From Saprospiraceae bacterium (GTDB lineage: Bacteria > Bacteroidota > Bacteroidia > Chitinophagales > Saprospiraceae): a stretch of DNA of 46,587 nucleotides. The notes beneath the pieces were generated by a model. That model was not told the DNA's origin, searched no databases, and was given only the letters and a program-made list of their open reading frames with translations. The stretch is taken from the NCBI GenBank assembly GCA_016787285.1, contig JAEUUV010000141.1:1-46587 (forward strand), given 5' to 3'. A program made the translations under genes and the position numbers. Below are positions 1 to 46,587 of this stretch, piece by piece. The first letter of the stretch is position 1; each line of letters begins with the position of its first letter.

Positions 1-2
1 TG

Positions 3-485
3 AATTTGCAGCCCGATTACTTCGAGCAATACATCACAAGCGGCAACTCCATCCTGCGCGCTATCCATTACCCGCCTATCCGGCAAGAGCCGGCCAGCGC
101 CATCCGCGCCGAACAGCACGAAGACATCAACCTCATCACGCTGCTCGTGGGTGCCAGCGCGGGCGGTTTGCAATTACTCAACTCCAAAAACGAGTGGATG
201 CCCATCATGCCCGAAGCCGACGAGATCGTGATCAATGTGGGCGACATGCTCCAGCGCCTCACCAACAACTACCTGAAAAGTACCACACACCGCGTAGTGA
301 ATCCGCCCCGCGAGGAGTGGCACTTGCCGCGCCTGAGCATTCCATTTTTTCTGCACCCGGTGAGCGCCATGCGACTCGATTGCCTGCCCGGCTGTGTCAC
401 GGCTGCCAATCCGCTGCACTACGAACCAATCACCGCCGGGGCGTACCTGGATGAGCGACTGCGGGAGATCGGGCTAAAGAAATAA
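3..485 (+). CDS. 2OG-Fe(II) dioxygenase (isopenicillin N synthase-like), C-terminal part
   Basis: The reading frame is open to the left edge, so the gene starts outside the window and only about 160 C-terminal residues are present. They carry the iron-binding set of the isopenicillin N synthase-like family: an HxD pair in QHEDINLITLL, a distal histidine in STTHRVVNPP, and the RxS 2-oxoglutarate-binding pair in PRLSIPFF. Members are soluble non-haem iron oxygenases that use 2-oxoglutarate and O2; many bacterial ones are annotated only at family level and the substrate cannot be read here. The gene ends 3 nt before the stop of the convergent peptidase gene. The TTG at position 6 is unlikely to be the true start because the fold's N-terminal half would be missing. 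Confidence 0.85.
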   Translation, partial: NLQPDYFEQYITSGNSILRAIHYPPIRQEPASAIRAEQHEDINLITLLVGASAGGLQLLNSKNEWMPIMPEADEIVINVGDMLQRLTNNYLKSTTHRVVNPPREEWHLPRLSIPFFLHPVSAMRLDCLPGCVTAANPLHYEPITAGAYLDERLREIGLKK

Positions 486-488
486 CTG

Positions 489-1526
489 TCAGAACTTGCC
501 CGAATCCACATCTTTCAAAAAGGCGATCAGCCCGTTCATGTAGGTCTGCTGGTCGTCCCACATACACATATGGCTGCCGTTGGCGCACAGGAGGAACCGG
601 CCTTTTTTTACAGCTGTGGAAATCCATTTCATGTGTTCGGGGTCCATCGTGTCGTGCGTGGCGCCGATACTGAGTGTGGGTATTTTGATAGTAGGCAACC
701 TGTATTTCACGTCCCAATTGGCCAACCGCCCTGCCACGCCGAATTCGCTTGGGCCTTGCATGGTGACATACAGGCTCTGGTTGAGCAACTCAAACGACCG
801 CGTTACCGGGAACGGCCACTCTTCGAGCGGAATGCGGCAAATATGCTTCGCATAAAAATTGGGCATCAGCAATTCCATGTAGCGCGGGTTGGAAAAATCT
901 CCTTTGGCCTCCAGCGCGCGCACCTCCGCCAATACCGCCGGATCAAACTGTTTGGACAGCACATTTTCGGCGTATTGGCCGTATTCCGGGCAACTGGCCA
1001 TCATGTTGGAAATGACGAGCCCCTTCAGGTTGTCCTGATACTTGAGCGCGTACTGCATGGCGAGAATGCCGCCCCAGGAGTGGCCGAGCAGAAAAAAATT
1101 GTCCTTGTTCAGGCCCAGTGCCTGCCGTACGGTTTCCACTTCTTCCACGTAGCGGGGCAAGTCCCAAAAAGCCGTGTCGTTCGGATTGTCCGAAAAACCG
1201 GTGCCCAACTGGTCGTAGTAGATGAACTCAATGCCTTCGGCGGGCAGAAAATTTTCCATGCACTGGAAGTAGTCGTGCGGGCAGCCGGGGCCACCTTGCA
1301 GGAGCAGGAGTTTGATGCGCGGGTTGTTGCCGAAGCGTTTAGTCCAGATTTTAAAATCGCCCTTGTCGGTTTTCAGGGTGACGATTTTCGTGCCGCCGGT
1401 TTGGATGCCGGGTTCGGTGTAGGCGAAATAGGTTTTCAGTGGGTTATCACCGGGTGCTGTTGCGGTTTGCGTGCAAGCCGCAAAGAGGGCGAGAATGCCG
1501 ACCAAAAAAGGTTGGATGTATTTCAT
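489..1526 (-). CDS. Proline iminopeptidase-type alpha/beta hydrolase (peptidase S33), probable lipoprotein
   Basis: 345 residues. The first ~20 residues are a hydrophobic signal ending in LFAAC, a plausible lipobox, so the enzyme is probably a lipoprotein outside the inner membrane. The body is a classic S33 alpha/beta hydrolase. An oxyanion-hole HGGPG-like motif (LLLQGGPGCPHDYF) lies near residue 78, the nucleophile elbow is GHSWGG, a catalytic Asp sits in THDTMDPEHM and the His in GSHMCMW. Family members release N-terminal proline or other residues from short peptides. The gene ends 3 nt from the convergent dioxygenase. Upstream, a 91-nt inverted repeat separates it from the anti-sigma gene. 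The exact peptide specificity is inferred from family only. Confidence 0.85.
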   Translation of the reverse strand: MKYIQPFLVGILALFAACTQTATAPGDNPLKTYFAYTEPGIQTGGTKIVTLKTDKGDFKIWTKRFGNNPRIKLLLLQGGPGCPHDYFQCMENFLPAEGIEFIYYDQLGTGFSDNPNDTAFWDLPRYVEEVETVRQALGLNKDNFFLLGHSWGGILAMQYALKYQDNLKGLVISNMMASCPEYGQYAENVLSKQFDPAVLAEVRALEAKGDFSNPRYMELLMPNFYAKHICRIPLEEWPFPVTRSFELLNQSLYVTMQGPSEFGVAGRLANWDVKYRLPTIKIPTLSIGATHDTMDPEHMKWISTAVKKGRFLLCANGSHMCMWDDQQTYMNGLIAFLKDVDSGKF

Positions 1527-1574
1527 AGTTGATGGTTAAGTCAGTTTGTTCGCCACAATTCCAGTCAGCCCTTT

Positions 1575-1665
1575 TTTGTCATTTTGAAGAAATCCGTCCA
1601 CTCTACAAGGATTTTTACAGCAGTATGCCAACTGCATCGCGGACGGATTCCTTCGGAATGACAAA
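1575..1665. repeat. Imperfect inverted repeat, 24-bp arms, dispersed-repeat-like
   Basis: Arms at 1575-1598 and 1642-1665 are reverse complements at 21 of 24 positions by eye, around a core containing GAAGAAATCC/GGATTCCTTC. The element fills the gap between the anti-sigma gene's stop and the peptidase gene's start, so it could fold in RNA as a long-loop hairpin and act as a terminator or processing site. The arm sequence resembles a palindromic repeat common between Bacteroidota genes, but this window has only one copy. Confidence 0.6.
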
Positions 1666-1668
1666 GAA

Positions 1669-2280
1669 TTACGCCGCCCTTCGCCGTTGCACAAGCCCCT
1701 TGACATAAGGCAGCCCTTCGGAAATGTTTTTGATCACGTGGTGGGTATTCGGAGGAATATCGAAGTAGTCGCCGGCGCTGAATCGCACAATTTTGCCTTC
1801 AAAATTGCACTCACAGGCGCCTTCGAGAATGAAAAAACTCTCGTGAAACTCGTCTTCAGTATGCTGGTCTTCCACGAGATCGGCGGAAAGCCAGACCACG
1901 CTGAGCATCAGGTCGTCGGTATCTTTCAGCACGCGTGCCGCAAAGCCGGGTTCCTGAATATCGGGCTCAATATTTTTCAGGGCGGTGTTCCAGGCGTCGG
2001 CGTCGCTGTGGCGGTCCAGAAGAGGCGGGTTTTGCAGGTCAACGGTTTCTTTTTCCAAAAAGGCATCCAGGAAGTCCAGCACGCGGTTTTTCAGGTCGGC
2101 GCGGGGTTCGGGGCTTTGGGGGTATTTTTCCAGGGCCGCCAGTGTGCGGTCAATTTCCGCCTGCACCTCCGGATGTGCAGCGGCCATGGTCGCTACTTCG
2201 GCAGCCTGCGCCGGAGGCAGGCTGCCGAGGCAGTAGGCTTCGATGATACCGGAGGCGATGTATGTGTTCAACTCGTTCAT
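1669..2280 (-). CDS. Anti-sigma factor with C-terminal cupin domain (ChrR/RskA-like)
   Basis: 203 residues. The N-terminal ~60 residues (SGIIEAYCLGSLPPAQ followed by an acidic helix) resemble the sigma-binding helix region of RskA-type anti-sigma factors. The C-terminal ~110 residues form a cupin: the first metal-binding motif reads EDEFHESFFILEG and the second includes the GDYFDIPPNTHH stretch. This matches ChrR-like anti-sigma factors, where the cupin senses a signal such as oxidative stress and controls release of the sigma factor. No membrane segment is visible, so it is probably cytoplasmic. Its ATG overlaps the TGA of the sigma gene by 4 nt (translational coupling), which fixes the start and the partnership. 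The signal is not known. Confidence 0.8.
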   Translation of the reverse strand: MNELNTYIASGIIEAYCLGSLPPAQAAEVATMAAAHPEVQAEIDRTLAALEKYPQSPEPRADLKNRVLDFLDAFLEKETVDLQNPPLLDRHSDADAWNTALKNIEPDIQEPGFAARVLKDTDDLMLSVVWLSADLVEDQHTEDEFHESFFILEGACECNFEGKIVRFSAGDYFDIPPNTHHVIKNISEGLPYVKGLVQRRRAA

Positions 2281-2855
2281 GATTCAAAAGTCAGTTGTTG
2301 CCGCAAATGCGACAATGCCGCACGGGTACGGCTCTTCACCGTACCGAGCGGCAGGCCCGTTTCGTCGGCCACTTCCTGTTGGGAGTAGCCCATGAAGTAT
2401 TGCAAATCAATGACTTGCTTCAGGTGCGGTTCCAAACGTCCGACGGCCTGCTCCAGTCCGATATGATCCAACTGTTTCATTTCGGGCGCCGGACTTTCCA
2501 CAGATACGACGGAATCGGCGGATTGGATCGTTTGTTTTTCCAAAAAATAATTTGAGCGCACAAAGTCCAGTGCCATGCGCCGGGCGATGACCACCAGCCA
2601 GGTGTACAGGCGACCTTTGGCGGCATCGTAGCGTCCGATATTGCGCCAGATTTTCACGAAGGTGTCCTGCAACAGGTTTTCGGCGTCAGCCTCCGATTTC
2701 GTTACCTCGAAAATGACGGCATAGAGGCTTCTGCCGTAGCGGTCGTACAGCTCTGCATAAGCAGCGCGTTCGCCCCGTTGCAGGCGTTCGATCAGCGCCT
2801 GCTCGGAAAATACCGGTGACAAGGTGGTTTTCACCAAATTTCGTTTTCGGCTCAA
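2277..2855 (-). CDS. ECF-family RNA polymerase sigma factor
   Basis: About 190 residues. Sigma region 2 is clear (AYAELYDRYGRSLYAVIF, then DAENLLQDTFVKIWRN and FVRS), and region 4 has a helix-turn-helix (YSQQEVADETGLPLGTVKSR). It directs RNA polymerase to a regulon that probably includes its own operon with the adjacent cupin anti-sigma factor. No ATG is available near the N terminus. The longest frame begins with TTG at 2855, but a TATTTTTG -7-like box on the same strand (2853-2860) covers that codon, so the GTG at 2834 may be the real start. The divergent cytochrome c gene starts 120 nt away and is a plausible target. Confidence 0.88.
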   Translation of the reverse strand: MSRKRNLVKTTLSPVFSEQALIERLQRGERAAYAELYDRYGRSLYAVIFEVTKSEADAENLLQDTFVKIWRNIGRYDAAKGRLYTWLVVIARRMALDFVRSNYFLEKQTIQSADSVVSVESPAPEMKQLDHIGLEQAVGRLEPHLKQVIDLQYFMGYSQQEVADETGLPLGTVKSRTRAALSHLRQQLTFES

Positions 2856-2889
2856 AAATACCGATTGGTGTGAGCCGATGGGTATTTTT
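2849..2889. repeat. Two interlocking inverted repeats in the sigma/cytochrome divergent region
   Basis: GGCTCA at 2849-2854 pairs with TGAGCC at 2871-2876, while AAAAATACC at 2854-2862 pairs with GGTATTTTT at 2881-2889. The two dyads overlap and cannot both form as hairpins. Their position over the start of the sigma gene and in the divergent promoter region suggests an operator or alternative leader structures. No function is shown. Confidence 0.4.
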
Positions 2890-2975
2890 AAAAAAACTTT
2901 TATTGGTTCCGATCCATTTTTCAGGAACTACCGTACTTAGCGTGATTTTTTTTCAAAACAAAACTACACCTGTCT

Positions 2976-3953
2976 ATGAAACGCCTGTTCAAAATCCTTG
3001 GCTACACCTTTGCTGTACTCGTTCTCTTAATCGGCGCTGCGCTCGCATTCCTCTACTTCAAAGGAATACCCACATATCCCTACGAACCAGGCCCTGAAAT
3101 TTCTGCCCTGAAGGTAGAACCCGACAGTACGCGCGTGGCGCGGGGCGCCAAAATTGCCACCCTGCTCTGCAACGAATGCCACAAGGACAACGCCACCGGA
3201 CGCCTGACCGGCAGGGGCATGCCCGATATTCCGGCGGTATTCGGTAAGGTACACTCGCTCAACATCACCAACGACCGCGACCACGGGATCGGCGCCTGGA
3301 CGGACGGCGAACTATACTACTTCCTTCGCACCGGTATTCACAAAGACGAGCGCTGGTCGCCGCCGTTCATGCCCAAGTTTCCGCTTATGGCCGACGAGGA
3401 CCTATACAGCGTCATCGCCTGGCTGCGCTCCGACGACCCGCTGTTGGCAGCAGATTCCCGCGAGTATCCGCCGAATGAGTTCAACCTGTTTATGAAGTTT
3501 TTGTGCAACATTGCTATGTTTCCGCCACCGGTACCCGAGCAGGCGATCACGATTCCCGACACGACGGACAAGGTTGCGTTCGGCAGGTATGTGGCCAACG
3601 GACTGTGCGCCTGTTATGCCTGCCACTCTGCCGACTTTGCCAAACAAGACCCCATCCACCCGGAAAAAAGCCTCGGCTTTTACGGCGGCGGAAATCCTAT
3701 GCTCAATCTGGACGGGGAATTGGTGCCGACAGCCAACATTACGATGGACAAGGAAACCGGTATCGGTACCTGGACGATAGAGCAGTTCCGCGACGCTACC
3801 AAGTACGGTAAAAACCCGAAAGGCGGGCCGTTGCACTACCCCATGTTCCCGCACACGACGCTGACGGATACCGAGGTAGATGCCATCTGGGCCTACCTGC
3901 AAACGGTGCCGCCGCTCAAAAATGCCGTGGCGCGGTACAAGCCGGCGAATTGA
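2976..3953 (+). CDS. Membrane-anchored dihaem cytochrome c protein
   Basis: 325 residues. Residues 7-28 form a hydrophobic membrane anchor; the rest should face the periplasm. Two c-type haem sites are visible: C65-N-E-C68-H69 and C213-Y-A-C216-H217. Each is followed by a similar fold block with ITNDRDHGIGAWTDGE and ITMDKETGIGTWTIEQ, so the protein is an internal duplication of a cytochrome c domain. Met-containing stretches (PFMPKFPLM, YPMFPH) could supply the sixth ligands. Family members carry electrons to dehydrogenases or terminal oxidases. It stands alone, divergent from the ECF sigma gene and facing the SRPBCC operon across a quadruple palindrome. The redox partner is unknown. Confidence 0.88.
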   Translation: MKRLFKILGYTFAVLVLLIGAALAFLYFKGIPTYPYEPGPEISALKVEPDSTRVARGAKIATLLCNECHKDNATGRLTGRGMPDIPAVFGKVHSLNITNDRDHGIGAWTDGELYYFLRTGIHKDERWSPPFMPKFPLMADEDLYSVIAWLRSDDPLLAADSREYPPNEFNLFMKFLCNIAMFPPPVPEQAITIPDTTDKVAFGRYVANGLCACYACHSADFAKQDPIHPEKSLGFYGGGNPMLNLDGELVPTANITMDKETGIGTWTIEQFRDATKYGKNPKGGPLHYPMFPHTTLTDTEVDAIWAYLQTVPPLKNAVARYKPAN

Positions 3954-4034
3954 TTTTTTCAAAAGGAAAAAACGAAGGACATTATGAAAGCATGCCGCCT
4001 GTAGCAATTAAGTTGATTATCAACACGACATGAA

Positions 4035-4141
4035 TTCTGTGCAACATCTGTGAGGTTTGTCTGCGTAACGTCTGTGTGAAGTTTGCCACGTATATTTCAC
4101 ACAGACGTTACGCAGACTATATTCACAGACGTTACACAGAA
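4035..4141. repeat. Nested quadruple palindrome between convergent genes
   Basis: An inner perfect inverted repeat has 22-nt arms at 4059-4080 and 4096-4117 around a 15-nt loop. An outer pair (4035-4053 and 4123-4141) carries the same kind of 19-nt motif with two mismatches. The result is four copies of a TCACAGACGTTACACAGA-like unit, two per orientation. It lies between the convergent cytochrome and SRPBCC genes, with its last bases reaching the SRPBCC stop region. It may serve as a bidirectional terminator or be a REP-like mobile palindrome. Confidence 0.75.
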
Positions 4142-4145
4142 ATTG

Positions 4146-4586
4146 TTACGGCGTTTCCGCCAGTTCCTTCACCTTTTGCAGCGCCTTCGGCCAGGTTTCC
4201 TGAAAATACGCCTCGTGATCGGCTGTCGTGTCCATTTCGATGCATAGTACTGTGACGCCGTCTGACTCGGTGGCGGTGTAGTTTTCCAGTGCGCCCGACC
4301 ATTTTTTTGTCTCCGGACTGTCGAAGTCCTCCACACCGTTGGCGACCATGCCGAGGTGCTGGATCGAGATAAATTCGTTCGGGATGTGTTTGGCGATCAT
4401 GCTGGACATGCCGCTTCTCTCGGCGGAAAGGAACAGGATTTTGCTGCCTTCGCTCCAGTCCCCTTCGGCATAGCAACCTGGGCTGAACACGCCGGCCCAC
4501 TGGCGGTAGGTGGCGTCGTTGAGCAGAATGCTCCACACCTTGCTTTTCGGGGCATTGATTTGAATGGAAAACTCGAGTTGTTTCAT
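4146..4586 (-). CDS. SRPBCC (START-like) ligand-binding protein
   Basis: 146 residues. The pattern of the polyketide-cyclase/AHSA1 (SRPBCC) fold is clear: MKQLEFSIQINAPKSKVWSIL at the N terminus, PGCYAEGDWSEGSKILFLS in the middle, and a C-terminal amphipathic helix after TWPKALQKVKELAE. The fold forms a deep hydrophobic pocket, but the ligand cannot be predicted. It is the last gene of a minus-strand operon; its ATG lies 12 nt after the stop of a PhnB-SRPBCC fusion gene whose C-terminal domain is of the same family, so the two probably arose by duplication or work together. Confidence 0.82.
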   Translation of the reverse strand: MKQLEFSIQINAPKSKVWSILLNDATYRQWAGVFSPGCYAEGDWSEGSKILFLSAERSGMSSMIAKHIPNEFISIQHLGMVANGVEDFDSPETKKWSGALENYTATESDGVTVLCIEMDTTADHEAYFQETWPKALQKVKELAETP

Positions 4587-4598
4587 AGCAGGGAAGTT

Positions 4599-5474
4599 TT
4601 AGTGTTGATCCGTGTATTTTTTGAAATTGTCCAGAATAGCCTGCCAGCCCGCTTGCTGCATCTCCAGCGAGTGGATGTTTTCGGCCTCAAATGTTTCGAC
4701 AACACGGACGCCGTCGGCGGCGGTGGGGTCGAATGTGACAACTACTTTCCTGCCATCGGCAATGGTGTAGGCGATGCGGCGGTTTTCCACCACCTCGTCG
4801 TACACTCCGTTGAAATCGAAACTGAAACTACCGTCCTTGGCTGCCATGGTGAACACGAAGTTCCCGCCCACCCGCAGGTCGTTCACGGCCTTGGGCGTAT
4901 GCCAGTCGTCGGAGGCGTTGTTCCAGTTCTGGATGTGGGCGGCTTCGGTCCACAGGCGCCACACTTTTTCCACGGGCGCCTGCACTGTCGTTTCGATCGT
5001 AATGGCCGTTTTCACCGCATCGGAGTCTTGTATCAATTTGGTGATTTCAATTTTGCGCATCTGCATCATGGCCATCATGGCGCGCTGCGCCGTGGCCGGG
5101 TTGGGGTCGGTGAGCAGGCGCGGCAAGGCTTCGGGAATGATTTGCCACGACACGCCGAATTTGTCCTTCAGCCAGCCGCATTGGCTTTCTTCGCCGCCGT
5201 CGGCAGTCAGTTTTTCCCAGAAGTGATCCACTTCCTCCTGTGTATCGCAGTGTACCACAAACGATACCGCTTCATTGAACGTGAACTGCGGGCCGCCATT
5301 CAGGGCGCTGAAGGGCTGCCCGTCGAGTGTGAAATCCACGACCATAACCGCGTCGCCGTTGCGGAGCACTTTGCCGATTTGTGAATTTTTGAACACCGAA
5401 ACGTATAAGTTCGCGGCGTCTTCGGCCTGGCCGTTAAACCAGAGGAACGGAGTGATTTTGTTCGTTGTTGCCAT
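4599..5474 (-). CDS. PhnB-like VOC domain fused to SRPBCC domain
   Basis: 291 residues from the ATG at 5474. Residues 1-~135 are a PhnB/3-demethylubiquinone methyltransferase-like VOC domain (KITPFLWFNGQAEDAANLY start, FSALNGGPQFTFNEAVSFVV, then WEKLTADGGEESQCGWLKDKFG). Residues ~150-291 are an AHSA1-type SRPBCC domain starting ITIETTVQAPVEKVWRLW. Stand-alone versions of both domains are common in this group; the fusion is less usual. I prefer the ATG at 5474 over the upstream TTG at 5513 because PhnB proteins start immediately before KITPFLWF and the TTG overlaps the stop of the preceding gene. It is the middle gene of a three-gene operon. The catalytic role is unknown. Confidence 0.85.
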   Translation of the reverse strand: MATTNKITPFLWFNGQAEDAANLYVSVFKNSQIGKVLRNGDAVMVVDFTLDGQPFSALNGGPQFTFNEAVSFVVHCDTQEEVDHFWEKLTADGGEESQCGWLKDKFGVSWQIIPEALPRLLTDPNPATAQRAMMAMMQMRKIEITKLIQDSDAVKTAITIETTVQAPVEKVWRLWTEAAHIQNWNNASDDWHTPKAVNDLRVGGNFVFTMAAKDGSFSFDFNGVYDEVVENRRIAYTIADGRKVVVTFDPTAADGVRVVETFEAENIHSLEMQQAGWQAILDNFKKYTDQH

Positions 5475-5509
5475 AGTGACAGGTGTTTGACAGGTGTTGT
5501 TTTTGTTCT

Positions 5510-5908
5510 TCAAATTTTTGCTTTGCGCGGTTTTTCCTCCGCTTTTCGGGATACTTCCGAGACCCGGAATTGTACAATCCGGGTAATCAGTTCCAGCGGC
5601 ATGGGCTGCTCGAGCGGAAATTGAACCGAACCTTTGCCGGCTTTGTAAACAGAAAGTTCTTTTTTGAAAGCTTCTGCGCCGGTGGGTGCCGGGTAAAATC
5701 CGATGTGGTTTTTGAATCCGGCGAAGTGTACGAGGTTGCCGTTCAGGATAAAAGTCGGAATGGCATACCGAATAGCCTCGGTAGCGTCTGGCGCCGCTGC
5801 TTGCACAGTTGCCCGAATTTCTTGCAACAAAGCCTGCGTTTCCGCGGGGAAACCGGCAATGTATTCGTCAATGGTGGCGGGTTTGCTCGTCGTCATCCTG
5901 ATCGGCAT
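5510..5908 (-). CDS. DUF1801 domain protein (YdhG/YdeI-like)
   Basis: About 132 residues. The family signature is visible: ATIDEYIAGFPAETQALLQEI at the N terminus, EAIRYAIPTF, HFAGFKNHIGFYP and a basic C-terminal tail KAEEKPRKAKI. DUF1801 proteins are small cytoplasmic proteins of unsettled role, often near AHSA1/PhnB genes. A longer frame reaches 5986, but a TACCTTTG -7 box at 5928-5935 lies inside that extension, so the ATG at 5908 or 5896 must be the start. First gene of the operon with the PhnB-SRPBCC and SRPBCC genes, and divergent from the GlxA-type regulator. Confidence 0.85.
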   Translation of the reverse strand: MPIRMTTSKPATIDEYIAGFPAETQALLQEIRATVQAAAPDATEAIRYAIPTFILNGNLVHFAGFKNHIGFYPAPTGAEAFKKELSVYKAGKGSVQFPLEQPMPLELITRIVQFRVSEVSRKAEEKPRKAKI

Positions 5909-5927
5909 GTTTTGTTTTTCAATGGCA

Positions 5928-5935
5928 CAAAGGTA
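5928..5935 (-). promoter_or_regulatory. -7 box TACCTTTG of the DUF1801 operon
   Basis: TACCTTTG on the minus strand matches the Bacteroidota TAnnTTTG element and lies about 20 nt before the preferred ATG. No convincing TTG is seen 19-21 nt further upstream. It decides the start codon of the DUF1801 gene. Confidence 0.5.
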
Positions 5936-6018
5936 CCGGAATTGCCGGCTTCGTACAGGGGGCGATTGCGGCAAAACAGGGGGCATTTTTAGACATTATT
6001 TGTTTTGAAATCATTTTT

Positions 6019-6026
6019 TACATTTG
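6019..6026 (+). promoter_or_regulatory. -7 box TACATTTG of the GlxA-type regulator gene
   Basis: TACATTTG ends 4 nt before the ATG at 6031. If this is the -7 element, transcription would start at or next to the start codon and the mRNA would be nearly leaderless. The region is shared with the divergent DUF1801 operon. Confidence 0.45.
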
Positions 6027-6030
6027 CCGA

Positions 6031-7038
6031 ATGAAACACATTTCCATCCTTGTGCCTGAATTTTCGGTCCTCGACAGCATCACGGCGCCACGGTATCTGT
6101 TCACGGCGGTCAACGATTTTCTGGCGGCAGCCGGCAAACCGCCGATGTTCGAGGTACACCTCGTCGGATTGAAAAAAACGGTTCATCTGCACGGCGGCCT
6201 GTTTTCGGTGCATCCCGATATGCTGCCGGAGGACGTGCAAAAAACGGACCTCGTGCTCATCCCTGCTCTGACGGGCGATATCCACACGGCGCTCGAACAG
6301 AACAAGGCTTTTCTGCCGTGGATACGGATGCAATACGAACGCGGCGCCGAAGTAGCCAGCCTGTGCATCGGAGCGTTTTTGTTGGCCTCAACCGGACTTC
6401 TGGACGGGAAAAAGTGCTCGACGCACTGGCTTTTTGCACACGAATTCCAGCGCATGTTTCCGGAGGTGACCCTCGTGGCCGACCGGATCGTGACCGAAGA
6501 ACGGCGCATATTCACCAGCGGCGGCGCCAACTCGTACTGGAACCTGCTGCTGCTCCTCGTGGAAAAATACACGGATCGGGCGATGGCCGTGCTGGCCGCC
6601 AAGTTTTTTGCCATCGAAATAGACCGCAACAGCCAGTCGGCATTTATGATGTTCAACGGCCAGAAAAGCCACGAAGACGAGCCGATTCGGCTGGCTCAGG
6701 CTTTCATTGAGGAAAATGTGGCGGAAAAATTTTCAGTGGACGAACTGGCCATGCGTTTTGCCATCGGGCGACGCAACTTCGAGCGCCGGTTCAAAAAAGC
6801 CACAAACAACACCCCCGTGGAATACATCCAGCGGGTAAAAATCGAGGCCGCAAAAAAAAGCCTGGAAACCGGCAGGAAAAACGTGAATGAGGTGATGTAC
6901 GACGTGGGCTACTCCGACGTGAAGGCGTTCCGGTCGGTGTTCAAAAAAGTGACCGGGCTGTCGCCGGTGGAGTACAAAAACAAATTCAGTATGACGGGAG
7001 GCGTCGAATCCGCAGGCCGTGCGGCGCATCGCCACTAA
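6031..7038 (+). CDS. GlxA-type transcription regulator (DJ-1/PfpI domain plus AraC HTH)
   Basis: 335 residues. Residues 1-~190 form a DJ-1/PfpI-like domain with the nucleophile-elbow cysteine in VASLCIGAFLLASTGLL and the downstream ATHW-like motif (CSTHWLFAHEFQ). Residues ~215-325 are an AraC-type double helix-turn-helix (FSVDELAMRFAIGRRNFERRF and VNEVMYDVGYSDVKAFRSVF, ending GLSPVEYKNKF). Such regulators are soluble and bind DNA as dimers. The effector is usually unknown. Divergent orientation from the DUF1801/PhnB/SRPBCC operon over a 122-nt gap suggests it controls that operon. Its stop is 4 nt from the stop of the convergent next gene. Confidence 0.92.
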   Translation: MKHISILVPEFSVLDSITAPRYLFTAVNDFLAAAGKPPMFEVHLVGLKKTVHLHGGLFSVHPDMLPEDVQKTDLVLIPALTGDIHTALEQNKAFLPWIRMQYERGAEVASLCIGAFLLASTGLLDGKKCSTHWLFAHEFQRMFPEVTLVADRIVTEERRIFTSGGANSYWNLLLLLVEKYTDRAMAVLAAKFFAIEIDRNSQSAFMMFNGQKSHEDEPIRLAQAFIEENVAEKFSVDELAMRFAIGRRNFERRFKKATNNTPVEYIQRVKIEAAKKSLETGRKNVNEVMYDVGYSDVKAFRSVFKKVTGLSPVEYKNKFSMTGGVESAGRAAHRH

Positions 7039-7042
7039 CCCC

Positions 7043-8326
7043 CTACGTTTTCTGGTGCTTCTTCTTTGCCGCCGGGAACAGAATATTGTTCAAAATCAGG
7101 CGATAGCCGGGCGAGGTGGGGTGGAGGGACAAGTCGGTGGGCGGGTCTTCCACGTAGTGCTTGTAGTCTTCGGGGTCGTGGCCGCCGTAGAACGTCCAGA
7201 ACCCGAACCCGTAGATGCCGTGGATGTAACGCGCCTCGTTGGCCGGCTTGTTTTCGCCCATGGTGAGCACCTGGGGCTTGATGGTGTTTTTCAGAAACGC
7301 CGTGCTTTGCCCCATGAATCCCTTCACCGTACGGGTGTGGTTTTGTGTCAGCATGGTGGGCACGGGGTCCCATTTGGCGGAAAAGTCGAACAGGGTGAAA
7401 TAGTCCTGCTCGGGATTCACGTTGCGACCCAGGTTGTGGTCAATGCTGGAGTGCTCGTAGGTGAGTGGATCGCGGATCAGTTGGAAATTCTGGAACGCGA
7501 AAGTTTTGGAGAAATCGAGTTTGTTCTGCGCATTGGGGTCGGCGGGGTCGCCGTCGTAGATGTCGGCGCAAATGTCAAGCCCTTCGGCAGCCAGCGCGAT
7601 GTCGTAGGTGTCGGTGGCCGAGCACATGGCAAACATAAAGCCTCCGCCCGCAACGTACTCCGCGATCCGTTTCGCTACGGCGAGTTTGAGTTGGCTGACC
7701 TTGGCAAAACCGTTCTCTTTTGCCAGGTTTTCCATCATGCGCACGTGGCTGCGGTACCAGGGCTGGTTGCTCTGGCTGGCGTAAAACTTGCCGTATTGCC
7801 CCGTAAAATCCTCGTGGTGCAGGTGCAGCCAGTCGTATTCGGGCAGTTTGCCCTGAAGCACTTCGGTGTCGTAGAGCACGTCGTAGGGAATTTCGGCGTA
7901 GGTCAGCACCAGTGTCACGGCGTCGTCCCATGGCTGAATGGTCTCGCCCTTCTCGTTTTTATCGGGCGAGTACACCGCGATTTTCGGCGCCTTTTCCAAT
8001 TTGATGACATCCATATTCACCTCCGGGTTCAGGATTTCTTCCTGGATGGCAGCAAACTGCGCCTCGGCAATAATTTCGTAACTGATGTTGCGAATTTTGC
8101 ATTCCCGTTCGAATACGGAGGTTTGTGGAAATACAAAACTGCCGCCCCGATAATTCAGCAACCAATACGCCTCCACGCCCTGCGACAATACCCAGTAGGT
8201 AATGCCGTAGGCTTTCAGGTGGTCGCGCTGGCTGTTTTCATCCATAGGAAGCAGCATATAGGCGGCGCGCACTTGCGGCAGTGCGAAAGCAAACAGGACA
8301 AGGGCAAAAACGATTCGACGGATCAT
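7043..8326 (-). CDS. Exported protein annotated as 'asparagine synthetase B' family in Bacteroidota
   Basis: 427 residues with a cleavable signal peptide (residues 1-~21, cleavage near VRAAYM). It begins the mature protein with the characteristic YMLLPMDENSQRDHLKAYG and continues with GVEAYWLLNYRGGSF. I recognise this pattern from Bacteroidota proteins carrying the name asparagine synthetase B, but it has no class II glutaminase Cys2 and no AsnB synthetase motif, so that name is almost certainly wrong. The stretch from KIAVYSPDKN through AGGGFMFAMCSATDTYD looks like a flavodoxin/ThuA-like fold with a Cys in place of the usual elbow. Role unknown, location periplasm or surface. Divergent from the M14 peptidase gene. 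Confidence 0.75.
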   Translation of the reverse strand: MIRRIVFALVLFAFALPQVRAAYMLLPMDENSQRDHLKAYGITYWVLSQGVEAYWLLNYRGGSFVFPQTSVFERECKIRNISYEIIAEAQFAAIQEEILNPEVNMDVIKLEKAPKIAVYSPDKNEKGETIQPWDDAVTLVLTYAEIPYDVLYDTEVLQGKLPEYDWLHLHHEDFTGQYGKFYASQSNQPWYRSHVRMMENLAKENGFAKVSQLKLAVAKRIAEYVAGGGFMFAMCSATDTYDIALAAEGLDICADIYDGDPADPNAQNKLDFSKTFAFQNFQLIRDPLTYEHSSIDHNLGRNVNPEQDYFTLFDFSAKWDPVPTMLTQNHTRTVKGFMGQSTAFLKNTIKPQVLTMGENKPANEARYIHGIYGFGFWTFYGGHDPEDYKHYVEDPPTDLSLHPTSPGYRLILNNILFPAAKKKHQKT

Positions 8327-8663
8327 AAGGGCGTGCTAAACGATGAGCGATAAGTGGCTTGTGGGTTGAAAACCGAACAAACAACGTTTGGATAAGGAAA
8401 AAGATTTTTGACTGGTGTTGCTTGAGGGCTGCAAATTTATGGATATACCCTGAAGAACGCTGCTCCTTTTTGACCTTGTCCATGTTCAGGAAGGCCTGAT
8501 TTCCGTGGGGCACAGGATTTTCATTTTCGCGTTTTTACCGAAAAGTCGGATGTTTGCCCGCTTGTTTTTTTCACCGCGGAGACGCAGAGGCGCGGAGAAA
8601 ATTTTGCTGAAAAAAACTCCGCGCACCCGCGCCTCTGCGGTGAAAAAAATACGCCGATACACG
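8327..8663. other. Divergent intergenic region between the exported protein and the M14 peptidase genes
   Basis: About 340 nt without a supported gene. Reading frames on both strands here are short and lack family features. The region holds one large inverted repeat (8570-8644) just upstream of the peptidase start. The first half contains no structure I can name. Confidence 0.6.
8570..8644. repeat. Inverted repeat in the M14 peptidase leader, 28-bp arms
   Basis: Arms 8570-8597 and 8617-8644 are reverse complements at 23 of 28 positions, beginning TTCACCGC and ending GCGGTGAA, with CGCAGAGGCG-type cores. This GC-rich palindrome ends 19 nt before the peptidase ATG, so it would form a strong hairpin in the leader. 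The sequence type resembles a dispersed repeat common in many genomes. Confidence 0.65.
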
Positions 8664-11222
8664 ATGCACCAATTCCGCCTTGTCCTGTCCGCAGCATTCT
8701 TCTGCCTGACTCTTGTGCTCAACGCCCAAACAGCCCCGAAAACTCCCGATGAGTTTCTACCCCATCGTATCGGGGAGCAATTCACACCCCACCATTTACT
8801 CACCGACTACTTCGAGTACCTCGCCGCCAACGCGCTCACGACCATGAAGATGGAGCGCTACGGCGCCACGAACGAGGCGCGCCCCCTGCAGGTGGCCTAT
8901 TTTTCGTCGCCGGAAAACATGGCCAGATTAGAGCAAATTCGGCTAAATAACCTGCGTTTGGCAAACCCCGGCCCCTCCCCCGCAGGGGAGGGGGGACGTA
9001 GAGCGGATACCGGCGTCACGACTCCCCTCCCCCCCGGGGGTGGGGTTGCCATCGTCTGGCTCAGCATGAGCGTACATGGCAACGAACCCTCCGGCTCGGA
9101 GTGCAGTATGGTGCTGGCACACCAATTGGCCACCCAGTCGGAACCGGCAATACGGGAATGGCTGAAAAATACTGTGGTCATCCTCGATCCTTCGCTCAAT
9201 CCCGACGGCTATGACCGTTACACCCACTGGAACCGCAGCGTGAGCAACCTGCGAAAGAACCCCCGCATCGAAGCCCGCGAGCATGCCGAACCCTGGCCGC
9301 GCGGACGCACCAACCACTACCATTTCGACCTCAACCGCGACTGGGCCTGGGCCACACAGGTCGAAACCCAACAGCGCCTCGCCTTGTACCAACGCTGGCT
9401 GCCACACGTGCATGCCGACCTGCACGAACAGTATCTGGACAATCCGTACTATTTCGCCCCTGCCGCCGAGCCGATGCACGACTACATCACCGCCTGGCAA
9501 CGCGATTTCCAGACCCAAATCGGACAAAACCACGCCGGGTATTTCGACCAAAACGGCTGGCTGTATTTCACCAAAGAGGTGTTCGATCTGTTCTACCCGT
9601 CCTACGGCGACACGTACCCGATGTTCAACGGCGCGATCGGCATGACCTACGAACAGGCCGGCCACTCCAGCGCCGGCTGCGCCGTCATAAAAGCCAACGG
9701 CGATACGCTCACCCTGCGCGAACGCATCCTGCACCACCTGACCACCAGCCGCTCCACCATTGAAACAGCCAGCAAAAATGCCGCAACGCTGGTGGACAAT
9801 TTCCGCAAATACTTCGAGCGCAGCGCTGCGCAACCGCAAGGTCAGTATCTGTCGTTTGTCATTCCCGCCACCAACGATCCTAACCAGGTAAATGCCCTGT
9901 GCCGCCTGCTCGACCGGCACCACATCCGCTACGGACGCGCAGGCACTACGGCGAGTAACCTCAAAGGTTTCGACTATGTGCAAGGCAAGGAAAACACGTT
10001 CAACCTCGGCGAAAAAGACGTGGTGATCAGTGCCTACCAGCCGCACTCCGTCATGCTGCAAGTGCTGTTCGAGCCGGAGCACCGCCTGAGCGATTCCCTG
10101 ACCTACGACATTACCGCCTGGGCGCTACCCTACGCCTATGGGCTGGAAGCCTACGCCCTCAAACAGCGCCTCGAACCCAAACGCAACTACGAACCGTACA
10201 AGGCGCCGGAGGTGCGGCTGGCCGCCTCGCCGTATGCTTGGTGCGTACACCGAAAATCCATGGCCGAAGCGCAGTTTTTAGCCAAAGTACTCGACGCAGG
10301 CGTGAAAGTACGGTATGCCACTATGCCTTTTGACCGATCCGACCAACAGTTTGATGCCGGCGCGCTCGTGATTACCCGCGCCGACAACCACGCCCTGAGC
10401 GCCGATCTTGACGCAATCGTGCAGACCGCCGCCGCCAACGCCAACGTGCCGCTGCACCCGATTTTCAGCGGCTGGTCCAACAAAGGCAACGACCTGGGTT
10501 CCGATCGTTTTGTGCTCATCAACCGGCCCGAAGTCGCACTGGTTTATGGAGAAGATGTGGACGACAATCCCTATGGGCATACCTGGTATTACTTTGAACA
10601 GGAGCTCGGCTATCCGGTGACGCCGGTAGCACTGGATCGGCTGACACGCCTTCGTTTGACGGACTACACCACGCTCATTTTCCCGCACGGCAACTATAAT
10701 TTGCCGGAAAATGTGCTCAAATCTATCCAGGAGTGGGTGCGTCAGGGCGGGCGTCTGATTGCGTTCGAGGGGGCCGTGCGCGCGTTTGCCGACAAGGAGG
10801 GCTTTGAACTGAAAAGTAAAACCGATACAAAAAAAGATACTGCCGCAACCACCTCCCCCAAACCCTACCTGGCCCGCGAGCGAGAAGGCATCAGCGATAA
10901 TGTGCCGGGCGCTGTGGTACAAACCCGGGTGGACGCCACACACCCGCTGACCTTTGGCTTTTCGGGGCGGTATTTTTCGTTAAAAACTACATCCAACGCC
11001 TTTGAAATGCCCGCCAACGCACACACGCCCATCTGGTTGAGCGAGGACTTTCAGTCGTACGGCTTCATCGGCAGCCGGCTGAAACCGCGCCTGAAAAACA
11101 CCCCCGTGGCGGCTGTGCAGCGCATGGGCAGCGGCGACGTGGTCTATTTCGTGGACAACCCGCTGTACCGGTGTTTCTGGGAACAGGGGAAGGTACTGTT
11201 TGCAAATGCGTTGTTTTTTTAG
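8664..11222 (+). CDS. M14-family zinc carboxypeptidase, secreted, with an in-frame repeat insertion
   Basis: 852 residues from the ATG at 8664, whose product starts with a good signal peptide (MHQFRLVLSAAFFCLTLVLNA). The zinc-binding motif is HGNEPSGSE, followed by NPDGYDRY, FDLNRDWAWATQVET, the third ligand in HADLHEQY and a catalytic Glu in TYEQAGHSSAG. The C-terminal half (from ~residue 530) is the conserved extension of this large Bacteroidota family, with a Rossmann/GATase-like segment (TTLIFPHGNY). It cleaves C-terminal residues from peptides outside the cytoplasm. A 28-codon Pro/Gly-rich block (residues ~101-128) directly before the zinc motif comes from a palindromic DNA element and is not expected in the family. 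It ends 5 nt from ribD's stop. Confidence 0.9.
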   Translation: MHQFRLVLSAAFFCLTLVLNAQTAPKTPDEFLPHRIGEQFTPHHLLTDYFEYLAANALTTMKMERYGATNEARPLQVAYFSSPENMARLEQIRLNNLRLANPGPSPAGEGGRRADTGVTTPLPPGGGVAIVWLSMSVHGNEPSGSECSMVLAHQLATQSEPAIREWLKNTVVILDPSLNPDGYDRYTHWNRSVSNLRKNPRIEAREHAEPWPRGRTNHYHFDLNRDWAWATQVETQQRLALYQRWLPHVHADLHEQYLDNPYYFAPAAEPMHDYITAWQRDFQTQIGQNHAGYFDQNGWLYFTKEVFDLFYPSYGDTYPMFNGAIGMTYEQAGHSSAGCAVIKANGDTLTLRERILHHLTTSRSTIETASKNAATLVDNFRKYFERSAAQPQGQYLSFVIPATNDPNQVNALCRLLDRHHIRYGRAGTTASNLKGFDYVQGKENTFNLGEKDVVISAYQPHSVMLQVLFEPEHRLSDSLTYDITAWALPYAYGLEAYALKQRLEPKRNYEPYKAPEVRLAASPYAWCVHRKSMAEAQFLAKVLDAGVKVRYATMPFDRSDQQFDAGALVITRADNHALSADLDAIVQTAAANANVPLHPIFSGWSNKGNDLGSDRFVLINRPEVALVYGEDVDDNPYGHTWYYFEQELGYPVTPVALDRLTRLRLTDYTTLIFPHGNYNLPENVLKSIQEWVRQGGRLIAFEGAVRAFADKEGFELKSKTDTKKDTAATTSPKPYLAREREGISDNVPGAVVQTRVDATHPLTFGFSGRYFSLKTTSNAFEMPANAHTPIWLSEDFQSYGFIGSRLKPRLKNTPVAAVQRMGSGDVVYFVDNPLYRCFWEQGKVLFANALFF
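8964..9047. repeat. GC-rich palindromic element inserted in frame in the M14 gene
   Basis: The element begins AACCCCGGCCCCTCCCCC and ends CCCCGGGGGTGGGGTT, so its ends are inverted copies. It spans 84 nt (28 codons) and is translated as NPGPSPAGEGG...TTPLPPGGGV. A related element lies in the glycosyltransferase gene at 38935-39054. It keeps the frame open. Confidence 0.8.
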
Positions 11223-11227
11223 GAACG

Positions 11228-12259
11228 TTACACGCGTTTCAGAAAAACACGAAAACAGTCGTCTCCGATACGGCCCGTTTCCACCAGAACCGCTTCTTTC
11301 GGGAGAGCCGGGGCCGGCACGCCACGGTGCAAAAACTGCGGATTTTCGAGCCGCAGGATTTCGTCCCAGAGTCCGGCTTCGAGAAATTGCTGAAGCACAT
11401 TTGCTCCGCCCTCTACGAGCAAGATAGCGTGTTTTTCCTGTGTCAGTTTTTCTATGAGCCAGGGTATCCAGCCGGCGGTTTCGGGCGGGGCGAGAAACTG
11501 TGTTTTCCTGTACGTTTCACTGTGCTCGGGGCCAATAATCCAGGTGAGCCGGCTGTCGTCGAGCAGGTGCGCCGTGGGCGGAATTTTTCCGGCAAAATCA
11601 AGAGCGATACGCAAGGGCGATTTTCCGAAATACAGCCGGTTGTCGAGGCGGGGGTTGTCCACCAGAGCGGTGGTTGTGCCCACCAGAATCGCATCGGCTT
11701 CGGAGCGCCGGCGATGTACCAGACGCTGTGCCAACGGGCCGGTAATTGCCGTGCGTTCGCCTTGCCGCCCGAGGTAGCAGTCGGTGCTTTGCGCCCATTT
11801 CAGGATGATATGCGGACGTTTTTTTTCGATCCAGGTGAAAAATGCGCGGTTCAGGTAGCGCCCTTCGGCTTCGAGGATACCTGCGAGAACCTCCACACCC
11901 GCAGCCCGGAGTTTCTGTATACTCTGCCCGGCCACCAGCGGATTGGGGTCGGTATTAGACACCACCACACGCGATACTTTTTCTTTCAAAATCAGATCCA
12001 CGCAGGGCGGTGTTTTGCCAAAGTGAAAACACGGCTCGAGGTTGCAAAACAAGGTGCTGTGGGGAATCAGATGCCGATCGGCCCCGGCAACAGCCTGCAC
12101 GGCGTTCACCTCGGCATGCGCTTCACCATAACGCCGGTGCCATCCCTCCCCGATGATGCGGTCGGCATGCATCAGCACAGCCCCTACCAGAGGGTTGGGC
12201 GATACGTGGCCTGCACCAAGGCGGGCGAGTTGAAAGCACCGGCGTATGTACTGTTCCAT
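11228..12259 (-). CDS. ribD: Bifunctional riboflavin biosynthesis deaminase/reductase RibD
   Basis: 343 residues. The N-terminal deaminase domain has the zinc motif HAEVNAVQAV with PCFHFGKTPPC, and the GAGHVSPNPLVGAVL start typical of RibD. The C-terminal reductase domain begins near RPHIILKWAQSTD and includes SEADAILVGTTTALVDNPRL and LLVEGGANVLQQFLEAGLWDE. It deaminates diaminohydroxyphosphoribosylaminopyrimidine and then reduces the ribosyl group with NADPH, two early steps of riboflavin synthesis, in the cytoplasm. Both active sites look complete. Its ATG is 11 nt after the arsM stop, so it is probably read through from the arsenic-controlled promoter, an odd placement for a flavin gene. 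Confidence 0.95.
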   Translation of the reverse strand: MEQYIRRCFQLARLGAGHVSPNPLVGAVLMHADRIIGEGWHRRYGEAHAEVNAVQAVAGADRHLIPHSTLFCNLEPCFHFGKTPPCVDLILKEKVSRVVVSNTDPNPLVAGQSIQKLRAAGVEVLAGILEAEGRYLNRAFFTWIEKKRPHIILKWAQSTDCYLGRQGERTAITGPLAQRLVHRRRSEADAILVGTTTALVDNPRLDNRLYFGKSPLRIALDFAGKIPPTAHLLDDSRLTWIIGPEHSETYRKTQFLAPPETAGWIPWLIEKLTQEKHAILLVEGGANVLQQFLEAGLWDEILRLENPQFLHRGVPAPALPKEAVLVETGRIGDDCFRVFLKRV

Positions 12260-12270
12260 GATGGATCGCG

Positions 12271-13170
12271 TTAGCAGCAGCCGCTACCCGGCTCGCAGCA
12301 GGCAATGGCTGTCTTCAGTTCGGCAAGATTGACCCGGCGCTTTTCCGTCCCGGCGACTTTGGTCGGGGCGCCCGGTTTTTCGGCGTACACGGTGATGCTG
12401 AAAATTCCGGTACCGGAGGCCAGAAACGCTTGAAGTTGTTCTTCGGACAAATGTTCGAGCAGGATGTGGTCGGGTATCAGGATTGGTTTCACTTGCTGAA
12501 TTTGCAGGTTCCGGAACCCGGCATCCCGAATCAGGCCGAGGTATTCGTCCTGCTGGATAGCGCCGGAAACGCAGCCGGCATACAGCTCGGCGCTTTGGCG
12601 CAGGGCGTCGGGCAGGTCGCCCGCCAGCACGATATCGCTGATGCTGAAATGCCCTCCCGGACGCAGGACGCGGGAAATTTCGGCAATAACGCGGGCTTTG
12701 TCGGGCACCAGGTTCAGCACACAGTTGGACACGACGACATCCACGGAGTTGTCGCTCACCGGTAGGTCTTCGATGTCGCCTTGCCGGAACTCGACGTTGT
12801 TGAAGCCTAATTTTTCCGCGTTCAGCCGGGCGCGGCGGATCATGTCGGGCGTAAAATCCACGCCGACAACTTTGCCTTCCGGCCCGGTGGCTGCGCGGGC
12901 TACGAAACAATCGTTTCCGGCTCCGGAGCCCAGATCGAGCACGGTGTCGCCTTCGTGGATGTGTGCATGTTCGGTCGGCAAGCCACAGCCTAAGCCGAGG
13001 TCGGCGTCGGGGTTGTAGCCTTTGAGCGCCGTGTACGATTCCGACATGATGGTGTACGTGCCGGGCGTACCGACACCGCAACAGGAATTACTGTTGGCCT
13101 CCCGGCTTTGGCGGGCGATTTCCGCGTATTTCTCGCGGACACCGGCTTTAACTGATTCAGAATGTGCCAT
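12271..13170 (-). CDS. arsM: Arsenite S-adenosylmethionine methyltransferase
   Basis: 299 residues. The SAM-binding motif VLDLGSGAGNDCFVA and the three catalytic cysteines of ArsM are present: C62 (in LGLGCGLP), C150 (in VSNCVLNL) and C200 (in YAGCVSGA). These hold As(III) during methylation. An extra SCC near residue 30 and a cysteine-rich C terminus (CCEPGSGCC) may also bind arsenic. The enzyme converts arsenite to methylated, partly volatile forms in the cytoplasm. It follows arsR with a 25-nt gap in the same direction, so As(III)-released ArsR should induce it. No arsenite efflux gene lies in the operon. Confidence 0.95.
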   Translation of the reverse strand: MAHSESVKAGVREKYAEIARQSREANSNSCCGVGTPGTYTIMSESYTALKGYNPDADLGLGCGLPTEHAHIHEGDTVLDLGSGAGNDCFVARAATGPEGKVVGVDFTPDMIRRARLNAEKLGFNNVEFRQGDIEDLPVSDNSVDVVVSNCVLNLVPDKARVIAEISRVLRPGGHFSISDIVLAGDLPDALRQSAELYAGCVSGAIQQDEYLGLIRDAGFRNLQIQQVKPILIPDHILLEHLSEEQLQAFLASGTGIFSITVYAEKPGAPTKVAGTEKRRVNLAELKTAIACCEPGSGCC

Positions 13171-13195
13171 TGTTTTTGTTTTTATAGTTAAAAAT

Positions 13196-13522
13196 TTAGC
13201 AGGAACAGTTCTGTGAAACAGCCGCGAAGAGCTCGTCGAGCAGGTTCTTCAGGCGCGAAACGGAGTCGTGGTTGATGCAGTAGCAGGATTTAACCCCTTC
13301 GACGGTGCCGGAAATCAGGCCGGCAGATTTAAGTTCTTTCAGGTGCTGGCTTACCGTGCTTTGGGCCAAAGGCAATACGTTCACAATTTCGCCGCACACG
13401 CACACATTCCGGCGGGCAAGTTCCCGCAGGATAGCCACGCGTGCAGGATGGCCGAGGGCTTTGGCGAGTTCGGCAAGTTCATTTTCGATGTCGGTAAAAA
13501 CCTCAATTTTCGACGCTGCCAT
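13196..13522 (-). CDS. arsR: ArsR-family arsenite-responsive repressor
   Basis: 108 residues: a winged-helix ArsR/SmtB repressor. The helix-turn-helix is [19 protein letters not shown]. The metal-binding site on the preceding helix reads C41-V-C43-GE, the ELCVCDL-type As(III) site. Further cysteines are C80/C82 (SCYC) and C106/C108 at the C terminus, which could add ligands. Without arsenite the dimer should sit on the two inverted repeats just upstream; arsenite binding releases it. First gene of arsR-arsM-ribD. Confidence 0.95.
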
Positions 13523-13548
13523 AGTGAGTTGAATTTAAAGGCTCCAAA

Positions 13549-13574
13549 ATTTCATCGCAAAAATACGATGAAAT
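13549..13574 (-). promoter_or_regulatory. ArsR operator 1, overlapping the arsR -7 box
   Basis: A perfect dyad of ATTTCATCG and CGATGAAAT separated by 8 nt. On the minus strand those 8 nt are TATTTTTG, the -7 element itself. A repressor bound here would physically cover the promoter. Confidence 0.85.
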
Positions 13575-13587
13575 TGAAAAGAGACAA
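13558..13587 (-). promoter_or_regulatory. arsR promoter (TTG-N19-TATTTTTG)
   Basis: On the minus strand TTG at 13587-13585 and TATTTTTG at 13565-13558 are 19 nt apart, an exact fit to the Bacteroidota promoter form. The start codon follows about 35 nt downstream. Confidence 0.8.
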
Positions 13588-13604
13588 GGTTTGCGAAAAA
13601 TTTT

Positions 13605-13620
13605 ATCGTAAAAATACGAT
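13605..13620 (-). promoter_or_regulatory. ArsR operator 2 (upstream site)
   Basis: ATCGTA-AAAA-TACGAT is a perfect dyad. It shares the core ATCG(c/t)AAAAATACGAT with operator 1 and is centred about 51 nt upstream of it, just after the pnuC stop. The shared core in two sites supports a common binding protein, most likely ArsR. Confidence 0.7.
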
Positions 13621-13640
13621 TTATTTTTTTCGCGACGCGT

Positions 13641-14276
13641 TCAAGCGCCATGAGGCCCCTCTGCAAGACGTTGTTTTTCAAGGCGTTTACGCCATTCAAT
13701 ATACCCCAGAACGGAAAGTGCCAAAAAAACGAGGTACTGGAAAGATGTGAACGGATAGCCTTTGACGAAGTACAGGGGTACGGCTGCCATGTTGGTCATG
13801 GCCCACCACAGCCAGTTTTCCAGTTTTTTCCGGGTCATCAGGAGCATGCCGGTGTACGCCGTAGCGGAGGCAAAGGCATCGGCTAAGGGTACTGTGCTAT
13901 CGGTCCAGTACCGGAGAATAAAGTAAAGTACGAGCCAGCAGGCGACGAAAAAGGCAATGGCTACAAACCAGTCGCGCGGCGTGCTGGCGGTAATGTGCAG
14001 GGTGTGTCGGGAGGCGTCTTTTTTCGTCCACATCACCCAACCGATCACACTCATCACCGTGTAATACAGGTTTACACCGGCTTCGGCGTAGAGCCCGGCT
14101 ACGATGCTCAGGTGGATGTAGATGGTGGTATTGACCAAACCCGTCGGGTACACCCAGATGTGTTCCTTTCTGGAAAAAATAACGCTGGCGATGCCGAAAA
14201 ACACGGCAATGAACTCCAGCCCTGTCGTGGCGAGTAGTCCGTTGATTAATTGGAGCCAAACTTCTTGCGCCGTCAT
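13641..14276 (-). CDS. pnuC: Nicotinamide riboside transporter PnuC
   Basis: 211 residues with about seven membrane helices (for example GLEFIAVFFGIASVIFS and WFVAIAFFVACWLVLYFIL). PnuC signature pieces are visible: WVYPTGLVNTTIYI, then YYTVMSVIGWVMW and, late, KLENWLWWAMTNMAAVPLYFVKGY. Family members take up nicotinamide riboside by facilitated diffusion for NAD synthesis. The gene is upstream of arsR on the same strand but separated from it by the ArsR-controlled promoter. Nearby ribD is also a cofactor gene, but no shared control is visible; I found no NiaR or NadQ site. Confidence 0.93.
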   Translation of the reverse strand: MTAQEVWLQLINGLLATTGLEFIAVFFGIASVIFSRKEHIWVYPTGLVNTTIYIHLSIVAGLYAEAGVNLYYTVMSVIGWVMWTKKDASRHTLHITASTPRDWFVAIAFFVACWLVLYFILRYWTDSTVPLADAFASATAYTGMLLMTRKKLENWLWWAMTNMAAVPLYFVKGYPFTSFQYLVFLALSVLGYIEWRKRLEKQRLAEGPHGA

Positions 14277-14320
14277 ATCCTGAAGAACATGGAATTAGCG
14301 GAGTGCACAGTTTGAAACAG

Positions 14321-14358
14321 CAAAGCCTTCCGCTGTGAGATGACAGCGGAAGGCTTTG
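14321..14358 (-). terminator. 16-bp perfect hairpin downstream of the leader-peptide gene
   Basis: CAAAGCCTTCCGCTGT and its exact complement enclose a 6-nt loop. It lies 27 nt after the stop of the small peptide gene and before pnuC. No long U-tract follows on the minus strand, so it may be an RNA-stabilising 3' end rather than a full intrinsic terminator. Confidence 0.65.
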
Positions 14359-14385
14359 ACAAGATACTGATCACAGGGAAAACGA

Positions 14386-14592
14386 TTACTGCGGAATGGT
14401 ACTGCCACAGCTCGAATTCCAGGGAAAGACCTGATCAAATGGCTTGGACCCGCCCTTACCGCCTTCAACACGAACCATTTCGTCCTTATCCAGAACCTTT
14501 ACAGACTCCTGAATGGATTCGAGCTGACTTTTCGTGTTGTCAGGCTGTTCTTTACCGGCGGGTTCGTTCGTCTTTTTAAGAAATGAGAACAT
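14386..14592 (-). CDS. Small peptide with double-glycine leader, putative RiPP-like precursor
   Basis: 68 residues. Residues 34-45 read LDKDEMVRVEGG, close to the L-x-x-x-E-M-x-x-I/V-x-G-G leader end of Bacteroidota natural-product precursors. Cleavage after G45 would release a 23-residue core (KGGSKPFD...SSCGSTIPQ) with one cysteine (C62) and four Ser plus one Thr. The leader is charged and helical, as expected. The gene is supported by an excellent promoter (TTG-N19-TACCTTTG, 14622-14651) and a strong 3' hairpin. No lanthipeptide, radical SAM, ATP-grasp or peptidase-ABC gene lies nearby, so maturation enzymes would have to act from elsewhere. It may instead be a non-RiPP secreted signal. 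Confidence 0.6.
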   Translation of the reverse strand: MFSFLKKTNEPAGKEQPDNTKSQLESIQESVKVLDKDEMVRVEGGKGGSKPFDQVFPWNSSCGSTIPQ

Positions 14593-14621
14593 AGGTTTAG
14601 GCTCACGCTTTTTTCAGAGGC

Positions 14622-14651
14622 CAAAGGTAGCGGGATTTTGCAAAAGGTCAA
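14622..14651 (-). promoter_or_regulatory. Promoter of the double-glycine peptide gene
   Basis: On the minus strand TTG at 14651-14649 (within TTGACC) and TACCTTTG at 14629-14622 are separated by exactly 19 nt. The ATG follows about 30 nt later. This is one of the best promoters in the window. Confidence 0.8.
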
Positions 14652-14754
14652 GGATACGGTTGGTATTTTTGTATGTAAGGCGTCAAAACAACTTTGATCG
14701 GCAGGAATAGGGGTTGATTTGTGCAAGGGTAGTCAGGAAAGGCAGGAAGGATTA

Positions 14755-14832
14755 GTTTAGGAAACAGGCCTTATTTTTGCCACCTGAAACGCTGCCTCCT
14801 TCCTAAACATTTAAAAACCATACCTGTTTCAG
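14755..14832 (+). promoter_or_regulatory. Promoter region of the MerR-like regulator with two dyads
   Basis: A TATTTTTG -7 box lies at 14772-14779. It is enclosed by a perfect 9-bp dyad GTTTAGGAA (14755-14763)/TTCCTAAAC (14800-14808). A second dyad, CTGAAAC (14784-14790)/GTTTCAG (14826-14832), overlaps downstream. They could be operators for autoregulation. The -33 element is not clear. Confidence 0.4.
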
Positions 14833-14849
14833 TATTTCGTTCAAGAAAT

Positions 14850-15755
14850 ATGGCAATCTACTCCATCCGTGATCTGGAAAAACTTACCGGTATCAAGGCC
14901 CATACCATCCGGATATGGGAGCAACGCTACCGGCTAGTCTCCCCTGCCCGGACGGAAACGAACATCCGTTACTATACCGATGAAAACCTCCGGCACCTGT
15001 TCAATATTGCTTTATTGAACCGATATGGCTATAAAATCAGCAAGTTAGCCAAAATGCAACCGGAGGAAATAGCCGCCAAGGTTGCCGATATTGCGGAAAG
15101 TAACAACAGCCCAAACACGCAAGTCGAGGCGCTCACCTTAGCCATGATTGATTTTGACGAGGCTGCGTTCGACCGGATTTTTGCTGCATACAGTTGGGAA
15201 AACGGCTTCGAGCAAACGATTATCCAACTGATTTATCCGTTTTTGGACAGACTGGGCGTGCTTTGGATGGCACACAGTGTGAGTCATGCCCATGAAAAAT
15301 TTATCACAAACCTGATCCGACGCAAACTTTTCGTAGCTATTGACAGGGAAAGCGGTACAAGTTCCGATCAAGGCGCCCGGTTTTTGCTTTATCTCCCCGA
15401 CGGTGAAAGCCAGGAACTGACCCTCCTTTTCATGTACTATTTACTCAAAAGCCGGCATCAAAAGGCCGTCTACCTGGGGAGCGCCATTTCGCTTGATGAT
15501 TTGCGCGATGCCTGCCAGTCCTACCAACCCGACTTTGTTTTTACCATCCTGAATACCCCCTTGGCCCGACAATCCATCCAGGCGTATGTGGATACTGCAG
15601 CCAAAATGTGCGGATCGGCACAAATCCTGCTCAGTGGCGCACAAATGTTCGTTAACCCGGTCAAATTACCCCCCAATGTGCGATCGCTAACCGGTATGCC
15701 GGAAGCCTTGCAATTGCTGGATGACTTGACCCGAAACCAAAAATCGCCGACGTAA
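14850..15755 (+). CDS. MerR-family regulator with degenerate cobalamin-binding domain (CarH/LitR-like)
   Basis: 301 residues. Residues 1-70 are a MerR helix-turn-helix (YSIRDLEKLTGIKAHTIRIWEQRY). The rest has the layout of CarH/LitR light-sensing regulators: a helical bundle (~95-160) and a Rossmann B12 domain (~175-295, with KAVYLGSAISLDDL). The key ligands differ. The Wx9EH motif is W139-x9-E149-K150, and the ExHxxG motif that supplies the cobalt-binding His reads E186-S-Q-E-L-T. B12 is therefore probably not bound in the usual way, as in B12-independent relatives. It diverges from the double-glycine peptide gene, a possible target. A terminator hairpin follows at 15761-15795. Confidence 0.85.
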   Translation: MAIYSIRDLEKLTGIKAHTIRIWEQRYRLVSPARTETNIRYYTDENLRHLFNIALLNRYGYKISKLAKMQPEEIAAKVADIAESNNSPNTQVEALTLAMIDFDEAAFDRIFAAYSWENGFEQTIIQLIYPFLDRLGVLWMAHSVSHAHEKFITNLIRRKLFVAIDRESGTSSDQGARFLLYLPDGESQELTLLFMYYLLKSRHQKAVYLGSAISLDDLRDACQSYQPDFVFTILNTPLARQSIQAYVDTAAKMCGSAQILLSGAQMFVNPVKLPPNVRSLTGMPEALQLLDDLTRNQKSPT

Positions 15756-15760
15756 AAAAG

Positions 15761-15795
15761 AAAGGCCACACGAACGACTTGTCCGTGTGGCCTTT
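15761..15795 (+). terminator. Intrinsic terminator of the MerR-like gene, probably bidirectional
   Basis: A 12-bp perfect stem AAAGGCCACACG/CGTGTGGCCTTT with an 11-nt loop. It is followed by a short T run on the plus strand and preceded by an A run that serves the minus-strand coiled-coil gene ending at 15830. Confidence 0.85.
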
Positions 15796-15829
15796 TTAAA
15801 TAGCAAAGTATACTGCCCGAGAATATCGA

Positions 15830-17443
15830 TCAGGCATCCGGGCCTTTTTCCTCCGCAGCGTCGGTATTTTCTGCTTCTTTCGGTGCTGCACTTTTTTTCC
15901 TGGCCTTGGCTGCCGGTTTTTCGGCGGATTCTTCCGAGGCGGGTTCCTCCGTCGCCTCGGCAACGGGTACTTCCGCAGCGGCCTCCGGTTCGGCGGCTTT
16001 CTTGCGAGCAGATGCGGCTTTTTCGCGTTTTTCAGCAAAGTTTTCAGCTACCTCTTCCACTTTTTCTACGACATCGCCGAGCAGGTCGTCGGCCTTCTCG
16101 ATGGCGTCGTCAAGCAAGTCGCCGGCTTTCTGGCCGAATACTTTTCCGACTGCCTTGACGGTATCCAGCACATCTTCCAGCGATTCGCCCAGCAATTTGC
16201 CGGCCACGTCGAAGGCGTTTTCGTCACTTTGGGCTTTTTCCTCCGCAGCGACGCTATCGGAATCAGTCGGAGCAGACACCGTTTCGGCAGCGCCGAGTGT
16301 GGACGCCGATATCTGTTCGGAAATTTCCTGTTTGGCAGCCGCCTTGGCTTCTTCAAACTTTTTCCGCTCGGCTTCTTTTTCGAGGCGTTTGGCCTCTTTT
16401 TCCTTGGCGAGGTTCAACTGGCGCTCCACTTCGGCGCGGGTAGCGTTCATCTCGTCCAGTTTCTCGCGTTTGGAAGCCACGCGCTCTTCGATCATTTTGA
16501 TCTTGGCGCTGCGAATCTGGGCTTCGAGTTGACCTTCGGTGGCGGCAATTTTTTTGCTCTGGAAGGCCAGTTCCTCTTCGTCGCGGCGCACGCTGTCTTC
16601 CATGCGGCGGATGGCGTCGCGCAGGCCGCCGATGCGGCGCTCGTGGCGCTCAGCGAGCGACCCCTCGTTGGCAGCAGGGCCGAAGCGGCGCTCTTTGGCT
16701 TTTTTGAACGCCTTGTCGAGGCGGTCCCAGAGTTTGTTCCGGTGCTCGTTGCTCATCTTGGCCTCGCGATACCGGCGTTGCATATTTTTCAGGTCGTCGA
16801 ACACGGAGTTGAGTTTGGCGCCGCCGGCGGCAATGCGCTGCTCCACGTCTTCGAGCCGGTTGATAAATTCGTCGTACACCGACTGGGAGGACGACATAAA
16901 CTCGTCCTGCACCTTAGCACGCAGTTTCTTCAGGTCGTCGAACAGGACGTTGATGTTGTCACGCAGGTTGTCGGCGTGGTTGCGGAACAGATTCCGGTCG
17001 CGGGCTTGCTCCTGCACTTTGTCCCAGAAGCCCTTGAGGCTGTCCCACAGGCCGGCATCGTACGTTTGCAGGGCCTGTACTTTTTCCTTGAACTCGGCCA
17101 GTTCCTGCTGGTAAGCCTGGTGAAGTTTGGAGGAGAGCACTACGAAGTGCCACTCGGTTTGTGCGCGCTGGATGAGCCCGTTGCGGTCTTCGGCCTTGAG
17201 GTCATCCGGCAGCAGGGTCTCGGTGACGCTGAGTTCGCGTTCCAATACGGTGTGTTCTGCGGGGAATTCCACTTCGGTGCCGGCCTTCCATTCGTTCATC
17301 AACTTGTTGAAAAACTCTTCCGTGGCAACAGATTCCGGAAAGGTGTAAAGCAGCACTTTGTTTTCTTCTGCCTTGAGTTCCAGTGCGATCAGGACTTTTT
17401 CATTTTCTGCGTTGGTTCCCCAAACGACGATCTTGTTCTTCAT
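15830..17443 (-). CDS. Coiled-coil protein with Ala/Glu/Lys-rich tail, function unknown
   Basis: 537 residues. I do not recognise a firm family. Residues 1-~100 look globular (IVVWGTNAENEKVLIALELK, a beta-rich start). Residues ~105-380 are long charged helices, probably coiled coil, including LWDRLDKAFKKAKERRFG, which vaguely recalls DUF349-type repeats. Residues ~385-537 are low-complexity, rich in A, E, K and P, with an amphipathic stretch (DVLDTVKAVGKVFGQKAGDLLDDAIEKADDLLGDVVEKVEEVAENF). No signal peptide or membrane segment is seen, so it is probably a cytoplasmic scaffold or nucleoid/stress protein. Its leader has a GTAACTGTA direct repeat, and a TAAATTTG box overlies the stop of asd upstream. 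Confidence 0.7.
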   Translation of the reverse strand: MKNKIVVWGTNAENEKVLIALELKAEENKVLLYTFPESVATEEFFNKLMNEWKAGTEVEFPAEHTVLERELSVTETLLPDDLKAEDRNGLIQRAQTEWHFVVLSSKLHQAYQQELAEFKEKVQALQTYDAGLWDSLKGFWDKVQEQARDRNLFRNHADNLRDNINVLFDDLKKLRAKVQDEFMSSSQSVYDEFINRLEDVEQRIAAGGAKLNSVFDDLKNMQRRYREAKMSNEHRNKLWDRLDKAFKKAKERRFGPAANEGSLAERHERRIGGLRDAIRRMEDSVRRDEEELAFQSKKIAATEGQLEAQIRSAKIKMIEERVASKREKLDEMNATRAEVERQLNLAKEKEAKRLEKEAERKKFEEAKAAAKQEISEQISASTLGAAETVSAPTDSDSVAAEEKAQSDENAFDVAGKLLGESLEDVLDTVKAVGKVFGQKAGDLLDDAIEKADDLLGDVVEKVEEVAENFAEKREKAASARKKAAEPEAAAEVPVAEATEEPASEESAEKPAAKARKKSAAPKEAENTDAAEEKGPDA

Positions 17444-17540
17444 TGCGGTACAGTTACAGTTACGGTGTACAGTTACAGTGTGTGTTTAAACGGTGGCTTG
17501 CCCATCCGGGCAATACAGGTTCAAAAATGAGGCCGCAAAT

Positions 17541-18572
17541 TTAGGCGGTAACGGCGTGTTTTTGTGTTTTCGGGCGTCTTTGTTTCAAAATTCCCTGAGC
17601 CAGCAAATACTCGGCAATCTGCACGGCATTGGTTGCAGCCCCTTTGCGCAGGTTGTCGGATACTACCCACATATTGAGCGTGTTGGGTTGGCTTTCGTCG
17701 CGACGCAAACGCCCGACAAATACCTCGTCGCGGTCGTGCGCATGCAGCGGCATGGGGTACTGAAGGTTGGCTGGATCATCCACCACCACGATACCCGGGG
17801 CTTTTTCAAGTAGGCTGCGCACTTCGTTCAGGTCAAAATCCTGTTCAAATTCCACGTTGACCGACTCGGAGTGCCCGCCTACCACCGGCACACGCACCGT
17901 GGTAGCCGTGACACGGATGCTGTCGTCGCCCATGATTTTTTTGGTCTCCAGCACCATTTTCATCTCTTCTTTGGTGTAGCCGTTTTCCAAAAACACGTCA
18001 ATGTGCGGCAGCAGGTTCAGGTCAATCTGGTACGGATAGGCCCGCTCGCCGGGTTTGCCTTTGCGCTCGTTCATCAACTGGTTGACGGCCTTCACACCCG
18101 TTCCGGTAACAGACTGGTAGGTGCTGACCACAATCCGTTTGATTTTGTAGCGGTCGTGCAAAGGTTTGAGCGCCACCACCATCTGGATCGTGGAGCAGTT
18201 CGGATTGGCGATGATTTTGTCCTTTTTAGTCAGCACATGGGCATTGACCTCGGGCACTACCAATTTTTTATCGCCGTCCATGCGCCAGGCACTGGAGTTG
18301 TCAATGACAGTGGTGCCGACTTCGGCAAAACGCGGCGCCCACTCTTTGGAAGTAGTCCCGCCGGCACTAAAAATAGCCACATCCGGCTTCTTCCGGATGG
18401 CCTCCGTCATGCTCACGATCTTGTGTCGCTTGCCGCGAAACCGGATCGTTTTGCCCACCGAACGCTCCGAAGCGACCGGGATGAGGCGGGTGACAGGAAA
18501 ATTGCGCTCTTCGAGCACCTGAAGCATTTTTGTGCCCACCAGGCCGGTGGCACCGACTACGGCTACTTTCAT
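17541..18572 (-). CDS. asd: Aspartate-semialdehyde dehydrogenase
   Basis: 343 residues from the ATG at 18572. The NADP-binding start is MKVAVVGATGLVGTKML, the active-site cysteine lies in IIANPNCSTIQMV, and the substrate-binding TYQSVTGTG and the basic/His motif VPVVGGHSESVNVEF follow. It makes aspartate semialdehyde for lysine/DAP, threonine and methionine in the cytoplasm. An open frame extends 59 codons further upstream, but that part is only translation of an 8-bp tandem repeat (NQST/NQPI blocks), so it is leader, not protein. The mRNA leader is expected to fold into a very long hairpin ending just before the ATG. Confidence 0.96.
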   Translation of the reverse strand: MKVAVVGATGLVGTKMLQVLEERNFPVTRLIPVASERSVGKTIRFRGKRHKIVSMTEAIRKKPDVAIFSAGGTTSKEWAPRFAEVGTTVIDNSSAWRMDGDKKLVVPEVNAHVLTKKDKIIANPNCSTIQMVVALKPLHDRYKIKRIVVSTYQSVTGTGVKAVNQLMNERKGKPGERAYPYQIDLNLLPHIDVFLENGYTKEEMKMVLETKKIMGDDSIRVTATTVRVPVVGGHSESVNVEFEQDFDLNEVRSLLEKAPGIVVVDDPANLQYPMPLHAHDRDEVFVGRLRRDESQPNTLNMWVVSDNLRKGAATNAVQIAEYLLAQGILKQRRPKTQKHAVTA

Positions 18573-18579
18573 TTTTTTG

Positions 18580-18783
18580 TTGACTGGTTGACTGGTTGAC
18601 TGGTTGACTGGTTGACTGGTTGATTGGTTGATTGGTTGATTGGTTGATTGGTTGATTGGTTGATTGGTTGATTGGTTGATTGGTTGATTGGTTGATTGGT
18701 TGAGGTTAGATGCCGCATCTAAGAACTTTCTTCGATGTAGACTGTCCAATCAACCAATCAACCAGTCAACCAGCCAACCAGTC
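18580..18783. repeat. 8-bp minisatellite (15 units) with mirrored inverted arm, in the asd leader
   Basis: 18580-18699 is 5 copies of TTGACTGG followed by 10 of TTGATTGG. About 46 nt further, 18746-18783 carries the reverse complement of the same series, including the switch from the ATT to the ACT variant. 37 of 38 bases can pair with the ACT/ATT end of the array. In the asd transcript this gives a near-perfect 38-bp stem whose 3' arm ends about 13 nt before the ATG, with register slippage possible. Confidence 0.9.
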
Positions 18784-18786
18784 ACG

Positions 18787-18794
18787 CAAAGGTA
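18787..18794 (-). promoter_or_regulatory. -7 box TACCTTTG, candidate asd promoter
   Basis: TACCTTTG on the minus strand lies just upstream of the repeat arm. If used, the asd leader is about 210 nt long and contains the whole minisatellite hairpin. A matching -33 TTG is not clear. Confidence 0.45.
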
Positions 18795-18862
18795 TGGCGC
18801 AAAAAGACGATGACGGGTAAAAGAAATTGTCTGAAAAGGCGACCTTCGCGCCGAAAAAAGAC

Positions 18863-19528
18863 ATGGACATGTTTATTCGCTTTCACAAGGAAGGTTTTGC
18901 GATACTGATCGCGGTGGGGCTTTTCCTGTTGTTGCTCAACGTGGCGCTGCGTTTGCTCGGCTCGCTGTACTTCTGGCCGGTTCTGGTGCTTTCGTTGATT
19001 ATTTACGGCCTGGTGGCGCAGTTCTTCCGGAACCCGGTGCGCGTGATTCCGGTTAAGGACAACCAACTCGTATATGCTCCGGCAGATGGCCGGATTTGCG
19101 TGATCGAGGAGGTGTACGAAGGGGAATATTTCAAGGACAAACGCCTGCAGGTGTCCATCTTCATGTCGCCGCTCAATGTGCATGTGAACCGTAATCCTGT
19201 AAGTGGCCTGGTGCGTTACTTCCGCTACCATCCTGGCAAATACCTGGTGGCCTGGCACCCCAAAAGCAGTACCGAAAACGAACGCACCACCGTGGTGTAC
19301 GACACCGGCGCCGGGCAAATTCTGATGCGCCAGATTGCCGGCGCCGTAGCCAAACGTATCAAATGGTACGTCAAGGAAGGCGATCAGGTCGAACAGGGCG
19401 CCGATATGGGCTTTATCAAATTCGGCTCCCGTGTGGATCTTTTCCTGCCCATCAACACCAAAATCGAGGTGGCCATGGACCAACAGGTGCGCGGAAACCT
19501 CGACGTGATCGCCAAATTTTCTAATTGA
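18863..19528 (+). CDS. psd: Phosphatidylserine decarboxylase-family protein
   Basis: About 221 residues. Two membrane helices lie near the N terminus (IAVGLFLLLLNVALRLL and FWPVLVLSLIIYGLV). The body is the short Psd type: FFRNPVRVIP, YAPADGRICVIEE, VSIFMSPLNVHVNRNPVSG, and the self-cleavage site with Gly-Ser in IKFGSRVDLF. Processing at the Ser gives the pyruvoyl cofactor that decarboxylates phosphatidylserine to phosphatidylethanolamine at the inner membrane. The longest frame starts with TTG at 18827; I chose ATG 18863 because homologues begin right before the FIRFHKEGF motif. It is flanked by two minisatellites, and its TGA falls in a repeat-like AATTGATCCGATT. Confidence 0.9.
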   Translation: MDMFIRFHKEGFAILIAVGLFLLLLNVALRLLGSLYFWPVLVLSLIIYGLVAQFFRNPVRVIPVKDNQLVYAPADGRICVIEEVYEGEYFKDKRLQVSIFMSPLNVHVNRNPVSGLVRYFRYHPGKYLVAWHPKSSTENERTTVVYDTGAGQILMRQIAGAVAKRIKWYVKEGDQVEQGADMGFIKFGSRVDLFLPINTKIEVAMDQQVRGNLDVIAKFSN

Positions 19529-19720
19529 TCCGATTAGGCCGATTGATTCGATTGCCAAACTGATGCTGTCGTAGTCACGCTCGGTAATCGAATCAATCGA
19601 ATCAATCGAATCAATCGAATCAATCGGCCCAATCGGCCCAATCGAATCAATCGAACCAATCGGCCTAATCGAACCAATCGAACCAATCGAACCAATCGGC
19701 CTAATCGAACCAATCGAATC
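19527..19720. repeat. 9-bp minisatellite (15 units) with inverted flank, in the lysS leader
   Basis: 19586-19720 consists of 15 consecutive 9-mers of the form AATCGAATC, with variants AATCGGCCC, AATCGGCCT and AATCGAACC. The last unit ends 8 nt before the lysS ATG. The segment 19527-19553, directly at the psd stop, is the reverse complement of AATCGAATCAATCGGCCT-type units, so the leader can form hairpins. Same 9-mer as the array after the nucleoside phosphorylase gene, read on the other strand. Confidence 0.9.
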
Positions 19721-19728
19721 AATAAAAA

Positions 19729-22500
19729 ATGACGGAACAAGAAATTTTGCGCCGGGAGGCGCTCCAAAAATTACGCGAACTCGGCATTGACCCCTACCCT
19801 GCCGAGATGTTCGACGTGACGGCTTTCGCCGCCGATATTCTGGAAAACTACCAGGAAGAAGTGCTGGAGGACGGCAGCAAAAACCGCCTGAACTACCAGG
19901 AAGTAGCTCTGGCCGGACGCGTAATGGCCTCGCGCGAGGCAGGCAAGGCGCTGTTTATGAACCTGCAGGACAGCAGCGGACGCATCCAGTTGTACCTCCG
20001 CCGCGATGACTTTGCGCAAGGCGAGGACTTCACCTTTTTCGATACGGCCATCAAAAAACTGCTCGATCTGGGCGACTACATCGGCGTGCGCGGTTTTGCC
20101 TTCAAAACCAAAACCGGTGAAGTGTCGGTGCATGTGCGGGAACTGAAATTTTTGGCCAAAAGCCTGCGCCCGCTGCCCATCGTGAAGCGCGACGCCGAGG
20201 GACATATCTACGATGCGTTCACCGACCCCGAACAGCGCTACCGCATGCGCTATGTGGACCTGACGGTGAACCCCGAGTTCCGCCGCATTTTCATCAAACG
20301 CAGTAAAATGATCCGCACCATGCGGAATTATCTGGACGAACTGGGCCTGCTCGAAGTGGAGACACCCATCCTGCAGCCCATCCACGGCGGCGCGGCGGCA
20401 CGCCCGTTCACGACACACCATAATACGCTGGACATGAAACTGTACCTGCGTATTGCCAATGAATTGTACCTCAAACGTCTGATTGTGGCCGGTTTCGACG
20501 GCGTGTACGAGTTTGCCAAAATGTTCCGAAACGAAGGCATGGACCGCACGCACAACCCGGAGTTCACCGCGCTGGAGTTTTATGTGGCCTACAAAGACTA
20601 CAACTGGATGATGGACGTGACCGAGCGGATGCTCGAACGCGTGGCCCGCGCCCTGAGCGACGACGGCAACGCCACGGTTACCTTCGGCGGGCACACCCTC
20701 GATTTCGCCGGGCCGTACACCCGCCTGACCATGTTCGACGCCATTCGCCAGTATACCGGCCTGAACGTGGAAACCGCCGACGAGTCCGAACTGCGCGCCT
20801 ACTGCCGCCGGGAACACATCGAACTGGATGCCAGCATGGGCAAGGCCAAACTGATTGACGAAATTTTCGGAGAAAAGGTGGAGAAACACCTGATTCAGCC
20901 CACGTTCCTGATTGACTACCCGGTGGAAATGTCGCCGCTGACAAAAAAACACCGCAGCAAGCCGGGCCTTGTGGAGCGCTTCGAACTGTTCGTGAACGGC
21001 AAGGAGGTGGCCAACGCCTACTCCGAACTCAACGACCCGCTCGACCAGCGCGAACGCTTCGAAGATCAACTCCGCCTCGCTGCCCGCGGCGACGAGGAGG
21101 CTATGGCCATGGACGAGGACTTCCTGCGCGCACTCGAGTACGGCATGCCGCCCACAGGCGGTATCGGCTTCGGCATTGACCGGCTGGCCATGCTGTTTAC
21201 CGGCCAGTCGAGCATTCAGGAAGTGCTGTTTTTCCCGCAGATGAAATTAGAATCCGGCAGCGAAAAGACAAATTTCGAAACCACTGACAAAACTAACTCA
21301 GGCATTGTAAACGAATTTATGGGCCAAGGTTTTGATCCGGGTGCCGACAAATCTGTAGGTAACTTTTTGATTAGCAATTTAAAAAGCGAAAAGTTTCACT
21401 CTTTTACCTGGTTTTCTGCTTTTGCCAGCGAACGTGCAATTAGTGGGCTGTCCCCCTACATCATGGAAGCAAAAACTCATTTTCGCGATATGAAAATTGT
21501 TGTTGGTGTGGATCAAGAAGTAACAACCCGAGAAGCACTGCAAACGATTTTGGCATTAAACATACCTGCATATATATTTTTTCAACCGTCACCGCGATCC
21601 ATTTTTCACCCAAAAATTTATTTGTTTGAGGGAGATGAGATATCGGAAGTGGTCATCGGCTCCTCTAATTTAACTCTGCAAGGTCTTTTCTCTAATGTTG
21701 AAGCATCCATGCTCTTCAAAAACGAAAACAAATCGAAGCCAGAGTCAGATGTGATTATGCAATTGAGAGGCTACTTCAAGCGCATTTTTGACGGAACCGA
21801 TCCCAATCTCAAAACGCTTACGCCAGAATTAATTGAAGAGTTGGTTCAAAGACGTATTGTACCTTTAGAATCGGAAAGACAAGCTGAACAAGAGAAAAAG
21901 GATGGTGTAGAGGATGGGAAAAAAGAAACGGTCACACCTCCTTCGTTCCCAAAGCGCGGTTTGTCTCCTGTGCCTGCGGGCTTTATAGTAAAAGGCAAAC
22001 CATCTGCGATCACTATTGATACAGAAACTTCGAAAATAGTAGTACCCGAGGTGATTGGCTTGAGAAAGCTGGTTTGGAGCAAAAATAAAATGACGGCTTC
22101 AGATGCACAACAAGCAAAGCCCGGAACAAACCTTACTGGTGGATTGAGGTTGGTGCAGAGTGGATTCAAAGTTGAAGACAAGGTAATTGACCAAACTACA
22201 TATTTCCGCCATGATCTCTTTGGCACCTTCGAGTGGGTGCAAGTAAGTACAGAACCATTTGTAGAGCGTGCTTTAGTGCCATTTTATCTTGTTATAAACG
22301 GACAAATGATTGGAAGATTCGATTTTCAGATTCGTCACAAGCCCAGTGGAGAGGCCTCCCAAGGCAACTATACAACCCTAATATCCTGGGGACAACTGGG
22401 AAATATGATTCGAGACTCCAATTTAAAGGGAGCAAAACTTGATCTATATGCGCCATTGGAAGAAGGTGCACCGTTTTCGATCGTCATTTCTCAGAAGTAA
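19729..22500 (+). CDS. lysS: Lysyl-tRNA synthetase fused in frame to a PLD-type restriction endonuclease
   Basis: 923 residues without an internal stop. Residues 1-~505 are a complete class II LysRS: OB-fold anticodon domain ([19 protein letters not shown]), motif 2 region ([22 protein letters not shown]) and motif 3 ([20 protein letters not shown]), ending normally at EVLFFPQM. Residues ~531-923 are a PLD-superfamily nuclease with one H627-x-K629 ... GSSN647 motif and a C-terminal B3-like DNA-binding region ([14 protein letters not shown]...[10 protein letters not shown]). This matches NgoFVII-like restriction enzymes. Base composition drops at the junction: 38 G/C of 60 at 21001-21060 and 23 of 60 at 21541-21600. 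The methyltransferase gene follows. Either a true chimera is made, or the nuclease starts internally (ATG 21241 or 21319). LysRS itself looks fully functional. Confidence 0.9.
21319..22500 (+). other. Restriction-endonuclease module with candidate internal start
   Basis: The ATG at 21319 (residue 531 of the fused frame) would give a 393-residue nuclease of normal length for the family, which suggests a complete enzyme gene was joined to lysS rather than a fragment. Another ATG is at 21241, where the LysRS ending and the AT-rich sequence meet. Neither has a strong Shine-Dalgarno sequence, as is usual in Bacteroidota. PLD-type restriction enzymes act without metal ions, usually as dimers with one HxK motif per subunit, and this module has one. 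Confidence 0.6.
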
Positions 22501-22571
22501 CCCATACGAAATTGCCCTTGGGTTTCATGCCCTTCGAGCAGTTTGCGTAAAAACTTTTTGTTTTTAATTGG

Positions 22572-22602
22572 TTGTTTTTACACAAAATCAACCCTATTTT
22601 TG
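22572..22602 (+). promoter_or_regulatory. Promoter of the DNA methyltransferase gene (TTG-N20-TATTTTTG)
   Basis: TTG at 22572-22574 and TATTTTTG at 22595-22602 are 20 nt apart. The ATG follows 50 nt later. AAATCAAC at 22585-22592 in the spacer and GTTGATTT at 22647-22654 across the start codon form an 8-bp dyad, which might be a regulatory site. It lets the methyltransferase be made independently of lysS. Confidence 0.75.
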
Positions 22603-22652
22603 GCACTTTATTTTGAATTTTTCATAGTGTATCAAAAAACTTGTGTTGATTT

Positions 22653-24266
22653 ATGAAATTGATCACAGAAACCTCTTCTGAAAAACTTAGGGGCGGGTAT
22701 TATACCCCAGAACCAATCGCTGACTTCATTTTGCGTTGGGGCATCAATGGAGACAAAAACCTGGATATTCTTGAGCCTAGCTGTGGAGACGGGGTCTTTT
22801 TAAGGCAAATGCTTCAACTTGGATTACCCTACAATTCTGTAACTGGCATCGAACTAGATCCTGAAGAAGCAGAAAAATCGGACTCAATTGAGTTAGGCAA
22901 CAAGCAAATCATCAACGACGATTTTCACACCTATTGCAACAACACACACCGAAGGTTTGATCTGATTATAGGCAACCCTCCCTACATTCGTTACCAGTTT
23001 TTTGATACGCAACAACAAGTTTCTGCCGAAGATATTTTTATCAAGGCCGGCCTGAAATATTCCAAATTGGCCAATGCATGGGTATCATTTGTGGTAGGCT
23101 CTGCTTTGTTGTTGAAAGATCACGGCGGCAAGATGGGTTTTGTGCTTCCCGCTGAAATTTTGCAAGTATCTTATGCAAAGCAACTTAGAGCATTTCTTGC
23201 ACGCTCTTTTAACAAAATAAATATTATCTCATTCAAAAAACTGGTGTTCTCGGACATTCAGCAAGAGGTTGTTTTGTTGCTCTGCGAACGCGATGGGACA
23301 CAAAAACATGCTATTGACCATGTTGAACTAATGGATGCTAAAGACTTGGAAAACTTGGATCTAAACAAATTGAAATGCCCTCGCAAGCGACTTGATTTCA
23401 ATTCCAACAAATGGACTTTTTATTTTTTGGAGCAGCATGAAATTGATTTTTTAGAAAACATTGCCCAACAATATAACATTCCGAACATTGGAAAATATGC
23501 CAATATAGAAGTTGGAATTACTACCGGCTCGAATAATTTTTTTTCCGTGCCGCTATCGGTTGTGGAACAATACAAACTCGAACGCTACGCAAAACCACTT
23601 GTAGGAAGGAGTGTCCAAGTAAGCAGCGCTATTTTTAATCATGCCGATTGGCTCCAAAATAAGAACTCGTCGGCCAAAGCGCACTTGCTTGTCTTTCCAG
23701 AAAAAACTCTCCTTGAAGGAGAAAAAGGGGCGTTGACTTACATTGCCCTTGGAGAAAGCGTTGGAATACATCATGGGTACAAATGCGGTATTCGTAACGA
23801 CTGGTTCATGGTTCCCTCTTTGAAGATATCTGATGCGTTGTTTATTAGGCGCAACAACTTGTTTCCCCGTCTTATTGTAAATGAGGCGAGAGCATTTACG
23901 ACGGATACCATGCACCGTGTTTTTGCAAAACCCGGTACTGATGTAAATGCTCTTACCGCTAGCTATTACAATTCACTCTCACTTGCCATGACTGAGGTGT
24001 GTGGACGCAGCCACGGCGGCGGAGTCCTAGAACTTATGCCAAGTGAGGCTGAACGAGTGTTATTGCCATATCATTTTGACAACTCTCATCTTATCAATGA
24101 AATAGACAGGCGTTTTCGAGAAAATCAGAGCATTGAAGATATCCTACTGTTTACCAACAAAGTGCTCTTGAAGGAACAATACGGCTTGTCTCTTGAAGAG
24201 ATTCGTCTTGCTCATTCTATATGGAGGAAATTATCATCCCGTAGGTTGAATCGAGGAAGGGTGTGA
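22653..24266 (+). CDS. N6-adenine DNA methyltransferase (gamma class), type II RM partner
   Basis: 537 residues. Motif order X-I-IV is typical of gamma-class adenine methyltransferases: RGGYYTPEPIADFIL (residues 13-27), SAM-binding ILEPSCGDGVFL (39-50) and catalytic N108-P-P-Y111 in LIIGNPPYIRYQF. The C-terminal half, from about residue 250, resembles a TaqI-type target-recognition domain. It should methylate adenine in the sequence cut by the upstream PLD nuclease and so protect the host. It lies 152 nt after that nuclease in the same direction and has its own promoter. A+T-rich base use (22 G/C of 60 at 23221-23280) differs from the flanking genes, a sign of transfer. The recognition sequence cannot be deduced. 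Confidence 0.92.
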   Translation: MKLITETSSEKLRGGYYTPEPIADFILRWGINGDKNLDILEPSCGDGVFLRQMLQLGLPYNSVTGIELDPEEAEKSDSIELGNKQIINDDFHTYCNNTHRRFDLIIGNPPYIRYQFFDTQQQVSAEDIFIKAGLKYSKLANAWVSFVVGSALLLKDHGGKMGFVLPAEILQVSYAKQLRAFLARSFNKINIISFKKLVFSDIQQEVVLLLCERDGTQKHAIDHVELMDAKDLENLDLNKLKCPRKRLDFNSNKWTFYFLEQHEIDFLENIAQQYNIPNIGKYANIEVGITTGSNNFFSVPLSVVEQYKLERYAKPLVGRSVQVSSAIFNHADWLQNKNSSAKAHLLVFPEKTLLEGEKGALTYIALGESVGIHHGYKCGIRNDWFMVPSLKISDALFIRRNNLFPRLIVNEARAFTTDTMHRVFAKPGTDVNALTASYYNSLSLAMTEVCGRSHGGGVLELMPSEAERVLLPYHFDNSHLINEIDRRFRENQSIEDILLFTNKVLLKEQYGLSLEEIRLAHSIWRKLSSRRLNRGRV

Positions 24267-24370
24267 TTTGATCCTTACTTACGGCAATACGGCTTCCTTC
24301 ACTCGTTTCGAACGTGCGAGCGCTTCGAAGCCCCGCTCCGGCTGGTATGCCTCCGAAATACCCCCCTCCC

Positions 24371-25648
24371 TCAAATCCCCATCCACAACCGCATCGGGTC
24401 CTCAATCAACTCCTTCACTTTCACCAAGAACGTCACCGACGTGGAGCCGTCAATGACGCGGTGGTCGTAGCTCAGCGCGAGGTACATCATCGGGCGGATT
24501 TCCACCTGACCGTTCACAGCTACGGGGCGTTCCTTGATGGCGTGCATGCCGAGGATGGCGCTTTGCGGTTCGTTGATGATGGGCGTGCTCATCAGGCTGC
24601 CGAATATGCCGCCGTTGGTGATGGTAAAGGTGCCGCCGCTCATTTCGTCGAGCGACAGTTTGCCGTCGCGGGCTTTGGCGGCGAGGTCTTTGAGTTTGTA
24701 CTCGATCTCGTGGTAGTCCAGACTTTCCACGTTGCGGATGGGCGGCACCACCAGTCCGGTGGGTGTGCTGATGGCGATGCTGATGTCGGCAAAATCGTGG
24801 TACACGATGTCGTCGCCGTCGAGGCGGGCGTTCACGTCGGGCATTTCGAGCAGTATCTGGGCGCAGGCTTTGGCGAAGATGGACATGAAGCCCAACTTGA
24901 TGCCATGTTTTTTCACAAACGCCTCCTGGTATTTTTCCCGCAGGGCCATCACCGCGCTCATGTCCACCTCGTTGAACGTGGTGAGCATGGCCGTGTTGTT
25001 TTTGGCGCTCACCAGGCGTTTGGCGATGGTGCGGCGCATACGGGAAAGGCGCTCGCGGCGCTCGTTTCGAGAGTTTTGAGTTTCGCCCACCTTTGCCGAG
25101 GCTTCGGCGGGTGAAAGTTTTGAGTTTTGAGTTGGGGCGGCGGGGGCCGGGGCGGTTGGTGTGGGAGCGGGGGCCGGTGCCGCCGCTTTGTTTTCCACGG
25201 CTTTTTGTGCGTCGTCCTTGGTGATGCGCCCGTCTTTGCCGGTGCCGGCCACGTCGGCGGGTTGCACGCCGCCTTCTGCGAGAATTTTGGAGGCAGCCGG
25301 AGAAGGATGGCCGGTAGCGTAATTGGCCGAGGCCGGCGCTTCTGCGGGTTTTTCCACCGCTGCCGGGGCTGCCGGTGCGGGGGCCGGCACAGCGGTACTG
25401 CTGGCGGCTGCTTCCGTATCAATTTTGGCAAACAAGGCGCCCACGGCCAGGTCTTCGCCTTCTTTGGCCACCCAGATCAGTTTGCCCGCCTTGTCGGCGG
25501 AAAGTTCCTGGTTGGCTTTTTCCGTTTCAATTTCACAGAGCGGCTCGTCCATTTCCACGGTGCTGCCGTCGGGTTTCAGCCATTTGGAAAAGGTGACGTT
25601 GGTTATGGATTCTCCCAGATTCGGGATACGAAGTTCGATGACAGGCAT
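24371..25648 (-). CDS. odhB: 2-oxoglutarate dehydrogenase E2, dihydrolipoyllysine succinyltransferase
   Basis: 425 residues. Lipoyl domain at 1-77 with the lipoylated lysine in [19 protein letters not shown], an Ala/Pro linker, an E1/E3-binding domain (~112-150, [12 protein letters not shown] and [10 protein letters not shown]), a second linker, and the catalytic domain ending with the active-site [10 protein letters not shown]. It transfers the succinyl group to CoA in the TCA cycle. The start [14 protein letters not shown] favours the OdhB type over pyruvate E2. The second linker contains translated TTTTGAG-type repeats (TQNSKLS and TQNSRN), a sign of repeat insertion. It ends ~105 nt from the inserted RM system. 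E1 and E3 are not nearby. Confidence 0.93.
25116..25133. repeat. TTTTGAG heptamer repeat inside the odhB linker
   Basis: Two tandem copies of TTTTGAG followed by TT, with another single copy at 25072-25078. They encode TQNSK-type residues in the flexible linker, where an insertion would be tolerated. Confidence 0.65.
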
Positions 25649-25651
25649 TTT

Positions 25652-25684
25652 ACAGTTTTGAGTGTTGAGTTTTGAGTTTTGAGT
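25652..25684. repeat. TTTTGAG heptamer array in the odhB leader
   Basis: Four to five near-copies of TTTTGAG with one GTTGAG variant fill the gap between the transketolase stop and the odhB start. The same motif recurs at 25116, 30605 and 46441. Confidence 0.75.
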
Positions 25685-25724
25685 GCGTTGTGGGGAAAAC
25701 CGGTTTTGTGTCTTTTTGTTTGCG

Positions 25725-27713
25725 TTAGCGGACGAGAGCGGCGGCTTTTTCGGCTACGTTTTCAGCCGTAAGACCGAATTTTTCATACAACTGCTCGTAG
25801 GGGGCCGAGGCGCCGAAGTGGTCGAGACCGACGATGCCGCCGTCCAGACCCACGTACTTGTACCAACCAAGGCCGGCGCCGGCCTCCACCGCCAGGCGTG
25901 CCGTGCAGGATTTGGGCAATACCGATTCGCGGTAGGCCGCCGGCTGCCGGTCGAACACGTCGGTGCCGGGCATGGACACCACGCGCACCGCAATTTTTTT
26001 CTGATTCAAAATCGCTTTCGCGCCCAAAGCAATTTCCACTTCGGAACCGCTGGCGATGAGGATAAGTTTGAAATCCTTGTCCTCAGTCAGCACGTAGCCG
26101 CCTTTTTGTGCCTCCGCTGCGGGCGCCATGCCGAGTGCGGCCCGGTCCGGGTTGGCTAAATTCTGTCGAGTAAGCACGAGTCCGGTGGGACCGTCGGTGC
26201 GCGCAAGCGCCATTTTCCAGGCCACCAGGGTTTCGTTGGCGTCCATGGGCCGGATGAGCGAGAGGTTGGGCATGGCCCGCAACGAGGCGAGGTGTTCGAT
26301 GGGCTGGTGCGTGGGCCCGTCTTCGCCGAGACCGATGGAGTCGTGCGTGAGCACATAGATTACGCGCAGGCCCATGAGCGCGGCGAGGCGTATGGACGGG
26401 CGCATGTAGTCGGTGAACACGAAGAACGTGCCGCTGTACGGAATGACGCCGCCGTGCAGGGCCATGCCGTTCATAATGGCGGCCATACCGTGTTCGCGCA
26501 CGCCGTAGTGGATGTACTGCCCGGCGGGGTTTTTCAGGCTGAACGCCGTTTGGCCTTTGGCGAAGGTCTTGTTCGAGGGCGTCAAATCCGCCGAGCCGCC
26601 CACCAGCGCGGGTATTTTTCCGGCAATGGCATCCAGCACCTTGCCCGAAGCAATGCGCGTGGCCATTTTTCCGGCAGGGAATTCCGGCATGTCGAGTGCG
26701 CCGGCGGGAATTTCGTTGTTCAGGCATGACCGGAACGCAGCGGACAGTTCGGGGCGGGCAGCCTGGTATTTGGCCAGCAAATCGTGCCAGCGGCGTTCGG
26801 CTTTGGCGCCTTCGCTGCCGGCTTTCCGGGTCATTTTCAGCACCTCATCGGCGATGAAAAACGACTTGTCGGCGGGCAGCCCGAGTTTTTTCTTGGTCAG
26901 TGCGGCTTCTTCCTTGCCCAGCGGCGCGCCGTGCGATTCTTCCGACCCGGCTTTGTTGGGACTGCCGAAACCGATGACGGTGCGGCAGGCGATGATACTG
27001 GGTTTGTCCGAGGCTTGGGCCAGCGTGATGGCGGCGCGAATGGCGTCGTAGTTGTGGCCGTCTATGCGCTGGGCGTTCCAGCCGTAGGCCGTGAAGCGCT
27101 TGAGCACGTTTTCGCTGAAAGACAGGTCGGTTTCACCGTCAATGCTGATGTGGTTGTCGTCGTACAGGACAATCAGTTTGGACAGGCGGTTGTGACCGGC
27201 AAATGAGCAGGCTTCGTGCGAGATGCCCTCCTGCAGGTCGCCGTCGCTGGCGATGACGTAGGTGTGGTGGTTCACCATCTTGTAGGGGCCTTTGTTGAAG
27301 CGGGCGGCGAGCATTTTTTCCGCCAGCGCCATGCCCACAGCGTTGGAAATGCCCTGTCCGAGCGGGCCTGTGGTGGTTTCCACGCCGGGCGTGTGGCCGT
27401 ATTCGGGGTGGCCGGCGGTGCGGCTGCCCCACTGGCGGAAGTTTTTGAGTTCGTCGAGCGGCAGGTCGTAGCCATACAAGTGCAGCAGGCTGTAGATCAG
27501 CATACTGCCGTGACCGGCGGAGAGCACGAAGCGGTCGCGGTCGGCCCATTCGGGGTTGGCGGGGTTGTGTTGGAGAAATTCCGTCCAGAGTACGGCGGCC
27601 ACGTCGGCCATACCCAGCGGCATACCGGGGTGGCCGGAGTTGGCGGCTTCCACGCCGTCAATGGCGAGTCCGCGGATGGTATTGGCTATCTTTTTTAAGT
27701 TTTGATTTTTCAT
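25725..27713 (-). CDS. tkt: Transketolase
   Basis: 662 residues, the usual length. Thiamine diphosphate-binding residues are present: [35 protein letters not shown], and the metal motif [20 protein letters not shown]...DDNHISIDG. The pyrimidine-binding half has [15 protein letters not shown] and [22 protein letters not shown]. It moves two-carbon units between sugar phosphates in the pentose phosphate pathway. A TACCTTCG box on the minus strand at 27719-27726 lies 5 nt before the ATG, so a very short leader is possible. It is upstream of odhB in the same direction (76-nt gap filled by heptamer repeats). Confidence 0.97.
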
Positions 27714-27751
27714 GGGCGCGAAGGTACGGCTCTCCTTTCGTCTCTTCCTGC

Positions 27752-29944
27752 TTAGGGCATTACCAGTTTTCCTGAAAAAACGGCTCTTTGGGCGGACACG
27801 AGCCGGAACAAGTACACACCAGGGGCTTGTCCTTGCCGATGAAAGACGAATTGGCCGCCGTCGAATGTTTCTGTGCGCAACAACCGCCCCTGAAGGTCGA
27901 AGAGTTCAAACCGGTGTGGGCCGCTTATCTCCCCGGTGGCCTCGAAAACACAGCGGTCCTGAAGGGGGTTGCCCAGCACCTGCCAACCCGGTTCGCCGCC
28001 GCCGGGTACGTCGTCCACGTGGACCGTCAGTTGTCCGATCGTATGTATGGCGGGGTCGGTGATAACCGGGTCGTTGTAGTCGAAGTAAATCGCCGCTGAA
28101 TTTCTCAGGATAGTTCCGTTGGGCAGGTTGGGGCGCTGGGCAATGCTGAACTCAAACCACCCGTGTGAGGCAGGTTCATTCGTCGTACTGTCCGGCAATA
28201 CAATCGGATCGAATAGAATCTCCAGTGTGTCGCCGCTCAGTAAGCGCCATGTGCAGGGATGCGAACTGGTGCCTGGCCGGAACGTGGCCGGGTCCAGAAC
28301 GGAGGGCAACACATCAATCAGGCGTACCAAAAAGGCTGTATCGGTACCGGTGTTTTGAAAGTGGATGGTGTATTCCAAAGGTACATTCGGCTGAATCAAA
28401 TGATTGCTGCCTGTGCCGCTTGGCGAGGCGACCTTAATATTCGGGTCGTAAGCGGCCATGACCATCCTGCATTCAATATCCCGAAACAGGTCGGCATCAT
28501 CCTGCGGAAATGCATTGACGTAGCCGGGCGTCAGGCCGCCGCAGCCTTCCAGGGAGGCCGACGGCTTCGACATTCCGGGATGAAACAACTCTTGATCGGC
28601 CTCTATTCTCCAGGTGGAACCGTCGGCGGCAAAGGCCAACGTGGTATCCTGCCCGGCATTGAGCTGGAACATTCCGATTTCGACAATTCCTGCATTGCTG
28701 ATCACCCGGTACGGCATCTGGCCCGACATGGGGCCTGTGCCGGTGTTGCGAATGCCGAATCGCAGCAGCGAGTCGCCGTCGCAAACGGCGCTTACCGCTA
28801 CGCGTGCCCCCGACCAGTCGGGGTTGACGTGGCACGCCGAGTCGGGAAAAATGTGTGCCGACAGACAAAGCGTGTGCCCGGCCAAATCGCCGTCGCAAAG
28901 CGTTCGGGCAAAAATCCTGAATTGCCCAACATCGAACACCGGCACATCGCCCGGGAAAAACCGCAGGGTGTCGCCGAGCTGGTCGAACGGAACCGTAGCG
29001 CCCTGAATGCTCATTTGGTCGGCGGGAAAAACGAGGTCCAACACCACGTTTTCCGCCGGGCGGGTGCCTTGGTTGGAATACTTGACGGGGATGGTGATGT
29101 CTTGGCAAGGCCGCAAAAACGGCGGCATGCCGAGGTCCACCCGCATGTCGGTGCAAAAGTCCTGCGGCTGGAGCAAAAACTCGATAAGGGTGGTGTCCGC
29201 ATTGCCGTTAGGGCTGATGTGGAAGGTGTCGGTGCAAAGTTCCCACAGGGCATTGCCGCCGAGATTGATGCTGATATCGAAATTCTGGGCGCCCAGAGCG
29301 GAATAGTAAAACACAAACCGCCCGAGCGAATCTGCAGGGACGACCACAGAAAACAGGTTGGAGGCCACGACGGGAACTTCCGGCACGGGTATGTCCGTGC
29401 TGTCCACCACACAGTCAAAATTTAGGTCGGCCCAGACCCGACCGGTCACAAGCCCTGTGTTGACCACATCAAGAATGCCCGTTGCCTGTATGGTAAAATC
29501 ACAAATATCTCCGCCATAGCCATCCACCATCATGTAGTACAGCTGCCCGGGTATGACCGCTACGCTCATACTGATTGGCGTAATTCCTCCATCTTGCTGC
29601 CCGGCATTGCATGCAATGGGGACATAGCAACTCTCGTAAATGGCTGCTTGCAGCCCGTGGCCGTTGGCACTGTTAACGGGTGTTATGGTCACCTGTACAA
29701 CCCCGCTGGAATCTGCCACAAACGGAAACCAAAGGTCATTCTGAACACCACTACAGAACGGAATATTCCCATGCTCTGCGGTATAACCGGCATTACTCCA
29801 GATCGTAGTGCCAAAAATGGTTGGACCGAAAAGGCAGGGCAACACTCCGCAGGAATCGGCGGGTATGCATTGTGCATGGCCACGAGCGGGTGCAAATGCG
29901 CATGAATAAGCCAGGACAATGGCGATAACAAGTGTATTTTTCAT
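27752..29944 (-). CDS. Secreted repeat protein with type IX secretion sorting domain
   Basis: 730 residues with an N-terminal signal peptide ([17 protein letters not shown], cleavage before HAQC). The middle has DUF11/SdrD-B-like beta domains ([28 protein letters not shown]), and a conserved T9SS-protein module around DPNIKVASP...[22 protein letters not shown]...[19 protein letters not shown]. The last ~80 residues are a type A sorting domain ([40 protein letters not shown]). The protein should pass through the type IX system and be anchored on or released from the cell surface. No catalytic site is seen; an adhesive or structural role is likely. Confidence 0.88.
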
Positions 29945-30030
29945 ATTTACAGGCGTTTATGCCCGCAAATATGGTGTTTCGGCATCTGGATATTTTTTGA
30001 AAAAACTGCAAATTGCTTACACTGTTTGAA

Positions 30031-31155
30031 TTATCCGGGTGTTTGCGCCCCAGATTTTTTATGCCAAAGAATGGAGGAGGCACGCATTCCCCCCAACAGT
30101 CGAAACTGATTCACCGCCCGCTCCAGATTCTGCTCCTGTCGAACAACGCGGTAGTACACATCCCCCTGCAGGTAATCGGTCAGAAATCGCAGGCACTGGA
30201 TCAGCACCACCACCTGCGCGCTGTAATCGAGGTTTTCGAGTTCAATCGGCTCCAACACATCCGACAGTTGGCTCAAAAAACCCTCCCGGGTAGCGCGATA
30301 CAGTTCGGGGCTGAACGGCGCCGGTTCGGAAGCGTCGTCTTCTGCCGTCGTGTTGGCGTAGGATCGGGCCATGTCGCCGAAATCGTACAGCAGGGTACCG
30401 GGCATGACGGTGTCGAGGTCAATGACGGCCCGCGCGGTATGACGAGTTTCGTGAAACAGCACGTTGCTGATTTTGGGGTCGGCATGAATAACCCGCATCG
30501 GGAACAGACCGGCTTCCTGCCATTCGATCCATTTTTCAGGCAAATCCAGATGTGGTTGCACGAGTGCGATAAGTGCGGCGGCGCGTTTCCGTCGTTCCGG
30601 TAACCAGTTTTGAGTGTTGGGTTTTGAGTTTTGAGTAGCGTAATTCCGCCGTTCCTGCAAGGCCGCCCGGTAGTCGGCTATTCGTTTGCGGAAATTGATG
30701 AAATCCGGAATGGCCGGAGTCAGGGGCAGACTGCCGCTGCCTACATTCAGGTGGCGGTAAAACAAACTGAACGCCCGGGCGCCTTCGCGGGCGCGTTCGG
30801 GCGTGCGGGCCTTGTCGTACGTGGCGCTGTCGGGCACGTGCGACACAAGCCGCCATGGCCAACCCTCGGGGTCGTAGTGGTGGTATGCGCCGGTTTGGGT
30901 TTTAAAAAAATGAACCCGCTCCAGCGGGTAGCCGGATTCGGCAAGGCGGGCGTTCACGTGCTCCACATTGGCGGCAATGGCGTCGGGGTTGGGGAAAACA
31001 TGGTGGTTTACCCGCTGGAGCACGTACCGCTCGCCGGCACGGGTTTGCACCAGAAAGGTCCGGTTGATAAGCCCGCTTTCGATGGGCAACACGTTCAGTT
31101 CGCCCGGCGAAACCGGCAAAAACCGGGCGGCTATTTCCCGAAGGTCTTCCTGCAT
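30031..31155 (-). CDS. N-acetylhexosamine 1-kinase-like phosphotransferase (APH fold)
   Basis: 374 residues with an aminoglycoside-phosphotransferase fold. ATP-binding region LINRTFLVQTRAGERYVLQRVNHHVF, catalytic loop VIHADPKISNVLF and metal-binding AVIDLDTVMPGTLLYDFGDMARS. The IDLDTVMPG sequence and IESGLINRTF start are typical of NahK-type N-acetylhexosamine kinases rather than drug kinases. It would phosphorylate GalNAc or GlcNAc at C1 in the cytoplasm. The upstream gene on the same strand is a GH109-like protein, which would release GalNAc, so the pair makes pathway sense. Residues ~174-183 (TQNSKPNTQN) are encoded by an inserted heptamer repeat and are probably a surface loop. Confidence 0.85.
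   Translation of the reverse strand: MQEDLREIAARFLPVSPGELNVLPIESGLINRTFLVQTRAGERYVLQRVNHHVFPNPDAIAANVEHVNARLAESGYPLERVHFFKTQTGAYHHYDPEGWPWRLVSHVPDSATYDKARTPERAREGARAFSLFYRHLNVGSGSLPLTPAIPDFINFRKRIADYRAALQERRNYATQNSKPNTQNWLPERRKRAAALIALVQPHLDLPEKWIEWQEAGLFPMRVIHADPKISNVLFHETRHTARAVIDLDTVMPGTLLYDFGDMARSYANTTAEDDASEPAPFSPELYRATREGFLSQLSDVLEPIELENLDYSAQVVVLIQCLRFLTDYLQGDVYYRVVRQEQNLERAVNQFRLLGGMRASSILWHKKSGAQTPG
30605..30637. repeat. TTTTGAG heptamer array inside the kinase gene
   Basis: Four near-copies (one GTTGGG variant) lie within the coding region and are translated in frame as TQNSKPNTQN. Compare 25652-25684. Confidence 0.75.
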
Positions 31156-31192
31156 TGTTCGTTATTCGGTTAAAAATTCGGTTGGCTACGCA

Positions 31193-31221
31193 CTCGTCCG
31201 ACGACGAATTCGTCGGACGAG
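31193..31221. repeat. Perfect 12-bp hairpin between the GH109-like and kinase genes
   Basis: CTCGTCCGACGA and TCGTCGGACGAG flank a 5-nt loop in the 95-nt gap between two same-strand genes. There is no U-tract. It could be a processing or attenuation hairpin that lowers expression of the downstream kinase gene. Confidence 0.7.
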
Positions 31222-31250
31222 ATTCACTCATCGTTTATCACTCATCGCTA

Positions 31251-32678
<1,428 letters not shown>

Positions 32679-32700
32679 TCATTTGACGGGATTCCCGAAC

Positions 32701-32708
32701 TATTTTTG
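32701..32708 (+). promoter_or_regulatory. -7 box TATTTTTG of the symporter gene
   Basis: The box ends 25 nt before the ATG at 32734. A TTG lies at 32683-32685, giving a short 15-nt spacer, so the -33 element is uncertain. The region is shared with the divergent GH109-like gene. Confidence 0.5.
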
Positions 32709-32733
32709 CCGCATCTGTAATTTCGCCGCCGTT

Positions 32734-33654
32734 ATGCACCCGATTGACACCCTGCGCATTAATTTCAATCCTGACCAGTTGGCCCTGCTGAATGTGGCTA
32801 TGGCTTTTCTGATGTTCAGCGTAGCGCTGGATATGCGCCCGGCGGATTTCCGCAAGGTGGCCCGCTTCCCGAAGTCCATCGCCGTAGGCATGGTGGCGCA
32901 GTACCTGCTTTTTCCGGTGCTTACCCTGGGCATCATCGCGCTGTTTCAGCCGCCGACGAGCATGGCACTGGGCATGGTACTGGTGAGCATGTGCCCTTCG
33001 GGCAACATGACTAATTTTCTGGTGCATTTTTCCGGGGCAAATACGGCGTTGTCGGTCACGTTCAACGCGATCATTATCCTGCTGGCCACCGTGGTGACGC
33101 CGGCGGGGTTTCTGTTCTGGTCGCAGTTTGTGCCCGAGTCGGAGGCGCTGCGCAAGTCGTTCGACCTGGGCGCCGCCGACATGGCGCTTATTATCCTGCA
33201 ACTGATCCTGGCGCCGCTCCTGTTCGGCATGTGGCTCAACAGCCGGTTTCCCGATTTCGTGGCCCGCATCCGCCCCTGGGTACAACGGGTGGCGCTGGTG
33301 TTGTTTTTTTCCATTCTCGTCATGGCCCTGCTCGGCAACGGTGAAAACCTTGTCAATTACCTCGGCAGCGTCTTTTTTATCGTGCTGGTACACAACGCGC
33401 TCGGCCTCGGCGCCGGCTATGGCATGGGCCGGCTGGCCCGGTTGCCGGAAGGCGACAGCCGCACCCTCGCCTTTGAAACCGGAGTACACAACACTGCGCT
33501 CGGCCTGCTGCTCATTTTTCGTTTTTTCAACGCCCTCGGCGGCATGGCCCTCGTGGCTGCCTGGTGGGGCATCTGGGATTTAGTGACCGGCATCGGGCTG
33601 GCCGCCTGGTGGCGCCGGAATCCCCCATCAGCCGAACAAATCAAACCGGAATAG
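32734..33654 (+). CDS. Bile acid:sodium symporter (BASS) family transporter
   Basis: 306 residues with about nine or ten membrane helices. BASS signatures are visible: LLNVAMAFLMFSVALDMRPADF near the N terminus, VSMCPSGNMTNFLVHFSGANTALSV in the middle and AFETGVHNTALGLLLIF near the end, which together form the sodium- and substrate-binding crossover. The substrate is a small organic anion of unknown identity. I set the start at ATG 32734; the 54 codons upstream are non-hydrophobic and overlap the promoter. The stop is 2 nt from the ATG of the nucleoside phosphorylase, so the two are cotranscribed. Confidence 0.88.
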   Translation: MHPIDTLRINFNPDQLALLNVAMAFLMFSVALDMRPADFRKVARFPKSIAVGMVAQYLLFPVLTLGIIALFQPPTSMALGMVLVSMCPSGNMTNFLVHFSGANTALSVTFNAIIILLATVVTPAGFLFWSQFVPESEALRKSFDLGAADMALIILQLILAPLLFGMWLNSRFPDFVARIRPWVQRVALVLFFSILVMALLGNGENLVNYLGSVFFIVLVHNALGLGAGYGMGRLARLPEGDSRTLAFETGVHNTALGLLLIFRFFNALGGMALVAAWWGIWDLVTGIGLAAWWRRNPPSAEQIKPE

Positions 33655-33656
33655 TC

Positions 33657-34475
33657 ATGGAACTTTACGATCAAATTCAGGAAGCCGTCGCTGCCGTTCG
33701 CGCCCGCACCGATTTCGCGCCCCGCACGGGCATCATCCTCGGCACCGGCCTCGGCAACCTGGCCGACGAGGTACAGGCTGTCGCCGAAATCCCGTACACC
33801 GAACTGCCGCATTTCGCCCACAGTACCGTGCAAAGCCACCGCGGAAAATTTGTCTTCGGCCACCTGGAAGATCACCCCGTAGTGGTGATGGCCGGGCGGC
33901 TGCACTACTACGAGGGCTGGACCATGCAGCAGGTCACGTTTCCCGTGCGGGTGCTGAAGGCACTGGGCATTGAGCGGCTCATTATCACAAACGCTTCCGG
34001 CGGCATCAATCCGCACCTGCGCGGCGGCGACATCGTGGTAGTGCGCGACCACATCAACCTGCTGCCCGAGCACCCCCTGCGCGGCCCCAACGACGAGCGC
34101 CTCGGCCCGCGTTTCCCGGATATGTCCCAAACCTACGACGCCGGCCTGCGGGGCAAGGCTCTGGCTGCCGCCAAAAAATACGGCATCCGCGCCTTCGAGG
34201 GCGTGTATTCCGCCATGCAAGGCCCCAACCTCGAAACCCCCGCCGAATACGTCATGCTGCGAAACCTCGGCAGTGACTGCACCGGCATGTCGTCGGTACC
34301 CGAGGTGCTGGTAGCGCGGCACCAGAACTTGCCGGTGCTCATGCTGTCCATGGTGACCAACGTGTCGTTTCCGCCCAGCGCCATCCGCGAAACCTCGGTA
34401 GAGGACGTGATCGCCGTGGCCCGTGGAGCGGAACCGAACTTGAGCCGGATGATTAGAGGAATATTATTCGATTGA
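33657..34475 (+). CDS. Purine nucleoside phosphorylase (trimeric, PNP/MTAP family)
   Basis: 272 residues. Phosphate-binding GIILGTGLGNLADEV, SHRGKFVFG and AGRLHYYEGW; purine-binding NASGGIN, FEGVYSAMQGPNLETPAEYVMLRNLGSDCTGMSSVPE and the late SMVTN. It splits purine nucleosides into base and ribose-1-phosphate in the cytoplasm for salvage. It follows the BASS transporter with a 2-nt gap. The last codons (Phe-Asp-stop) lie inside the first unit of a 9-bp minisatellite, so the C terminus has been rewritten by the repeat. Confidence 0.95.
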   Translation: MELYDQIQEAVAAVRARTDFAPRTGIILGTGLGNLADEVQAVAEIPYTELPHFAHSTVQSHRGKFVFGHLEDHPVVVMAGRLHYYEGWTMQQVTFPVRVLKALGIERLIITNASGGINPHLRGGDIVVVRDHINLLPEHPLRGPNDERLGPRFPDMSQTYDAGLRGKALAAAKKYGIRAFEGVYSAMQGPNLETPAEYVMLRNLGSDCTGMSSVPEVLVARHQNLPVLMLSMVTNVSFPPSAIRETSVEDVIAVARGAEPNLSRMIRGILFD

Positions 34476-34582
34476 TTCGATTGATTCGATTGATTCGATT
34501 GATTCGATTGATTCGATTGATTCGATTGATTCGATTGATTCGATTGATTCGATTGATTCGATTGATTCGATTGATTCGATTT
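34466..34582. repeat. 9-bp minisatellite, 13 units of ATTCGATTG, at the end of the PNP gene
   Basis: Twelve exact ATTCGATTG units plus a final ATTCGATTT. The first unit overlaps the last codons and provides the stop codon of the phosphorylase. The unit is the reverse complement, in another register, of the AATCGAATC unit upstream of lysS. No variant units are present, so the array is young or recently homogenised. Confidence 0.95.
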
Positions 34583-34599
34583 TAAAACAATAGTTTGAT

Positions 34600-34785
34600 A
34601 TGACACCTAAAGAGTTACAAACCAGATTCAAGGAGTGGGCAATTTCAGCCGTTTTGTTCACACGAAATTTCCCGGATTTCCCGGAATTCAAATCGGTTCG
34701 AAATCAAATAGTTCGTTCCGCACCATCATCGGCAGCCAATTATCGAGCGGCATGTAGGCGCAAGTCGGGGAAAGATTTCACATTT
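34600..34785 (+). pseudogene. Truncated four-helix-bundle protein (23S rRNA intervening-sequence type)
   Basis: 62 residues matching the first half of the bundle family: LQTRFKEWAISAVLFTRNFPDF, VRNQIVRSAPSSAANYRAACRRKSGKDF. Normal members have about 120 residues with two more helices. After this point the frame changes into unrelated sequence, so the gene is broken. The family is of unknown biochemical role. Confidence 0.7.
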
Positions 34786-34940
34786 TGCTGCCCGTGTTCT
34801 TCGAGCGCGACGCGGCCCGTTACGAGCGCATGATGCTCGACCTAACCAACCCGATGAAGATCAGATGCACCTACGACATGGTCATTCCCGGTTTCCTTAA
34901 AAACGTCGTGAAATACCCGATACCCGTTAAGATAAGAGGA
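34786..34940 (+). pseudogene. GC-rich fragment of another gene
   Basis: In a second frame the DNA encodes LPVFFERDAARYERMMLDL, then NPMKIRCTYDMVIPGFLKNVVK. The codon choice is like the genome's backbone genes, unlike the AT-rich sequence that follows. It has no credible start and I do not recognise the parent family. It probably marks a deletion or insertion scar joined to the four-helix remnant. Confidence 0.45.
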
Positions 34941-34971
34941 AGTCGGTGCCAAGGCAAGAGATACGCTGTAT

Positions 34972-35451
34972 TCAAACCGGCAGGTTTAGAATTGGGATGG
35001 GCTTCATCCCTGCTTTTGCGATTTTCCTAGCCTGCCTTGAGCCAGGGAGGATGTCATACTTGCCGGACATTATCCAAAAATAAGGATGGCCAGCCCTTAT
35101 TTTCTTGATCTCAGGAGCATGGTTGTTTAGCCAATTTTTCAACCACTCTAATTTGCGCAACATGGTACTTACCTCGTTGGTTTGGGCGGAATGCACTTCT
35201 GCAAAATATACCTTGGAGTCGTACCCGATGGCATAATCCCATCGGTTCTCTTGAGGGTAAAGCACTCTGGTACAAGAATCAATATCAAGGCTCCCTTCAC
35301 ATTTTCCGTTAGAACTGAGATTGACTTTTTGGCTATAGTTTCCTAAAGCCTGCAGACCTACCTGATACCCGTCTGACACATCCGGGGTATTCTCAACCGC
35401 CGTTTTAAAGCAGTTGGAGCTTCTCTTTTTGGTTTTGTTATTTTTCGGCAT
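34972..35451 (-). CDS. Small partner of the AAA ATPase, function unknown (possible nuclease-like)
   Basis: 159 residues from the ATG at 35451; an earlier TTG at 35460 is less likely. I do not recognise a named family. It starts with a basic tail (MPKNNKTKKR). The stretch RWDYAIGYDSKVYFAEVHSA has a D72...E85-V-H87 pattern in a beta-hairpin context that resembles a PD-(D/E)xK nuclease core with His in place of Lys. A helix follows (LRKLEWLKNWLNN). The gene overlaps the 3' end of the ATPase gene by 14 nt, which indicates coupled translation and a shared function. A+T-rich like its partner. Confidence 0.7.
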   Translation of the reverse strand: MPKNNKTKKRSSNCFKTAVENTPDVSDGYQVGLQALGNYSQKVNLSSNGKCEGSLDIDSCTRVLYPQENRWDYAIGYDSKVYFAEVHSAQTNEVSTMLRKLEWLKNWLNNHAPEIKKIRAGHPYFWIMSGKYDILPGSRQARKIAKAGMKPIPILNLPV

Positions 35452-36628
35452 CTGCGGCAAGTTTGGAAATAATGTCTACGGCACGACTGGCGAATTCGGA
35501 CAGACCGCCCCAATTGGCAATGTCAGGATTGTCGCTCCCTGCATCCAGTGTGGAAATATCACGAATATGTACCCCTCCGGATTCACGCTCAAAATACCAT
35601 GTCTTGAACGTTTTTTCCTTGACCGAGACTTGGAAGATACTTCGGAGGTCCGCACTTTTTGGCGTATCGAATAACTCAAAAAGCTCTTCGCCGGTGCTGA
35701 AGTACTCTTTGAGATTATTGATGACCCAAACCAGTTCCAGCAGAACTGGCGAATGCGTTGAGATGACGACTTTGTACCCGCGTTTGATAAGTTGGAGTGC
35801 AAGTAGCATGACTGTTTGGATAGCCTTGGGATGCAAGCCCATTTCTGGCTCCTCAATAACTACCCAATCAATCGTATCTTTTTTTTCAATGCCTCCAGAC
35901 GGAATTAGGTGATATAGTGACAATAAGAGAGGCATGAACTCTTTTTGCCCTGCCGACCAGGTCATAAACGGTAATTTACTTTCGCCTACATGGAGCAAAA
36001 ATCGTTTACGTCCGCTGCTTTTGTCCAACTCGATGCTTGCCTCATGAAAAATGCTAAAATTCACTTGTTTCCGAATAGCGGCACTCATTTTACCTGTTTT
36101 TGGAAAAATTTTTTCCTGCCCTCCATGTCCATTTGCCGATTCCTTTTCCATGAGTACACGCATCGTTTCACTGAAGGCCTTAAGTACATAAGGGTCACCG
36201 AACTCATAATTATTGAAGGGCCGCGGAAAACCTTGCGCCAAGGTAAGTACGCGTTGTGCTGGGATATAAAACATGTTTTCCTCTCTGGAAGATGCCTTCA
36301 CCCCTTTTCTATTGAGAATACTCTGGCTAGAAAACGTTGTTCCATCCCACGTTACGTGCGTATCCGGTTTCCAAATCCCGGACATGGATTCCCCAAAATA
36401 CATGTTGAGGAGGTTTTCGAATTTCCCGCCCCAATCGTAAGCATGAAGTTCCAACGTGTCTAAAATCTGGTGACGATCAACCAGCAACTTCAGCATTTGC
36501 AAAAACAGGCTTTTGCCACTTGCCTGCGGGCCGACAAGCAGGGTGAAATCGCCAAAATTAACCGTGCCCTCGCGAATTTGAGCAAGGTTGCTAACGGAAA
36601 ATGTGGTTGTTGCCCTTTTCTTTGTCAT
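35438..36628 (-). CDS. AAA-family (AAA_21/SMC-like) ATPase, putative defence module
   Basis: 396 residues. Walker A GPQASGKS at residues 33-40, an ABC-type signature WSAGQKEFMPLL, Walker B WVVIEEPEMGLHPKAIQ and a D-loop/switch histidine ISTHSPVLLE. The layout is the single-chain SMC/OLD-like ATPase seen in many phage-defence systems. It has no TOPRIM domain and pairs with a small ExH protein. I chose ATG 36628 because a TACCTTTG -7 box (36655-36662) overlaps the upstream GTG. It is divergent from the TrmH gene. Base use is A+T-rich (27 G/C of 60 at 35761-35820), a sign of transfer. A defence role is inferred from architecture and context only. Confidence 0.85.
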   Translation of the reverse strand: MTKKRATTTFSVSNLAQIREGTVNFGDFTLLVGPQASGKSLFLQMLKLLVDRHQILDTLELHAYDWGGKFENLLNMYFGESMSGIWKPDTHVTWDGTTFSSQSILNRKGVKASSREENMFYIPAQRVLTLAQGFPRPFNNYEFGDPYVLKAFSETMRVLMEKESANGHGGQEKIFPKTGKMSAAIRKQVNFSIFHEASIELDKSSGRKRFLLHVGESKLPFMTWSAGQKEFMPLLLSLYHLIPSGGIEKKDTIDWVVIEEPEMGLHPKAIQTVMLLALQLIKRGYKVVISTHSPVLLELVWVINNLKEYFSTGEELFELFDTPKSADLRSIFQVSVKEKTFKTWYFERESGGVHIRDISTLDAGSDNPDIANWGGLSEFASRAVDIISKLAADAEK

Positions 36629-36654
36629 TGATTTTGATTCTTTTGAACTACTCA

Positions 36655-36686
36655 CAAAGGTATCATTCTATTTCACATTTTTTCAA
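36655..36686 (-). promoter_or_regulatory. Promoter of the ATPase pair (TTG-N21-TACCTTTG)
   Basis: On the minus strand TTG at 36686-36684 and TACCTTTG at 36662-36655 are 21 nt apart. The ATG follows 26 nt after the box. It rules out the GTG at 36655 as start. Confidence 0.65.
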
Positions 36687-36705
36687 AAAGCCTACCTTGC
36701 CGCCC

Positions 36706-37446
36706 ATGAACCCATCCCGCGAACAGCGAATCCGCCAGGTCATCCGGCAAAGCCAGCCCGACCTCACCGTGATTCTGGAAAATATCTTCGACCCGCTGAA
36801 CATCAGCGCGGTTGTTCGCTCCTGCGAAGCCGTGGGCGTACGGGAAATTTTTGTGGTGTACACCAAGGCTTATCTGGATCGCCGCGGCCTCAAGGTGGGA
36901 AAAAAAACCTCCGGCGGGGCGTTCAAGTGGGTAGACGTGTACGTGTTTGAAGACCTGGAAGAATGCTTTTCGCGGGTGCGCGAGCGCTATGGCCGCATAC
37001 TCGCCACCCGCCTGGGCGAACAAAGCGAATCGCTGTACGCCCTCGACCTGACGCAACCCACGGCGTTGCTGTTCGGCAACGAAGACGAAGGCGTGTCTGC
37101 CGAGGCGCTGGCTATGGCCGACGGCAATTTTTTGATCCCGCAGGTGGGTTTCACCGAAAGCCTGAACATTTCGGTGGCCTGCGCGGTGTCGCTGTTCGAA
37201 GCCCGGCGTCAGCGCGAACTGGCGGGATTTTACGCCGACAAACCGCGTTTCACACCGGAGCAACAGGAGCAACTTTTTCAGCGCTGGGAAAATATGCTGG
37301 TCGGCAAAGCCTGGCAGCGCCGGCACGCTATTCCGGTCGGCAAAGATTCTGCACCTTTGCTGCCGGTGTTTGTCGAGCGCGACGAGCATGTGCCTGGCGG
37401 CAAACTGAAAATACGCCCCAATCCCATGACGAAATTCGATCTATGA
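36706..37446 (+). CDS. TrmH/SpoU-family RNA 2'-O-methyltransferase
   Basis: 246 residues. SpoU motifs: ENIFDPLNISAVVRSCEAVGV (motif 1), ALLFGNEDEGVS (motif 2) and FLIPQVGFTESLNISVACAV (motif 3), forming the trefoil-knot SAM site. Members methylate ribose 2'-OH in tRNA (position 18 for TrmH) or rRNA. The N-terminal start PSREQRIRQVIRQSQPDLTVILE resembles TrmH. Start at ATG 36706, 7 nt after a TACCTTG box. Its TGA overlaps the ATG of the glycosyltransferase (ATGA), so they are cotranscribed. Confidence 0.9.
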   Translation: MNPSREQRIRQVIRQSQPDLTVILENIFDPLNISAVVRSCEAVGVREIFVVYTKAYLDRRGLKVGKKTSGGAFKWVDVYVFEDLEECFSRVRERYGRILATRLGEQSESLYALDLTQPTALLFGNEDEGVSAEALAMADGNFLIPQVGFTESLNISVACAVSLFEARRQRELAGFYADKPRFTPEQQEQLFQRWENMLVGKAWQRRHAIPVGKDSAPLLPVFVERDEHVPGGKLKIRPNPMTKFDL

Positions 37447-38375
37447 ACCTCTCCATCGTTGTCCCCCTCAAGAACGAGGCCGAGAGCCTGCCCGAACTCG
37501 AAGCCTGGATCCGCCGCGTGGCGGAGCAGCACGGGTTTTCGTACGAAATCATTTTTGTGGACGACGGCAGCACCGACGCCTCCTGGGCTGTCATCGAAAC
37601 CCTACAGGCTGCCAACCCGAATGTGCGGGCCATTAAATTTCGCCGGAATTACGGCAAATCCGCCGCGTTGCATACCGGCTTTCAGGCCACTCGCGGCGAG
37701 GTGGTCATCACCATGGACGCCGATCTGCAGGACAGTCCCGACGAGATTCCCGAGCTCTACCGCATGATCCGCGAAGACGGCTACGACCTCGTGAGCGGCT
37801 GGAAGCGCAAGCGCCACGACCCGCTGGAAAAACGCCTGCCGAGCAAATTGTTCAACGCCGTGGCCAGCACTATGAGCGGCATCCGGCTGCACGATTTCAA
37901 CTGCGGCCTGAAGGCCTACCGGCAGCCGGTAGTAAAAGCCGTGGAAGTGTATGGCGAGATGCACCGCTGGATACCCGTGCTGGCCAAATGGGCGGGTTTT
38001 ACCAAAATCGGCGAAAAGGTGGTGGAACACCGCGCCCGGCAGTACGGCCACAGCAAATACGGCTGGGAGCGCTACATCAACGGGTTTCTGGACCTGCTTT
38101 CGGTGTACTTTGTAGGCAAGTTCGGCAAACGGCCCATGCACTTTTTCGGCACGCTGGGCGTGTTGTCGTTTTTCATCGGATTTGTTTTTCTGGCCTACCT
38201 GAGTTGGGCCAAGATCGTGTACAAGGAATACGGCATCGCCGACCGTCCGCTGTTTTACTTCGGTATTGTGGCGCTCATTGTGGGTACGCAGTTGTTTTTG
38301 ACGGGGTTTATTGCGGAGATTGTGAACCGGAATTCGGCGAGCCGGAACGAGTATCTGGTGGAGAAAGAGATTTGA
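37443..38375 (+). CDS. Family 2 glycosyltransferase, DPM1/GtrB-like, with two membrane helices
   Basis: 310 residues. GT2 nucleotide-sugar site: SIVVPLKNEAESL, IIFVDDGSTDASW, and DXD in VVITMDADLQDSPDEIPEL. It continues with the GtrB-like FNCGLKAYRQPVV and HRWIPVLA, then two C-terminal membrane helices (FFGTLGVLSFFIGFVFLAYL and FGIVALIVGTQLFLTGFIAE). Such enzymes transfer a sugar to polyprenyl phosphate at the inner face of the membrane. The start codon overlaps the TrmH stop. The next gene is a family 4 glycosyltransferase, so the two probably serve surface glycan synthesis. Confidence 0.93.
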   Translation: MNLSIVVPLKNEAESLPELEAWIRRVAEQHGFSYEIIFVDDGSTDASWAVIETLQAANPNVRAIKFRRNYGKSAALHTGFQATRGEVVITMDADLQDSPDEIPELYRMIREDGYDLVSGWKRKRHDPLEKRLPSKLFNAVASTMSGIRLHDFNCGLKAYRQPVVKAVEVYGEMHRWIPVLAKWAGFTKIGEKVVEHRARQYGHSKYGWERYINGFLDLLSVYFVGKFGKRPMHFFGTLGVLSFFIGFVFLAYLSWAKIVYKEYGIADRPLFYFGIVALIVGTQLFLTGFIAEIVNRNSASRNEYLVEKEI

Positions 38376-38380
38376 TTTTC

Positions 38381-38411
38381 CGTAACCCTGGTTACGGTAA
38401 CCCCGGTTACG
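38381..38411. repeat. Tandem pair of 15-bp palindromes
   Basis: CGTAACCCTGGTTACG is followed at once by GTAACCCCGGTTACG. Each half is a palindrome, and the two are direct repeats of each other. It lies in the 48-nt gap between the two glycosyltransferase genes. Confidence 0.75.
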
Positions 38412-38423
38412 AAAGATATAAAC

Positions 38424-39653
38424 ATGAAAATCCTCCTCCTCTCCCCTGCCCATCCGCTTCGCGGCGGTATCGCGGCCTCTTCCGAACGGCTGGCGCAGGA
38501 ACTGCAAACTGCCGGGCACGAGGTGGTCATCTACAGTTTTTCCCTGCAATACCCGGCGTTTCTGTTTCCGGGAAAAAGCCAGTTCTCCGATGATCCGCCG
38601 CCGCCGGGTTTGGTCATAAAAACCCGGCTGAATTCCATCAACCCGTTCAACTGGCCGGTGGTGGGCCGCGAAATCGCCCGCGAGCAGCCCGACCGCATCA
38701 TCGTGCGGTTCTGGCTGCCGTTCATGGGGCCGTGCCTCGGCACAGTGCTACGCGTGGCGCGCTGGTTTGCCCGAAAAAAGCCGCATGTTACCGCCCTTGT
38801 GGACAATATCATCCCCCACGAAAAACGCCCCGGCGACCGGCTCTTCGCCCGCTACTTCGTGCGGGCCTGCGACGATTTTGTGGTGATGTCGCGCTCGGTG
38901 GGGGAAGAGATACGGCAGTTCCTTCCCGGTGGTTCAACCCCACCCCCGACCCCTCCCCCGGAGGGGAGGAGAGGCGTGATGTCTTCATCCGAGCTCGACG
39001 AGAATGGCTCTACGGCTCCCCTCCCCTCCGGGGGAGGGGCCGGGGGTGGGGTTGTCCGCTTCGCTCCGCACCCCCTCTACGACACCTACGGCGAGCCGGT
39101 GGGAAAAGCCGTCGCGCGCCGGGAACTGGGTGTGCCGGAGGGCGTGCCGCTGGTGCTGTTTTTCGGGTTTATCCGGGCGTACAAGGGGCTGGATTTGCTG
39201 CTTGAAGCGCTGGCCGAAACGTCCGGCGTGCATGCCCTTGTCGCCGGCGAGTGTTACGAGGACTGGCAGCCGTATCAGGCAATTCTCGAAAAAAACAACC
39301 TGATCAAGCGCGTGCATCTGCACACCGATTTCATTCCAGCCGACCGTGTGCGGCTGTATTTTTCCGCCGCCGACCTCGTGGTGCAGCCCTACCGAAGCGC
39401 CACGCAGAGCGGCATTTCGCAGATTGCGTATCATTTTGAAAAACCGATGGTGGTGACCCGCGTGGGCGGGCTGCCGGAAATCGTGACCGACAGGGTGTCA
39501 GGCTATGTGGTGGCGCCGGAGGCCGGGGCCATTGCGGCAGCAGTGCGCGATTTTTTTGAGCGCCGGCGGGCCGACGCGATGGCGGCGGGCGTACGGGCGG
39601 AAAAGGGGCGGTTTTCGTGGGAGAACTTGGTGAAAGTTTTGCTGGATGGCTGA
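38424..39653 (+). CDS. Family 4 glycosyltransferase with in-frame palindromic insertion
   Basis: 409 residues, GT-B fold. N-terminal domain begins KILLLSPAHPLRGGIAASSERLAQEL. The C-terminal donor domain has VLFFGFIRAYKGLDLLLEAL, ADLVVQPYRSATQSGISQIAYHFEKPMVVTRVGGLPEIV (EX7E-like region). It transfers a sugar from a nucleotide donor at the cytoplasmic side of the membrane. Residues ~171-210 (PTPPPEGRRG...PLPSGGGAGGG) are encoded by a 120-nt palindromic element and split the inter-domain region just before VRFAPHPLYDTYG. The frame stays open, so the enzyme may still work. Confidence 0.9.
   Translation: MKILLLSPAHPLRGGIAASSERLAQELQTAGHEVVIYSFSLQYPAFLFPGKSQFSDDPPPPGLVIKTRLNSINPFNWPVVGREIAREQPDRIIVRFWLPFMGPCLGTVLRVARWFARKKPHVTALVDNIIPHEKRPGDRLFARYFVRACDDFVVMSRSVGEEIRQFLPGGSTPPPTPPPEGRRGVMSSSELDENGSTAPLPSGGGAGGGVVRFAPHPLYDTYGEPVGKAVARRELGVPEGVPLVLFFGFIRAYKGLDLLLEALAETSGVHALVAGECYEDWQPYQAILEKNNLIKRVHLHTDFIPADRVRLYFSAADLVVQPYRSATQSGISQIAYHFEKPMVVTRVGGLPEIVTDRVSGYVVAPEAGAIAAAVRDFFERRRADAMAAGVRAEKGRFSWENLVKVLLDG
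38935..39054. repeat. 120-nt palindromic element inserted in frame in the glycosyltransferase gene
   Basis: 34-nt arms at 38935-38968 and 39021-39054 are reverse complements with one mismatch (33 of 34). The arms begin CAACCCCACCCCCGACCCCT. It totals 40 codons and adds no stop. Related to the element at 8964-9047 in the M14 gene. Confidence 0.9.
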
Positions 39654-39823
39654 TTCGTTGCACGATATTTCCCGTAGCCGACCAGCCTTTGCCAACCGGC
39701 TCCCAGGCGCCCTGTTTTTTTGTTTGGAATCAAATTTTCTTTCTTCTTTTGCGAGGCAAACAGGGTTTCAAGAATACCACTGTTTCACAAAGCATACACG
39801 GAAAAACAACTAACCTGTCTCGT

Positions 39824-42652
39824 ATGAAGCATTTCAACAAAATTTTGAACATCAGTTTGTTGTGCCTCTTTCTGGCAAGCGTTTCGTCGGTAGCACAAAC
39901 CACCCTGCGCGGCAAAGTGGTGGACGCCGAGTCGGGCGAAGAACTGATCGGCGCGGCGGTGGCCCTGACGGGCGGCGGCGGCGTTATCACCAATTACGAA
40001 GGCGATTTTCAAATCCAGGTGTCGGCATTTCCCGTGACGCTTCGGGTTTCGTACACCGGCTACGTAACCCAGGAAGTAGAGGTAGCCAACGCCAACGAAC
40101 GCCTGACCGTCCGGCTCCAGACCAACTCCATCATCATTGAGGAAACCGTCGTCCGTGGCCAACGGGTGGATGAAAAACAAAAAGCCGCACCGCTCACCGT
40201 GGAAAAACTCGACGCCATCGCCATCAAGGAATCGGCGGCGATCAGTTTTTACAACAGCCTCGGCAACCTCAAGGGTGTGGACCTGACCACCGCCTCACTC
40301 GGCTTTACCATTATCAACACCCGCGGCTTCAATTCCACCAGCCCGGTGCGTTCGCTCCAGATCATTGACGGGGTGGACAACCAGGCGCCGGGGCTGAATT
40401 TTTCGCTGGGCAACTTCCTCGGTTCCAGCGACCTTGACGTGAATTCCGTAGACCTGGTGCAGGGCGCCAGTTCGGCTTTTTACGGCCCAAACGCTTTCAA
40501 CGGGGTTATTTCCATGGAAACCAAAAACCCGTTTCTGAACAAAGGACTGGCCGTGTCGCTCAAAACCGGCGAGCGCAGCCTGTTTGAGGCTGCCATTCGC
40601 TACGCCGGAGCGCTGAAAAACAAGGACGGCAAAGAGTGGTTTGCCGGCAAGTTGAACTTGTTCATGCTGCGTGCCAACGACTGGGAGGCCGACAACTACG
40701 ACCCCGTGACCGGAACCGAATCGGGCGGATATTTTTACACCACCGCCCAAAACCCGGGCCGCTACGATGCCGTCAATATTTACGGCGACGAGTACCAGCC
40801 ACGATTTGATGGCTCTGCCAGCAGCTGGTGGAACAATACCCGCGCCGGGCTTGGTATCTACCACCGTACAGGCTATCGGGAAACCGACCTCGTGGACTAC
40901 AACACGCGCAACATCAAAGCCAATGTGGCGCTGCATTTCCGCACGAATCCGGCCAAAGACTTCGACTCGCCCGAACTGATCCTGTCGTCCAGTTTCGGTT
41001 CCGGCACTACAGTGTATCAGGGCGACAACCGCTTCAGCCTGCGCGATATTCTGTTTTTCCAGAACCGCATCGAATTCCGTAAACGCGACAAGTTTTTCAT
41101 CCGGGCATACACCACCAACGAAGATGCGGGCAAGTCTTTCGACCCGTATTTCACGGCTCTGCGGATGCAGGAAGCCTCCAAATCGAACGAGCAGTGGGCC
41201 AACGACTACGAGCGCTACTGGACGGCCTCCAACCTGGGCTACATTTACTTTGGACGCATGGAACCGCTGAATTACCCGGAACTTGGCGACAGCGTCGGGC
41301 TGAGCCAATGGTTGCAGACGTATCAGGACTCCATGCTGTACTGGCACCAACTTGCTGAAAATGCCGCCAATGTGGGCAACCCCATCGGTTCTTTCCCCAC
41401 GAAAGATTTTTACGATCCCAACGCTACCACCCCCGAAGGCCGGGCGCGTTTCGACTCGCTGTTCAACGCCATCACCTCGCGCAAATCCACCGAAGGCGGC
41501 ACCCTGTTTTTTGACAAATCGGCGCTGTACCACGTGCATGGCGAGTACACGATCACGCCGTCGTTTGTGGACAAATGGGTAGTAGGCGCCAACGGTCGTT
41601 TGTACCGGCCGTACTCCGAGGGCACTATTTTCAAGGATACCGCCGGCACCCGCATCAGCAACTCGGAATGGGGCGCGTACACGGGACTGGAAAAGACCTT
41701 CGGACAGTTCAAGTTGAACGGTTCGTTCCGGTTGGACAAAAATCAGAATTTCAAAATGGTGCATACCGAGGCACTGTCGGTGGTGTGGAATCCCAAGGCG
41801 AATACGTTTGTACGCGCCTCGTTTTCCAGCGCCATCCGGAATCCGACGCTTTCCGACCAGTACCTGAACCTGAATGTGGGGCGCGCGCGGCTCGTCGGCA
41901 ACCTCGACGGCTTCCAAAACCTGATTACACTTGAATCGCTGAACGAATACCGGCGGTTGCCCGGTGCAAGTCCTGCCATTCTGGATAGTTTTAATGTAGC
42001 ACCCATCCAGCCGGAGAAGGTCAAAACCTTCGAACTTGGCGTCCGCACCACCTTGTTTGAAAAACTGTATGTGGATGCCGGCTACTACTACAGTTTTTAC
42101 AACGACTTCATCGGGTATAACATAGGTATTGACCTGCCTATCGGTTTTTTCGGGCCTGATTTCAACCGCCTGCAAATTTTCCGCGTAGCGGCCAACTCTG
42201 TAAATGAAGTCACTACGCAGGGTCTCACCATTGGCTTCAACTACTACTTTGCCAACTACTTCATGGCGCAGGCTAATTACTCCTGGAATCGCCTGAACTC
42301 CCAAATAGACGACCCGATCATTCCGGCTTTCAACACACCGGAACACAAGTACAACCTCGGTCTGTCGGCCCGCGACCTGCCGCTCTCCGGGAAAAATATT
42401 TACTGGGGTTTCAACGTGCTGTACAAATGGATTCAAGGATTTACCTTTGAGGGATCGCCCCAGTTCACCGGGTTCATTCCGACGTATGACCTGCTGGATG
42501 CTCAGGTAAACGTCACGTTTTCCAAACTGAACACGACGTTGAAAGTCGGCGCCTCGAACGTGCTGAATAACAAACAGTTTCAAACCTATGGCGGGCCGCG
42601 CATCGGGCGCATGGCTTACATCAGCATCCTGTACGACTTCCGGCAAAAATGA
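39824..42652 (+). CDS. TonB-dependent outer-membrane receptor with carboxypeptidase-like regulatory domain
   Basis: 942 residues from the ATG at 39824, which begins a signal peptide (FNKILNISLLCLFLASVSSVAQ). Residues ~25-105 are a CarboxypepD_reg-like domain (TLRGKVVDAESGEELIGAAV), then a plug domain with IINTRGFNSTSPVRSLQIIDGVDNQ and LVQGASSAFYGPNAFNGVI, and a long beta-barrel. It should import a substrate across the outer membrane with TonB energy. There is no SusD partner next to it, so it is not a standard Sus pair. The next gene is a T9SS esterase, perhaps related in substrate. The 69 codons upstream in frame show no signal-like character. Confidence 0.93.
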   Translation: MKHFNKILNISLLCLFLASVSSVAQTTLRGKVVDAESGEELIGAAVALTGGGGVITNYEGDFQIQVSAFPVTLRVSYTGYVTQEVEVANANERLTVRLQTNSIIIEETVVRGQRVDEKQKAAPLTVEKLDAIAIKESAAISFYNSLGNLKGVDLTTASLGFTIINTRGFNSTSPVRSLQIIDGVDNQAPGLNFSLGNFLGSSDLDVNSVDLVQGASSAFYGPNAFNGVISMETKNPFLNKGLAVSLKTGERSLFEAAIRYAGALKNKDGKEWFAGKLNLFMLRANDWEADNYDPVTGTESGGYFYTTAQNPGRYDAVNIYGDEYQPRFDGSASSWWNNTRAGLGIYHRTGYRETDLVDYNTRNIKANVALHFRTNPAKDFDSPELILSSSFGSGTTVYQGDNRFSLRDILFFQNRIEFRKRDKFFIRAYTTNEDAGKSFDPYFTALRMQEASKSNEQWANDYERYWTASNLGYIYFGRMEPLNYPELGDSVGLSQWLQTYQDSMLYWHQLAENAANVGNPIGSFPTKDFYDPNATTPEGRARFDSLFNAITSRKSTEGGTLFFDKSALYHVHGEYTITPSFVDKWVVGANGRLYRPYSEGTIFKDTAGTRISNSEWGAYTGLEKTFGQFKLNGSFRLDKNQNFKMVHTEALSVVWNPKANTFVRASFSSAIRNPTLSDQYLNLNVGRARLVGNLDGFQNLITLESLNEYRRLPGASPAILDSFNVAPIQPEKVKTFELGVRTTLFEKLYVDAGYYYSFYNDFIGYNIGIDLPIGFFGPDFNRLQIFRVAANSVNEVTTQGLTIGFNYYFANYFMAQANYSWNRLNSQIDDPIIPAFNTPEHKYNLGLSARDLPLSGKNIYWGFNVLYKWIQGFTFEGSPQFTGFIPTYDLLDAQVNVTFSKLNTTLKVGASNVLNNKQFQTYGGPRIGRMAYISILYDFRQK

Positions 42653-42706
42653 ATTATTAACCTATAGTGCTTCATTTGACAACATCAACCTAAATTTTTG
42701 TTTTCC

Positions 42707-44305
42707 ATGAAAAAATCTACGCTTTTTCTGTTCTCCGCCCTGCTGCTCCTGTGCTTTGGAGCAACGGCTCAGCCGCACCGGTACCTCGATCCGGTGTTTC
42801 CCACCGTGAAAAAAACTTCGGCAGTGCCGTACGGCTCCAACTTCACCGTACTGACTGTCGGGATCCCTTCCATTGCCCATACGACTCGGGAGTCGCTGCT
42901 TATGGACATTTATGAGCCGGAAGGCGATAGTCAGGCGGAGCGCCCGCTGGTGCTGTACTTCCACACGGGCAACTTTCTGCCCTGGATCAACCCGGCTACC
43001 ATGTTGAGCGTGAATCAATCCTGTGGTGGCACGCGCAACGACCCGGCTGCTGTGGAAATGTGTACCCGCTTGGCCAAAATGGGCTACGTGGTGGCGTCGG
43101 TGGATTACCGCCTCGGCTGGCGTCCCGACCTGTCGGAAGAACTGCTGCGCCGCTTTACGCTCATCAATGCCGCCTACCGAGGTGTACAGGATGCACGCAC
43201 CTGTATTCGCTTTTTCCGTAAAAATGCAGCCACAGAGGGCAACACCTACCGCATTGACCCGAACCGTATCGTAGCGTTCGGCCAGGGTTCGGGCGGATAC
43301 CTGTCGCTCAATACGGCAGCGCTGGACAAGTACTCGGAGATTTTGACCACATCCGAGCCGAATAAATTCATCATCCCGATCCCGGGTCTTGGCCCCACTC
43401 CGATGGTGATCGAAGCCTACAACGGTGACCCGTACGGCATCCAGTCCAACATCGGTATCGTGGATGCCCTGTACAACGCTGCAACCGGCTTCCCTGTCGG
43501 CGATACGCTGTATGTACCCAACCACGTCGGCTACTCGTCCGACTTCAACCTCGCCGTCAACCTCGGCGGCGCCCTTGGCGACAAGTCCTGGCTGGATGCC
43601 AATACGCCGCCGATCCTGTCCTTCCACGTGCCGGAAGACCCATATGCTCCCTGCGGCGACGGCCTCGTCATCGTGCCGGGTGTGAACTTCCCGGTGGTGA
43701 ACGTCACCGGCTCCTGCGGTGTGCAGCCGATTCAGGATAACCTGGGCAACAACGCTGTATTTTCATTGGGCGGCTTGCTGAACGATCCGCTCTCGGTTTT
43801 TGCCCGCACCATCAACGGCAACCGGGAAGGCTTCTTTCCCTTGCTGCGCCCGGCCAGTGATTCGGCTCCCTGGGAGTGGAATACGTTTGTGCCCAACACG
43901 CAATTGCCGAACGGTACCATCGTGCCGCTCAATTGTTCGACAAACGAGACTACGGCGAAGTCCAACATTGACACCATCATGGCATTCTACGCCCCTCGCG
44001 CCTGCCGGGCGCTGGGACTGGATTGCCCGGGAGTGTCCACCAAAGCAGAAGACCTGTTTGATGCAAGCGGTATCCTGAATGTACAACCCAACCCGGCTAC
44101 TTCGGAAGTATGGTTCAGCACCGATACCGAGCACCCGATTCAGGCAATAGAACTGTATGACCTGAGCGGTCGCATGGTGCGGAACATCCGTAACATCGAA
44201 AGCAGCTACTACACGCTGCAGCGCGACGGTATGCCAAACGGCATGTACGTGGCCAAACTCTACTTTGAAAAAGGAGTGGCGGCCAAGCGGATTATTTTTG
44301 AATAA
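42707..44305 (+). CDS. Secreted alpha/beta hydrolase (esterase/lipase-like) with T9SS sorting domain
   Basis: 532 residues from ATG 42707, with a signal peptide (STLFLFSALLLLCFGATAQ). The hydrolase core has RPLVLYFHTGNFLPW, VVASVDYRLGW, a carboxylesterase-like RGVQDARTCIRFFRKNA and the nucleophile elbow FGQGSGGYLS. The likely late Asp/His are less clear; FHVPEDPYAPCGDG is a candidate Asp region. The last ~75 residues are a type A sorting domain (LNVQPNPATSEVWF, IELYDLSGRMVRNI, NGMYVAKLYFEKG). It should act on ester substrates outside the cell. It follows the TonB receptor by 54 nt. Confidence 0.9.
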   Translation: MKKSTLFLFSALLLLCFGATAQPHRYLDPVFPTVKKTSAVPYGSNFTVLTVGIPSIAHTTRESLLMDIYEPEGDSQAERPLVLYFHTGNFLPWINPATMLSVNQSCGGTRNDPAAVEMCTRLAKMGYVVASVDYRLGWRPDLSEELLRRFTLINAAYRGVQDARTCIRFFRKNAATEGNTYRIDPNRIVAFGQGSGGYLSLNTAALDKYSEILTTSEPNKFIIPIPGLGPTPMVIEAYNGDPYGIQSNIGIVDALYNAATGFPVGDTLYVPNHVGYSSDFNLAVNLGGALGDKSWLDANTPPILSFHVPEDPYAPCGDGLVIVPGVNFPVVNVTGSCGVQPIQDNLGNNAVFSLGGLLNDPLSVFARTINGNREGFFPLLRPASDSAPWEWNTFVPNTQLPNGTIVPLNCSTNETTAKSNIDTIMAFYAPRACRALGLDCPGVSTKAEDLFDASGILNVQPNPATSEVWFSTDTEHPIQAIELYDLSGRMVRNIRNIESSYYTLQRDGMPNGMYVAKLYFEKGVAAKRIIFE

Positions 44306-44334
44306 CCGAGGTTAAAAGGTTTCTGGTTAGAAAG

Positions 44335-44406
44335 TTAGAGGGTTGGTAAATTTCCGGTTTCGTTAGGCACTCCTAACCGAAAATTTACCAACCCTCTAAT
44401 TTTTTT
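44335..44406 (+). terminator. Intrinsic terminator, 19-bp stem with T run
   Basis: TTAGAGGGTTGGTAAATTT at 44335-44353 pairs perfectly with 44381-44399 and is followed by seven T residues. The 27-nt loop contains its own small palindrome. It lies 30 nt after the esterase stop and probably also ends the convergent T9SS gene's transcript. Confidence 0.88.
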
Positions 44407-44524
44407 GCCATTTCCCGGCTGTTGACGGGGACGCCGGAAACCGGCCAAACAACCAAGATGCCAAGCCCTGAAAGGGCGATATCCGTTAAAGCAGGGTGGC
44501 AGCCCTGCGAAAAGACCGATCTCC

Positions 44525-46327
44525 TTACCACAGAACCACCAACCGCCCCGTAAACCGCTTCTCTCCGGCATTCATTTCCAGAAAGTACAGTCCCGGACTC
44601 AGTAGCCCGCTTTCGAGCGTGATGCGTTCGGCGCCGGCGCCAACCGGAATGCTTTGTTGCAAACGCCCCGTCACATCCCATACGCGCAACACCGCTGCCG
44701 CGCTCAGCGGCTCGCCAAACTGAACAGTTGCGCCGCTCGAAGTCGGGTTGGGGAAAATATTCAGCGTGCCTTGCGCCAGGTCGCCTGTACCCACGGTGCA
44801 GTCAAAATTCGGGTTCACCGTCACGGTAGTAGTGTAGCTGCGGGTGCATCCGGTTTCCAGATCGGTCACTACGAGGGAGTACGTTCCGCTTGTGGTCGCA
44901 CAGTACTCGAATCCGGTAGCGCCGGCAATGGGGCCGCTGAACAGGTACCATTGCAAGGCATAACTGGCCGGCAGGGCCGTGGTGTCTATGAGTTCGAGGT
45001 TGTTCCGGTCGTTCTGGTAAGCCGGTTCTTCCGGCAACGGATGGAACACCACTCCCGCGGCTGCGGAGATGGCCGTACAGCCGAACGAATTGCTTACCTG
45101 AACCTGGTACAGCCCGCTTTCCGAAGGCAGGTACAGAAAATCGGCGCCGGCGCCCGGAATCGGTTCGCCGTCCAGCAGCCACACATTCGGGCCGCCGTTG
45201 CTGGATTGCAACACAATGGCATTAGTGCCTTCGCAGGCTTCCAGCATATTCGAAAGAATGGCCGGCTGAGCGGGCACAGGGTACACTACGACGGTATCCA
45301 TGGAAATGATCTCCTCCATCGGGTGCTGAATGTTGAGCAGCACCTTGAACTGCCCGGAAGTGATGGTGTCGGTGCTCAGGATGTTGAAGGGCACCGCTCC
45401 GCAAAGGTCATCGGCACCTTCCAGACCGCTGTCTTCATCCCACACTTCGAGGGTATAGTTGGCGGCAGGGTCAAGTTTTATCCCGATCTGGTAGGTCTGC
45501 GGCAGCACCGCATTGGTGACCTCCGGGGTTTGGAAAAAGTTGACGCCGCCCGGGTTGCGCAGGAACAGGTACAGGTCGGGCGCATTGAACACGTCCGTAC
45601 AACTTACCGACAGCACCTTGGCGTTCACCAAGAGGTAGCCGATAGTGTCCACCACGGCCTTGTACTTCACGGCATAAGTACCCGGCTGATTGTAGGTGTG
45701 CGGCGGCGGGTTTTCGCCGGTGTACGTAGTGCCGTCGCCGAAGTCCCACTCATAGGTAAAACCCGCTACGCCGTTCGACGGTACGTTGTTCTGAAACGTA
45801 ACGGTGGTACTGCCACAGCCATCCACACCGGTCATGGAAAAGCCGGTGGTCGTGCTGGACTTGGGCGCCACATACAGACGCAGCGGGAAAGATGCTTCCT
45901 GGTTAAAAATCAGCACGGTAGCCTTCAGCCGGACGGTCATCACGAACGAATCGGACGTGAGTGGCGTACCACAAATTTTGATGCAGCCGTCGGTTTCCAC
46001 AGCCGTTTCGAACACCGTTTTACTGGCTTCCCACGACAACCCCGGCGGCATGTCCTCAATGCCGACAATCTCGATTTTTGAAATTGTCAGTCCCGGTGGC
46101 GTCACGCTGTCCACGGCATACACCGGCGTGGTGGTTTTGGGTACCCGGAAAGAGATGTCCTTGTTGTACGGGGTACCTTTTTCCGCATCAGGCAAGGGCG
46201 GCAGATAAAGCGTATCGGCAGGCAGGTTGGCCGGCAGATTGATTACGCAACCCGGACAGCCGCTTTGGGCCGAAAGTGTATTCAGGGTAAGTGCCAAAAG
46301 GCAAAATAAGAGCAGATGTTGTCGCAT
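44525..46327 (-). CDS. Secreted PKD-domain protein with T9SS sorting domain
   Basis: 600 residues from ATG 46327, which starts a signal peptide (QHLLLFCLLALTLNTLSAQ). A PKD domain is clear (GFTYEWDFGDGTTYTGENPPPHTYNQPGTYAVKYKAV). Ig-like/PKD-related segments follow (SESGLYQVQVSNSFGCTAIS, TTSGTYSLVVTDLETGCTRSY). The last ~80 residues are a type A sorting domain (LNIFPNPTSSGATVQFG, LRVWDVTGRLQQSI, GLYFLEMNAGEKRFTG). It should be exported by the type IX system and act as a surface adhesin or scaffold. No catalytic residues are seen. The 19 residues added by the longer frame are basic and not part of the signal. Confidence 0.9.
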   Translation of the reverse strand: MRQHLLLFCLLALTLNTLSAQSGCPGCVINLPANLPADTLYLPPLPDAEKGTPYNKDISFRVPKTTTPVYAVDSVTPPGLTISKIEIVGIEDMPPGLSWEASKTVFETAVETDGCIKICGTPLTSDSFVMTVRLKATVLIFNQEASFPLRLYVAPKSSTTTGFSMTGVDGCGSTTVTFQNNVPSNGVAGFTYEWDFGDGTTYTGENPPPHTYNQPGTYAVKYKAVVDTIGYLLVNAKVLSVSCTDVFNAPDLYLFLRNPGGVNFFQTPEVTNAVLPQTYQIGIKLDPAANYTLEVWDEDSGLEGADDLCGAVPFNILSTDTITSGQFKVLLNIQHPMEEIISMDTVVVYPVPAQPAILSNMLEACEGTNAIVLQSSNGGPNVWLLDGEPIPGAGADFLYLPSESGLYQVQVSNSFGCTAISAAAGVVFHPLPEEPAYQNDRNNLELIDTTALPASYALQWYLFSGPIAGATGFEYCATTSGTYSLVVTDLETGCTRSYTTTVTVNPNFDCTVGTGDLAQGTLNIFPNPTSSGATVQFGEPLSAAAVLRVWDVTGRLQQSIPVGAGAERITLESGLLSPGLYFLEMNAGEKRFTGRLVVLW

Positions 46328-46440
46328 AACAACCGGTTTTTTTAATGTGAAAAAACGTGTCGCCCTGGCAAGAGGATAGAACAAACTGGGCAGGATTAAA
46401 ACCAGAGAAACGGCAGCAACTTTTCAGAGACCGGTATTTC

Positions 46441-46587
<147 letters not shown>

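Follow-up and report, generated by a model that had tools for sequence, protein, structure and literature searches.

The 46,587-nt stretch of Saprospiraceae DNA analyzed here (the window) carries an open frame of 923 codons (19729-22500) in which a class II lysyl-tRNA synthetase (LysRS), an approximately 22-residue linker and a restriction enzyme of the PLD-nuclease/B3-like kind follow one another with no internal stop. The arrangement recurs in a second species of the genus, uncultured like the first. We regard it as probable that the frame encodes a bifunctional LysRS-restriction enzyme expressed from lysS, a Type II restriction-modification (RM) cassette of the PLD/B3 kind having been fused to the 3' end of this gene. 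RM systems come and go frequently, and it has been proposed that killing of the cells that drop them is what makes them persist. If a nuclease shares its reading frame with an essential tRNA synthetase, nature would have protected a costly gene by tying it to an indispensable one. Two questions follow: whether a housekeeping enzyme can bear a tail that cuts DNA, and how a restriction enzyme is kept safe when the regulator gene found in its relatives is missing. A literature search found no published description of a LysRS-PLD nuclease fusion, in agreement with the initial annotation of this DNA, which had not known one as described. The features discussed below are as follows.

19729..21252, + strand: LysRS part, residues 1-508, up to the end of MKLE (MRPE in relatives); NF001756 and TIGR00499 above cut-off
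21253..21318, + strand: linker, residues 509-530, 22 residues (23 in the second species)
21304..21924, + strand: predicted PLD nuclease domain, approximately residues 526-732; PLDc_2, profile and fold matches, motifs
21607-21615, + strand: HxK motif of the PLD nuclease domain
21658-21669, + strand: GSSN motif of the PLD nuclease domain
22042..22497, + strand: C-terminal B3-like putative DNA-recognition domain; separate model, fold matches; stop codon at 22498-22500
22571..22602, + strand: promoter-like site 5' of the methyltransferase (GTTG, 20 nt, TATTTTTG); pattern scan
22653..24266, + strand: adenine-specific DNA methyltransferase of the M.Eco57I kind, 537 aa; PF22837, PF07669, PF02384; PADLOC MTase_II

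A complete LysRS continues into a predicted BfiI-type nuclease

The N-terminal part of the frame matches the NCBIfam lysine--tRNA ligase model NF001756 over residues 3-507 (679.8 bits, cut-off 468) and TIGR00499 over residues 4-506 (603.1 bits, cut-off 427.6), full-length matches that place it among the class II LysRS enzymes. Where the 3' end of the LysRS gene could be read in the genus (n = 30), the stop codon lies within 10 residues of the methionine of FFPQM in 27 genes, one gene runs off a contig end, and the remaining two are the fusions. Only one LysRS above cut-off, the fusion itself, was found in the window genome (G000, 96.65% complete) and in that of the second species (G052, 88% complete), at which completeness an extra copy may have been missed; no class I LysRS scored above cut-off in either. 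A search of these two assemblies for a second LysRS that could stand in for the fusion thus found none. As the sole LysRS detected in each genome, the fusion is predicted to be the enzyme that must charge tRNA-Lys.

Within the tail, PLDc_2 matches above cut-off at residues 598-685 and RE_NgoFVII falls below it (19.7 versus 23.8 bits), while nuclease profiles match SauUSI, BfiI and R.NgoVII. H627 and K629 do not vary across the 43 relatives aligned, and the residues of GSSN (644-647) are invariant or at least 90% conserved. Both folds of the tail were recovered as models: fold comparison returned PLD matches, with the full-tail test covering mainly tail residues 14-208, and the C-terminal domain, modelled separately (mean pLDDT 91.8), has B3 domains, that of BfiI among them, as its top fold matches. 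The tail thus has the predicted architecture of the BfiI kind, a PLD fold with HxK and GSSN followed C-terminally by a B3-like DNA-binding domain. It resembles BfiI, BmrI, R.NgoAVII and the SauUSI nuclease domain, in which a PLD domain with HxK precedes a B3-like domain; these enzymes have been described as stand-alone proteins or together with a helicase/ATPase (SauUSI, NgoAVII), whereas the window enzyme is the tail of a LysRS. BfiI is described as cutting DNA site-specifically and independently of metal as a homodimer (PMC4081073, PMC10388346).

The initial annotation had read this region, from the letters alone, as a full LysRS running without a stop into a full-length PLD nuclease with H627xK629 and GSSN647 motifs and a B3-like region, followed by an adenine methyltransferase, with a fall in base composition at the junction; each of these points is borne out by the model matches, the alignment and the fold comparisons, and G+C does drop at the junction, lysS having 0.58 and the nuclease and methyltransferase genes 0.42, before it is back at 0.58 in 24250-24749.

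The adjacent methyltransferase and the missing regulator gene

The gene at 22653-24266 matches M_Eco57I_C and Eco57I, and PADLOC MTase_II covers it entirely with 637 bits. A methyltransferase of the kind expected in a Type II RM system thus stands next to the nuclease, a pairing also seen at the second fusion and at 47 of 83 related nuclease loci; 43 of these 47 have a helix-turn-helix (HTH) gene as well. The HTH protein of these free-standing cassettes presumably acts as a C protein. This layout of nuclease, HTH gene and methyltransferase is not that of the fused cassette: the gap between the two genes (22501-22652, 152 nt) holds no HTH gene, and the corresponding gap in G052 is shorter still and also lacks one. 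The methyltransferase probably has a promoter of its own, to judge from the promoter-like site at 22571..22602, whose consensus we take to be that of Bacteroidota promoters, and from a similar site (TTTG, 20 nt, TATTTTTG) in the same gap of G052. Free Bacteroidota cassettes such as L062, L086, L029 and L030 are similar to the fused one in the methyltransferase (approximately 62-74% identical) and at most 49% identical in the nuclease (alignment A2); they differ in having their own nuclease start codon, mostly an HTH gene, and lysS near none of the 83 loci.

The loss of the regulator gene might also mean that the tail has decayed or changed, no longer restricts DNA and is tolerated as a benign addition to LysRS, while some other role keeps the methyltransferase in place. 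The fusion is present in just 2 of the 42 genus genomes searched for the nuclease, and the fused pair sits on branches that exceed the median length for the nuclease (0.69 and 0.42, median 0.34) and the methyltransferase (0.43 and 0.23, median 0.11), with ordinary LysRS end branches (0.061 and 0.041 versus a median of 0.059); the long branches would fit partial decay or altered specificity. The catalytic motifs are nevertheless conserved, the nuclease frame is uninterrupted in both species even though their tails differ at about 46% of their residues, and dN/dS between them is about 0.22 (dN 0.39; dS 1.76, near saturation). We therefore consider an inactive tail decidedly unlikely.

The junction

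Compared with the free-standing nucleases, which lack it, the linker is an additional element; mean pLDDT is 44 and 47 in the first two 10-residue blocks of a model beginning at residue 505. Such modelled disorder could mark a cleavage site, and in the window an ATG (21319) sits exactly at the nuclease border, where the GQGF core of the free relatives starts. The nuclease could accordingly be made mostly as a separate protein, by cleavage of the linker or by internal initiation at ATG 21319 or at the ATG codons ending lysS, the open frame being a by-product of a tight join. Several observations make this unlikely. G052 has GTT in place of ATG 21319, and its linker contains no in-frame ATG, GTG or TTG beyond the ATG at the extreme end of lysS. 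The stop codon of lysS is gone from both genomes, and linkers of 22 and 23 residues are as expected were length important. A pattern scan found no -7 promoter motif in either lysS 3' end; this is a weak test, since the same scan found none upstream of the window lysS (19501-19740) and hence has low power. These points leave translation as one chain as our preferred reading.

A second fusion in a related species

The initial annotation had made its reading depend on another genome with the same arrangement, and one was found. G052 carries the LysRS-nuclease fusion (nucleases 54% identical) and the methyltransferase beside it (74% identical). Both fusion genomes, the only two found, are draft assemblies with many contigs, G+C shifts at the join, and a 118-nt poly-G at the contig end indicates that artefacts do occur, so that a chimera or sequencing error joining lysS to an unrelated restriction cassette had to be considered. 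It is hardly credible given a diverged fusion in a second species that is syntenic with relatives on both flanks, and it was set aside. The window lysS lies in the order asd-psd-lysS, as in the unfused G022, G047 and G040, and the flanks of the window fusion (asd-psd-lysS and an acyltransferase at 24371) are found on one G047 contig, 30.6 kb from each other and with their relative orientation unchanged. In G052 the order is amidase-hisA-lysS, as in the unfused G056 and G020, and the unoccupied site is seen in its relative G010 and, more loosely, in G056. A family search with eight other window proteins informs these surroundings only.

Beyond G052, no further nuclease fusion was found among the matches in overlapping samples of 398 family, 396 order, 395 class and 14 genus-of-G404 genomes, and none among 80 loci retained from the 302 relatives that a search of genome contigs returned; a first contig scan with the window nuclease as sole query had returned no relative. 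The 83 related nuclease loci examined are all free-standing. Weak nuclease matches in the family sample include long frames (876-1149 codons), and for five of the genomes concerned (G085, G089, G342, G372 and G018) LysRS frames of ordinary length are listed. In a survey of LysRS frame lengths across 328 family genomes, 288 of them with a match (G052 is not in the table), only the window genome had a frame longer than 658 codons among the matches listed. IMG/VR yielded one free-standing nuclease relative (36% identical) and no match to LysRS, and plasmids gave nine distant nuclease matches, none covering 80% of the query.

Proposed working of the fused enzyme

In the reading we favor, a Type II RM cassette of the PLD/B3 kind was joined to the 3' end of lysS, and the nuclease shed its own start codon and the HTH gene typical of most free-standing relatives. 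Translation would give a single chain of about 100 kDa with LysRS as its N-terminal and the nuclease as its C-terminal half, the flexible linker permitting both to fold. Because the active site of BfiI-type enzymes spans two chains and LysRS is dimeric, the two halves would be compatible as dimers: the LysRS dimer should suit pairing of the nuclease and may aid it. The B3-like domain would select the site, the PLD pair would cleave unmethylated DNA, and the methyltransferase would protect the host, probably from its own promoter. Since the nuclease frame continues that of lysS, the nuclease level would follow lysS, and since the frame is shared, upstream stops or frameshifts silencing the nuclease would also hit LysRS. 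We infer that the fusion would stabilize the nuclease against loss. The earlier suggestion of loss prevention or lysS control fits the sole LysRS found and the absence of the nuclease's own start and regulator.

Synthetases with a second domain or enzyme in one chain have precedents. Mycobacterial-type LysX (lysylphosphatidylglycerol synthetase plus LysRS, the name of NF002821) carries its partner at the N-terminus. In Mycoplasma penetrans MetRS, the synthetase likewise bears a second domain or enzyme. The partners in these two proteins serve lipid lysylation or amino-acid supply, are N-terminal and include no nuclease, whereas the window partner is a C-terminal nuclease.

The fused state follows the cassette

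The fused nucleases are sisters in the tree (support 100/98), as are the methyltransferases beside them (support 98), whereas the LysRS bodies are not (AU p 0.0086); the fused state therefore goes with the restriction cassette, and this cassette probably transferred from one lysS locus to another. Plain vertical inheritance within the genus was rejected, as the LysRS data reject the pair as a clade and the lysS neighborhoods differ. Two independent fusions are conceivable, but a single fusion that later moved is favored by the sister relationship of the nucleases and of the methyltransferases, by the similar linkers (22 and 23 residues) and by the use of the same codon for attachment. The initial annotation had called the RM genes newly acquired. 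Their low G+C agrees with this and with the look of an acquired RM cassette, but the extent of divergence between the fused nucleases means that the fused lineage is not young.

A tentative extension, which we hold possible rather than probable, is that this RM lineage is specialized on the lysS 3' end. It would replace the last residue and stop codon of the synthetase with its nuclease, spread between species through recombination within the conserved final 60-75 nt of lysS and leave the nuclease frame impossible to separate from an essential gene. This would be addiction through gene fusion instead of post-segregational killing, and the amount or pairing of the nuclease may be coupled to synthesis and dimerization of LysRS. 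The nucleotide comparisons give only a hint of a short recombination tract at this end. Overall, the fused lysS pair is 75.2% identical (mutual rank 23 and 16 of 29), and in 60-nt windows moved in 15-nt steps it is the reciprocal best match only in the terminal ones, at an identity of 0.90-0.92; far pairs have a mutual-best 60-nt window in 0.65% of comparisons (182/28,179). Against such a tract, two further far pairs (G006-G021 and G047-G005) are also mutual best over the last 60 nt, and over the last 90 nt the best match of the window gene is G053, not G052.

Identification of a second fusion within the genus

The window corresponds to contig C86 of its genome, an assembly of 5.56 Mb in 345 contigs that is 96.65% complete. 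When the nuclease part was used to query 42 genomes of the genus, matches (E up to 0.001) were found in 7: the window genome, a second species (G052), two genomes with free-standing copies (G044 and G005) and three with distant ones. The initial annotation had proposed looking for another genome with a LysRS-PLD fusion, and G052 has one, methyltransferase included. Its nuclease, 54% identical to that of the window, lies within a 995-codon open frame in which a LysRS (84.5% identical across 504 window residues) ends in MRPE and is followed by 23 linker residues and the nuclease. The methyltransferase 3' of the fusion is 74% identical to its window counterpart. The ATG that stands at the nuclease border in the window is GTT in G052, whose linker contains no in-frame ATG, GTG or TTG beyond the ATG found at the extreme 3' end of lysS. 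LysRS searches gave matches in 39 of the 42 genomes, and only the two fused frames exceeded 900 codons (next longest, 608). Each fused genome has one class II LysRS over the cut-off and no class I enzyme over it; the window genome has one class I family match below it (21.6 of 27 bits).

Synthetase gene fusions are called common in a 2026 abstract (PMC13215547), and the main text of that article contains no word starting with nuclease, restriction, lysyl or LysRS. Among the literature matches listed, titles and abstract openings mentioned no synthetase-restriction or synthetase-nuclease fusions. The individual parts are already known; what is new is their union with an essential synthetase.

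Sites occupied by the cassettes

The gene order in G052 is amidase, hisA, lysS-nuclease, methyltransferase, membrane protein and further genes. In the unfused genome G010, on a contig too short to reach hisA, lysS ends with MRPEA and a stop, directly followed by a relative of the G052 membrane-protein gene. In unfused G056, lysS is likewise preceded by this amidase and hisA, and the same further genes are present from 2 kb 3' of it, without the membrane protein. When G052 and G010 are aligned, the left-hand homology reaches the end of the MRPE codons, and the right-hand homology picks up again some 15 nt ahead of the next gene. Given these limits, the cassette takes the place of the final lysS residue, its stop codon and the greater part of the spacer. 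No duplicated target was seen at the cassette borders in this alignment.

In the window, lysS follows asd and psd, an arrangement shared with the unfused genomes G022, G047 and G040, and the right-hand neighbor of the cassette is an acyltransferase. The regions compared are:

Window 24371–25648: acyltransferase
Window 21253–24370: cassette
G047, contig C13, 3629–34260: about 30.6 kb of other DNA at the same place

Because G047 carries the acyltransferase and lysS on one contig, 30.6 kb apart and in the same relative orientation, both flanks of the cassette belong to one neighborhood, in which the window genome and G047 differ by a large gain or loss. The G047 interval had no DNA match to the window. 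A 2026 preprint (PMC12803068) describes gene fusions created by deletion, and given the 30-kb difference from G047, such a route is possible for LysRS-nuclease.

Origin of the cassette

The two fused nucleases are sisters in the tree (support 100/98), as are the adjacent methyltransferases (support 98, quick method). The two LysRS sequences do not form a sister pair: the starred branches require two changes, and an AU test rejected their union (p 0.0086). The fused state therefore follows the cassette. Within the final 60–75 nt of lysS, each fused genome matches the other more closely than any further genome, a hint that a short lysS tail travels with the cassette; the same holds there for two other distant pairs, and over the final 90 nt this closeness is gone. 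The initial annotation had noted a fall in base composition at the junction in the window. G+C is lower in the cassette genes of both genomes: 0.42 (window) and 0.41 (G052) for the nuclease versus about 0.55 and 0.48 in the flanks, and 0.42 and 0.37 for the methyltransferase, which is consistent with horizontal acquisition.

Outside the fused pair, the closest nuclease is L102, which is free-standing and without the HTH gene. Locus L036 (1486–2784, genome G404), the free-standing nuclease nearest the fused pair, appears to be the same locus; an in-frame stop divides it between its PLD and C-terminal parts.

Scanning 83 nuclease loci (80 plus three that apparently duplicate three of them) revealed no lysS match near a free-standing nuclease, 74 of these loci having at least 1.5 kb upstream. 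A close methyltransferase was present at 47, 43 of which had an HTH gene 3' of the nuclease. Free nucleases are 376–413 residues long (50 measured) and mostly begin with MxIxxLGQG; the fused forms are without both this start and the HTH gene. Eleven relatives outside Bacteroidota (L097, L098, L100, L105–L107, L110, L115–L118) have a distant methyltransferase (33–36% identical) in reverse orientation relative to the nuclease, which represents a second layout of the cassette.

Expression and proposed function

In a pattern scan, both fused genomes had a Bacteroidota promoter-like site before the methyltransferase; the window site has one mismatch to the consensus in its upstream element. Neither lysS 3' end showed a -7 motif, but the region before the window lysS showed none either, so this absence carries little weight. 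C proteins are described as able to delay and tune the nuclease (PMC3874152); the HTH gene of free cassettes may encode one. Its loss suggests that nuclease levels are now set by lysS.

Bacterial LysRS is a dimer, and the LysRS and nuclease dimers may fit each other. In the metazoan complex, LysRS is listed among the dimeric enzymes (PMC4394549). The LysRS half would charge tRNA, the nuclease tails would pair on their flexible linkers and cut unmethylated sites, and the methyltransferase would protect host DNA. Purifying selection between the two nucleases (dN 0.39; dS 1.76, near saturation) and their conserved motifs argue that the nuclease still acts. The longer branches of the fused nucleases and methyltransferases would nevertheless be compatible with some decay or with a shift in specificity.

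Other features of the window

The contig ends in 118 consecutive G residues (46470–46587), probably a sequencing or assembly artefact. Three arrays of 8–9-nt units were also observed:

18579–18703: (near-)intergenic, GTTGATTG x15.6
19586–19723: (near-)intergenic, directly 5' of lysS, AATCGAACC x15.3
34466–34581: (near-)intergenic, ATTCGATTG x12.9, 0 mismatches
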